From Pseudomonadales bacterium (GTDB taxonomy: Bacteria; Pseudomonadota; Gammaproteobacteria; Pseudomonadales; UBA7434), in contig JABDNS010000120.1 of assembly GCA_013043705.1 (NCBI GenBank), positions 1 to 54,226 on the forward strand: 54,226 bases of DNA, in the 5' to 3' direction. Below the pieces are notes generated by a model that did no database searches, was not told where the DNA came from, and saw only the letters and a program-made list of their open reading frames with translations. Shown here piece by piece: positions 1 through 54,226 of this stretch. Every line of letters begins with the position of its first letter. Position 1 is the stretch's first letter. Position numbers and translations under genes: made by a program.

Positions 1-472
1 AAAGATCGCGCCTCTCAAGCGCTTCGGAGAGCGTCACCACATCCAGCGGCTCAGCAGCGTCGGCCAGCCGCGCAAGTTCGGCAAAGATATGCGTATGTTT
101 TTGGTAGTAGAAGTCGCTGGCGCTAACTCTGTCGGACACAGAGTCCCAGGCTTCGGTTGATACCAAAATGCCGCCGATTAAAGAGCGCTCGGCCTGCTGG
201 GAGTGGGGCAGCGTTTTAACCGAGCCCACATCGTTGGCGTATTGTGCGGATGGCGAGAAGCTGTCGCCAAACGCACGCAGCGGCCCTTCGTACGCAAGCT
301 CCGGGTCTTCGCTTTGCGCAGCTTGGTAATCTGGTTCCGTGAATGGCGCAGCATCAGCGCTGCTATCACGATTTGCGGGGTTATCGAGTGGGCCGGCGGA
401 TGATACATCGGCCTCTAAAGAACCGGCGTCTATGTCGGGCCCTGCGGGCTCGTGAGTGTCAGTTTCGTCCAC
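1..472 (-). CDS. dnaB: Replicative DNA helicase DnaB, N-terminal part (truncated by window edge)
   Basis: Not in the ORF track. Reverse-strand translation from GTG(472) gives VDETDTHEPAGP...SVKTLPHSQQAERSLIGGILVSTEAWDSVSDRVSASDFYYQKHTHIFAELARLADAAEPLDVVTLSEALERRDL, the DnaB N-terminal signature. Lies downstream of rplI as in the usual gene order. TTG(478) is an alternative start. Confidence 0.9.
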   Translation of the reverse strand, partial: MDETDTHEPAGPDIDAGSLEADVSSAGPLDNPANRDSSADAAPFTEPDYQAAQSEDPELAYEGPLRAFGDSFSPSAQYANDVGSVKTLPHSQQAERSLIGGILVSTEAWDSVSDRVSASDFYYQKHTHIFAELARLADAAEPLDVVTLSEALERRDL

Positions 473-570
473 ATTCAACTGCCTTCAATAGAAGTCATTG
501 AAAATTTTTTTATTAATGTGCACCGCGACCTTCCAATAAGGGCACGCAAGCAGCGCAGCAAAACCGATGC

Positions 571-1017
571 CTACTCAGCCTCTACAATAACATTGATATT
601 AGCGCTGACATCGGTGTGCAGGCGCAATTGTACCTCATAGGTACCGATTTCGCGGATAACACCCGTAGACAGGATGACCTCGGATTTTTTGATTTCCTGG
701 CCGGCAGCCGTAACCGCATCAGCAATATCGCGGGTTCCAATGGAACCAAACAATTTGCCTTCTTCGCCAGCGTTGGCCATGATCTTCACGCTAAATTCTT
801 GCAACTGCTCAACCCTTTGCTGCGCGGTAGCCAGCGCGGCATCAGCCGCTGCTTGCAACTCTGCCCGGCGCGCCTCAAAGTCTGCAACATTGGCCTGCGT
901 TGCCGGAACCGCCTTGCCGTAAGGAATCAGGAAGTTTCTGCCAAAGCCGGATTTAACCCTGACTTTATCACCAAGATCGCCGAGCTTGGATATCTTTTCC
1001 AGTAGTATCACTTCCAT
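571..1017 (-). CDS. rplI: 50S ribosomal protein L9
   Basis: [40 protein letters not shown], 148 aa, typical L9; syntenic with rpsF/rpsR. Confidence 0.98.
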
Positions 1018-1088
1018 CTTTCTTCTACCTCGTTAAATCGTTTGCTTACTTCATAGATTAATTGCATTAATCGCTTTAGTTCTTGCGA

Positions 1089-1961
1089 TTAACGATTACG
1101 GGCCAGCCTGGCTCGAAAATCCAGCGCGCTGTCGGCCACTGCAATAGCGGCCAATAAAGCCATTAACGGCCGAACAAGCACAAACACCATCAGGTAAAAC
1201 ATCAGCAACCAGCCGCCACCCAATCCAAGTTGCCGGGCCACCGCATGCACTAGCGCCGTGCCCGCTATCAACATGGGGACTATGAATAACCAGCCCCAGG
1301 CCGGGTAAGCCGTTTGTGCTGCAATTGCAACAAACCCTGCAACAAGTGCCAGCGCATGAAAACGCTGCAACCGCAGGGCATGAAACTCGTCACGAAACCC
1401 GCCCGGGTTGTACAGCATGGCCTGCCACCAACGCGCCACCAACAAGCTGAAAGCTACCGTTATCGATTGCATAACGGCGATCATTCCAATCACCTGCACA
1501 CCATCGGGCGCCGTGAACTGCGGCAATTTCTCAAGCTCGGCCGCGCTCAAAGAACGCTGCATCTGCTCCTGGAAACGCAGTAGCAGTTCTTCAAAAACCA
1601 CGCGCACAAATTCAACATATTCCGGCAGCGCAAACACAATGGCCACACACCATGCGCCAACCACCACAGGGAGCATAAGCAATGCCACCGACCAGCTCCT
1701 GCTGTGTCTTAACACCAGCGCCAGCCCCACCGCACAAACTGCCGTGGTCAAAGGGCCTATGTCACCAGCCTGCATCCAGAACGCGGCTGGTAAAAGTGCA
1801 CCGGCAATAACCGGCGTGGCGCGACCCAAGCCATGCCGCAGCACGAATAGCGCAACGACTGCTGCACCCAACCAGCTTAAAAATAATGAAGCCGTTGGTA
1901 AGGCAGCCGCTACGGCGCCCTGTAAGGGGCCGCGCATCGCGAATTCCGCGTAAGCTTTCAA
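1089..1961 (-). CDS. DUF2232-type multi-pass membrane protein
   Basis: 290 aa, very hydrophobic with several TM segments; lies between rpsR and rplI, where this family is often found. Confidence 0.7.
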   Translation of the reverse strand: MKAYAEFAMRGPLQGAVAAALPTASLFLSWLGAAVVALFVLRHGLGRATPVIAGALLPAAFWMQAGDIGPLTTAVCAVGLALVLRHSRSWSVALLMLPVVVGAWCVAIVFALPEYVEFVRVVFEELLLRFQEQMQRSLSAAELEKLPQFTAPDGVQVIGMIAVMQSITVAFSLLVARWWQAMLYNPGGFRDEFHALRLQRFHALALVAGFVAIAAQTAYPAWGWLFIVPMLIAGTALVHAVARQLGLGGGWLLMFYLMVFVLVRPLMALLAAIAVADSALDFRARLARNR

Positions 1962-2080
1962 AAGCTGCGCCGTCCTGTCGCAGCCTGTTCAATAATTAAC
2001 ACAACAAAATCACGCCACTATCTTGCACGCCCCGGAATCGCGCGCAAAGCCTGCGGTGCAACAAAACAATATCGATAAAT

Positions 2081-2308
2081 CTATTTGTGGCTATCGGTGT
2101 ACGGAATCAGCGCGAGGTAACGCGCACGCTTAACCGCGGTAGCCAACTGCCTTTGATAACGGGCCTTGGTGCCGGTTATTCGGCTGGGCACAATTTTCCC
2201 CGTTTCAGAAATATATTCTTTGAGGATATCCAAGTCTTTGTAATCTATATGCTCAATACCTTCAGCGGTGAACTTACAGTATTTGCGACGTCGAAAAAAA
2301 CGAGCCAT
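2081..2308 (-). CDS. rpsR: 30S ribosomal protein S18
   Basis: [75 protein letters not shown]; start trimmed from ORF start 2320. Confidence 0.98.
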
Positions 2309-2371
2309 GCTGCTCTCCAATTAATTCATTAAGCAATTCGTTAAGGGTGCAATACAGAACAAGCCAGCCGT

Positions 2372-2854
2372 CTAGCTTTCGCTGGCAGCATCGGCATTCG
2401 AAGCTGCAGCGCCATCTTCACTCTCAGCTTTATTCTCGGCAGCAGGCTTGGCATCAGCGCCCGCAGCCTGGCGATCCCGGCCACCACCTGATTCCGAGCG
2501 CGCGTCGTAACGCGCTTTGCGCTCACGTTGCTCTTTTTCGGCTTTCATAATTTTGGATTCGCCAACTTCCGGGGCGTCGGTGCGAATTACCAGGTTGCGC
2601 AGCACCGCATCGTTGTAACGGAAATTGGTAGTCAGCTCATCCAGCGCTTGCTGGCCAGCTTCAACGTTCATCAGCACATAATGAGCTTTATTGAGTTTGT
2701 CGATCGGGTAGGCCATCTGGCGCCGCCCCCAATCTTCGACACGATGCATCGTGCCGCCATCTTTGGTGATCGCCGCCGTATAACGCTCGATCATGCTGGG
2801 AACTTGTTCACTTTGGTCAGGGTGGACCATGAACACTATTTCGTAGTGCCGCAT
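2372..2854 (-). CDS. rpsF: 30S ribosomal protein S6 with long Ala/Glu-rich C-terminal tail
   Basis: [29 protein letters not shown]..., 160 aa. Confidence 0.97.
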
Positions 2855-2920
2855 CGTATCTCCTCGCGGTTGGCGCCTCCCGTTCTAAGCCTGGCGGCTA
2901 CGCGGTGAGGCAAGGAGTAA
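2855..2920 (-). promoter_or_regulatory. Putative S6:S18-type ribosomal leader upstream of rpsF
   Basis: Minus-strand 5'UTR carries CUCCUUGC (2917-2910) able to pair with GCGAGGAG (2867-2860), which contains the rpsF Shine-Dalgarno region; location fits the known S6:S18 leader. Confidence 0.45.
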
Positions 2921-3089
2921 TGCCCTAAAAGCGCTTGAGGCGCTAATCCGAGTACTCAGAGGGGCGAAAAAAGTGGGCGGATTCTACGCGAACGAGGGTT
3001 GGCTTGCAACGGCCAAGCAGGCCTTTGCAAAGACGGAAGCAGGGAAAAAGTTTGTTGCGCTGGCGACGGGCTGCCGCAGCGTGTAAAAA

Positions 3090-4883
3090 TTAGCCAGCGG
3101 CGCGATTTTGAGCAGGGTTTTGTATCGAGCGGGCAAATTCCATGAATTGCTCGGAGGGCATGGCCTTGGCGAAGTACCAGCCCTGGATAACGTTGCAGCC
3201 AAGCTCAACCAAAGTATCCACTTGCTCGTAGCGCTCAACGCCCTCAGCCACGGTGCTAAGCTCCAGACTTTTTGCCAGCGCGATAACCGCTTTAACAATA
3301 GACAAGCCGCTGGTGTTGCCCGGTATATCAACCAGGAAAGAGCGATCAATCTTCAATTCATCGATGGGTAATTGCTGCAAGTAGCTAAGCGAAGAGTAAC
3401 CCGTGCCAAAATCGTCCATCGACAGTGAAATTCCCAAATTCCGCAGCTCGTGCAAGATCAACAGCTTGGCGTCGATGTCATTCATCACCAGGCTTTCGGT
3501 AATCTCTACTACAAGCAGATCCGGCGGCAGGCCGCTCGACGCGAGCGACTCGAGTATGGCGGATGCTAGCAATGCGTGGCGAAACTGTTTGGCCGACACG
3601 TTGACCGATACCTTTATATCGCCCAGGCCCTGCTCGCGCCATAGGGCAGCCTCGGTGCAGGCTTGCTTCAGAATCCAGTCGCCAATCGGAATAATTAGCC
3701 CGGTATCTTCTGCCAAAGGAATAAACTGGTCCGGTGGCAAAAAGCCCAGCTCTGGATGCTCCCAACGCAGCAATGCCTCGGCACCCACGATGCGCCCGGT
3801 TAATGCATTAATTTTTGGCTGGTAGTGCAGTGCCAACTGATTGTCTTCGCGGGCGCGTCGCAGGTCGCCCTCAAGGCGCAACTTTTTCCTCGCCTCTTCA
3901 TTAATTTCCTTGGCGTAAAAGCGGCTTTGGTTGCCACCATCGTTTTTGGCGTAAGCTGTTGCGGCAGTGGCGGCCTTGAGTAAAACGTCACTATCTTCGC
4001 CGTCCTCCGGCGCATGCGCGATACCAATGCTGGCGGTTAAATAGATTTCCTGGCCCGCAACTTTGCAGGGGCTCTCGAAGGATTCAAGTATGCGCCTGGC
4101 GATCTGGCTACTTTCGGATGCATGCAGCACGCCTGGTAAAACCACCGCGAACTCATCGCCCGACAATCTCGAAATATTTGTCCAGGCCTGCTGGTCGTCT
4201 AAACCGCGTTCGCCCTGGATCGATCGCAATGTCGCAACCAATCGCTCCGCTACCTGCTTTAACACCTGGTCGCCAACTTTGGGTCCAAGGCTATCGTTAA
4301 CCTGCTTGAAGCGATCCAACGCTGCCGTAAGTACCGCAAGCCCACCGCGTTCGGCGATTTCTTTTTCTAAAACCCAGCCGAGTCGATCCAGGAAAAGTTT
4401 TCTATTCGGCAGCCCGGTCAGGTCATCATAGTTTTCCAGCCTGTCCTGGTAGGCCTTCACCGTGAGGATGTTGCGCAGCCGCAAGATCAATTCACTGGGA
4501 TCAACCGGCTTGGCCAGAAAATCCGTTGCACCAAGCTCCAGCGCGCTAAGCTTGCTCTCTGCATCGGTAGATGAGGTTAAGACAATAATCGGCAGGTGTT
4601 TAAATTCGTCCGTCTCGCGAACGCTTTGCAGAATTTCAAAACCGCTGACCTCGGGCATGTTAAGGTCGAGCAGCAAAAGGTCGGGCGAGCACTCCTGCAT
4701 TTTTTGCATTGCCGACGGCGAGTGCTCCACGGCAACGAAATTATCGTAGCCATGCTCCTGCAGGTAGGTTTCAACAAGCTCCATCATGATGGGCTCATCG
4801 TCCACCATCATAATGACAGCACTGCCACCGCTGCTAAACGACGGCGAGCTATCTTTATCAACCTGCTTGTTGGTTTCACTCAT
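3090..4883 (-). CDS. Response regulator with REC-GGDEF-EAL domains (GGDEF degenerate: RLSGDEF)
   Basis: REC (VDDEPIMMELVETYL...LLLLDLNMPEVSGFEIL), GGDEF-like RLSGDEFAVVLP, EAL (GAEALLRWEHPELG, EITESLV, DDFGTGYSS, KIDRSF, AEGVE). 597 aa. Confidence 0.95.
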   Translation of the reverse strand: MSETNKQVDKDSSPSFSSGGSAVIMMVDDEPIMMELVETYLQEHGYDNFVAVEHSPSAMQKMQECSPDLLLLDLNMPEVSGFEILQSVRETDEFKHLPIIVLTSSTDAESKLSALELGATDFLAKPVDPSELILRLRNILTVKAYQDRLENYDDLTGLPNRKLFLDRLGWVLEKEIAERGGLAVLTAALDRFKQVNDSLGPKVGDQVLKQVAERLVATLRSIQGERGLDDQQAWTNISRLSGDEFAVVLPGVLHASESSQIARRILESFESPCKVAGQEIYLTASIGIAHAPEDGEDSDVLLKAATAATAYAKNDGGNQSRFYAKEINEEARKKLRLEGDLRRAREDNQLALHYQPKINALTGRIVGAEALLRWEHPELGFLPPDQFIPLAEDTGLIIPIGDWILKQACTEAALWREQGLGDIKVSVNVSAKQFRHALLASAILESLASSGLPPDLLVVEITESLVMNDIDAKLLILHELRNLGISLSMDDFGTGYSSLSYLQQLPIDELKIDRSFLVDIPGNTSGLSIVKAVIALAKSLELSTVAEGVERYEQVDTLVELGCNVIQGWYFAKAMPSEQFMEFARSIQNPAQNRAAG

Positions 4884-5086
4884 TAAAAATCGCGCTCCAG
4901 ACTCTGCGCTTTACAATCTATTATCGGCAAGTTCAATTTGCCCATTCCACTGTTAACTATAGTAATCGGCCTGCCTTTCACTATCCCGATAGCGCGTTTA
5001 GCCCATGAAATCAGGGTCAGGTCACAGTTTTTGTATTACGCAAAAGAAAGGAAAATACGCAGTAACCTGCGCCGCTTGAGCGCGGA

Positions 5087-8038
5087 TCAGGCGCTTTGCT
5101 GGCCAGGCTCATCGCCTACCGGGTCGGGCACCACCATGCGCTGACGCAGGTCCTCGATAACCGCCACACGCTGCGCTATATCGCCCGAATCGCAGGCCTT
5201 GGCCGCCTGTTCCAGCTCCGCAGCCGGCTCTGTGAACGCGGCAAAGCCAACGCTGCCCGCAGAGCCTTTAAGCCAATGCGCCAGGTTAGCAATTTCATTG
5301 AAATCGGATTTGGAGACCGCTAGGTGTAGGGTATCGAGCTGTTCGTCGAGCCGCTCGATAAACTTCCGCACGATATTGCAAAACTTGGCATTTGATGTGG
5401 GTAATGAAGATTTCAACGTCGCGGCAGGCGCTTTGGCTGCGCGTACAGGCTTGCTGGCCTTTGCAATCGCCGCCTGGTCTGCGCTGCGCTCGCTCACATC
5501 AATGCGTTCGTACTTGCTGCGGATTTCGGTAATCAACTCGGCGCAGTGCACCTCGTTGCCGGCCTTGGCCTGCACTTCGAGCTCAGCCGCAACCGCAGAA
5601 AACTGGTCGAAGCCAACCGAACCACCAGACCCCTTAAGCCAGTGCGCAAGGTCGGCCAGTTTGCCGTAATCTTTGGCATCCCAGCTTTGCTCGAATGCTT
5701 CGACCTGGTCGCCAAGGCGAACAACAAACTTCTCGACGATTGGGCGGAACTTGTCGTTGCTGTCTAGCAGTTTGGAGCGAACCGGATCCAGGGCTGTAGC
5801 TTCTGGTGCTGGCACATCCGATGCGGCGCCATTGGCAACTGGCATTGCTGCCGGCGCGCTCGGTTTAGCCGCTGCCGGTGTTGCGCCCAGCGTCTCAACC
5901 ATCAGCGCAATCAGCTTGTCGATAACGATAGGCTTGGCCATATAACCCGTGAAGCCCGCTCCGATACACTCCTGCTCAGTGCCCTTCATTGCGTTGGCGG
6001 TTAACGCATAAACCGGTTTGTCGTAGCCGCGCTCGCGCAACACGCCAACCGCTTGCATACCATCCATCACCGGCATATTAATATCCATCAACACGATGTC
6101 GTAGTCATTAGCGGCAACTTTTTCGGTACCAACCAAGCCATTTTCAGCGGTGTCGATAGTAAGACCAAGATCGCCCAGCACAACCTGGAGCAGCTCGCGG
6201 TTTTCAGGGCCATCGTCAACCACTAGCACACGCGAGTCCGGGAACTCCCAGTTTACGTTGGCTGCTTCTTCACTTTGTGAGCCTTCGTCCAGCAACTCGC
6301 TCGGCGACAATAGCGGTACACCGCTCACATCACCGGTGGGAATATCCAGGATAAAGGTCGAGCCCTCACCATGCTTGCTGCGCACTGAAATGCTGCCACC
6401 CAGCGCCTCGACAAACTTTTTACTGATCGTTAATCCAAGCCCGGTACCGCCAAAGCGACGCGATATCGACGTATCGGCCTGGGTAAACGGATTAAATACA
6501 TTGTCGGCCTGTTCCTGGGTCATGCCGATACCGGTATCACTGACTTCGACCAGGATGCTATTGCCCTCGGGCGACTCCTGGTAACGCGTAACAATTCTTA
6601 CGCCACCCTCTTCAGTAAACTTGATGGCATTACCCACTAAGTTGGTAAGCATCTGGCGAAAACGCGACGGGTCCGAATGAATAGAAGCCGGTAGCGAACC
6701 GCGCGGACAGTACTCAAGTGAAATATTCTTCTGCTGTGCCTTGATCTGCATGATGCGAGTAACTTCGTGGATAACCTTATGCAGTTCGCAATCAATTATT
6801 TCCATATCCATGCGGCCAGCCTCGACCTTCGACAAATCGAGAATATCGTTGATCAAGCCAAGCAGGTGCTCGCCGCTGGAGGAAATCGTATTCAGGTACT
6901 TGATGCTCTCCTCCTCCGTTTTGCCCTGGCCTCGTTTCAGAATCTCGGTAAAACCAAGAATCGCATTCATTGGTGTACGAATTTCGTGGCTCATATTGGC
7001 CAGGAAATCGCTCTTCGCCTTGTTGGCGTCTTCGGCCATTTGCATGGACAGGCGCAGCTGCACTTCCTTTTCTTCAAGTTCGGTAATATCGTCAAAGCTA
7101 ACCAGGACGCCCTTTGCAACTTCGCCATCCGCCATCACCGGCGAGCAATTCACCATAAAGGTACGCGTCTTGCCATCGTCACTCTGGTCTGGCAATTTGA
7201 CGATCACACCCAAACGGGATGTGGCATCCTGCATCGCTTGATACCAGGGCCACTCATCGGCCGCCGGGCTTTCGTTGTTCTCTAGCTGCCACTCGAAATC
7301 GGCGATGCGCAACCCGACCAGCGCGTCCGCTTCGCTATCTACAAGCGACTCAAACGCGGAGTTGGCCAATACAATGTTTTGTTTGGCATCGAGCACCAAC
7401 AAGCCTTCAGCGATGGTGTCCAGCGCCGAACGCACTCGATCTGGAATCGCCTGGCTGGGATCGAGGTGCTTGAGCATGATGCCCAAATACAGGTAGAAGC
7501 AGAAAAAACTCAAACCACCGATGCTTGCTATAAGCACGACTAGCGGTTGCCGGAAAAAAGACCAGTCACCAATGGGTGCCGCCGGGCGAAAGCGCAGCTC
7601 AATCGAGCCCCAGAGCTTGCCGCGTTCGAGGATGGGCACCTGCAGCTGGGTTTGGGTTGAGGTATTTGCTTCAATGGGCTCCCAGTGCATCTTGTGGTTG
7701 GCGACATCCGCAAGAATTTTCCCGCTCGCATTGCGCACACCGGCTGAGAGCAGATCGGGGTTGCGTTGCACAATCAGGTTCAGGTTGGCTTCAACCCTGC
7801 GCAAGTCCGAGCGAGTAATAAAAACCGAACTGTTGGCAGCAATCGCCTCGGCCATTGCCGCGCGGCCTTCCAGAATCGCCCCTGTCCTGTCGGGAACTAG
7901 TCCTGCGAAAGCGGCCACCAGCATCAAGCTGACAATAATACTGGCCTGGCCCAGTGCAATCCTGAACTTGGCGCTCTGCGCGTTGAGTATCGCCCTGATC
8001 GGCCGAAGGATGAAATTGATCATCCGGTTTTCCCCCAA
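5087..8038 (-). CDS. Hybrid sensor histidine kinase: TM/periplasmic sensor, PAS, HisKA/HATPase, REC and two tandem HPt domains
   Basis: FLANMSHEIRTPMNAILGFTEIL H-box; GNAIKF, DTGIGM, GGTGLGL boxes; REC DIVLMDINMPVMDGM; LAHWLKGSGGSVGF and LAHWLKGSAGSVGF HPt motifs. 983 aa. Confidence 0.95.
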   Translation of the reverse strand: MGENRMINFILRPIRAILNAQSAKFRIALGQASIIVSLMLVAAFAGLVPDRTGAILEGRAAMAEAIAANSSVFITRSDLRRVEANLNLIVQRNPDLLSAGVRNASGKILADVANHKMHWEPIEANTSTQTQLQVPILERGKLWGSIELRFRPAAPIGDWSFFRQPLVVLIASIGGLSFFCFYLYLGIMLKHLDPSQAIPDRVRSALDTIAEGLLVLDAKQNIVLANSAFESLVDSEADALVGLRIADFEWQLENNESPAADEWPWYQAMQDATSRLGVIVKLPDQSDDGKTRTFMVNCSPVMADGEVAKGVLVSFDDITELEEKEVQLRLSMQMAEDANKAKSDFLANMSHEIRTPMNAILGFTEILKRGQGKTEEESIKYLNTISSSGEHLLGLINDILDLSKVEAGRMDMEIIDCELHKVIHEVTRIMQIKAQQKNISLEYCPRGSLPASIHSDPSRFRQMLTNLVGNAIKFTEEGGVRIVTRYQESPEGNSILVEVSDTGIGMTQEQADNVFNPFTQADTSISRRFGGTGLGLTISKKFVEALGGSISVRSKHGEGSTFILDIPTGDVSGVPLLSPSELLDEGSQSEEAANVNWEFPDSRVLVVDDGPENRELLQVVLGDLGLTIDTAENGLVGTEKVAANDYDIVLMDINMPVMDGMQAVGVLRERGYDKPVYALTANAMKGTEQECIGAGFTGYMAKPIVIDKLIALMVETLGATPAAAKPSAPAAMPVANGAASDVPAPEATALDPVRSKLLDSNDKFRPIVEKFVVRLGDQVEAFEQSWDAKDYGKLADLAHWLKGSGGSVGFDQFSAVAAELEVQAKAGNEVHCAELITEIRSKYERIDVSERSADQAAIAKASKPVRAAKAPAATLKSSLPTSNAKFCNIVRKFIERLDEQLDTLHLAVSKSDFNEIANLAHWLKGSAGSVGFAAFTEPAAELEQAAKACDSGDIAQRVAVIEDLRQRMVVPDPVGDEPGQQSA

Positions 8039-8071
8039 TTCACTCCCGGTATTTCACTACCGGCGTTTCGT

Positions 8072-11000
8072 TTAACTACTTTCATCGTCTGCTTCAGGCT
8101 CTTCACCTTCAGCTGCAGATGATTTGTCAATGATCGCCTCTAGCGATTCGCCATCGCCTTCATCGTCGCCAAGGTTATTCAGCACCGGCAATGGATCGAT
8201 GAAGCGCCACATGGGCATCGCCGACATCACACTACCGAGAACCGCTCCGCTACGCGCCAACCAGGCCACGTAGCCTGCAGACATACCAGCTGAAACTGCG
8301 AAGGTACTGCCGATAACGGGCGCGCTCTGCAATGCGTTTTCAACAATGTTCTCGCGCATCTTGTCTACCGCATCAACAAAGCCGTTGAACTGTACCAGCG
8401 TCAGTGGATCGCTAAACGGCGTATAGGTATTCTGTAAACGTACCAACTCAACGTTCAATGCGGTTTGTTCAACGCTCTTAAATTCATTATCGATATCAAG
8501 ATACTGTGCCGCCTCGATGCCCTGTTCAGAATCCGCTGCAAAATCGGCGTCAATTCCATTGCCTGAATCTTCATCTTTAATAGAAACCGAATCATCGTCT
8601 GAAAACCCGTCCTCGTAAGAATCGGTAAACTCACCTTCGGGTTCTGCAGCAACTTCCGGCTGTTCACTATTGTCTTCTACTTCCGTTTCGCCACCTGTTT
8701 CAGGCGCTGGCTCGACTTCAGGTTTTATCTCCGGCTTTGGAGGCTCGGGCTCGATAACCACCGGCGCAAAAACAGCAACTTTATTACTTGCTACCGACTC
8801 ATCCTGGCCTGCGTCATCGGTGTAACTGACCACTAGCGTAATAAACGAATTGATGTCTGCTTTTGCAATGGTATAGGTTGCCGAAGTTTCACCAACAATA
8901 TCTACACCGTTGCGCTGCCACTGGTAATTCAGTGCGCCCATGCCATCGTCGTCGGCAATGCTAATGGTTGCAGACAGCACGTCACCAGCTCCAGGGTTGG
9001 TACTGGATAGAGCAACCTTACCGGTTGGTGCATCGTTGGTATTGCCCACGGTTATGCGGAACGTATCGGTGGCCGGTGTTGAGCCAGCCTGGCCGTCGTC
9101 GGCGGTGAGTTCCACATCAATAAAGCCGACATCGCCGTTCAAAGGTGTGCCGCTGAAGGTGCGGGTCGCTGGATCGAAGTTCAGCCAGGCAGGCAACGCG
9201 CCGCCGCCACTCAACGTGGCCGAGTAAGCCAGGCTGTCGCCGGTATCAACATCACCAAAGGTATTGGCGTTGAACGTAAAGCTGAACTTCGCGTCTTCGC
9301 TGGCCGCTTGGTCGGCTATGGCGTTATCCAGCGTTGGATTATCGTTGCTGTTGGCAACGCTTATACGAAATGTGTCGGCTGCAGGTGTACCGCCATTGCC
9401 GTCATCGGCGCTGACTGCCACATCGATAAAGCCGACATCGTCGTTCAAGGGTGTTCCGCTGAACGTACGCGTAGCGGTATCAAACGACAGCCAGCCCGGC
9501 AGTGCGCCGCCACCGGCCAGCGTGGCCGAGTAGCTTAGCGTATCGCCCGTGTCTTCATCACTGAATGTATTGGCCGGCACGACGAAGCTGAATGCGCTGT
9601 CCTCGGTTGCCGGCTGGTCAGGAATAGGGTTCGCTACCAATGGATCGTCGTTGGCATCGCTAATACTGATCCCAAACCTGTCATCAGCTGTGCCGCCAGC
9701 GCCATCATCTGCGACAACTTCGATATCAATATCGCCCACGTCAACCTGCAGCGGCGTGCCGCTAAAGGTACGTGTCGCCGCATCAAACGATAGCCAGCCC
9801 GGTAACGGATCACCATTTGCTAACGTTGCCGTATAGCTTAGTGCCTGCCCTTCAAAGTCACCGAAGGTATCGCTGGCGAAGGTGAAACTAAACGCGCTGT
9901 CTTCGGTGGCAGCCTGGTCTGGTATCGGGTTGTCTACCGTAGGGTCATCGTTACGGTGATCGATGGTAAGGCGGAATGTATCGACCGCCGGCGAACCACC
10001 TTCACCGTCATCGGCTTTGACTTCTATATCGATAGTGCCAATCGCATCATGCCCTGGCTCTGCACTGGAGAAGGTTCGCGTGGCCGGATCAAAGTTGAGC
10101 CAGGTTGGCAGCGAACCGCCGCCAGCGAGCCGTGCGCTGTAAGTCAGTTCATCGGCATCTGCGTCTGCAAAAGTATTGGCCGCAAAGGTAAAGCTGAAAG
10201 CGTCATGCGCAAAACCGAGCTGGTCGGCGATCGGGTTGGGCACCGTCGGATTATCGTTGCTGTTGCCCACGGTAATGCGGAATACATCGCTGGCCGGCGT
10301 TGAACCGGTCTGGCTGTCGTCCGCAGTCACTTCCACATCAATAAAGCCGACATCGCCGTTCAGCGGTGTGCCGCTAAAGGTGCGCGTTGCTGCATCGAAG
10401 TTCAGCCAGGTTGGCAGCGCCGCGCCGCCACTCAATGTAGCCGAGTAAGTCAGGGTATCGCCATCGGCATCGCCAAAGCTGTTGGCGTTAAACGTAAAGC
10501 TGAATGCGGTATCTTCAATCGCGGACTGGTCAGCGATTGCGTTTTCGACCGTTGGGTTATCAGGTTGCGGAGTGACAAGAATATGTACCACGCCGCCGGT
10601 TTGTAGAGCACCACCGCTACCGGAGTTACCGTTGTCATTGACAAAGACGCCAAGCTGGGCGGGGCCAAAATAGTTTTGGTCGACCTTGTAGCCCAAACCA
10701 TCGAGTGCCGTGTTTAGCGAGGCAACACTGCCCGTCATGGTTATAGTTGATGTACCGACGCCCGAAATGCTGGACAAGCCGGAGACATCACCCGGCGTCA
10801 GCGTGCCGCGATTGGCCGTGAGCTGAATCGTCAGCGCACCAGAAGTATTCTGCGCTACGTCTACATCATCGACATCAATGGCATTACCATTGGCTGCGCT
10901 GAATACTAGCGTGCCGTCCTCTGGAACGCTTTGGTGCGTAATTTGCGCAAAATTGCTTAGATCCTGCCCTGCGTTGAGTGAACCGGGGGAATCAATCGCT

Positions 11001-14000
11001 CCAGCCCCCCAGGAAAATGTAGCGCCCGGGCCTTGCAGCTGAAGCGAAGCCCCCACAGGCGTCAATAGCCCGCCTTCAAATACGCCGATGTCTGTCGAGG
11101 CCATGCCCGTCGCCGGACCCTCCACGGCGACAAAACTGCCCTCGTAGCTAAGAAACTCCATCACGTTGCCGCGATTGTCTACCAATGCAATGCCATCGGG
11201 GTTGCCGCTGGTCGCATTCTGGATCTGGTCCGTCCCACTTGGCAGCCAAGCGACCGCACCGAATCCCATCGTTTCATTCGGAATAAACCCGGAGAGAGTT
11301 TCAGTATGGTATACAGATCCATCGAAACCGTTGTAAAGAACAATACTCCAACCGCTGAGATCAGTGCCTGCGACACCCGCGATTTCAACAAACTCACCGA
11401 AATCAATGCCGACATTGTCGTAGTGAATCTCGTTTATAAAGACCGCTCGGGGCGTTGACAGCGTGGGCGCATCGTTCACGCCGTCAACTGTAATCCGGAA
11501 TGTATCACTGGCGGATGTTCCTCCCTTGCCGTCATCCGCGATCACTTCAACATCTATAAAGCCAACATCACTATTGGACGGCGTACCACTGAATGTGCGC
11601 GCAGCCTCATCAAAAGTCAGCCAGGCTGGCAATGCACCGCCGCCAGAGAGCTGCGCACTGTAGGAAAGCGCATCGCCATCGGCATCGCCAAACTTGTCGA
11701 CTGCGAAAGTAAAGCTGAATGGACTGTCCTCAACGGCGACCTGGTCAGCTATGGGGCTGCCCAGTGCTGGATCCTTGTTCGGCACAGTCGCCATGCCAGG
11801 CTCATAAAAAGAAAGCGCATTAATTGAGCTCGCGTTCCCTCCGTTGCTGACAGTCAACGCAACATCAGACCCATCGAACAAGACCTGCGCATCGACAATC
11901 GTATTCGCAACGCTATCGAGTTCTGTTGCATTTATTTTCAGCGCGATAACATCCGTCTGCTCGGCAGTAACCTGCGTCTCACCCGCAGTTCCGACGGTGA
12001 TCGGGTCATTGGCACTATTGGTCTTCATCGTCACCAGCAGCGTGCCCTGGCTAACATTTACACCTCCAATGATGCTATCGACTTCTACGAGCTCAAGGCC
12101 CTGTATTTGTTTACTGGCGTCACTCATAAAATCCACGCCGAGTAAAAGATTTTGCTCACCATTAAGATTATCGTAAGTAACGATATTTGCATGCACAGCA
12201 GGGTCTGACCGGGCAATCAGGTAGGTACCGGCTGCAAGATTGGTATCTACGCCAACGGTTACCGCGCTTTCTACAATCGTCACGGCGTGAATGTTGGCGG
12301 GCGTGGTTCCATCCGCTTTCATCACGGCGTCTTCCAGAAGAAACTCGTATTCTCCGGTTGTAGGCGTATAGACAAGCAAATCGGTGTTTCCCACCGCGAT
12401 CAAGCCACCTCCTACCGCTGGTACAGATACGTCGGACCGCATCGAGACAACTATCTGGCCGGGTTGGAGATCATAGGTGCCGGCAGCACCGCCCACAAAA
12501 GTTTCCACTGTCACGCTGCTGCTGACAACGTGCAAAGCGCGGACATTGTCGGACAGAGACAGTTCGTTGACAAAGGTTCCATCGGTGGGCGTCACCTGGT
12601 TGCCATCACCGTATTCCAGCTGCAGGCCCGGATCAGCAAAAGAAACAATGTCATTGGACGCGAATGATGTCGTATTGTTATCGTTCGCAATGCCATCCAC
12701 CGACATCCACAACTCAGGCGTTGCCGCCGTACTGACGCTGATTGTTGCGGTGGCGATGTTCGAATCTAAGGCCCCATCATTAGCGCGGTAGGTAAACGTT
12801 TCTGGCCCGGTAAAACCTGCATCAGGAATGTATTCAAAGCTTCCATCAAAAGCGATGTCGGCAACGTAGATCTCATAATTCCCGCTGATATTTGAAGTGA
12901 AGGCAACCCGGGTACCGTCGGGAGAAAAACTGGGCACCTTGTCATCAAAGCCTCCATTGCTGGTCAATTTCTGCAAGTCCGAACCATCGGTGTTGACCAG
13001 ATAGATTTCGTTGTCGCCATCCTGGCTGGAATGAAATATAACCCTGCCACCATCGGGGGTGAATGCAGGTGCCCTGTCATGCGCGGGCGAGTCATAAAGT
13101 AGCGTTGGGGCCGTGCCATCGGCATTCATGATGTACAAGCCAAACTCGCCGCCATCCCGATTGCTGGTGAAAACAATCTGGCTGCCGTCGGGAGACCAGC
13201 GCGCATACCTGTCATTAAAAGTATTGTCGGTAAGCTTGTTAGCACTCCCTCCTGTAGAAGGCGCGGAATAGATTTCGAAATCACCATCGGCATCGGATAC
13301 AAAAAGAATCGTGCTGCCATCGGGTGACCACACCGCCTGTATCTCAGTCGAACCATTGGTGGTTACCTGCGTGCCGATACCTCCACTTGCCACATCGACA
13401 ACATAAATGTCGTCGTTGCCTGCCAGATTGGAGTGAAAGGAAATCTGCGTTCCATCCGGGGACCAGCTCGGTAACCCTACATTGCCAGTGCCGTGATTTG
13501 TCAATTGGGTCAGGTCACTACCACCTGAATTGACTATCCAGATTTCTTCGGTACCCGAACGATCAGAAACAAAGGCAAGCTTGCTTCCGTCTGGCGACCA
13601 AGCTACGTTCGTATCAATGCCTCCTGAGGGCGCAATTGCGATTTCGTTTACGAATCCGGTCGGCACAAGTTTCAGTACGCCGTTGGACGGGCCGTCAACC
13701 ACCCAGGCAGACATCGGATCGCCGTCAAAATCGTTGGCTAATAGCCCATCTGCTGCGTCAACCACCAGCGTATTATCCTGACCGGTTGAATAGTTCGGAT
13801 CGTCGCTGGCTACTGGAGCGACATTAATGTTCGCAACATCGATAATATCCACGTCGCGCGGAGTAACGACCCCTGTTACAACTGCGGTCACGCCGGATCC
13901 GTCAAGGTTGGCCTGGTAAATCTGGTCAGTGCCATCATCACTCCAGTACAGCTTGCCGGCAGCACCGTCCACGGCCAGGCCATAGGGAGCGGTTAAGCCA

Positions 14001-17000
14001 CTAACCACGGTTGTCAGGTTAGTGCCGTCGGTATTGACGCGCTTGATCGTGCCGGTAATGTCATCCGACCAGTAAAGCTGTCCAGCCACAAGATCCAGCG
14101 CGATATCAGCCGATGAACCCACGCCGCTGCTAACAAGATTTGATGTGCCAAGGCCGTCGAGAGAGGTTACTTTGATCCTGTTGACCGTCGGATCGGCCCA
14201 GTAGAGCTTGTCGTTGTCTACATCCAGCACGATGCCACTGGGCACTGAAGGGCTGCCAAGGATGCTTTCAATCATCGTTCCATCGAGGTTGGCTCGCTTG
14301 GCTTCGCCACCACCACCTTCAACCCAATAGATTTTTCCGTTGGTGAGGTCCAGGTCGATTGCAACGGTCCCCGGCACCGCACTGACAATGGTTTCAATGC
14401 CTGAGCCATCCAGGTCTGCACGCTGGATACTATTGAGCACGTCATCTGACCAATACACTTTGCCGCCCTGGATATCCACCGCCACGCTCAGCGGGCTGGT
14501 GAGACCCGTGACCAGGTCAGAGGTGTTGTTACCACCAAGATCCGCCGCTTGTATTTTGCCAGCAGCCTGGTCTACCCATACCATCTCGATTGAACGGGCA
14601 TTAACATCAATGCTGAATGTTGCGATCGCATCAGAATTATTCACATGTCCGTCGCTGGCAATGACCTCAAGATTCAACAAACCGACATCGGCAGCGCCCG
14701 GTGTGCCACTGAACGTCCTGGTTGCAGAATCAAAGCTCAACCATGAAGGCAGTACGCCTCCACCTGCGAGCTGAGCCGAATATGAAAGTGCATCGCCATC
14801 AACGTCGCTGAAGGTATTGGCTGGATACGTATAGCTGAAGGCGTTGAATTCGATCGCGCTCTGATTGGGAATAACATTTGCCGCTGTTGGCGCCGAGTTA
14901 TCGGCAATAACAATATCAAAGGTTGTCGAGGCAGGCGTATTTTCAATGTGCGGGTCGCTGGCGATAACCTCGATTGTCACCGTGCCAATATCCGGGGTGT
15001 CTGGTGTGCCTGAAAAAGTCTTGGTCCCCGCGTTAAAACTCAGCCAGACAGGCAGCGTGCCGCCGCCCGGGAGCTGCGCTGCATAGCTAAGGCTCTCAGC
15101 CTCTGGCTCGGCAAACGCATTGTTCGGCACCACGAAATTAAATGGCACAAATTCCGTGGCGGCCTGGTTGCTTATACCCGCGTTGACGCCGGGATCGGCA
15201 TTGTCACTGACGACAATATCAAAAGTCGCGACCGGCAGGGTGCCGCCGCCGCTATCGTCCGCAGTAACTTCAATCGTCAACGTTTCGATATCCGCAAACC
15301 CTGGCGTGCCGCTGAACTGCCTTGCGCCGGCATCGAAATTTAGCCACGCAGGCAGCGCGCTACCTCCCTGCACCTGTGCCGAGTAGGTAAGCGTGTCGCC
15401 CTGGTCTACATCGTTAAAAGTGTTCGCCGCAAACTTGAAGCTGAACGGCACATGCTCCGTGGCGACCTGGTTAGGTATCGAATTTTGCAGCACCGGGTCG
15501 TCATTGGTGTTGACCACAGTCAGGTTAAATGCGGAATAAGCATTGCTTGCTGACTTGCTGTCATTGGCAAGTACTTCGATAGCGATGGACCCCACGTCAC
15601 TGTTTAGAGGCGTGCCGTAGAATCGCCCCAGCGTCGCATCAAAATTTAACCAGGAAGGCAGCGTCAACCCGTCAACGGGCTTCGCCGTGAAAGTTAGCGG
15701 ATCGCTTTCAGCGTCACTGAAAGTCGAGGCAGGAATCGTGAAGTCGAAAAAAGCGTCCTCAAGCGTGCTCTGGTCTGCTATCGGATTCGCAGTTACCGGC
15801 GCGTTGTTTGGCGTGGCGCCCTGTTCGAATGCCCCGATGTCTGCCGAGCCATCGCCTCGCACATAACCGCGCGAGTCCATGGTCTGCGTATTGCTGCCAT
15901 TGTTAACGGCCAGACTAGCCCCCGCAAACGCATGGGTCTGTACGATGCCGCCGTTAAAGGCCAGCGCACCAAGGTTGGGATCGGCAATGATGTCGGTAGA
16001 GAAGCTGCCGCCACTGCCAGTGGTGTTTTCCACCAGGTTGGTGCCATCGCTTGAAAAAGACCCGGACACGTCTTTTTGCATGCCACCGGCCGTGTTGTCG
16101 GCAATGATTGTGTTACCCAGCGCGACGCTGTCGTAGTTGGCGATACCGCCACCAAATCCCACCGCATGGTTGGAAGCGATGGTCACGTTTTGCATCTGCA
16201 GTACGCCATTGTTGTAGATGCCGCCGCCTTCACCGCCAGACGCATTGGTATCTGTGGCCGTATTGCCGCTAATGGTCACATTGGTCAAATCCAGTACGCC
16301 GCCATCGTGATAAATGCCGCCGCCGTGGCCGGCGCTGTTACCGCTGATGGTGACGTTTTCAAGCAGGCTGTTCGCCCGCAGGTACAGGCCGCCGCCGCTG
16401 TCCGTAATTGTCGTGGAGTTATTGCTTGAAATGGTGGAATCCGTCAGCTGGATGTCGCCATCGGAATAAATACCCGCGCCTTCCTTCGCTGTGTTGCCGG
16501 TAACAACAATCCGCTCACCTTCAAATTCTGCGTTGCCATCATCCACCCAGATACCACCGCCTTTATCACTGGGCGCGCTACCGCCTGTAACAGTCAGGTC
16601 GCGCAGCGTGAGACCGGCATCGTTACTCTTCACGTGAAAAACGCGGTCGATGCCATTGGCATTGATTGTTGTATTGGTAGAACCGGCGCCTACGATGGTA
16701 ATGTCGCTGCTAATGTCGAGGTCGCCCTGTTCTGCGTCGTCTTCGCCAGTACCGCCAATGGCCAGCGTGTAGGTACCAGCAGCCAGCTCAATCACATCAT
16801 CCCCGCCCAGCGCATTAGCTTCCATGATGGCTGCGCGAAGCGAAGTATTGCCACCCGCATCCAGTGCTACGCCGTCGCCGGGATTGATATCTACCGTATC
16901 GGCAAAGGTGTTAACAGTGAAGATATCGAGTGTGGCCTGCCATTGCTGCTGGAAGCTGGCACTAAACGCCACTTGTGTTTCAATGTTGCCAGTTTGGTAT

Positions 17001-17890
17001 TCTAGGTCCCAGTCGCCGCCAAGACTGGCCGCACCGGTTAAGTCATCGCTGGCCGCTACATCGGCGCCGGTCACCGTGGCCAAGGAAGCGAGCATGGCTT
17101 GCCCGGCATCGCTGGCGGCGAGGTTGCAGCCATAAATCATCAGGTCGGCGCCTTCCGATAGCGCACTACCCCATGTTATTAACGCTTCATTGCTGGCGAC
17201 AATACCCTCGGCGTCCAGAACACCGTTGCCAAGCGCAATAGCGCCAGCTTCACCGTGGCTAACCAGGTGAATGGCTTCGAGGCCACTGTAATTACCCAGC
17301 ACGTCGGCAATTTGCTCGACGCCGTCTTTTGTGTCGTCAAGCAGGAATACGATGTACTGCGTGTCGCCGGCATCACTGGCGATGCCCCGCAACAATTGCT
17401 CGTAATCTGGCGTGGCAGCGTCCACGAAAATAATTTCCTGGCGCGCAAAATCCGGATCGTTCAACTCCGGCAGCAGCGCGGCCAGTGCATCGCTGCTGTT
17501 TTGGTTGGCGTTTTGAGCATCCCCGCCAGCACTAAAATCGAAATTCGCAACGTCGTTGTACAAATCGGCAAGCGATGCAAGGTCAACCGCTTCGGACGCG
17601 GCAATATCTTCACCGGGTTTGCTGTTGTTCAGCAGGAATGGCGCAACCAGGTCTTCCAGATTACTTTGATTGTCCAGCCCCACATTCGCATGAGCCAAGT
17701 CTTCATGCAGCAAGTCGTTCGCTGCTATACCGCCCAGCACATCGGCCGACAATAATACGCGCGGCTCGAGCCGCTCAAACACCGTATGCGCCTGGTCTTG
17801 CACATAAAGTCTATTGTGCGTGGCGCGGCTACATTTTTGGATAAGCGCACGGAGGGATCCGTGGCCGGAGAGGGGGCGACGTGGGTTCAT
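8072..17890 (-). CDS. Giant (3272 aa) LEPR-XLL/DUF4347/CSLREA-beta-helix/cadherin-like mosaic surface or secreted protein
   Basis: N-terminal FERLEPRVLLSADVLGG; DUF4347 (IIFVDAATPDYEQLLRGI...LVSHGEAGAIALG...MIYGCNLAASDAG); CSLREA-like (TVNTFADTVDINPGDG...SLRAAIMEANA); beta-helix and choice-of-anchor-Q-like end; about ten cadherin/He_PIG-like repeats; YWSDD repeats; TolB/PD40-like SPDG repeats; Ig-like and lamin-tail-like domains; acidic linker; hydrophobic C-terminal segment. Confidence 0.93.
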   Translation of the reverse strand: MNPRRPLSGHGSLRALIQKCSRATHNRLYVQDQAHTVFERLEPRVLLSADVLGGIAANDLLHEDLAHANVGLDNQSNLEDLVAPFLLNNSKPGEDIAASEAVDLASLADLYNDVANFDFSAGGDAQNANQNSSDALAALLPELNDPDFARQEIIFVDAATPDYEQLLRGIASDAGDTQYIVFLLDDTKDGVEQIADVLGNYSGLEAIHLVSHGEAGAIALGNGVLDAEGIVASNEALITWGSALSEGADLMIYGCNLAASDAGQAMLASLATVTGADVAASDDLTGAASLGGDWDLEYQTGNIETQVAFSASFQQQWQATLDIFTVNTFADTVDINPGDGVALDAGGNTSLRAAIMEANALGGDDVIELAAGTYTLAIGGTGEDDAEQGDLDISSDITIVGAGSTNTTINANGIDRVFHVKSNDAGLTLRDLTVTGGSAPSDKGGGIWVDDGNAEFEGERIVVTGNTAKEGAGIYSDGDIQLTDSTISSNNSTTITDSGGGLYLRANSLLENVTISGNSAGHGGGIYHDGGVLDLTNVTISGNTATDTNASGGEGGGIYNNGVLQMQNVTIASNHAVGFGGGIANYDSVALGNTIIADNTAGGMQKDVSGSFSSDGTNLVENTTGSGGSFSTDIIADPNLGALAFNGGIVQTHAFAGASLAVNNGSNTQTMDSRGYVRGDGSADIGAFEQGATPNNAPVTANPIADQSTLEDAFFDFTIPASTFSDAESDPLTFTAKPVDGLTLPSWLNFDATLGRFYGTPLNSDVGSIAIEVLANDSKSASNAYSAFNLTVVNTNDDPVLQNSIPNQVATEHVPFSFKFAANTFNDVDQGDTLTYSAQVQGGSALPAWLNFDAGARQFSGTPGFADIETLTIEVTADDSGGGTLPVATFDIVVSDNADPGVNAGISNQAATEFVPFNFVVPNNAFAEPEAESLSYAAQLPGGGTLPVWLSFNAGTKTFSGTPDTPDIGTVTIEVIASDPHIENTPASTTFDIVIADNSAPTAANVIPNQSAIEFNAFSYTYPANTFSDVDGDALSYSAQLAGGGVLPSWLSFDSATRTFSGTPGAADVGLLNLEVIASDGHVNNSDAIATFSIDVNARSIEMVWVDQAAGKIQAADLGGNNTSDLVTGLTSPLSVAVDIQGGKVYWSDDVLNSIQRADLDGSGIETIVSAVPGTVAIDLDLTNGKIYWVEGGGGEAKRANLDGTMIESILGSPSVPSGIVLDVDNDKLYWADPTVNRIKVTSLDGLGTSNLVSSGVGSSADIALDLVAGQLYWSDDITGTIKRVNTDGTNLTTVVSGLTAPYGLAVDGAAGKLYWSDDGTDQIYQANLDGSGVTAVVTGVVTPRDVDIIDVANINVAPVASDDPNYSTGQDNTLVVDAADGLLANDFDGDPMSAWVVDGPSNGVLKLVPTGFVNEIAIAPSGGIDTNVAWSPDGSKLAFVSDRSGTEEIWIVNSGGSDLTQLTNHGTGNVGLPSWSPDGTQISFHSNLAGNDDIYVVDVASGGIGTQVTTNGSTEIQAVWSPDGSTILFVSDADGDFEIYSAPSTGGSANKLTDNTFNDRYARWSPDGSQIVFTSNRDGGEFGLYIMNADGTAPTLLYDSPAHDRAPAFTPDGGRVIFHSSQDGDNEIYLVNTDGSDLQKLTSNGGFDDKVPSFSPDGTRVAFTSNISGNYEIYVADIAFDGSFEYIPDAGFTGPETFTYRANDGALDSNIATATISVSTAATPELWMSVDGIANDNNTTSFASNDIVSFADPGLQLEYGDGNQVTPTDGTFVNELSLSDNVRALHVVSSSVTVETFVGGAAGTYDLQPGQIVVSMRSDVSVPAVGGGLIAVGNTDLLVYTPTTGEYEFLLEDAVMKADGTTPANIHAVTIVESAVTVGVDTNLAAGTYLIARSDPAVHANIVTYDNLNGEQNLLLGVDFMSDASKQIQGLELVEVDSIIGGVNVSQGTLLVTMKTNSANDPITVGTAGETQVTAEQTDVIALKINATELDSVANTIVDAQVLFDGSDVALTVSNGGNASSINALSFYEPGMATVPNKDPALGSPIADQVAVEDSPFSFTFAVDKFGDADGDALSYSAQLSGGGALPAWLTFDEAARTFSGTPSNSDVGFIDVEVIADDGKGGTSASDTFRITVDGVNDAPTLSTPRAVFINEIHYDNVGIDFGEFVEIAGVAGTDLSGWSIVLYNGFDGSVYHTETLSGFIPNETMGFGAVAWLPSGTDQIQNATSGNPDGIALVDNRGNVMEFLSYEGSFVAVEGPATGMASTDIGVFEGGLLTPVGASLQLQGPGATFSWGAGAIDSPGSLNAGQDLSNFAQITHQSVPEDGTLVFSAANGNAIDVDDVDVAQNTSGALTIQLTANRGTLTPGDVSGLSSISGVGTSTITMTGSVASLNTALDGLGYKVDQNYFGPAQLGVFVNDNGNSGSGGALQTGGVVHILVTPQPDNPTVENAIADQSAIEDTAFSFTFNANSFGDADGDTLTYSATLSGGAALPTWLNFDAATRTFSGTPLNGDVGFIDVEVTADDSQTGSTPASDVFRITVGNSNDNPTVPNPIADQLGFAHDAFSFTFAANTFADADADELTYSARLAGGGSLPTWLNFDPATRTFSSAEPGHDAIGTIDIEVKADDGEGGSPAVDTFRLTIDHRNDDPTVDNPIPDQAATEDSAFSFTFASDTFGDFEGQALSYTATLANGDPLPGWLSFDAATRTFSGTPLQVDVGDIDIEVVADDGAGGTADDRFGISISDANDDPLVANPIPDQPATEDSAFSFVVPANTFSDEDTGDTLSYSATLAGGGALPGWLSFDTATRTFSGTPLNDDVGFIDVAVSADDGNGGTPAADTFRISVANSNDNPTLDNAIADQAASEDAKFSFTFNANTFGDVDTGDSLAYSATLSGGGALPAWLNFDPATRTFSGTPLNGDVGFIDVELTADDGQAGSTPATDTFRITVGNTNDAPTGKVALSSTNPGAGDVLSATISIADDDGMGALNYQWQRNGVDIVGETSATYTIAKADINSFITLVVSYTDDAGQDESVASNKVAVFAPVVIEPEPPKPEIKPEVEPAPETGGETEVEDNSEQPEVAAEPEGEFTDSYEDGFSDDDSVSIKDEDSGNGIDADFAADSEQGIEAAQYLDIDNEFKSVEQTALNVELVRLQNTYTPFSDPLTLVQFNGFVDAVDKMRENIVENALQSAPVIGSTFAVSAGMSAGYVAWLARSGAVLGSVMSAMPMWRFIDPLPVLNNLGDDEGDGESLEAIIDKSSAAEGEEPEADDESS
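9040..10555 (-). repeat. Block of five tandem ~95-100 aa cadherin/He_PIG-like repeats within the giant protein
   Basis: Recurring NPIADQxxxEDxxFSFTFxxxTFGDxDGDxLxYSAxLxGGxxLPxWLxFDxATRTFSGTPxxxDVGxIDVEVxADDGxGGTPAxDTFRITV; visibly similar at DNA level (e.g. 9060-9230 vs 10290-10450). Confidence 0.9.
14600..15790 (-). repeat. Second block of about four cadherin/He_PIG-like repeats in the giant protein
   Basis: Same LPxWLxFD...FSGTP...VEVxAxD motif pattern, more diverged. Confidence 0.85.
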
Positions 17891-17930
17891 GGCCGATACA
17901 ACTCGCTTCGGGTTCTACGCAATACGCGCA

Positions 17931-18959
17931 TTAAGGCGAAAGTGCTGCAAAGCTTTCGCGGTTATGGTTCCCCTCCACCATGGTCTGTTGCGCCAATGCT
18001 GGCGCAATGTCGGACGCCTCTGTTGCCGGCGTCTCTTTTTGATTGCTATGAACGTTTGAATCCATTTGCTCTACTTCGCTATCCACATCGGCAATATTCT
18101 CAACGGGGAGGAAGTTCAGGTCGCATTTGAGGCCTGCAGGAATTTTATTTTCCGGGTTAGGCAGTGACAGGCGCACACCGAAAGTGCCGCTGGCCGCATC
18201 GCCCATTTTGTCGACGATGGTTACAGTGGCATCCTGTGTGGGTAGGCTTAATGTTTCAAGGCGCACCTTGGCAACCATGCCAACTTCTACATCACCAAAC
18301 ATATCGATGGGAACGATCGCATCTACTTTCAATGGATCCAGCTGTGCGATACGAACAACCGGCTGGTCTTCCACGTATTCGCCCTGGGCTTTGAAGGTTT
18401 GTACTACGAATCCGGAAATCGGCGAGCGCACAGTTTTTTGCTCTAACTGCTGGTAGGCACGATTAAGTTCCAGCTTGCGTACGCTAACCAGGTCGCGTGC
18501 TTGCTGGAGTTTCCAGGTAGATAGCTCAACCTCGCGATCAGCGTCGTCCTTGTTCTGGTAGGAAACCGCATCAGTGTCGTACAGCATATCGATACGCTTT
18601 TGCTGGCGCTCGGCAAAATCCAGGTTGATTTGCTCGAGGTAAACTTCAGCTTCAATTTCAGCGCGTTTTTTGGCTAATGCAACTGAAGCCTGCTCAACAC
18701 GCGAAGCCAAGGTGGCAACCACCTGGTTTTCGTCAACGTAATCACTGCGCTCTGCAAGCAGGTTTTCAACCACGCCCGGCACCGGGCTGGACAAATCGAT
18801 AACCTTGTGCGGGCTGACCACGCAATCCACCGGCGGCATGGACGCAGCAGCAAGCGAAGGCTCGTCCAGCGAGCCCTGCTGTGCGACCGAAACTGCACTG
18901 ATACCGATCAGTACAGCGATTGAAAGATATCTCTGATGATTTTTTTGAATGAAAAACAC
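17931..18959 (-). CDS. HlyD-family periplasmic adaptor (membrane fusion protein)
   Basis: 342 aa, N-terminal signal/TM, VIDLSSPVPGVVENLLAERSDYVDENQVVATL (lipoyl-like), coiled coil, RSPISGFVVQTFKAQGEYVEDQPVVRIAQLDPLKVDAIVP. Confidence 0.88.
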   Translation of the reverse strand: MFFIQKNHQRYLSIAVLIGISAVSVAQQGSLDEPSLAAASMPPVDCVVSPHKVIDLSSPVPGVVENLLAERSDYVDENQVVATLASRVEQASVALAKKRAEIEAEVYLEQINLDFAERQQKRIDMLYDTDAVSYQNKDDADREVELSTWKLQQARDLVSVRKLELNRAYQQLEQKTVRSPISGFVVQTFKAQGEYVEDQPVVRIAQLDPLKVDAIVPIDMFGDVEVGMVAKVRLETLSLPTQDATVTIVDKMGDAASGTFGVRLSLPNPENKIPAGLKCDLNFLPVENIADVDSEVEQMDSNVHSNQKETPATEASDIAPALAQQTMVEGNHNRESFAALSP

Positions 18960-19165
18960 GGTGCCCCACCTCTATGAGTTGCTTTTTTAACTATAGCTAT
19001 TGCTCACAAATTAGCTGCGTGGTCACGCAAGAAAAACGCGAAGCAGCGCACAATCTGCTTGCGAAAATATTTTTTGTTTTTGGTACCGATTTCTTAGAAA
19101 AATGCTTGTGTTTCAATGGGTCACAAAGAAAAACAATCAGTTAGCATAAGCAGGCGAGCCCAAAG

Positions 19166-21328
19166 CTAACCGGCCAGCTGCCGGGTCAGCAATAATTGAA
19201 GATGACGCCATAGGCGAATACCAACTGCTTGTTCTGTATGAACAAATCGAAGTTCCGCCAACTTGCCAAGATAGGCGTCCTGCGAGAGTGCGGGCAATTC
19301 GACATCGAACTGGAAAACTTCATAGATTGCCTTCAATCCCTGCTCGTCGCGCGCATCAACCGGTATACGCCCGCCATATTTGCTGCCTAACAGCGGGCTC
19401 GGCAATGCGTTGGTAGCCATTGGCACTTCAGAAACGCTGTTGCTTGCAACGCTTTTGAAGGGCTGGCTTTGCAAGCGAGCCTCTACTCGCTTGGTATGTC
19501 GGCGCACATCATCAACGTCATTTTGTTCAACCGCCACGCGTACCCGAACCTGCCTTAAATCGACCACGTGACCCAGCAGGTCTCCCTGTTTGACGAAGCG
19601 CCCGGGTAAATCCGCTGCCGAGCCAAGCGACAACCAGCCATCGCGTTGCGCCTTGATTTCCAGGCTACGGCTTTGACGCTCCAGGTCTTCGTACTCCGCC
19701 CGTGCACCACGTATTTCATCAACCACTTGTGCCGCTGCGTTCAAATCGGCAACCAGTAGCGACTGGTGCCTGACTTTAAGCTCGTACAACCTGGCTTTTG
19801 CCAGTTGCAAGCGCGACTGTAAGCCTGGCTCTTCAAGCTTGAGCAAGATATCGCCTTCGCTGACTTTTTGCCCATCATGGGCAATGATATGTGCAATGAA
19901 ACCATCTGCGCCACTTCGCACTGGCGCACGGTCGCCCAACTCAATAACGCCAGCCACATGTGTACTGTGTGGTAGCGGAATCACAAAAAACAGCAGGTAA
20001 ACTGAAGCGGCAATGCCCGCACAAACTGCTTTCATCCTGGTTGACTTGGCCTGGGCCGCCACTTCGGGTGCGATTTTTTTAAGCCCTTTAATAAGCGGCA
20101 TAACGAACTGCAAGAAAAGCATCCACACCGTTAGCACAATACCGAAGATAAAAAACTTTCCAACAATGTAGAGTGCAATGGTGAACGAAATAAACAATCG
20201 GTAGATAAATGCCGCAATACCATAGCTTATAAACCAGCGTCGCTCACCGCGGCTGGAGACTGGCGTTTTGGCCCCACTAATGCCCACGGCATAACGCTTG
20301 AACAGGTAAGCAAGATACTGATTGGAGCGCGTGCCAAGGTTGGGTATTTCTATGGCATCACAAAAAACATAGTAGCCGTCGAAACGCAGCAGTGGGTTAC
20401 CATTAAACAGCAGCGTACTTATACCGCCGATAAAAGCGACATTAAACATCGCATCGCGCAATGTACCTGGTTCCAGCCAGACCCAGGCAATCAGCGCAAT
20501 GCTCGACAACAACAGCTCAACGACAATACCGGCGGCTGCCACCGCCATGCGCTGATACTTGTTTGCGAAAGTGCTGCTCGATGATGCATCAACGTAGGGA
20601 ACAGGCATCAAAACCAGGAACATCAGGCCCATCTCATGGACTTCGGCACCCCAGCGCCGGGCGACCAGGCCATGACCCAATTCGTGTGCGCCTTTCAATA
20701 GCGGGTAGATAAACCACAGCAACAAAACGTTGCCCCAATCCATAAAGCGCGACTCGAAGTGCACCACAAGTTCCGGCCAACGACTCATCGCCAACAATGA
20801 GGCCCACACCGCAAGCACGCAGGCCAATGCAATCGCCGGCACGCCAAACACCGCTTTGCTTCTGGGCGCGAGCCAGCCCAGCCATTTGTCGGGGTCGACC
20901 AGGGGTATCTTTACCGCCAGCGGGCGCAACATGGCTTGCAGCCACGGTGATGGCTTTTTTGCGGTGCCCGCTGAAGTCGCAGCACCCTGCTCTTCTACCT
21001 CAGGCAAGCCGGCGAGCATGTCGGCCTCACGCAATGCCGCCAACAAGCGAATGATTTCTGCAGTATCGGGTGCCAGGTCGGGCAGTTGTACCCTGGCGGC
21101 ATCGAACGCCTCGCCTACCGTTTTTACGCTATTGAGTTGCTCAAGAAATAGTTTGGAAAATTCATCGCAGCGGAAATAACTAGCCGCAAGGGAATTGCTA
21201 ATCACATACCAGGTTGCATGGCGATACTGATGCTCAAATATGCGAACATGATTGTGCAAGAACGGCCGCGTATCGGCGATTTGCTGCCAGGGATCCTGCA
21301 CCATTTCACTCACGGCAACAGTGTCCAC
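19166..21328 (-). CDS. M50 (site-2 protease family) metalloprotease fused to HlyD-like adaptor, with PqqD-like N-terminal region
   Basis: HELGHGLVARRWG (HExxH), NPLLRFDGYY second motif, multi-TM core; C-terminal lipoyl/barrel-sandwich (GDRAPVRSGADGFIAHIIAHDGQKVSEGDILLKLEEP). 720 aa. Confidence 0.88.
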   Translation of the reverse strand: MDTVAVSEMVQDPWQQIADTRPFLHNHVRIFEHQYRHATWYVISNSLAASYFRCDEFSKLFLEQLNSVKTVGEAFDAARVQLPDLAPDTAEIIRLLAALREADMLAGLPEVEEQGAATSAGTAKKPSPWLQAMLRPLAVKIPLVDPDKWLGWLAPRSKAVFGVPAIALACVLAVWASLLAMSRWPELVVHFESRFMDWGNVLLLWFIYPLLKGAHELGHGLVARRWGAEVHEMGLMFLVLMPVPYVDASSSSTFANKYQRMAVAAAGIVVELLLSSIALIAWVWLEPGTLRDAMFNVAFIGGISTLLFNGNPLLRFDGYYVFCDAIEIPNLGTRSNQYLAYLFKRYAVGISGAKTPVSSRGERRWFISYGIAAFIYRLFISFTIALYIVGKFFIFGIVLTVWMLFLQFVMPLIKGLKKIAPEVAAQAKSTRMKAVCAGIAASVYLLFFVIPLPHSTHVAGVIELGDRAPVRSGADGFIAHIIAHDGQKVSEGDILLKLEEPGLQSRLQLAKARLYELKVRHQSLLVADLNAAAQVVDEIRGARAEYEDLERQSRSLEIKAQRDGWLSLGSAADLPGRFVKQGDLLGHVVDLRQVRVRVAVEQNDVDDVRRHTKRVEARLQSQPFKSVASNSVSEVPMATNALPSPLLGSKYGGRIPVDARDEQGLKAIYEVFQFDVELPALSQDAYLGKLAELRFVHTEQAVGIRLWRHLQLLLTRQLAG

Positions 21329-23160
21329 AACTTAAGACCAATCCACTCGACCATGTCATGGAACAGGATAAAAGCATAGCTGCGCGAAGCTACCGAAATC
21401 TTAGCATTGCCCTGCATGCCTGGACGCAAAAAACCCAACGGCTGCGTTACCCTGGCTTCGGTACGATAAATTACTTCACCGTCACGCACTTCAAAAACAG
21501 TGGCGACGTTGTCGATAACAAAGGGAATGCGTTGTCCGGGAAACGCGGTAAGTGAAAGCCAACCACGCTGGCCAGCCTGCACTTCACGGATTTCGCGCTC
21601 GCTAACATCCAGCACAATACGGTATTCGTTCAGTGGCGCAATCTCGAACAGCACGTCACCGCGCTCTACCGGCGCACCCAGGGAAGACGAAAGATCACCA
21701 TCGATAATCACGCCATCAAGCGGCGATAACAACTGCGCACGATCCATTTGCTGCGCTACCAGGTCGAGCTTGGCATCGGCTTGTGCTATCTGTGCTTTTA
21801 GAATTTGAGATTGCGCATTGTCGCGCTCGGCCAGCGCCTTGCGGTACTGCTTGGATAGCTCGGCTTTTTCGCTGGTCCAGCGCGCGCGTTCAAGAATAAT
21901 TTCACGCTGGTCCAACTCGGCCAGCACCTCACCCATTTGAATCGTTTCGCCCGCCTTATGCAGTGCGCTGGCAATATAGCCATCGAACGGTGCAACCACC
22001 GCGCGCTGGATTTTCCCTTCAAGGCTGGCGGTCGCCGATACCCGGTGATCGCCAGGCACGGCAAAAAGCAACAGCAGCGCCGCGACAGAAAATACCGTGG
22101 CCAACTTGGTACGATAGAAACCTTCACCGAGCAGCCGCTGCAAATAGCGATGAAAACGCAAGCGAGTGGCGCGCCATGACCATGCCTCGCGGTACTGTTG
22201 TAGGCCAACGTAGGCGCCTAGTATTTCCGCGTACGCTGCAAGGCGCTGCATCGCTTCATTGCCCAGCGGCTGGGCACTTTGCACGCAAAGCGCACCCAGC
22301 GACTCACCCAATGACTGAAGGGGCAAGCAAACCGTAGGGTATTTTTTTGCAGAATCGCTTTCGCCGGCCACCACCTGGGCAAGCACGCGGCCAGCGTTTA
22401 GGGCTTTTCCTTCGTTGCACGCTTCCTGCATCAAGCTTTCAATTTTCTGCAGCGCCGCCACCCTGCGATCAAACTGGGTGACGTTAGAGATGCCCGCAAT
22501 CTTCAGGCCCGTTTTACTTTTATCATTCTGGCTGCTGCCGATTGCAATATAAACGCGCTCGCATTGCAGGGCATTTTTTAGTGCGTTACAAACGACGGGT
22601 ACGGCTTGCAGCAGAGATTTTTCGGCAAATGCTTTTTGCAGGCTCGCCAAATCATCCGGCGCTAGCAAAGCTGTTGTTGCAGCGCCTGGCGTATCAACTG
22701 TTTCTGTGTTGGCAGGCTGCGCTGTATCAAGCAGTAACTGCAGCCACGCGGCACCCCAGCCTAGAAGCTGGTTCACCACTGCATGATGTTCGGCACCTAC
22801 GTTGAGCTGCACCGCAATCGAACAGCTTGCAGCCTCGATATCATTTTCGAAGTGGAATGCTGCCAGGCCAGCCACCGGCAGCGGGTGCGAAACCAGTAAA
22901 TCATTGTCGGGCGCGATCGCCAGATTACCGGACACCGCCGAATTTGAGGTGCTGGTAGTTGGCACACCGCGGCGCGAAGCCAGCGCTGCTGCATCAAGCA
23001 GCGCAGCGTTTGCCGAAGTACCCTGCGGGTAGCTGGCAATGCAATGCTGGGCAATCGCCTGCGCACGCCCGGGCGCATCGCCAAGTACAACAACGGCGCT
23101 TTGCACACCCGGCAACATATGGCACAGCTGCGCCAACCAGCGCTGCACTATTGACTGCAT
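21310..23160 (-). CDS. GAF-like domain fused by a TM helix to a HlyD-like periplasmic adaptor
   Basis: 616 aa; N-terminal GAF-like region, TM (KLATVFSVAALLLLFAVPGD), then HlyD core (GKIQRAVVAPFDGYIASALHKAGETIQMGEVLAELD...LLSPLDGVIIDGDLSSSLGAPVERGDVLFEIAPL). Confidence 0.8.
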   Translation of the reverse strand: MQSIVQRWLAQLCHMLPGVQSAVVVLGDAPGRAQAIAQHCIASYPQGTSANAALLDAAALASRRGVPTTSTSNSAVSGNLAIAPDNDLLVSHPLPVAGLAAFHFENDIEAASCSIAVQLNVGAEHHAVVNQLLGWGAAWLQLLLDTAQPANTETVDTPGAATTALLAPDDLASLQKAFAEKSLLQAVPVVCNALKNALQCERVYIAIGSSQNDKSKTGLKIAGISNVTQFDRRVAALQKIESLMQEACNEGKALNAGRVLAQVVAGESDSAKKYPTVCLPLQSLGESLGALCVQSAQPLGNEAMQRLAAYAEILGAYVGLQQYREAWSWRATRLRFHRYLQRLLGEGFYRTKLATVFSVAALLLLFAVPGDHRVSATASLEGKIQRAVVAPFDGYIASALHKAGETIQMGEVLAELDQREIILERARWTSEKAELSKQYRKALAERDNAQSQILKAQIAQADAKLDLVAQQMDRAQLLSPLDGVIIDGDLSSSLGAPVERGDVLFEIAPLNEYRIVLDVSEREIREVQAGQRGWLSLTAFPGQRIPFVIDNVATVFEVRDGEVIYRTEARVTQPLGFLRPGMQGNAKISVASRSYAFILFHDMVEWIGLKLWTLLP

Positions 23161-23318
23161 TTCAACCCACTATGGAATATCGAATCGTTATCACTCTTTA
23201 GAATAGTCCAGCAGGGGGTGATTGCCATCGCTTAAAAAGCAGCCGAAAGCGGCGCAAGTTACTGATTATTATTTTAATTATGCGACGTTTACGCGACAGC
23301 AGAGCCTTGCGCGTAAAT

Positions 23319-24752
23319 CTAAAGATAAGGTGTAAACAGCGCCGCAACCGAATCACGCAGGCGCGCATACACACCACGCCCGGTTAGGTCAGCCAGCAAA
23401 AGCGGCTCGCTAACAGCAATGGTGTCGCGAAAGTGACCCAACAACTGTTGATTCAGCGCAGTCGAGAATATTTCAATACCGAGCTCAAAATTAAGTCGTA
23501 AACTCCTCGGGTCCAGGTTGGCGGAACCTACCAGTGTGTAGCTATCGTCAATGCAAAGCAGCTTGCTATGACAGAAAGGCTTGGGTTGGTAATAAACAGA
23601 AGCTCCCGCCGACAATAATTCCTCCAGCACATTGCGATTGGCCCAATGTACCACCGGGATATTACTGCGCTCGGGCAATACGATATTGACCGCAACCCCG
23701 CGCAGCGCCGCCGACTGCATTGCAGAGACAAGTTCCCGGTTCGGCAAAAAGTACGGCGTCATAATATATATATGGTTTTTAGCGGCGCTGATTACCCCCC
23801 TTATGGTAAGCGCCAGGGCGTCCAATTCTTCGCTTGGCCCATCCGGAATAAGCCGGCACAGTTCATTACCAACAGCCGCAACATTTGAACGTCGTGGCGG
23901 AGAGGCTTTGCCACCGGTTGTGAAATTCCAGTCGTGGTAGAAAAGCTGAATCAGCTCATCGACTATTGCACCTTTAAAACTAAAGTTGATATCTGTAACT
24001 TCCCGCATGCCCTTATTATTTTTCAGGTTATAGGCACCAATATTCATTCCGCCCGCGAAAGCTTCGCTTTCATCGACCAACAATAGTTTTCTATGGTTAC
24101 GCAGGTTTATTGAAAAACTGGGCGGTATAAATCGCGGCGGCAAAAATTTAGCGGCATTTACGCCCCGCTTCCTTAGCATGGCCGAGGCTTTATGAAATGA
24201 GTAATACTCACCGATACCATCGAGCAAGACCTTTACATCAACGCCACGGCCCACCGCTCGCTGCAGTGCATCAATAAATTCCATACCAGTGGCATCATCT
24301 TTAAAAATATAGGTAGAGAGCAAAATGCTGTGCTCGGCATTCTCTATGGCGTCGAGCATTCGCGGGTATGCCTGCTCACCGTTATACAACGCTTCCGCAG
24401 CATTGCCGCGGATGAGTATGTGGCCGCAAACCTTATGCCCAACCTGGATTAAGCTTTGGTCGGTGCCAACACCGCTGGGAGCGACTGAATGCGCTTTGCG
24501 AACACCTTTCTCACGCGGCACAATAAACAAGTTCCTGTCGAGCTTGCGCGCACGTGTTCGCACCCGGTTGATGCCAAAAAGGAAATACAGGAATGGGCCA
24601 AGATAGGGAATGAATACGCAGGCCAGTATCCAGCTAAGCGCTGCCTGGTAATCGCGCTTGAACATCAGGATATGGTAAACCGCCCACAACGCTGGCGCGG
24701 CGTAGATAAAAATAAGCAGATTAGTGTAAAGCCAGGACTCCATACTGCGCAC
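23319..24752 (-). CDS. cls: Cardiolipin synthase / phospholipase D family protein
   Basis: Two HKD motifs (NHRKLLLVDESEAFAGGMNIG and CHSKLLCIDDSYTLVGSANLDPRSLRLNFE), N-terminal TMs, 477 aa. Confidence 0.93.
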   Translation of the reverse strand: MRSMESWLYTNLLIFIYAAPALWAVYHILMFKRDYQAALSWILACVFIPYLGPFLYFLFGINRVRTRARKLDRNLFIVPREKGVRKAHSVAPSGVGTDQSLIQVGHKVCGHILIRGNAAEALYNGEQAYPRMLDAIENAEHSILLSTYIFKDDATGMEFIDALQRAVGRGVDVKVLLDGIGEYYSFHKASAMLRKRGVNAAKFLPPRFIPPSFSINLRNHRKLLLVDESEAFAGGMNIGAYNLKNNKGMREVTDINFSFKGAIVDELIQLFYHDWNFTTGGKASPPRRSNVAAVGNELCRLIPDGPSEELDALALTIRGVISAAKNHIYIMTPYFLPNRELVSAMQSAALRGVAVNIVLPERSNIPVVHWANRNVLEELLSAGASVYYQPKPFCHSKLLCIDDSYTLVGSANLDPRSLRLNFELGIEIFSTALNQQLLGHFRDTIAVSEPLLLADLTGRGVYARLRDSVAALFTPYL

Positions 24753-24828
24753 TGTAGTCCAAAGCGGGCGTTCGGGTCTAGCGCATTATGTTTTTACTAA
24801 TGAACGCAGAAAAATTGAGCGGTGGCTA

Positions 24829-25578
24829 CTAGAACCAGGCACGCAAGCCAAACACCAACGCACCCTCCTCGCTTCGTTCTCCCGCTTCGCGCTCAAATCT
24901 TTTTGTATTGCCGTACGCTTTTTCCCAATTGATGCCGATGTAGGGAGCAAATTCGCGACGAACTTCGTAGCGCAAACGAAGCCCGGCCTCAATTTCTGAT
25001 AAGCCAGAACCAACACCCGTTTTCATATCGTTATGCGCATGCGCGTTAACTTCTATTTCCGGCACCAATGCCCAGCGCTGCGTGAGCATCAGCTCATATT
25101 CCGCTTCGGCGCGCAAAGCGCTTCGCCCCGACCTGCCCAGAAAAAGCGAAATATCCACTTCAAACCAGTACGGCGCCAGGCCATTCAAGCCAATCGCTAA
25201 CCAGTTTCGTCGTGGCCCTGGCTCGAAATCGCGGCGCAGGCCAAGCTGCCAATCCCAGTACGGCAGAATTGCCCTGCTGTAACGCAACTGCCACTCCGAG
25301 ACCTGGGTTTGACCATCGGCGCGCTGCATCTCGAAATCCAACCACAATTTGTCCAGGTCATAGCCTAGCCAGCCCGCGCCCTCAAGCACTTCAGGATCTA
25401 CGCCATCAACCGCCCTTTGCTCTAGCTGCTCTAACACCAGCATCGCGAGCAAGGGGTTATCCTTGCTTGCGGCCGTTACGGTGAATGGCATCAACAATAA
25501 TACCGGCAACAGTGCCTGAAACATTATTTTCAATAACGAGCCGCCGGCAACCAAATCACAGCGCGTAATCAAATTCAT
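24829..25578 (-). CDS. copB: Copper resistance outer membrane protein CopB/PcoB family
   Basis: C-terminal YIGINWEKAYGNTKRFEREAGERSEEGALVFGLRAWF; ATGA overlap with upstream copA; start trimmed to ATG 25578. Confidence 0.9.
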   Translation of the reverse strand: MNLITRCDLVAGGSLLKIMFQALLPVLLLMPFTVTAASKDNPLLAMLVLEQLEQRAVDGVDPEVLEGAGWLGYDLDKLWLDFEMQRADGQTQVSEWQLRYSRAILPYWDWQLGLRRDFEPGPRRNWLAIGLNGLAPYWFEVDISLFLGRSGRSALRAEAEYELMLTQRWALVPEIEVNAHAHNDMKTGVGSGLSEIEAGLRLRYEVRREFAPYIGINWEKAYGNTKRFEREAGERSEEGALVFGLRAWF

Positions 25579-27488
25579 ACTACGCGCACCTCGCGGAACA
25601 TACCGGGCATGTGATACATCAGGTGGCAATGGTACGCCCAGCGGCCAAGCGAATCCGCAGTAACCAGGTAGCTGATACGTGAACCTGGCTGAACCAGCAC
25701 AGTGTGCTTGCGCGGAATTTTATCCGGTTCACCCGTTTCAAGTTCACTCCACAAGCCGTGCAAATGCATGGGATGCGTCATCATGGTGTCGTTAATTAAT
25801 GTGAAGCGAACGCGCTCACCGTGCTTGAGTATGATTGGATCGGCATCGGCAAATTTAATACCATTCATCGACCACATGTAGCGGTTCATATTGCCAGTGA
25901 GGTGCAGCTCAATTTCGCGCTGTGGCTCCCGCCTGTCTCGCGTTGGATGCAAGCTAACGAGATCGGCGTAGCGCAACACGCGGCGACCATAGCGCGTGGC
26001 ATGATCACGCAGACCAAGGCCAGGGTCGGTCAAGCCGCTGGGCGCCTGCTCCACACGCATATCAACATGCGGCCCAAACTCTGAGGCGAAGTGTGTGATT
26101 GGCTTTTCACTGACATAACCTGCTGGCGACAGACCCGCATTGCGCTCACTGGTGACAGGCATTGCATGACCAGCATGATTCATAGCACCGTGATTCATAG
26201 CACCGTGATTCATAGCACCATGGTTCATCGAGCTGTGATCCATTACATCGTGGTTCATTGCACCATGGTTTTCATGCGCCGCATCGCCACCACCTTGGTG
26301 CGCAGAATGATCCATACCCTGCATCGACATACCCATATCGCGATGGCCGAGCACCGGCGCGTGGTCCATCGCGGGAATATCTGCCTTCAAACCAGGGCCG
26401 GGCGTTAAAGTGCCGCGTGCATAGCCTGTACGATCGATGCTTTGCGCGAAAAGGGTATAAGCGCTACTTGCGTCAGGCTCAACAATGACATCATAGGTTT
26501 CTGCCACACCAATACGAAACTCGTCGACACTAATCGGCTCGATATTCTGGCCATCGCTGGCCACCACCTTCATTTTTAAACCAGGTATACGAAAATCGAA
26601 AATAGTCATCGCTGCTGCGTTGATAATACGCAGCCGAATTTTTTCGCCCGGTTTGAAAACCCCGGTCCAGCCCTGCTCGGGTGTACGCCCATTGCATAAA
26701 AAAGTATAGGTATAACCCGTTACATCGGCGATGTCCGTATCGCTCATACGCATTTGGTTCCACATGGTGCGCGCCTTCCAGGTTTCAGCAATGCCTTTAT
26801 GCTTAATGTCTTTTAGGATGTCACCAACAGTGCGTTCGCGAAAGTTATAGTAGTGACTCATTTTCTTGAGCTTGGCATAAATATCTTCGGGCTGTTCGTC
26901 AGACCAGTCGGATAGCATCACCACATAATCGCGATCGTAGGCAACGGGATCTTCGCCGGCGGGGTCGATAACGATTGCGCCGTACAATCCTGTTTGCTCC
27001 TGAAAACCGGAATGGCTGTGATACCAGTACGTGCCACTCTGTTTAACATCAAACTGGTAAGTAAACGTAGCGCCCGGCGCAATACCATCGAAACTCAACC
27101 CCGGCACGCCATCCATACGCGTGGGCAAAATCATGCCATGCCAATGGATTGAGCTTGTATAAAGTAAATTATTCGTAACCTGCAGCGTAACCCGCTCACC
27201 CTCTTGCCAGCGCAGCACAGGCGCGGGCACAGAGCCATTAATTGCAGTTGCGCTTCGCACACGCCCGGTGAAATTTGCTTGCCTAAGATCAATATTCAAT
27301 GCGAAATTATTGCCGCGTAGCGTTTGGGTTTCGGTGAGAGCGGGCGCAGCATGCCCCGCCAAAGCAGCTAATGCTGGCGGCGCGGTACCCAGCAAGGCAG
27401 AACAGGACAATCCTGTAACAAATTGCCTGCGCGATAAATGCAGCGGGCGATTCTGGCCTGCATGGAATTTTTCGAACTTGAACGGCAT
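25575..27488 (-). CDS. copA: Copper resistance multicopper oxidase CopA/PcoA family
   Basis: Cu-binding motifs SSIHWHGMILP, YWYHSHSGFQEQTGLYGAIVIDP, HPMHLHGLWSE, WAYHCHLMYHMPGMFREV; Met/His-rich repeat; 637 aa. Confidence 0.95.
   Translation of the reverse strand: MPFKFEKFHAGQNRPLHLSRRQFVTGLSCSALLGTAPPALAALAGHAAPALTETQTLRGNNFALNIDLRQANFTGRVRSATAINGSVPAPVLRWQEGERVTLQVTNNLLYTSSIHWHGMILPTRMDGVPGLSFDGIAPGATFTYQFDVKQSGTYWYHSHSGFQEQTGLYGAIVIDPAGEDPVAYDRDYVVMLSDWSDEQPEDIYAKLKKMSHYYNFRERTVGDILKDIKHKGIAETWKARTMWNQMRMSDTDIADVTGYTYTFLCNGRTPEQGWTGVFKPGEKIRLRIINAAAMTIFDFRIPGLKMKVVASDGQNIEPISVDEFRIGVAETYDVIVEPDASSAYTLFAQSIDRTGYARGTLTPGPGLKADIPAMDHAPVLGHRDMGMSMQGMDHSAHQGGGDAAHENHGAMNHDVMDHSSMNHGAMNHGAMNHGAMNHAGHAMPVTSERNAGLSPAGYVSEKPITHFASEFGPHVDMRVEQAPSGLTDPGLGLRDHATRYGRRVLRYADLVSLHPTRDRREPQREIELHLTGNMNRYMWSMNGIKFADADPIILKHGERVRFTLINDTMMTHPMHLHGLWSELETGEPDKIPRKHTVLVQPGSRISYLVTADSLGRWAYHCHLMYHMPGMFREVRVV
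26178..26267 (-). repeat. 15-bp tandem repeat encoding MNHGA-type Met/His units in copA
   Basis: Six 15-nt units; first three attcatagcaccgtg/attcatagcaccgtg/attcatagcaccatg, others degenerate. Confidence 0.9.
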
Positions 27489-27718
27489 AAAAAAGCAGGC
27501 CCGGAAGTCAGCTTGATCCGCCAGCGGACGCTATTGCGTCTATACGCTTTGAGCGCGCTGCGAATGTGGCTGTGCATGATGCTAAGTAGCAGCTTATAAA
27601 AAGCGAGTGTAATCCTTTACGGATAAAGCTGTCGAGGGCAACCGAATAGGCCGAAGCTGAATAAGGTGTAGAATAGCGGGATACCTCAAACGCTGCCTGC
27701 CGCTTACCGAATAAAGTC

Positions 27719-28528
27719 ATGCCAATTGAACTCATCCTGCTATCGCTAAGCCCGATATTCCTGGCCTTTGTGATCTGGGAATATCGTCGCCAGCGCGAAA
27801 TTTACGACGTCCGGGACAGCCTGGCCAATGCACTGCTGGCATTGATGCACCAGGCCTCGGATGCGCTGGCGCTAATCGTGCTAATGCCCCTGTTCAACTG
27901 GATTTACCAATACCGCATTTTTGACATAGAGCTAAGCGTTGCCACTATTGCGCTGGCTTTCCTGATCCAGGATTTTCTTTACTACTGGTTTCACAAAGCC
28001 TCCCACAACGTACACTGGCTTTGGGCAGCACATGTGGTACACCACAGCTCCACGCGGCTTAATTTTTCTACCGCGTTTCGCCAAAGCTTGATGTACCCGG
28101 TAGCGGGCATGTGGGTATTCTGGACTCCCATGATGTTATTGGGTTTTGATCCGCACACCGTGTTTGCGGTGGTGGCACTAAACCTGGCCTACCAGTTCTT
28201 CGTGCACACACAGGCCGTTGGAAAACTGGGCTGGCTGGAAAAAATATTCAATACACCGTCGCATCACCGCGTACATCATTCGGTGAACGACAAATATATT
28301 GACAAAAATTTTGGCGGCGTACTAATTATATGGGACAAACTGTTTGGCAGTTTTGTAGAAGAGGATGCGAACGACCCTTGTCGTTACGGCATCCGTGGCC
28401 AAATACACAGCAACAACGTGTTCACCATTAGCTTCCACCAATGGCGGCACATGTTTCAGCGGGTGTTTAATGAAAGGGGAATGAAGAGAAAACTATCGGC
28501 GCTGTTTGCCTACCCGACTCATGATTAA
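27719..28528 (+). CDS. Sterol desaturase / fatty acid hydroxylase family protein
   Basis: His-box motifs HKASHNVHWLWAAHVVHHSS and SHHRVHHSVNDKYIDKNFGG; 269 aa. Confidence 0.92.
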   Translation: MPIELILLSLSPIFLAFVIWEYRRQREIYDVRDSLANALLALMHQASDALALIVLMPLFNWIYQYRIFDIELSVATIALAFLIQDFLYYWFHKASHNVHWLWAAHVVHHSSTRLNFSTAFRQSLMYPVAGMWVFWTPMMLLGFDPHTVFAVVALNLAYQFFVHTQAVGKLGWLEKIFNTPSHHRVHHSVNDKYIDKNFGGVLIIWDKLFGSFVEEDANDPCRYGIRGQIHSNNVFTISFHQWRHMFQRVFNERGMKRKLSALFAYPTHD

Positions 28529-28585
28529 TTGCGGTTAGCTGCGATTAAATGGCCGGGCAGGCGAAACAAAAAAACATCTGGCAAG

Positions 28586-29770
<1,185 letters not shown>

Positions 29771-29782
29771 TTACCCTATCAG

Positions 29783-31921
29783 TTAAGCGTAATAATTTTC
29801 GCCGGCCTTGGCCATGGCGCGCTGTTTATCGGTTACCTCGTAGATTTTCCCGAGGTGTTTGTACTGGTCGGCCATGGCAACGAAGTTGGCCATACCCATG
29901 CTGTCGATCCAGCGGAAAACACCGCCGCGGAATGGCGGGAAGCCAACGCCGTAAACCAGCGCCATGTCGGCCTCTGCCGGCGATTCAACAATGCCGTCTT
30001 CCAACGCGCGCGCCAATTCGGTAGCCATTGGCACCATCATGCGCGCAATAATTTCTTCTTTGTCAAACTCTTTACGTGCGTCAACGTGTGGCTCTAGCAA
30101 CTTGTAGGTTTCTTCTGACACCTGCTTCTTGGGTTTCCCGCGCTTGTCGAGCTCGTAAACATAAAAGCCTTTACCATTTTTCTGGCCGTAGCGCTCATTC
30201 TGGTACATAACGTCGCCGCCAGTGGTGTAGGTTTTACTCATTCTGTCGGGATAGCCATCGGCCATGACCTGACTGGCGTGGTCACCGGTATCGATACCCA
30301 CCACGTCCATTAAGTAGGCAGGGCCCATTGGCCAACCCCAGCGCTCCATCACTTTATCGACTGCCTGGAAATCTGCGCCATCTTTCATCAGCCCCATAAA
30401 GCCTGCGAAGTAAGGAAACAACACGCGGTTTACAAGGAAGCCCGGGCAATCGTTAACGACAATCGCTTTTTTACCTAGTGCATTGGCGTAAGCGACGGTG
30501 CGGGAAATGGCGGTATCGGATGTTTTCTCGGCGCGAATGACCTCTACCAACGGCATCTGGTGCACCGGATTAAAAAAGTGCATGCCGCAAAAATTTTCGG
30601 GTCGCTCCAGCGCCTCGGCGAGATGTGTAATCGAAATGGTTGAGGTATTGGAAGCCAACACTGCATCGGCGTTGACGGCTTTTTCTACTTCGGCCAGCAC
30701 AATTTGCTTGACCTTGGGGTTCTCGACAACCGCTTCAACCACCATATCTACGCTGTCGAAACCATCGTAGCTAAGCGTGGGATCGATGCTGGCAAGAATC
30801 TCGCCCATCTTTTCAACCTTCATGCGCCCGCGGTTAACGCGCTTGCTGAGCAATTTATTCGCTTCGGAAAGCCCAAGGTCCAGGCCTTCTTGCGCAATAT
30901 CTTTCATCTTTATTGGCACGCCTTTGAGCGCACTCTGGTAGGCGATGCCGCCGCCCATAATGCCCGCGCCAAGCACCGCAGCACGGCCAATTTTTTTGTC
31001 GGCTTTTTTCTCCCAGCCTTTGGCTTTTTTGGCAAGCAACTGGTCGCTAAGAAACAGGCCGATCATTGCTTTGGCAGTGTTAGAGCCAGCCAGCTTCATA
31101 AAACCATCGGCTTCAACATCCAACGCACCGGCACGATCCATGCCCGCAGCTTGCTGCATGCACTCAATTGCAACAATCGGCGCAGGGTAATTCGGGCCAG
31201 CCTGGCCCTTCACAAAAGCCTTCGAGGTTTCAAAAGCCATCATCGCTTCGGTCTGGTTCAAGCCAAGTGGGCCAGTTTTTTGTTTGCGCCTGGACGCGTA
31301 ATCCATCTTGCCATCAATAGCGGCGTGCAGCACTTTTAGTGCCGCGTCATGCAAATGCTCTGGCGCCACCACGCCATCGACAACACCTGCTTTCAAGGCT
31401 TTGTCGGCGCGTTGCTCAGCACCCGATGCAATCCAGTCTATCGCCGTATCTGCACCGGCAATGCGCGGCAATCGCACCGTGCCGCCCCAGCCGGGAATGA
31501 TGCCGAGCTTGGTCTCAGGCAGGCCGATCTTGGCAACAGTACTCATCACGCGAAAATCGCAAGCCAGCGCAATTTCCAGGCCACCGCCCATGGCATAGCC
31601 GTTAATCGCAACAACAGTAGGCACCGGCAAGTCTTCGAGCCGATTGAACTGAATATTGTTCGGGTCGGATTTTTTATCGAAGTCTGAACCGAATGTACTT
31701 TCAAACTCGGTGATATCTGCACCAACAATAAATACCGGCTTGCCACTACTGACCAGCACACCTTTCAGGTCTTTAACAGACCCCAGTTCATCGAGTGCCT
31801 TGCCAAGCTCTTGTACCGTTACCGAATTAAACTTGTTGACCGATTCGCCTTTCAGGTCAAAATTCATTTCAACAACGCCGCCTTCAAGCGACTTCAAAGA
31901 AATAGCATCACCTTTAAACAT
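29783..31921 (-). CDS. fadB: Fatty acid oxidation complex alpha subunit
   Basis: Enoyl-CoA hydratase N-term ([15 protein letters not shown]) and 3-hydroxyacyl-CoA dehydrogenase ([39 protein letters not shown]); 712 aa. Confidence 0.97.
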
Positions 31922-32320
31922 CGAGTATTGCCTCTATCTGGAACATCTGTGGTTGCGGGTAAATAGTTTCAGGTATATTGCTGTGCGTGCTGCTAGCTAC
32001 GGGTAAAGGCGTGTGCATCTTTACGAGTTGCTGCGGGTATTCGTGGCTGCTGCAGTAATTCGCGGAAATTCGGGCCGCATTGCGTATTCGCGGGTTCACG
32101 GATCGAAGCGCGGCCTACCTTCGCGCGCCGCCAGCACAAAACAGCTAAGCCAACGATTACCCACTCTTTAATAACTGGCGCGCATTACACGATGAGCAGC
32201 GCCGATTTGCAAGACTTTGCTGCGCCCTGCCAATGCTGGCAAAATAGGCGCTGGGCAAATGCCCGGCAGTTCAAAAAAAACATTTTCTGCATAATTTTCA
32301 ACGACGCAGCGAGATTTCAT

Positions 32321-33172
32321 GTGAGCAAATCCAAGCAGTACACCCCCCCAAAAGTCTGGCAGCATGACGCCGAAAGCGGTGGCCGTTTCGCCAGCATCAA
32401 CCGCCCGGTTGCAGGCGCAACACATGATAAACCCCTGCCGGTAGGTGACCACCCAATGCAGCTGTACTCGCTGGCCACGCCGAACGGCGTAAAAGCCACG
32501 ATTATGCTCGAAGAACTGCTGGCGCTGGGCCACAGTGGCGCAGAATACGATGCGTTCCTGGTTAACATTATTGAAGGTGACCAGTTCGGCAGCGGCTTTG
32601 TTGAGATCAACCCCAACTCAAAAATTCCCGCGCTGCTGGACAACAGCACATCGCCGCCAACCCGCGTTTTCGAATCCGGCGCAATCCTGGTTTACCTGGC
32701 CGAAAAATTTGGCGAGTTACTACCTACAGCACCCGCCGCACGTGCTGAATGTATGTCGTGGCTATTTTGGCAAATGGGTAGCGCACCGTATTTGGGTGGG
32801 GGCTTTGGCCACTTTTTTGCTTACGCGCCAGAAAAAATTGAATACTGCATAAACCGATACGCAATGGAAATTAAACGGCAGCTTGATGTGCTGGACCAAA
32901 ACCTTGCTTCACGCAAATTTCTTTGCGGCGATGACTACAACATTGCCGACATCGCCACCTACCCCTGGTATGGCATGCTGGTAATTGGCGACCTCTACAG
33001 CGCGCAGGAATTTTTGAATGTTAAGTCATACAAAAATGTTGAGCGATGGGCCAACGAGATTCATGAGCGCCCCGCTGCGAAGCGTGGGCGACGTGTTAAC
33101 CGGGTTTGGGGAGACGAAGATGCCCAAGTACCGGAGCGACACAGCGCCGAAGATATCGACCGTGCCCTGTAA
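32321..33172 (+). CDS. yghU: Glutathione S-transferase family, YghU-like
   Basis: YTPPKVWQHDAESGGRFASINRPVAGATHDKPLPVGDHPMQLYSLATPNGVKATIMLEELLALG; GTG start 32321 chosen by family N-terminus. Confidence 0.9.
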   Translation: MSKSKQYTPPKVWQHDAESGGRFASINRPVAGATHDKPLPVGDHPMQLYSLATPNGVKATIMLEELLALGHSGAEYDAFLVNIIEGDQFGSGFVEINPNSKIPALLDNSTSPPTRVFESGAILVYLAEKFGELLPTAPAARAECMSWLFWQMGSAPYLGGGFGHFFAYAPEKIEYCINRYAMEIKRQLDVLDQNLASRKFLCGDDYNIADIATYPWYGMLVIGDLYSAQEFLNVKSYKNVERWANEIHERPAAKRGRRVNRVWGDEDAQVPERHSAEDIDRAL

Positions 33173-33191
33173 AGTACATTAAGCGAGCGGC

Positions 33192-36100
33192 TTACGCTCC
33201 TTCGGTGGAATCCTGCGCGCCCATACCGGCTGCCGCTTGCTCGCCTTTCGCGACTCGCTGATCTCGCTTTGCCTGCCATGCCGCATATTTTTCGCGCCCC
33301 GCCACCGGCAGCGCCAACATGGCGGGCGTTGCAATTAGCGTGAGTATGGTTGCAAAAGACAGGCCGAATACAATAGCCTGCGATAGCGGCTCCCACATCA
33401 TTGACATCGAACCGCTGGCGGTCACGCTACGGTGAACCAGGTTGACAGACAAGCCGCAAGCCAGCGGCAACAATCCAAATACCGTTGTCAGTGTTGTAAG
33501 CAACACCGGGCGCAAGCGCTGCGCGGAAGCGCGCACAATGACTTCGCGCTGGTTCAATTCCGGGTGTCGGTCGCGGACATGGTTGAAGGTATCGATCAAT
33601 ACAATATTATTGTTCACCACAATGCCTGCCAGCGCCACCACCCCCACGCCAGTGAGTACCGCACTAAATGCATTGCCGGTAATTATTAAACCCAGCAGCA
33701 CTCCCGCAGTTGACATAACCACGGCAAGCAAAATCAACGTACTCTGGTAGAAACTATTGAACTGTGTAACCAGCAACACAAACATCAGCATCAGCGACAA
33801 CAAAAAAGCCAGCTGCACAAAGGCAATAGACTTGCTCTGCTCTTCATTCGCGCCCCTGAAAATAATCTCGATGGCTGGGTCAAAGGTCTGTTGATCGATC
33901 CATTCCTGTATTTCACGCAACTTGGCGTCGGCAAAATAACCCTCTTCCACCTCGGCACGCACGCGCTCTACCGGCACGCCGTTAGTCCGACCAGCAGTAT
34001 CGACACCCTGTGCTGGCCGCATACTCACGAAGTTGGAAATTGGCACCAGCCCCTGGTTGGTGTTAATTCGCAAGCGCTCCAACGCTTTTATACCGCGCTC
34101 GTGCCGGGGGAAGCGCACGCGTATATCCACAGAATCCTCTGCGCCAGCCGGTCGATATTCATCGACCTTCACACCGTTCGTTACCAGCTGCACTGCCACG
34201 CCCGCGGCCACTACGTCGGCGCCATAAATAGCTGCTTGCACACGGTCGACCTGCAAGCGCCATTCAATCGACGGCAGTGCCAGCGTATCGTCGATATCAA
34301 CTAGCCCCGGCAAGCTCTGCATGTACTCGCTTAACCTTGCCAGGGCCGGCTCCAGCAACGCACGATCGCGCGAACGCATCTCTATTTGGATGGACTTGCC
34401 AACTGGCGGCCCGCCTTCAAAGGGGAATACGTCAACCTGAATGCCTGGCATTGATTCGGTGCGCCTGCGTATTTCGCGCATGACTTCGAAACCGCCAATA
34501 TCTCGTTGCTGCTCATGTAGTAACTCTATAAAAAATGAGCCGATGCGGTCTGAAGATCCTGTATCCGTAAAAGAATCCTGTGCCGTCTGGACCCCCGCAG
34601 ATAAGGTTTGCGTATTCATCGCGCGCAAACCATCAACGTCGATAATGCGGCCTTCTACCTCTTTCACCAATTCATTGACTTCGCTGGCCGAATAATTTCC
34701 GCGCGCCCTAACCGATACCTGCAAGTACTGTGGCTCGGCTTCGGAGAAGAAAATCATGCCAGCACCGAACTTATCATAAGACACGAATATACCTGCCAGC
34801 AGGCCAAAAATAATCAATAGTGTTCGAATCGGGCGTGCGGTCACGCGGCCAAGAAAGCGCGCATAACGACCGGTAAAGGTTTTCAGCGAAGCAGGGTCTC
34901 CTGTTTCGAGCACGTGCATTTGCACCGCTTCCTCACGGTGCGCGCGAGGTTTGCCAAACAGCGTACCAAGCACCGGGCCAAACAATAGTGCGTAGAACAA
35001 CGATCCCACCAATACCGTAAATACGGTTATCGGCAAATAACTCATAAACTGGCCGGATACGCCGGGCCAAAACATCAGCGGCAAAAAAGCCGCCAGTGTT
35101 GTTGCAGTAGACGCTACAACCGGCCAGAACATTCTTTTCACCGCCGCTGCGTAGGCTTTGCGGTGATCCATACCATCGGCCATCTGCCTATCGGCATATT
35201 CGGTTACCACAATCGCGCCATCGATTAGCATGCCCAAACCAAGCAACATGCCAAACATCACCATAAAGTTGAAGGTATAACCGAGCAGGTAAATAATGAT
35301 GACCGAAAACAGCAAGGATACCGGTATACCAAGCCCAACGATTAAACCGCTACGAACACCCATTACCGCAACCACAAGCACCATAACCAACGCCAGCGCG
35401 GTAACGATATTGCCTTGTAGCTCCGAGACCTGCTCGCGGCTAAACTCTGCCTGGTTGTGCGAGATAACAAGGTCGATACCTGCGGGCACCCGCGCCCGCG
35501 CCGCGTCAACAATGGCCACTACTTCATCTGCGGTACTGACAATATTGCCGTCGGCTTTTTTCTTTACCGCAATAGTTATACTGTTGCGGCCATTGAACCT
35601 GGAATAAGCAGTGCGATCCTTGAAGGTGCGCTGCACAGTTGCAATATCGCCCAGCGTTATTACCGCATCGCCCTTTTGTACAATTGGCAATTCCAGTACG
35701 TCGCTAGCCTCTTCGACTAAAGAGGGCACCTTCACTGCAAATCGACCCAGGCCAGTATCGATGCTTCCGGCGGGGATCAGGCGGTTGTTGCGTTGCAGCG
35801 TGTTGATCAGCTGCTCGCTGGTAATACGGTAAGCCTCTAACGCTTCGGGATCTATAATGACCTCGAGCAACTCTTCCCGATGCCCTTGCAAATCGGCAGA
35901 TAACACCGAAGGAATGGTTTCTATTTCGTCGCGAAGCGCCAAGGCTGCCTGGTAAACGCTGCGCTCATCGACATTTTCGCCAAGTAAATTAACCTGGATC
36001 ATCGGAAAATTATCGATGCGGATTTCTTTAATGAAGGGCTCTTCAGCGTCGGAGGGCAATTCTGCTTTTGCGCGGTCGACTGCTTCACGTAGATCGAACA

Positions 36101-36416
36101 GGGCTTCGTTGAGACCTTGCTCTATTTCGAATTCGACGAATGTTGTGCCTATACCCTCGGCCGCCAACGAGTTGATTTCTGCAACGCCTTCAATTTTGCG
36201 AATTTCCAACTCCATCGGTTCGATAAGCAATCGCTCGGCATCTTCGGGCGAAATGCCTTCGTGCACCATGCCAACATAAAAGAACGGCAAGTCGACGTTG
36301 GGTTCGCCTGCAATGGGAATCGCGTTGCGCGCAAAAACGCCACAAAAAATTACCATAAACATCAGCAGCATGGTGGTACGCGTGCGACTGATCGCATTGT
36401 CGATAAATTTAATCAC
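33192..36416 (-). CDS. Efflux RND transporter permease (AcrB/HAE1-type)
   Basis: KFIDNAISRTRTTMLLMFMVIFCGVFARNAIPI; AYRITSEQLINTLQRNN; GMLLGLGMLIDGAIVVTEYADRQMADG; GTG start 36416 just after the adaptor stop. Confidence 0.95.
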   Translation of the reverse strand: MIKFIDNAISRTRTTMLLMFMVIFCGVFARNAIPIAGEPNVDLPFFYVGMVHEGISPEDAERLLIEPMELEIRKIEGVAEINSLAAEGIGTTFVEFEIEQGLNEALFDLREAVDRAKAELPSDAEEPFIKEIRIDNFPMIQVNLLGENVDERSVYQAALALRDEIETIPSVLSADLQGHREELLEVIIDPEALEAYRITSEQLINTLQRNNRLIPAGSIDTGLGRFAVKVPSLVEEASDVLELPIVQKGDAVITLGDIATVQRTFKDRTAYSRFNGRNSITIAVKKKADGNIVSTADEVVAIVDAARARVPAGIDLVISHNQAEFSREQVSELQGNIVTALALVMVLVVAVMGVRSGLIVGLGIPVSLLFSVIIIYLLGYTFNFMVMFGMLLGLGMLIDGAIVVTEYADRQMADGMDHRKAYAAAVKRMFWPVVASTATTLAAFLPLMFWPGVSGQFMSYLPITVFTVLVGSLFYALLFGPVLGTLFGKPRAHREEAVQMHVLETGDPASLKTFTGRYARFLGRVTARPIRTLLIIFGLLAGIFVSYDKFGAGMIFFSEAEPQYLQVSVRARGNYSASEVNELVKEVEGRIIDVDGLRAMNTQTLSAGVQTAQDSFTDTGSSDRIGSFFIELLHEQQRDIGGFEVMREIRRRTESMPGIQVDVFPFEGGPPVGKSIQIEMRSRDRALLEPALARLSEYMQSLPGLVDIDDTLALPSIEWRLQVDRVQAAIYGADVVAAGVAVQLVTNGVKVDEYRPAGAEDSVDIRVRFPRHERGIKALERLRINTNQGLVPISNFVSMRPAQGVDTAGRTNGVPVERVRAEVEEGYFADAKLREIQEWIDQQTFDPAIEIIFRGANEEQSKSIAFVQLAFLLSLMLMFVLLVTQFNSFYQSTLILLAVVMSTAGVLLGLIITGNAFSAVLTGVGVVALAGIVVNNNIVLIDTFNHVRDRHPELNQREVIVRASAQRLRPVLLTTLTTVFGLLPLACGLSVNLVHRSVTASGSMSMMWEPLSQAIVFGLSFATILTLIATPAMLALPVAGREKYAAWQAKRDQRVAKGEQAAAGMGAQDSTEGA

Positions 36417-36421
36417 TGCTG

Positions 36422-37531
36422 TTAATCGCTCAATATCCCAAGCGCCGATGCTTCCTGTAAAACAGGCGCCACATTTTGCCCGGCCAGTACAGATTCCTGG
36501 CCTACGGTAATCAACCTGACTCGCTGCGGCAGCCCGGTGACCCACACACCTTGCTCGGTGTCTTCCAGCAGTGAAATGGGATGAAACTCCACTATGTTGT
36601 TGTCATCAACGACTCGCAAACCTACTTCGCCATTGTCATTCAGCGTAAACAAGGCCGGCGATACCAAATGCGCCATAACTTGATCGAGTTTGACACTCAG
36701 CCGTGCAGTTTGGCCCGACTTTAGAGAGCGATCGGCATTCGCAACCGTTACCTCTATAGGAAACGTGCGGGTAACCGGATCACTCTGGCTGGCAACAAAA
36801 GTAACCACGCCTTGCAACGATCGGCCCGCTACTGTTTTGCCGGTGACCGTAGCGCCGACCGGCAGGAAGCCAACATCACTTTCAGAAATATTCGCAGTCA
36901 CTAACATTGGGTCGAGGTCGATCAACGTCACACAAGCAGTACCAACGCTGGCATAGTCCCCTACGTGCATATGCAGTTTGTCGACAACGCCGGCAAATGG
37001 CGCTCGCACACGCGTATTTTGCAAATTAATTTGCTCTCGCTTTAACAACGCCCGCGCACTTTCAAGCCGGGCTTCGGCCGCTGCGATCGCCGTTTTAGAC
37101 TGCAAGCCCTTTGCCTGCAACTTGCGCGTACCCTCGTATTCGATCTCGTACTGGCGCAGCTGTGCTTGCGCCTGCACGACCGCCGCGTTGCGATCATCTG
37201 TTGCCAATTCACAAAGTAAAGTACCTTTCTTGACGAAGTCTCCCCTTTCTACAGGCCGGGCAACAACTGCGCCGGCCACTTGGGTCTTGACGTCAACCTG
37301 GCGCTTGCTTTGGGTTTTGCCGCGCAATAAAAGCTGCCTTACTCGCGGTTGCGAGTCGATGATGCGGACGCGTACCGAGGCGGGCTGCGGTTGATTCTGC
37401 GCTTGCTCAGCATTCTGGACAACAATAGTCCTGCTTTCAGATTCATTGCCATCACCAAAGAAGGCACCGCTTAACAGCCAAAGTGAAACAGCAATAGCGA
37501 TTGCTAGTGCTGTAAGAAAGTTTCGCTGCAT
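36422..37531 (-). CDS. Efflux RND transporter periplasmic adaptor
   Basis: 369 aa, lipoyl/coiled-coil/beta-barrel pattern (RVRAPFAGVVDKLHMHVGDYASVGTACVTLIDLDPM); upstream of RND permease. Confidence 0.93.
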   Translation of the reverse strand: MQRNFLTALAIAIAVSLWLLSGAFFGDGNESESRTIVVQNAEQAQNQPQPASVRVRIIDSQPRVRQLLLRGKTQSKRQVDVKTQVAGAVVARPVERGDFVKKGTLLCELATDDRNAAVVQAQAQLRQYEIEYEGTRKLQAKGLQSKTAIAAAEARLESARALLKREQINLQNTRVRAPFAGVVDKLHMHVGDYASVGTACVTLIDLDPMLVTANISESDVGFLPVGATVTGKTVAGRSLQGVVTFVASQSDPVTRTFPIEVTVANADRSLKSGQTARLSVKLDQVMAHLVSPALFTLNDNGEVGLRVVDDNNIVEFHPISLLEDTEQGVWVTGLPQRVRLITVGQESVLAGQNVAPVLQEASALGILSD

Positions 37532-37820
37532 ACAATAATCCGGAAAATTCGATGAGACGCGCGCTTCAACTTCAGCAAGCTAGCTGCGCAAATAACATAC
37601 ACAAACAACATACGCGAAAAGCGCCAACAGGGATTAAAAGCCAGGAATGCGATTACCGAGGGTAAAGCGTGTATTAACCGGGGCGGTTGAGCCTGCGGGC
37701 ATTGGACGCAACTAGGTGCAATCCGATCTATTCATTGTAGGTACTGTGACGATCGGCAGCAACGAAAAGCCGCGGAATTCTGGACAAATACTGTGACTTT
37801 TGCTGCCGCGAGGCTGTGGT

Positions 37821-38570
37821 TTAACTCATCTTTTTGAGCATTGACAGCGGCGCAACTTTCAGAACAAGCCGCACCACGGCCCAGGGCCAGGCGGGCACAT
37901 AACTGTTGGCGCCCTCGCGTTCAATGCTTTTGACCAGGGCCTTACAGCCTGTTTCAGTATCGACCATAAACGGCGTGTTCTTCACTTTCTCGTTGATTTC
38001 ACTACGAATAAAGCCCGGGTGAACAGTGGAGACAACGATCGGCGTGTCTAGCAGGTCGATACGCATACCTTCGCTCATGGAAGACAGCGCTGCCTTGCTG
38101 GCCGCGTAAACATTTAGCGCGCGCCTGGCGCCACGCAGCGCGCTGATCGAGGAAATGGTAACCAGGTGGCCGGCATTCTGCTTACGAAAAATCTCGAGCG
38201 CCGCTTCACATTGCGCAAGCGCCGAGACAAAGTTGGTAATCGCTGTTTGGCGGTTCGCTTGAAAATAGCCTGTACCTATTGAGGCACCTTTGCCCATGCC
38301 CGCATTGACAATAATCCGGTCGAGACTGCCGAGGTCTTGCTCAAAAGCTTTGAACACTTCGAACACTTGCTCATGGTTATCGACATCGAGCGCCCTGATT
38401 GAAACTTGCAGCGATGAATCAATCGCCTTTATTTCATCTCGTAAACTCTCTAGCCGATCGACCCTGCGCGCGGCCAATGCAAGATTGCGCCCCTTGCGTG
38501 CAAACTCCAGCGCCATACCGCGACCCAAACCCGAACTTGCGCCGGTAATCAATATATTTTTTCGCGTCAT
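37821..38570 (-). CDS. SDR family NAD(P)-dependent oxidoreductase
   Basis: MTRKNILITGASSGLGRGMALEFARKG, NAGMGKG, YAASKAALSSMSEG; start trimmed from 38636. Confidence 0.93.
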   Translation of the reverse strand: MTRKNILITGASSGLGRGMALEFARKGRNLALAARRVDRLESLRDEIKAIDSSLQVSIRALDVDNHEQVFEVFKAFEQDLGSLDRIIVNAGMGKGASIGTGYFQANRQTAITNFVSALAQCEAALEIFRKQNAGHLVTISSISALRGARRALNVYAASKAALSSMSEGMRIDLLDTPIVVSTVHPGFIRSEINEKVKNTPFMVDTETGCKALVKSIEREGANSYVPAWPWAVVRLVLKVAPLSMLKKMS

Positions 38571-38711
38571 TGATGAACTCACTATGATGTAGTCGCTATG
38601 TAGTCGTTTGCCAGCGCCCAGAAAGAACCGGGCCAACCACTCAACGCGGTTGGCCCGGCAGCTATCTTAACTGATTAAAAGTAGTGAGGGGTTAGAAACG
38701 CCGTTAATGGG

Positions 38712-38966
38712 CTAATCCTGGTAGTCCTCGACCTTGCGGCGCGCATCGTTAGCCGCCTCTTCCACATCCTCACCCACTTCCTCAGCGGTATCACGCAAGT
38801 TATCTATTGGGTCATCATTATTCTCGCAGGCCACAACCAGCGGAAGCGCTAGCAGTGCCGCTAACGCCATCGTTACCCGGCGCGATGACCTGGCCCGAGG
38901 CGTCTTTGTGCAAGCCGCCGCATTAATGGTATTGGTTGGGGCCGCAGCAATTTTCTTAATAAGCAT
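38712..38966 (-). CDS. Small putative lipoprotein with acidic helical C-terminus
   Basis: 84 aa, lipobox-like ALPLVVAC then ENNDDPIDNLRDTAEEVGEDVEEAANDARRKVEDYQD; alternative ATG at 38870. Confidence 0.7.
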   Translation of the reverse strand: MLIKKIAAAPTNTINAAACTKTPRARSSRRVTMALAALLALPLVVACENNDDPIDNLRDTAEEVGEDVEEAANDARRKVEDYQD

Positions 38967-39027
38967 AAAGTGCCTCCTATCGTAGTGCTATGTAGTTAAA
39001 GGGTTTGAATTTAAGCACTTAAAGTAT

Positions 39028-39044
39028 TGCAGCAAGCGTGCCAA
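39028..39044 (-). promoter_or_regulatory. Candidate sigma-54 (-24/-12) promoter for the small lipoprotein gene
   Basis: Reverse strand TTGGCACGCTTGCTGCA: GG-N10-GC spacing exact; about 62 nt upstream of ATG 38966. Confidence 0.7.
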
Positions 39045-39238
39045 CTGCTAAACGCCACCCTAAACCGGGTAATAGCGCGCTGAGTCGCTGCGATCACGCG
39101 CATTCGTAGACCCGGCGGCAGGTAAATTCTACAAAGCCTGCAAATTTTACCGGGCGGTCGACAAGCATTGCGCCCTGATCCTGAACAGTTTTTACCCACC
39201 CAGGCGCCGAAATCCCGCAGGATAGCGGTTCTGGAAAG

Positions 39239-39255
39239 TTGGCATAGCGGTTGCA
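39239..39255 (+). promoter_or_regulatory. Candidate sigma-54 (-24/-12) promoter for DUF1328/CsbD genes
   Basis: TTGGCATAGCGGTTGCA: GG-N10-GC spacing exact; 71 nt upstream of DUF1328 ATG 39327. Confidence 0.75.
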
Positions 39256-39326
39256 ATATTGATCATGCACCACGAGTACAAAGCAAAAATACGTTTTTAA
39301 CTTTAGAAAAGAAAAGGAGGTACACC

Positions 39327-39491
39327 ATGTTTCATTGGGCACTGATGTTTTTAATCGTTGCAATTATCGCCGGTGTACTCGGCTTACCAAGTGTTGCGGT
39401 AATAGCTTCGGAAGTCTCATGGATTTTCTTTGTCGTCGGTTTAATCCTGTCTGTGCTGCTGTTTGTGATGGGTAGGCGCCCTCCCCTTTAG
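39327..39491 (+). CDS. DUF1328 small membrane protein (YtjA family)
   Basis: MFHWALMFLIVAIIAGVLGLPSVAVIASEVSWIFFVVGLILSVLLFVMGRRPPL; AGGAGG RBS; start trimmed from ORF 39168. Confidence 0.92.
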   Translation: MFHWALMFLIVAIIAGVLGLPSVAVIASEVSWIFFVVGLILSVLLFVMGRRPPL

Positions 39492-39594
39492 GAGCCAATA
39501 GCCAACCTCAGTATAAGTAGCAGACGGATTCGGGGGCACGCAGTAACCAAGCGTCAACCGCAACCAAATCAACCCAACCAATAGGAGTCATTTT

Positions 39595-39798
39595 ATGAAC
39601 AACGATATTCTTAAAGGCAAATGGAAACAGTTGAAAGGCGAAGCCAAACAGCGCTGGAGTGAACTTACCGACGACGACCTGGATCGCATCGACGGTAAGA
39701 AAGAAGAGCTGGTCGGTGCTATCCAGGAAAAGTACGGCAAAACCAAGAAAGAGGCTGAGCAGGAGCTGGAAGAGTTTCGTGAAAAACTCGATAGCTAA
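39595..39798 (+). CDS. CsbD family stress protein
   Basis: MNNDILKGKWKQLKGEAKQRWSELTDDDLDRIDGKKEELVGAIQEKYGKTKKEAEQELEEF. Confidence 0.96.
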   Translation: MNNDILKGKWKQLKGEAKQRWSELTDDDLDRIDGKKEELVGAIQEKYGKTKKEAEQELEEFREKLDS

Positions 39799-39844
39799 GT
39801 GGGCTGCCGCATGGAAGCGGCCTTACTGTCTTCCTTAAATCCAG

Positions 39845-40801
39845 ATGAAGGACACTCGCATGGCACAGGCAGAAACCAGCACCCAGGTGGCGACCGAACC
39901 AACGGCGGTGGCAGCGCCACAGAGCATCGCAGATGTTGCGGACTCGCTAAATATGACTTTCCTCGGAATCTGGGACGGGTTTATTAAACACACACCCTAC
40001 CTTATCGCGGGGCTGATGGTTCTACTGCTTACCTGGATTGCGGTTGCCATTTTTCGTCGCGTAGCAGGCAGGGCGCTTTCGCGTAGCGGGCTGCGCTCTT
40101 CCTTGCGCGAGTTGCTGCTAAGGCTCGTTGCCATTGCAATATGGTTCGCCGGTTTATTGTTGGCTGCGATGTTCTGGTTTCCCGGCCTCACACCCACTAC
40201 TGCGCTGGGCGGCCTGGGCTTGCTTTCGGTTGCGGTGGGCTTTGCGTTCCAGGATATTTTCGAAAACTTCTTCGCCGGCATTCTGTTGCTGTGGCGCTTT
40301 CCGTTTGAAAACGGCGATTATATAGAGTGCGAAGGCATTATGGGCGAGGTGGAAGACGTTACCGTGCGTATGACCAAGATTCGCCAGACGACTGGCGAAC
40401 TGGTACTGGTGCCCAACTCGGTGCTATTTAAAAACCCGGTGAACGTGATGACCAACAGAGGCGCCAGGCGCGTCGATATCGTTGCCGGCGTCTCCTACGA
40501 CAGCGATGTAGAGCAAGCCACAGAAATCATTGAGAAAGCCGTGAAAGCTTGCAATTCAGTACTGGGCGACAGGCCAATACAGGTTTTCCCTCAAGCCTTC
40601 GGAGCCAGCAGTATCGATATTGAAGTTGCCTGGTGGACAGAGGCCAAACCGGTAGACATTCGCGCCTCACGCGCAGAAGTGGTTTGCGCGGTGAAACGCG
40701 CACTCGATGAAGCGGGTATTGAAATACCATTCCCGTATCGCACGCTCACTTTTAAGGAGCCGCTGCCCACTAAGCGCGTTGACAACAATGAGGCCGCGTA
40801 G
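39845..40801 (+). CDS. MscS-family mechanosensitive ion channel
   Basis: GGLGLLSVAVGFAFQDIFENFFAGILLLWRFPFENGDYIECEGIMGEVEDVTVRMTKIRQTTGELVLVPNSVLFKNPVNVMTNRG; start may be ATG 39860. Confidence 0.95.
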   Translation: MKDTRMAQAETSTQVATEPTAVAAPQSIADVADSLNMTFLGIWDGFIKHTPYLIAGLMVLLLTWIAVAIFRRVAGRALSRSGLRSSLRELLLRLVAIAIWFAGLLLAAMFWFPGLTPTTALGGLGLLSVAVGFAFQDIFENFFAGILLLWRFPFENGDYIECEGIMGEVEDVTVRMTKIRQTTGELVLVPNSVLFKNPVNVMTNRGARRVDIVAGVSYDSDVEQATEIIEKAVKACNSVLGDRPIQVFPQAFGASSIDIEVAWWTEAKPVDIRASRAEVVCAVKRALDEAGIEIPFPYRTLTFKEPLPTKRVDNNEAA

Positions 40802-40803
40802 CG

Positions 40804-41103
40804 ATGCATGAAGAAACAGAGAGGATAGCAGGCGATGCGTTCAGCATCGCCTTGCCGGGCAAGCTTGATAACAGAATTTTTGACGCCGATGGTAATACAG
40901 CTGGCAGAATTGAAAAGTTGCTAATTGATGTTAACAACGGTTTAATTCGCTATACCGAAGTAAAGCTTTTGGAACACGGCAGCGTGCGCCTGCCCTGGGC
41001 CACCTTGCTGGCTAAAAAAAGTGGCGGTTATACGCTGTCGCCGATTGGCAAGGCATTAATCGACAGTGCGCGCTCCAGAAAACAAAGTAAAAGTAAATCA
41101 TGA
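40804..41103 (+). CDS. PRC-barrel-like domain protein
   Basis: IFDADGNTAGRIEKLLIDVNNGLIRYTEVKLLEHGSVRLPWATLLAKKSGGYTL; 99 aa, 2 nt after the MscS gene. Confidence 0.7.
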   Translation: MHEETERIAGDAFSIALPGKLDNRIFDADGNTAGRIEKLLIDVNNGLIRYTEVKLLEHGSVRLPWATLLAKKSGGYTLSPIGKALIDSARSRKQSKSKS

Positions 41104-42450
41104 CTCGTACTCCTTGAGCCGGTTGTACAGCGTCTTCAGTGATATACCCAATTTTTCTGCCGCAGCTGTCTTGTTGCCTTCGGTTGCCTCGAGCGTGGCA
41201 TAAATTAACTTGCGCTCGGCATCCTCGAGAGAGGCGCCGACTGAAACTGTAAGATAGTCGCCATCGTCCACATCTGCAGCGGCCTGGGCTTCTGGAAAAT
41301 GCTCAGCCTCTATTTTGGAAGACGCCATGATGTGCGCGCGCTGAACCGCACTTCTTAGCTCCCGCACGTTACCAGGCCAGGGGTATTTTTGGATGGCTTC
41401 GATGGCCGCAGGCGCAAGCGCCTTTTCAACGCCATGCTCAAGGTTTAGCTCGTGCAGAAAATGCAGCGCGAGGCCAAGCGCATCATCGCCTCGGTCACGC
41501 AACGGCGGTATGTTCAACGGAAATTGGGCAATGCGAAAATACAGGTCTTCGCGCAACAGGCCTTCGGCAATGGCCTCCTGCGGGTCGCGGTTGGTGGCTG
41601 CAACGATCCGCGCCGTCATCTCCAACTCTTTTTCTCCACCCACGCGCCTGAAGCGTCGCGACTCCAGTACGCGCAACAACTTAACCTGCAAATCCATGTC
41701 CATCTCGCCAATTTCATCGAGCAGCAAAGTACCTCCGTCAGCGCGCTCGAAAAACCCGGCATGCTGGTTCTGCGCACCGCTAAAAGCACCTTTTTCGTGG
41801 CCGAACAATTCACTTTCAGCGAGCTCGGCGGGTATGGCGCCGCAGTTCATTGCAACGAATGGCCCCTCTACAGCGGATAATTCATGAATAGTTTGCGCAG
41901 CTAGCTCCTTGCCGGTACCGCTCTCTCCCACCAATAACACCGACGCATTGCTGGGCGCAACTTTGCGCAACATCCGGTATAACTTGCGCATTTTTTTTGA
42001 ACTGCCACGCAGTAATCCAAACTGGTCTACAACGTGGTCGTGCGCATGTCGCTCAGCGCTGGCGGCAGCGCTAAGTCTCTCCTCGCGAATATCTTGCAAT
42101 AGGTTGGCGATGAACGGTTGATCCAGCGGTTTACAGAAAAAGTAACTGGCATTGAGCTTAATACCACGACGCGCTCGAACCGGGTCATCGCAATGGTGCA
42201 TCAGTGCCACGTCCGCATCTTCCAGGCTCTGGTGCTGCAGCAATTCAAGGCCTTCACCATCGGGAAGATCCAACGCAATAAATGCTGCGAGGAGTTTGTC
42301 GCCAACGTTATCAAGAAATCTATGCGCGTCAGCCAGGGTGCTGCACAACATAGGATTAAGCCCGACGTCGCGTAGAATATTTTCCAACACTTGCGAATGC
42401 GCGGCGTCTTCATCGACTACTAGCGAGCAGTATTCAGGGGCGACCGTCAT
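41098..42450 (-). CDS. Sigma-54-dependent response regulator (NtrC-type) with atypical receiver
   Basis: Walker A GESGTGKELAAQTIH, GAFSGA loop, DGGTLLLDEIGEMD, NVREL, Fis-type HTH (NKTAAAEKLGISLKTLYNRLKEYE). Confidence 0.95.
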   Translation of the reverse strand: MTVAPEYCSLVVDEDAAHSQVLENILRDVGLNPMLCSTLADAHRFLDNVGDKLLAAFIALDLPDGEGLELLQHQSLEDADVALMHHCDDPVRARRGIKLNASYFFCKPLDQPFIANLLQDIREERLSAAASAERHAHDHVVDQFGLLRGSSKKMRKLYRMLRKVAPSNASVLLVGESGTGKELAAQTIHELSAVEGPFVAMNCGAIPAELAESELFGHEKGAFSGAQNQHAGFFERADGGTLLLDEIGEMDMDLQVKLLRVLESRRFRRVGGEKELEMTARIVAATNRDPQEAIAEGLLREDLYFRIAQFPLNIPPLRDRGDDALGLALHFLHELNLEHGVEKALAPAAIEAIQKYPWPGNVRELRSAVQRAHIMASSKIEAEHFPEAQAAADVDDGDYLTVSVGASLEDAERKLIYATLEATEGNKTAAAEKLGISLKTLYNRLKEYES

Positions 42451-42492
42451 GTTTTTTGCTTCGCTCCTACGCGATTACTTTTTTCCCTTTGC

Positions 42493-44130
42493 TTAAGAAA
42501 CATTATTTTTAGTAAACGCACCTGCTTTCAGGCGTTTTTGATAATCCAGCAATTCCTTTTTGATAATTGGCGCCAGCAAATACAAACCAAAGATATTGGG
42601 CAGCGCGATAACAAAAACCAACGCGTCGGAAAATGAAAGAATAGCGCCCAACTGCACCGAACTACCCAATGCCGCAAACGAACAAAAAACCAGCTTAAAA
42701 GCGTTTTCTGCCAGCGCCGAATCACCTACTAGATAGGTCCAACCCTTTAAGCCATAGTACGACCAGGCAATTAATGTAGAGAAAGCGAACAGCACCGCCA
42801 CAATCGACAACGGTACCGCCGACCATCCCAGGGTTCCACTAAAGGCTCGCGATGTAAGCTCCACACCCTGGACGCCCGCGCCCGCCATTTCCGGCGTATA
42901 GACTGTGGTCAGGATAACCAATGCAGTTAACGTACAAATAACTACCGTATCGATAAACGGTTCCATCAAGCCAACATAGCCTTCAGTAATTGGCTCGCTG
43001 GTGCGCACCGCTGAATGCGCCACCGCCGCCGAACCAATACCGGCCTCATTCGAAAAAACCGCTCGCTGGAAGCCAAGAATCATTACTCCCAGCATGCCAC
43101 CGCCAATTGCTTGCGGGTTAAAAGCCTCGCTAAAAATAGCCTGTAATGCACCGGGCAACCTGTCGGCATTCATGGTGATTACCGTCACTGCGCCTATTAC
43201 GTAAGCCAGCGCCATAAATGGCACCAGTTTGCTGGTAACGCGGGCTATGCTTTTGATCCCGCCAATAATCACCACAGCAACCAGGCTGGCAAGCACAAGG
43301 CCAAACAGCCAACCCAATTCAGCAAACCTGCTTTGCTCGCCACCGGTAATAAACACGAACTGCTCGAAGGCCTGGTTCGACTGGAACATATTGCCAATAC
43401 CAAAGCAGCCAATAACAATCGACAAAGCATAAAAAGCGCCCAGCGGCCTGGCCGCCCAACTCATGTTGCGTAACCGCAGCGCCGCCTCCAGGTAATACAT
43501 TGGCCCGCCAGATACTGACCCATCGGGATTGACCTTGCGAAATTTAACGCCCGCCACGCACTCTGCAAACTTGGTCGACATACTCAGGAAGCCGGCAACG
43601 ATCATCCAGAACGTCGCGCCTGGACCTCCAACGGAAATAACCACAGCGACACCGCCGATGTTGCCAATTCCCACGGTTCCCGACACAGCGGTCGACAAAG
43701 CCTGGAAGTGGCTAACTTCACCCTCTGTTCCAGCTTTGGCGTAATCACCGCGCAACAAGTGGAAGGCGTGGCGAAAGCCGCTAAGGCTTAGAAAATTAAA
43801 ATAAAAAGTAAACACCACAGCGGCGCCAGCTAGCCAAAGCACAATCCATGGCAAGTCGGCGCCAAATAAATTTATCTTATAAAAAACGAAGTTGGAAACG
43901 GCTTCAGCAATTGGCTCGACCCAGGCGTTGATACGCGCATCAAGGCCAGTGGCGGCCTCTGTAGCGCCAGCTGGCTGGGACCAGGCAGAGACGACCACAA
44001 TCAACAACAACGCAAGCAGGCAGGTCTGCGCTGACCCGGCCAGACGTATTGAATTCAGCGACTCGTAAGCCGTTTGGGCAGGGCGAACTATGGTACAGTT
44101 ATTTGCCTTTTGCTTAGAATACATCATCAA
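42493..44130 (-). CDS. Sodium:alanine symporter (AGCS) family protein
   Basis: SGTVGIGNIGGVAVVISVGGPGATFWMIVAGFLSMSTKFAECVAGVKFR; FSNEAGIGSAAVAHSAV; 545 aa. Confidence 0.94.
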   Translation of the reverse strand: MMMYSKQKANNCTIVRPAQTAYESLNSIRLAGSAQTCLLALLLIVVVSAWSQPAGATEAATGLDARINAWVEPIAEAVSNFVFYKINLFGADLPWIVLWLAGAAVVFTFYFNFLSLSGFRHAFHLLRGDYAKAGTEGEVSHFQALSTAVSGTVGIGNIGGVAVVISVGGPGATFWMIVAGFLSMSTKFAECVAGVKFRKVNPDGSVSGGPMYYLEAALRLRNMSWAARPLGAFYALSIVIGCFGIGNMFQSNQAFEQFVFITGGEQSRFAELGWLFGLVLASLVAVVIIGGIKSIARVTSKLVPFMALAYVIGAVTVITMNADRLPGALQAIFSEAFNPQAIGGGMLGVMILGFQRAVFSNEAGIGSAAVAHSAVRTSEPITEGYVGLMEPFIDTVVICTLTALVILTTVYTPEMAGAGVQGVELTSRAFSGTLGWSAVPLSIVAVLFAFSTLIAWSYYGLKGWTYLVGDSALAENAFKLVFCSFAALGSSVQLGAILSFSDALVFVIALPNIFGLYLLAPIIKKELLDYQKRLKAGAFTKNNVS

Positions 44131-44160
44131 AAGTTTCCGCTTTATTGTGTTATTGGATGC

Positions 44161-45555
44161 ATGGAAAAGACATCACTTAAAACGATTTCCCCGGTCGACG
44201 GATCAGTGTACGTCGAGCGGGAATATGCAACAGCTAAGGCAATAGAAACCAGCCTGGAAAGTGCGCGTCACGCGTCAGCTTCGCTTGCTGCGCTCTCCAT
44301 TAAGGAACGTGTGGCAATGTGCCGGCGCGCGCTCGACTATTTCGAGGCAAACCGCCAGACCATTGCCGAGCAAATTAGCTGGCAGATGGGCAGACCAATA
44401 GCGCATAGCAGCGGCGAGGTTTCCGGGCTGGTGGAACGCGCCAGTTACATGATGGATATCGCCGAGCCATCGCTGGCTGACATTGTGCCCAAGCCAAGCG
44501 CAGGCTTCAAACGTTTCATTCGCCGCGAGCCACTGGGCACGGTTTTAGTGGTGGCCCCGTGGAACTACCCACTGCTGACTACAACCAACGCCGTTTTCCC
44601 TGCATTGTTGGCCGGAAACAGCGTCATCCTGAAACCCTCTGCACAAACGCCGCTTGCCGCAGAGCATTTTGCAAAAGCCTTTGAGCACTCCGGCATACCC
44701 GATGGTGGCCTGCAGTGCCTACATCTTAACCATGCCGACACCAGCGCTATCATTCAGCGAAAAGCGGTGGATTTTGTTTGTTTTACTGGCTCGGTTGATG
44801 CCGGGCGCAGGATAGCAGTTGCCGCAGCGGAGCGCTTTGTTGGCGCGGGGCTGGAATTGGGTGGCAAAGATCCCGCTTACGTGATGCCCGATGCCGATAT
44901 GACAAATACCGTAGAACAGCTAATCGACGGCGCATTTTTTAACGCCGGGCAAAGTTGTTGTGGTATCGAGCGAATCTATGCACATGAAAGCGTTTACCAG
45001 GAATTCGTAGAGCGCTATTGCGCAGGCGTACGCGCATACCGCCTTGGCAATCCGCTAGAAGCCTCCACCACATTGGGGCCGGTAGCAAAGCAATCGGCCG
45101 CCGCATATATACGCGAGCAAATAAAAAGTGCGGAATCGCAGGGTGCTAAACGCACTATCGCTGCCGACTCGTTTCCGGCAGACGATGGCCGGGGTTGCTA
45201 TTTGGCACCGCAGGTATTAATTGAGGTAAATCATGATATGTCGATTATGCGAGAGGAAAGTTTCGGGCCAGTGGTTGGCATCATGCCGGTAAAAAATCAT
45301 GATCAGGCCATCACACTCATGAACGATTCTGATTTGGGCCTTACCGCCTCGCTATGGACGCAAGATGCCAAAGTGGCCGAAGCGATGGGCGCGCGCATTC
45401 AAACCGGTACCGTATTTATGAACCGCTGCGACTATCTTGACCCGGCGCTGGCCTGGACTGGCGTGAAAGACACCGGCCTTGGCGTTAGTTTGTCGGCGCT
45501 GGGTTTCGCGCAGCTTAGCCGCGCCAAATCCTATCACCTTAAATTGGGCGACTAG
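44161..45555 (+). CDS. Aldehyde dehydrogenase family protein
   Basis: APWNYPLLTTTNAVFPALLAGNSVILKPSAQTPL, FTGSVDAGRRIAVAAA, LELGGKDPAYVM, NAGQSCCGIERIY; start trimmed from 44074 to ATG 44161. Confidence 0.95.
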   Translation: MEKTSLKTISPVDGSVYVEREYATAKAIETSLESARHASASLAALSIKERVAMCRRALDYFEANRQTIAEQISWQMGRPIAHSSGEVSGLVERASYMMDIAEPSLADIVPKPSAGFKRFIRREPLGTVLVVAPWNYPLLTTTNAVFPALLAGNSVILKPSAQTPLAAEHFAKAFEHSGIPDGGLQCLHLNHADTSAIIQRKAVDFVCFTGSVDAGRRIAVAAAERFVGAGLELGGKDPAYVMPDADMTNTVEQLIDGAFFNAGQSCCGIERIYAHESVYQEFVERYCAGVRAYRLGNPLEASTTLGPVAKQSAAAYIREQIKSAESQGAKRTIAADSFPADDGRGCYLAPQVLIEVNHDMSIMREESFGPVVGIMPVKNHDQAITLMNDSDLGLTASLWTQDAKVAEAMGARIQTGTVFMNRCDYLDPALAWTGVKDTGLGVSLSALGFAQLSRAKSYHLKLGD

Positions 45556-45562
45556 CAGCATC

Positions 45563-46270
45563 ATGCATCTTGGCTTCCTCAACGCCGATGAATTAAAGGC
45601 AGAGTTTGTCGCCAACTATGGCGACTACCCGGATATGTTTTCGCACCGGCTGCGTAACATTGAGCCGGCGCTGCAAGTGTCTACCTACAATGCGCACAAC
45701 GGCGAGCTACCGGCATCGATCGACGAAACCGACATCTACTTGCTTACCGGCAGCAAGCACAGTGTTTATGAAAATGAACTTTGGATATCGCACTTAACCG
45801 AGTTTGTGCAAGCGCTGCATGCGCAAAAAAAACCGCTTATCGGCATCTGTTTTGGCCATCAAATGGTTGCGCATGCGCTAGGTGGCAAGGTCGAAAAATC
45901 CGAGCATGGATGGCAGGTAGGCATCAAGCGCAACGCTCTCAACAGCGCGGCAAAAGATATTGGCATTCAAGCCAAACACTTCCAGATTATTTCCAGCCAC
46001 CAGGATCAAATTGTTGAGCTTGCACCGGGAACCGAAGTGCTTGCGTCAGAGTCGCAGTGCCCATTTGCGATGACCAGGCTTGGTCGGCATATATTCACGG
46101 TGCAAGGCCATCCCGAGTTCGATAAAGCCTTCGCTAAAGATGTTTACACCATGCGGCGCAAAATTTTGGGTGAGCAAACCTACCTCAATGCCATTGACTC
46201 ATTGAACTTCGAAACCGACAACCAGGCTGTTTTGCAATGGGCGCTCGATTTCGCGCGCCAGGACCTGTAA
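45563..46270 (+). CDS. Class I glutamine amidotransferase-like protein
   Basis: LTGSKHSVYE, LIGICFGHQMVAHALGG (Cys nucleophile), VQGHPEFD; start trimmed to ATG 45563. Confidence 0.9.
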   Translation: MHLGFLNADELKAEFVANYGDYPDMFSHRLRNIEPALQVSTYNAHNGELPASIDETDIYLLTGSKHSVYENELWISHLTEFVQALHAQKKPLIGICFGHQMVAHALGGKVEKSEHGWQVGIKRNALNSAAKDIGIQAKHFQIISSHQDQIVELAPGTEVLASESQCPFAMTRLGRHIFTVQGHPEFDKAFAKDVYTMRRKILGEQTYLNAIDSLNFETDNQAVLQWALDFARQDL

Positions 46271-46273
46271 GCG

Positions 46274-47098
46274 CTAATAAGGCTTGTCGCCGTCTATTGT
46301 GGTTCGCTCCAGCAGCCTGTGTGCCGGGAAGTAGTCGTTGATAGGCTTGTGTTGCGTACTGCGGTTATCCCACAGCGCAATTGAATTAACCTGCCACTGA
46401 AAACGGCAGGTGTATTCTGGCGTTGTTATATGTTGGTATAAGAAGTTAAGTAGCGCGTCACTCTCTGCTTTTTTCATACCCACAATGTGCGTAGTAAACA
46501 GTGAATTCACAAAGATGACCTTTTCCCCAGTTTCCGGATGCACGCGAATTACCGGGTGCTGGACCGGGGGGTTATCAATCACTGCCTGCGCAAGGCGCTC
46601 CCGCCCGCCAGGCTCGGCAAGACTTTCCTTAAAACCCCAACCGAAGTCGTGCACCGCTTTTAAGCCGGACAACATCGATTGCATTTGCGATGACAAGCCC
46701 TCGTAAGCTGCGGTCATGCTAGACCACATTGTATCGCCACCGCGCGCTGGAATTATACGGCTACGCAGCACCGTACCTAACGGCGGATGCTGCCTGAAGG
46801 TCATATCGGTATGCCAGGCTTCGATTTTGGTTAGCTTGCCGGTCTTGCTTTCCAGAATGGTGATTTCGGGAAAACCAGCCACCGTGGCATAAGCGGGGTG
46901 CGACTGGAGCGGGCCAAAGCTTTCGGCCAGGGCCTTATGCTGCGCGTGCGAAATATCCTGGTCACGAAAAAAGATCACCTCGTGTTCCAGTAACAAGCGG
47001 CGAATCTCGCTATAAACTTTATCATCTACGCCAGCGGTCAAATCAACGCCGTGCAATTCGGCACCAATAACCCCACCAACAGGTTTTACGTCAAACAA
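46274..47098 (-). CDS. TauD/TfdA-family alpha-ketoglutarate-dependent dioxygenase
   Basis: WHTDMTFRQHPPLGTVLRSRIIPARGGDTMWSSM and LWDNRSTQHKPINDYFPAHRLLERTTIDGDKPY. Confidence 0.93.
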   Translation of the reverse strand: MFDVKPVGGVIGAELHGVDLTAGVDDKVYSEIRRLLLEHEVIFFRDQDISHAQHKALAESFGPLQSHPAYATVAGFPEITILESKTGKLTKIEAWHTDMTFRQHPPLGTVLRSRIIPARGGDTMWSSMTAAYEGLSSQMQSMLSGLKAVHDFGWGFKESLAEPGGRERLAQAVIDNPPVQHPVIRVHPETGEKVIFVNSLFTTHIVGMKKAESDALLNFLYQHITTPEYTCRFQWQVNSIALWDNRSTQHKPINDYFPAHRLLERTTIDGDKPY

Positions 47099-47117
47099 TT
47101 ATTTTCTCCAATAAAAA

Positions 47118-47224
47118 CCACGGGGACAGTTTACTTTGTAATTTGGGTTTACCAAATTACAAAGTAAACTGTCCCCAAGGGTTCAAGCGGGCAGACCAAA
47201 CTACAAAGTAAACTGTCCCCGTGG
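47118..47224. repeat. REP/MITE-like palindromic element with three arm copies
   Basis: Perfect 25-bp inverted repeat 47122-47146 / 47152-47176 (ggggacagtttactttgtaatttgg), 5-nt loop; third arm 47196-47220 with one mismatch; outer ccac(47118-47121)/gtgg(47221-47224) extends the long-range pairing. Confidence 0.9.
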
Positions 47225-47225
47225 T

Positions 47226-48860
47226 TTAGCTGCCGTTTTTGCAAAAGCCAGCCAGCCACCACTTTGGCGTGCAGTCGTAGATGAGCCTGCCGCGTGGACC
47301 ATGCTGGGCATCTAGAAGGCGCTTGGTAACTTCGTTCGGTGCCATGCCCGGCGCGGGTTTGTCCTGCAGCTTGGCAATAGGAATCGGGTAACTTGCCCAA
47401 TCCAGCGGTGCGCGCCAGCCCGGTGGTGGAGCGAGCTCGCTTCGGGTTCCGCTAATCGGGTACAGCGCGCGCCAATCATATATTTTTTCTGCAAGTTCGC
47501 GCACTACTTCGGGATGTTCCTGCGCGAGGTTGTTGTACTCATAAGGATCTTCATTGATATTAAACAAGTGATTCGTAACATCAATGGAAAGCTGCCCCTG
47601 CTCAAGCTCCTGCACTAACTTCCAATCGTCGTTAAAGGCGGTTAACGCGATCTGGCCCCGAATTGGGGTTTCGGAGGTGAAGTAAACCAGCTCGTCTCGA
47701 GGCTGGCGCTTACCATTTTTAATCGCAGGCCACATGCTGCGGCCATCGAACTTGCGCTCATTCTGTGCTTCGATACCCGCCGCTTCTGCAAGTGTGGGAA
47801 ATAAATCCATTACTGTCATGATTTGTTCCATACGCTTGCCGCCGGCAAGCTCGGCAGGCCAGCGCAAAAGCGACACAACACGGATACCACCCTCAAAGAC
47901 TTCGCCTTTGCCGCCGCGCAGTGGTGCATTATCGGCACCACCCACTGAGTAAGCTGCGCCGCCGTTATCACTAAAGAAAACTACAATCGTGTTGTCTGCA
48001 ATCCCCTCACTATCCAGCGTATCCAGCACCTGGCCAATGGCCTGGTCCATACCATCGACAACCGCGGCAAACATTGGCCTGGCACTTTTTTGCAACGTCA
48101 TTTTTGCAAGGCGCCTGGTGTGGTCGGTTTGCTTTGAACGCGCGGGCGCCAGGTCAGTATTGATGTCAGCGTACTTGTCTTGCAAATTCTGCGGCGCATC
48201 CAGCGGCGTATGCGGCGCTATAAAAGGCATGTAAACAAAAAATGGCTTGCCCTTGTCGCGCTCTCGAATATAGCGTGACACTTCGTCACCCAACAGGAAG
48301 GTTTCGTAACCCTCATCATTAATGGATACACCATTGCGTTGAAAATCCTTACCGCCCTGGTTTGAGAACGGCGGATAAAAGCCAACTTCAGTATGCAGAT
48401 GACCGTAAAAGTGATCGAAGCCGCGGTTGTTTGGGTGAAAGGTCATTTGCGAATGACCCAGGTGCCACTTGCCCACCATTGCGGTTTGATAGCCCGCTGC
48501 CTGGAATGTTTGCGGCAGGAAATGCTCGTCTGGGTGAATGCCAGCATTGCTCCACGGCAGGATCACCGCATAGGCCACGCCGAGTCGAATCGGGTCGCGG
48601 CCGGTCATTAGCGCCGCCCGTGTTGGCGAACAAATGGGCGTGGTGTAAAAGCGGTTCAACTCTACGCCTTCTTTCGCCAGGCGATCCAGCGATGGCGTAT
48701 CGATATCACCACCGTGAAAACCTACATCGTTCCAGCCCAAATCATCGGCGAGCATGACAACAACATTGGGTTTAGCAGCCGCTGCGAATACCAGCGCGCC
48801 TGGCGCGCAAAATATGCAAGTCAATACCGATAATCCGGCGATCAGTTTAATTAGGCGCAT
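47226..48860 (-). CDS. Sulfatase (arylsulfatase-like, Cys-type formylglycine motif)
   Basis: NVVVMLADDLGWNDVGFHGGDIDTPSLDRLAKEGVELNRFYTTPICSPTRAALMTGR (CxPxR); VGKWHLGH; FSDNGG; signal-peptide-like N-terminus. Confidence 0.95.
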   Translation of the reverse strand: MRLIKLIAGLSVLTCIFCAPGALVFAAAAKPNVVVMLADDLGWNDVGFHGGDIDTPSLDRLAKEGVELNRFYTTPICSPTRAALMTGRDPIRLGVAYAVILPWSNAGIHPDEHFLPQTFQAAGYQTAMVGKWHLGHSQMTFHPNNRGFDHFYGHLHTEVGFYPPFSNQGGKDFQRNGVSINDEGYETFLLGDEVSRYIRERDKGKPFFVYMPFIAPHTPLDAPQNLQDKYADINTDLAPARSKQTDHTRRLAKMTLQKSARPMFAAVVDGMDQAIGQVLDTLDSEGIADNTIVVFFSDNGGAAYSVGGADNAPLRGGKGEVFEGGIRVVSLLRWPAELAGGKRMEQIMTVMDLFPTLAEAAGIEAQNERKFDGRSMWPAIKNGKRQPRDELVYFTSETPIRGQIALTAFNDDWKLVQELEQGQLSIDVTNHLFNINEDPYEYNNLAQEHPEVVRELAEKIYDWRALYPISGTRSELAPPPGWRAPLDWASYPIPIAKLQDKPAPGMAPNEVTKRLLDAQHGPRGRLIYDCTPKWWLAGFCKNGS

Positions 48861-48910
48861 AGTTCTTACCCATCACAGTTATTTTGCAACCACTTGAATG
48901 GTAATACCTC

Positions 48911-48965
48911 GGCGACAGCTTACTTTGCCATTTGGATTTTCCAATTGGCAAAGTAAGCTGTCCCC
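48911..48965. repeat. Second REP/MITE-like 25-5-25 palindromic element, related to 47118-47224
   Basis: ggcgacagcttactttgccatttgg / atttt / ccaattggcaaagtaagctgtcccc; two mismatches between arms. Confidence 0.88.
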
Positions 48966-48971
48966 GTGGGA

Positions 48972-50042
48972 TTAAGCCAACTCAGGGCGATACAAACCTT
49001 TGCCGCAAATTTTCGGCAAGTCCCAGGCCGCGACCATGCCGGGCTTGTGCCCTACCACGGCTGGAATGGCGTTTACCAGGCAGGTAGCCGTTTGGATGAC
49101 GCCAGCCACCGCATGGTCGCCATTGCGGTCTTCCATATCCATACTAATCGTCATATTCGGCTCGCCTTCGATAATGGCCTTGTAACCTTTCCCCTTTGGC
49201 CAATCCGGGCACATGTCATCGGTTAAACGCGTTACGTGCTCAAGCACAATCGCATCGCGACCGCCAACCACGCCACGCACCTCAAACCGAACAGCGCCCA
49301 TAGTGCCCTTCTTGAAAACACCCATCGCGTTTTCGGTATCGGCATCAAGCGGAACCCGCTCAAACACCTCGTAGACTTTTTCTATTTCAACGCCAAGCGC
49401 AGCGCCCACCGAGCGCACCGAACCGCCCCAGGCCATCGATAGCACGCCGGGCTCAAAGAACATAATTTTGTGGTCAATTGGATAGCCAAAGCCCATTACC
49501 TCGCGAATGGTATGCTCCTGCTCGTAAGTGGCGTAATTAATAATTTCCTGCATACGCACGCTGGTCCAATACTCGGAAACACCGGTGAAAACCAAAGGCA
49601 TGGTGTCATTGGCAAACCCCGGATCGACGCCGTTGTTAAAACAGGTCGTACCGCCCTTTAAACAAGCAGCCTGGATTGGCTCGGCCAGGAACTGCACATC
49701 GGGGCTGTCGGGTTGTTGCAACATAAACAGTGAGGAGGCAACCACGTTGATGCCCTGCGACAAACAACGCGCCTGGTCCTCAGCCGCCTCCATCATGCGG
49801 GTTTCAGAGTGCGCGGTATACACAACACAATCGGGCTTCAGTCCCAACACTTTATCAATGTCGCTGCTTGCAATAATGCCTGTCGGTTCATCCAGGTTTG
49901 CAAGCGCCGCAACATCTTTGCCAACGCGCTCGGGCGTGGTGACGATATGGCCAACCAGCTCAAGCTCGGGATGGTTAACCACTGCCCGTACCGCAAACTG
50001 GCCTACGTTACCGGTACCCCAGGTCACTACTTTCAATGTCAT
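48972..50042 (-). CDS. NAD(P)H-dependent amine dehydrogenase / dihydrodipicolinate reductase-like protein
   Basis: MTLKVVTWGTGNVGQFAVRAVVNHPELELVGHIV Rossmann N-terminus; 356 aa. Confidence 0.75.
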   Translation of the reverse strand: MTLKVVTWGTGNVGQFAVRAVVNHPELELVGHIVTTPERVGKDVAALANLDEPTGIIASSDIDKVLGLKPDCVVYTAHSETRMMEAAEDQARCLSQGINVVASSLFMLQQPDSPDVQFLAEPIQAACLKGGTTCFNNGVDPGFANDTMPLVFTGVSEYWTSVRMQEIINYATYEQEHTIREVMGFGYPIDHKIMFFEPGVLSMAWGGSVRSVGAALGVEIEKVYEVFERVPLDADTENAMGVFKKGTMGAVRFEVRGVVGGRDAIVLEHVTRLTDDMCPDWPKGKGYKAIIEGEPNMTISMDMEDRNGDHAVAGVIQTATCLVNAIPAVVGHKPGMVAAWDLPKICGKGLYRPELA

Positions 50043-50119
50043 TATTTTTTCCTCCGAAAACGATTAGACGCATTGGCAATGCGCAATGTTAAACTTCACT
50101 CTCTGTTCAGATTTTAAAT

Positions 50120-50899
50120 TCACGATTCATAAGCGGCCATTTTTGTCATATCTACAGTAGCGCCACCGTCAACATATAGATTTTCGCCAGTAATGCAGCG
50201 AGCGGCATCGCTGGCAAGAAACAACACCGCACTGGCGATATCGCCAGCCTCAACATAAACACCCGCGCCCGGCTTATTGGTCAAACTTTCTTGCAAGCGG
50301 TCGATGCCTTCGGTTTGCAAAACGCCGCCAGGTGCAACACCATTTACCCTGATGCCAAGCGGCCGCCACTCTACCGCCGCACTACGCGTAAAAGATACAA
50401 CGCCAGCTTTGGCAGCAGCGGCATGGGCCTGCCACGCAACGCCAAAATTTTCATACGGCGCTGTGATATTTATAATCGCACCGCCATTTTCTTTCATCCA
50501 TGCATCAAAGGCAGCCTTGCTTACATTGAACGTGCCCTGCAGGTCGATGTCGATTACGGTTTTGAAAGCATTGGCTGAAAGATCTTCGATACGCGCTGGA
50601 AAATTGCCCGCCGCATTGTTAACCAAAACATCCAGGCTTCCCCATACAGCGATAATCTCGTTGACAACAAGCGCAACCATCTCGGGCTTGCGGATATCAC
50701 AAGCAATTGCAATGCATTCAATACCGTTTGCTTTTAATTCTTCTTTCGCTGCATCGAGCACCACTTGCTTGCGACTTGCAATCGCAACCTTGGCACCATG
50801 CTCGCCGAATGTCCGGGCGATGACGTTACCGATGCCGGTGCCGCCGCCAGTTACTAATACAACTTTGCCTTCGAACAAGCCTTGGCAAAAAACACTCAT
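50120..50899 (-). CDS. SDR family oxidoreductase
   Basis: GKVVLVTGGGTGIGNVIARTFGEHGAKVAIASR, NNAAGNFPARIEDLSANAFKTVIDIDLQGTFNVSKAAF; 259 aa. Confidence 0.92.
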   Translation of the reverse strand: MSVFCQGLFEGKVVLVTGGGTGIGNVIARTFGEHGAKVAIASRKQVVLDAAKEELKANGIECIAIACDIRKPEMVALVVNEIIAVWGSLDVLVNNAAGNFPARIEDLSANAFKTVIDIDLQGTFNVSKAAFDAWMKENGGAIINITAPYENFGVAWQAHAAAAKAGVVSFTRSAAVEWRPLGIRVNGVAPGGVLQTEGIDRLQESLTNKPGAGVYVEAGDIASAVLFLASDAARCITGENLYVDGGATVDMTKMAAYES

Positions 50900-52074
50900 T
50901 CAGCTCTCCTGCTGTTCTCCTGCGTTCGCATCGGCCTGAAAAATGCTTGCATATCTTTTACCAGCAATTCAGGCGATTCCATCGGCGCAAAATGCCCACC
51001 CTCCGTTTCAACAGTCCAACGCTGGAGGTTATAGTATTTCTCGGCCCAGCGATGTGGAAACAATTGATTGTCGTGCTCAAACTGCAGTACCGCGGTTGGC
51101 GCAGAAACGATGGGAAGATGGGCGTCGTCGACCGCAGGCATAAAGTGCAATGACTCGTAATAGTAGCGCGCCGACGTTACGTAGGTTTCGGTAAGCCAAT
51201 ACAGCATCACCGTGGTTATTAACTGGTCTTTGTCGAAGCAGAACTCAATATCGCCTTTGCAATCACTCCACTCAAAGCGCTTTTCAATTAGCCAGGATGC
51301 CAATCCCACCGGCGAGTCATGCAAGGCAAAAGCCGCAGTTTGCGGCCGCGTCATTTGCAGGTTCAGGTAGGCGGCGGACTCGCCATTAAAGGCATTATTC
51401 TTTTGCTGCCATGCTTTCTCGCCCTCGCCGTAGTCTTCGGGCGCAGGGAATGGATTGGAAAACGGCATAATAAGATTCAGGTAAACTCCATGCAGACGCT
51501 CCGGTGTTTTGTGGCCCATAAAAGCTGCCACCATGCTACCGAAGTCACCGCCTTGCACACAGAATTTTTCATAGCCCAACTGGCTCATCAGTCCGGGCAA
51601 TAGCTCCGCAGCGCGATAGAAATTCGTATCGCCGGGCTTTTCGATCGGGCTTGAAAAAGCAAAGCCCGGCAAAGAAGGCACGATGACATCGAATGCATCG
51701 GCGGGGTCACCACCGTAGGCCGCCGGATCGGTTAGCGGTTCAATTATTTTCTGGAAGTCCCAAAACGTCCAGGGCCAACCGTGATTAAGGATGAGCGGAA
51801 GCGGGTTGGGCCCCTTGCCTTTTTCATGAATAAAGTGAAGTGGCGTGCCGTCAATACTGGTTTTGAAATGACCAAAGCGATTAATCGCACGCTCTTGTGC
51901 ACGCCAATCGTAGGTATTGATCCAGTACTCTACGAGTTCGCGCAAATACGCAAGGTTAGTACCTGCAGACCAATTCTTATTGTTGCCAATCTCAGGGGGC
52001 CAGCGAGTACGCAACAGGCGTTCGCGCAGATCGTCCAACTGTGGTTGGGGAATATCAACGCGAAACGCTTGCAT
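50896..52074 (-). CDS. Epoxide hydrolase family alpha/beta hydrolase (EHN-type N-terminus)
   Basis: FRVDIPQPQLDDLRERLLRTRWPPE N-terminus; LPLILNHGWPWTFWDFQKIIEPL; CVQGGDFGSMVAAFMG; ATGA overlap with the SDR gene. Confidence 0.93.
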   Translation of the reverse strand: MQAFRVDIPQPQLDDLRERLLRTRWPPEIGNNKNWSAGTNLAYLRELVEYWINTYDWRAQERAINRFGHFKTSIDGTPLHFIHEKGKGPNPLPLILNHGWPWTFWDFQKIIEPLTDPAAYGGDPADAFDVIVPSLPGFAFSSPIEKPGDTNFYRAAELLPGLMSQLGYEKFCVQGGDFGSMVAAFMGHKTPERLHGVYLNLIMPFSNPFPAPEDYGEGEKAWQQKNNAFNGESAAYLNLQMTRPQTAAFALHDSPVGLASWLIEKRFEWSDCKGDIEFCFDKDQLITTVMLYWLTETYVTSARYYYESLHFMPAVDDAHLPIVSAPTAVLQFEHDNQLFPHRWAEKYYNLQRWTVETEGGHFAPMESPELLVKDMQAFFRPMRTQENSRRAE

Positions 52075-52081
52075 AAGAGAT

Positions 52082-53794
52082 TTAGGCCGCGCGTATCAAC
52101 TTACCTGGCCTTGCTTCGGTTGGTTTACCATCGCGCATAATAACCTCGCCACTCACCAAGGTATAACGATAACCGTCGGCGTCCTGGAATACGCGCTTGC
52201 CACCCGCGGGCAGGTCATAGGCCATTCTTGGCGCGTTAAGTGTCAGGTTTTCGTAGTCGATAATATTAATATCCGCTTTTTTACCCAACTCAAGTGTGCC
52301 GCGATCATTCAGGCCCATGCAGCTAGCGGTGTCATGCGTTTGCATTTTTATTGCCTGCTCCAGGCTAAAGCGCTTGCCGCGTTCCCTGTCGCGGGTGAAA
52401 TAGGTAAGCAACTGCGTAGGAATAGAGGCATCGCATAACACACCGCAATGCGCACCGGTATCGGCAAGGCTTATCACCGCGTTCTCGTCTTCAAGCATTT
52501 CGATCTGTCGATTAAGGTCGCCATTGTCGTAGCCCATAATCGGGAAGTACAGCATCGCATCACCGTTGCGCTTCAGCAACGCATCGTAGGCGTATTCCTG
52601 CGGCGTTACGCCAGCAGCTTTGGCTTTCGCTGCCACGCTATCCTCAAGCCGGGGCTCGTAGTTGGGATCTTCACCAAGTTCGAACATCATGTCGAAATCG
52701 GTAGCCATACGGTCGGCAATTTCATGACCCATGCTTGGCGTCGGCTCCGCCAGAATCGCAGCGCGAACCTCCGGCTTTCTTAATTCATTGAGTCGCTCTT
52801 CAGGCGTTAGCATGCCCAACTTGCCAAAGTTCTGGTGCATGTAAAACGGGTGAACCGTGCCATTAAAATTCATCAGCACGCTAACCGGCCGCGCCCCAAC
52901 GTTTGGAACCAGCTGTGCACCTTCTGCATTGGCCGACTTCACATAGTCGAGTTGCTGTTGCACGCGAGGCCATTGGTCGCCGGTCTGGTAAAATATGGTG
53001 AAGTTTACTTGGCAGTTGTTTTCGATGGACAAGCGCTTCATCCAGTCCATCTCTTTTTCCCAGTCGTCCCAATCCGAAACAAGTTGATACACGCCCTTGC
53101 CAAGCGCACCCATGGACTTGCCAATACCAAGCAACTCGTCTTCGTCTGAGTAGGTACCCGGCACCGCATCGCCAGCGCGTGTCATATGCAGGGCGGTGCG
53201 TGATGTGGAAAAACCGATGGCGCCAGCATCCAGGCCCTCTTCGACGATGGCCCGCATTTTTTGAATGTCTTCTTCCGTGGCCTTTTCGTTCGCGATACCA
53301 CGCTCACCCATCACGTAAACACGCACCGCGCAGTGAGGAACCTGTGCTGCTATATCCACCGCCCTGGGCATATTCTCTAACGCATCAAGATATTCGGGGA
53401 AGCTCTCCCAACCCCACTCAAGCCCTTCGTCGAGCGCGGAACCCGGAATGTCTTCAACGTCTTCCATCACCTCTATAAGTTCTTTATGCGCCTTGTCGGT
53501 AGGCAGGCAGGGCGCGAAACCCACGCCGCAGTTACCCATCACCAAGGTGGTAATGCCATGATTAACCGCCGGGCTGCACATCGGGTCCCAGGTTGCCTGC
53601 CCGTCCATATGACTGTGTGCATCGACCCAGCCAGGGCATACCAACAAACCACTGGCATCGATTTCTTTTTTCGCGCTGCCCTCTACTTTGCCAATCGCGC
53701 TGATTGCGCCGTCTTTAACCGCAAGGTCGCCATTAAAAGCAGGCTTGCCGGTACCGTCGATGATTTTTCCATTGCGGATGATTAAGTCGTACAT
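52082..53794 (-). CDS. Amidohydrolase family protein, N-acyl-D-amino-acid deacylase-like
   Basis: [35 protein letters not shown]..., [41 protein letters not shown]; 570 aa. Confidence 0.9.
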
Positions 53795-54126
53795 TGTTCA
53801 GGCCTCACGTGTGTTTTTATATCGGTGAATTCAAGCGCATCGCCGTGTTAGCGCAATGCTTGGCTGGATTCGACGATGGGGGTCACTGGACGATTCTAGA
53901 GCAATAAATCTAGGTAAAACAGCATGCGAAAGGACTAAATTGCATAAAACAGGAGATACCGGCTAGGTTTGATCAGGCGTGGGAGGCTGGACGAGCAAAG
54001 ATCAAGCAGGGTTGGTGGGTGGTATGGGATGGACATCGAGTAAGCGGGCCCGCGGGGTCGTACTGGATTGACAAAACCGCCGTTGCCTCCGGCGCTTTAA
54101 CCGCTGCGCGGCGGCCTGCGGCCGTC

Positions 54127-54152
54127 CAATAAATCGCTGTGGCGATTTATTG
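54127..54152. repeat. Perfect 11-bp hairpin in intergenic region
   Basis: caataaatcgc tgtg gcgatttattg. Confidence 0.85.
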
Positions 54153-54196
54153 TCGAACCGACTTCAGAACCAAGTCCAGTGCCTCCAATCGGATAT

Positions 54197-54226
54197 AAAA
54201 AAGGCCCACCCCGCAGGGGTGAGCCT
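54197..54226 (-). terminator. Putative rho-independent terminator for a minus-strand transcript entering from beyond the window
   Basis: Reverse strand ggctcacccc tgc ggggtgggcc followed by six T residues (54202-54197). Confidence 0.75.

Follow-up and report, generated by a model that had tools for sequence, protein, structure and literature searches.

Proteins of the DUF1328 and CsbD families are widespread stress proteins, usually belonging to sigma-S or sigma-B regulons. In Salmonella, YtjA (DUF1328) and YjbJ (CsbD) are listed among the sigma-S-controlled small proteins (PMC5437024). Envelope-stress systems that depend on sigma-54, such as PspF and ZraR, are also known (PMC4987338), with targets and listed sites other than those described below, and the action of sigma-54 on envelope functions is the general theme of "Sigma-54 controls the bacterial exterior" by Francke et al. 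2011 (PMC3162934). The text of that paper makes no mention of CsbD, mechanosensitive or osmotic, and the gene set described below appears to be absent from it.

We analyzed a stretch of 54,226 nucleotides (the window) from a member of the Pseudomonadales, in which DUF1328 and CsbD genes lie beside predicted sigma-54 promoters and a sigma-54 activator gene. As in the enteric sigma-S (RpoS) set, DUF1328 and CsbD would jointly be under a stress-type alternative sigma factor (PMC5437024), but the promoters of the window are of the sigma-54 type and come with a dedicated activator. With ZraR and the zraP-zraSR locus of Salmonella the window shares a receiver-AAA-HTH activator, divergent sigma-54 promoters and an envelope-stress role, which for the window is presumed. 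ZraR, however, owes its activation to the kinase ZraS and has a periplasmic chaperone as its target (PMC4987338), whereas the receiver of the window activator is without the Asp and the gene set is another one. PspF of the phage-shock system resembles the window activator as a sigma-54 activator that is not phosphorylated (probable for the window) and that has a membrane-stress output (presumed for the window). It differs in having no regulatory domain, in being held by PspA and in its listed site, TAGTGTAATTCGCTAACT, which is unlike the window's (PMC4987338). The window activator still has a receiver, albeit a degenerate one, and the adjoining genes that we examined included none recognisable as PspA-like.

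We file the island as a variant on known sigma-54 regulons, distinguished by its activator family, its DNA motif and its genes. The initial annotation had regarded the arrangement as not standard for DUF1328 and CsbD genes. This holds for the open-licence literature, in which we found no description of DUF1328/CsbD-type gene families combined with sigma-54/RpoN or with one another, and within which the arrangement is provisionally undescribed; it is not peculiar to the window, as it recurs across the order.

Promoters and genes of the window

The features of the island, from left to right, are:

38627-38659, minus strand: terminator-like hairpin 3' of the lipoprotein gene
38712-38966, minus strand: small lipoprotein, 84 aa, with lipobox LPLVVAC and an acidic C-terminal half
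39044-39028, minus strand: predicted sigma-54 promoter (-24/-12) of the lipoprotein gene, TTGGCACGCTTGCTGCA, 18.1 bits, rank 1 in 54 kb
39121-39133: predicted activator site 1, GGTAAATTCTACA, two mismatches to TGTAA-N3-TTACA, 11.0 bits
39139-39151: predicted activator site 2, TGCAAATTTTACC, two mismatches to TGTAA-N3-TTACA, 9.2 bits
39239-39255, plus strand: predicted sigma-54 promoter (-24/-12) of the DUF1328-CsbD-MscS-PRC unit, TTGGCATAGCGGTTGCA, 16.6 bits, rank 2 in 54 kb
39327-39491, plus strand: DUF1328 (YtjA-like) small membrane protein, 54 aa (PF07043, E 6e-9)
39595-39798, plus strand: CsbD (YjbJ-like) protein, 67 aa (PF05532, E 6e-17)
39845-40801, plus strand: MscS-type mechanosensitive channel, 318 aa (PF00924 and PF21082)
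40804-41103, plus strand: PRC-barrel protein, 99 aa (PF05239, 20.1 bits, slightly below the Pfam cut-off of 21.2)
41098-42450, minus strand: sigma-54 activator, 450 aa, with a degenerate receiver, AAA+ domain and Fis-type HTH

The two promoter elements had been put forward on the strength of their GG-N10-GC spacing and of a distance of about 60-72 nt to the start codons. Both positions and the spacing proved exact: TTGGCATAGCGGTTGCA ends 71 nt before the DUF1328 ATG (39327), with a predicted transcription start at ~39266, and TTGGCACGCTTGCTGCA ends 61 nt before the lipoprotein ATG (38966), with a predicted start at ~39017. Both lie in the 360-bp region between the two genes, both have the GG-N10-GC core in a TGGCAY and TTGCW-like context, and each ATG is preceded by a strong ribosome-binding site (AAGGAGGT for DUF1328, GGAGG for the lipoprotein). 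Since loose counting of the sigma-54 consensus in the window stayed at chance level (119 matches against 128 expected, non-significant), we used a weight matrix instead, which is our own approximation of the published consensus, calibrated on glnA. The third-best score in the window was 12.8 bits, against 18.1 and 16.6 bits for the two promoters, and 20 shuffled windows yielded a mean of 0.1 matches of at least 16.6 bits and none of at least 18.1 bits. The glnA site of the same genome scores 17.0 bits, which places the promoters of the window at a comparable level, and rpoN is encoded in the source genome (PF04552, E 6e-68).

It could be argued that transcription of DUF1328 and the lipoprotein gene depends chiefly on a sigma-70 or sigma-S-type factor, the -24/-12 matches being due to chance or of minor importance, insofar as the Salmonella orthologues are sigma-S controlled (PMC5437024) and a 9/12 sigma-70-like match overlaps 39239-39266. 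However, sigma-70-like matches are at chance level (4 against 3.2 expected), and the two sigma-54 sites outscore all others in the 54 kb and have counterparts at orthologues. We therefore consider this explanation very improbable.

Pfam bore out the gene set of DUF1328, CsbD, MscS and PRC that the initial annotation had given, the PRC match lying just below the cut-off, and no terminator was predicted in the gaps among the four genes. PRC genes are likewise present in the islands of two other genomes (G015 and G089), and the MscS protein shares 52% identity with that of the G015 island. A Pfam scan with E up to 10 assigned the lipoprotein to no family, and no curated family matched it. Its membership in Lpp/OprI was rejected, the score being 17.4 bits against the NCBIfam NF040598 cut-off of 43 bits, and the guess that it is an entericidin relative found no backing in these scans. 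Similar lipoproteins are found beside an activator or a sigma-54 site in G015, G018, G108, G135, G192 and G326, and lipoprotein genes of relatives likewise have sigma-54 sites.

The base composition of the island is that of its surroundings and thus gives no evidence of recent transfer. To the left of the island (33192-37531) lie genes for a large multi-pass protein (33192-36545) and an HlyD-type membrane-fusion protein, resembling an RND efflux pair.

The linked activator and its clade

The sigma-54 activator gene that had been reported at the far end of the cluster is indeed present, its product matching PF00158 (AAA+ sigma-54 interaction domain, E 2e-65) and PF02954 (Fis-type HTH, E 2e-15). 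The receiver scores 22.6 bits, below the Pfam cut-off of 30.2, and the alignment places Ala59 where the phospho-acceptor Asp is expected. Because this aspartate has been lost, the trigger is probably something other than ordinary phosphorylation, such as protein contact, a ligand or the activator's own level. The receivers of the nearest clade mates (G015, G089, G148 and G192) are below the cut-off or give no match, and control by something other than phosphorylation is consequently likely, as judged from these sequences, for the branch to which the window activator belongs. Clear receivers are found in the clade activators of G040, G108 and G128, and that of G108 adjoins a CHASE3 histidine kinase.

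The sigma-54 interaction loop reads GAFSGA in the window activator and GSFSGA in G015, the other clade activators having mostly GAFTGA or GSFTGA; GAFSGA can be read as a conservative change from GAFTGA. The window activator scores far below the cut-offs of the NCBIfam equivalogs NtrC, AtoC, ZraR, GlrR and PspF, and an activator scan of named genomes returned distant NtrC-type proteins only, at no more than 44% identity, with no close orthologue. No sigma-54 site was found to drive the activator gene. A Na+/alanine symporter gene (42493-44130) on the same strand ends 43 bp before it, and the two may be co-transcribed.

We built a tree of 45 activators, in which a branch with 100/100 support set the 15 members of the island group apart from all others. 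The congeners' best matches fall outside this clade, as do the activators that neighbour DUF1328 genes in family f22. At four loci of that family (L151, L156, L185 and L186), DUF1328 genes lie near NtrC-type activators of another clade, which, judging by position, we take to be perhaps AlgB-like. One genome (G014) has two island-clade activators in tandem (L115:7785-9089 and 10027-10938), the second ORF being without a receiver.

Recurrence of the island and a shared palindrome

Roughly one in four of the genomes sampled from the order had DUF1328 and CsbD. Same-genus genomes had no DUF1328 or CsbD among the matches listed, and the symporter neighbourhoods of four congeners held no island gene, indicating that the island is patchy. 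A search of ~12 kb around DUF1328 revealed a window-like activator in nine other genomes (G015, G040, G069, G089, G108, G128, G135, G148 and G192). The G015 activator gene is apparently split by contig ends, residues 4-412 being on contig C8 and the last 40 on C13, which also holds PRC, lipoprotein, DUF1328, MscS and CsbD genes. DUF1328, CsbD, small lipoprotein, MscS, PRC, BON (OsmY-like), OmpA and DUF883 genes recur beside clade activators, with holin-like, MgtC, AI-2E transporter, Pmp3, DUF4112, DUF2254 and phospholipase-D-type genes as further recurrent neighbours, and several of these genes bear sigma-54 sites of their own. Among the remaining neighbours are a BLUF blue-light sensor gene directly 3' of the island activator of G148 (L164:8469-8891) and, between the activator and lipoprotein genes of G192, a gene for a diacylglycerol-kinase and dual-specificity phosphatase protein (L165:3778-5487).

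A sense sigma-54 site of at least 12 bits, a cut that was set after the first 31 loci had been seen, was present at -200 to -40 of 10 of the 56 DUF1328 genes of the order; there was one antisense site, and 0.06 were expected by shuffling. Of the 26 later loci, L158 (11.4), L165 (15.6), L166 (17.0) and L170 (14.1) have sense sites. The same scan returned sites at 22/30 glnA genes, the positive control, and at 3/30 CsbD and 1/30 BON genes. Most DUF1328, CsbD and BON genes are thus without a sigma-54 site, and sigma-54 control is limited to a subset. Direct sites were found at 5/9 DUF1328 genes near a clade activator compared with 6/47 others (p 0.01), and in G108 and G148 the site instead precedes a co-oriented OmpA or BON gene just 5' of DUF1328. 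Upstream of DUF1328-CsbD in G169 (L148:6285) is a sigma-54 site in which every specified consensus base is matched; the neighbouring activator is outside the island clade, and this may possibly be a case of independent recruitment.

Motif discovery was applied to the 200-bp stretches 5' of 27 such sigma-54 promoters, some of which overlap owing to divergence. Among all 5-mer gapped palindromes with spacers of 0-12, TGTAA-N3-TTACA ranked top, with 13 sites of at most one mismatch upstream of the -24 element against 0.27 expected. In the window, the two predicted sites are 18 bp apart and lie ~100 bp upstream of both -24 elements, and nowhere else in the 54 kb do two sites come within 30 bp of each other; their scores come from a matrix built without them. 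None of 3000 shuffles of the region yielded two such sites. Reading the stretch between the promoters as one long inverted repeat was non-significant (57/300 shuffles were as good); the two-site reading is significant.

Our genome-wide statistics are based on pattern searches, in which the palindrome was sought 65-95 bp 5' of TGGCA-N8-GCW, with a reversed control. Across 394 genomes of the order, palindrome and sigma-54 element occurred together at 13 places, and the reversed control gave none. Four of these places came from the discovery set (G108 twice, G135 C11 and G014). Of the nine others, five precede a lipoprotein gene (G326), DUF883-type operons (G215 and G308) or phospholipase-D-type genes (G135 and G200), the DUF883 label in G215 being weak (E 0.12) and leaning on operon shape as much as on score. 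The G238 place is a good site without a clear gene, and three are weak sites, apparently in or against other genes. At the level of the class, two places in 370 genomes equalled the two in the reversed control and are attributable to chance; the order and class samples differed with a Fisher p of 0.02.

These data also bear on the possibility that both sigma-54 promoters are real but driven by another activator of the genome, the neighbouring one serving a different target. The source genome encodes further activators of the same type (7 matches), the neighbour occupies the far edge of the cluster and has the GAFSGA loop, and in G169 a perfect sigma-54 site at DUF1328-CsbD stands beside a non-clade activator. 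On the other hand, clade activators travel with the gene set across families, and the palindrome is found at promoters in clade-bearing genomes as well as between both promoters of the window. We find it unlikely that another activator is responsible.

Proposed regulation and its implications

According to the explanation that we favor, with a probability of roughly 80%, the region forms the centre of a sigma-54 regulon devoted to envelope protection, with a linked activator, tandem palindromes and two divergent promoters. The activator would bind the two tandem palindromes (39121-39151), on the simplest reading a shared enhancer, midway between the promoters, and would open both promoters using ATP, one leading to the lipoprotein gene and the other to the DUF1328-CsbD-MscS-PRC unit. 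Binding of the window activator to the TGTAA-N3-TTACA motif is presumed, and the trigger suggested above likewise forms part of this proposal. A gene set like that of the enteric sigma-S small stress proteins would here be under sigma-54. What the sequences show of this proposal are the elements, genes, domains, conservation, activator clade and motif. The local sigma-54 regulon that had been suggested earlier is thereby supported by promoters at the glnA level, sites at orthologous genes, an activator clade tied to the set and a shared palindrome at the right distance; the missing phospho-acceptor Asp and the activator-site motif are additions to it. Against the proposal speak the position of the activator gene at the far cluster end, close behind the symporter gene and with no sigma-54 site driving it, the GAFSGA loop, the two mismatches in each window palindrome, the many DUF1328, CsbD and BON genes of the order that have no sigma-54 site, and the approximate nature of the weight matrix.

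The envelope or osmotic stress role should be interpreted with some caution, since it is deduced solely from gene content. Sigma-54 control could be real and serve a stationary-phase, nutrient or surface-colonisation programme, an alternative that bears solely on what the genes are for and leaves the mechanism untouched. That the activator gene follows a Na+/alanine symporter gene in the same orientation, and that a BLUF light-sensor gene adjoins the activator in G148, would be in line with such a purpose, whereas the MscS, OmpA, BON, Pmp3, MgtC, PRC and lipoprotein genes of the islands encode envelope proteins or envelope-associated ones. We consider this alternative plausible, if less likely than not.

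Beyond the window, the chances are about even that the dedicated regulon proposed here belongs to an order-wide envelope-stress programme, in which sigma-54 governs the small-protein set that is under sigma-S in enteric bacteria, by way of a single activator family with a DNA motif of its own; in one branch of this family the receiver phospho-site would be lost and the trigger a different one. A dedicated activator and a defined DNA site provide a handle on when DUF1328 and CsbD are needed and on their partner genes, and the activator branch without a phosphorylation site poses a testable question as to how it is switched on.
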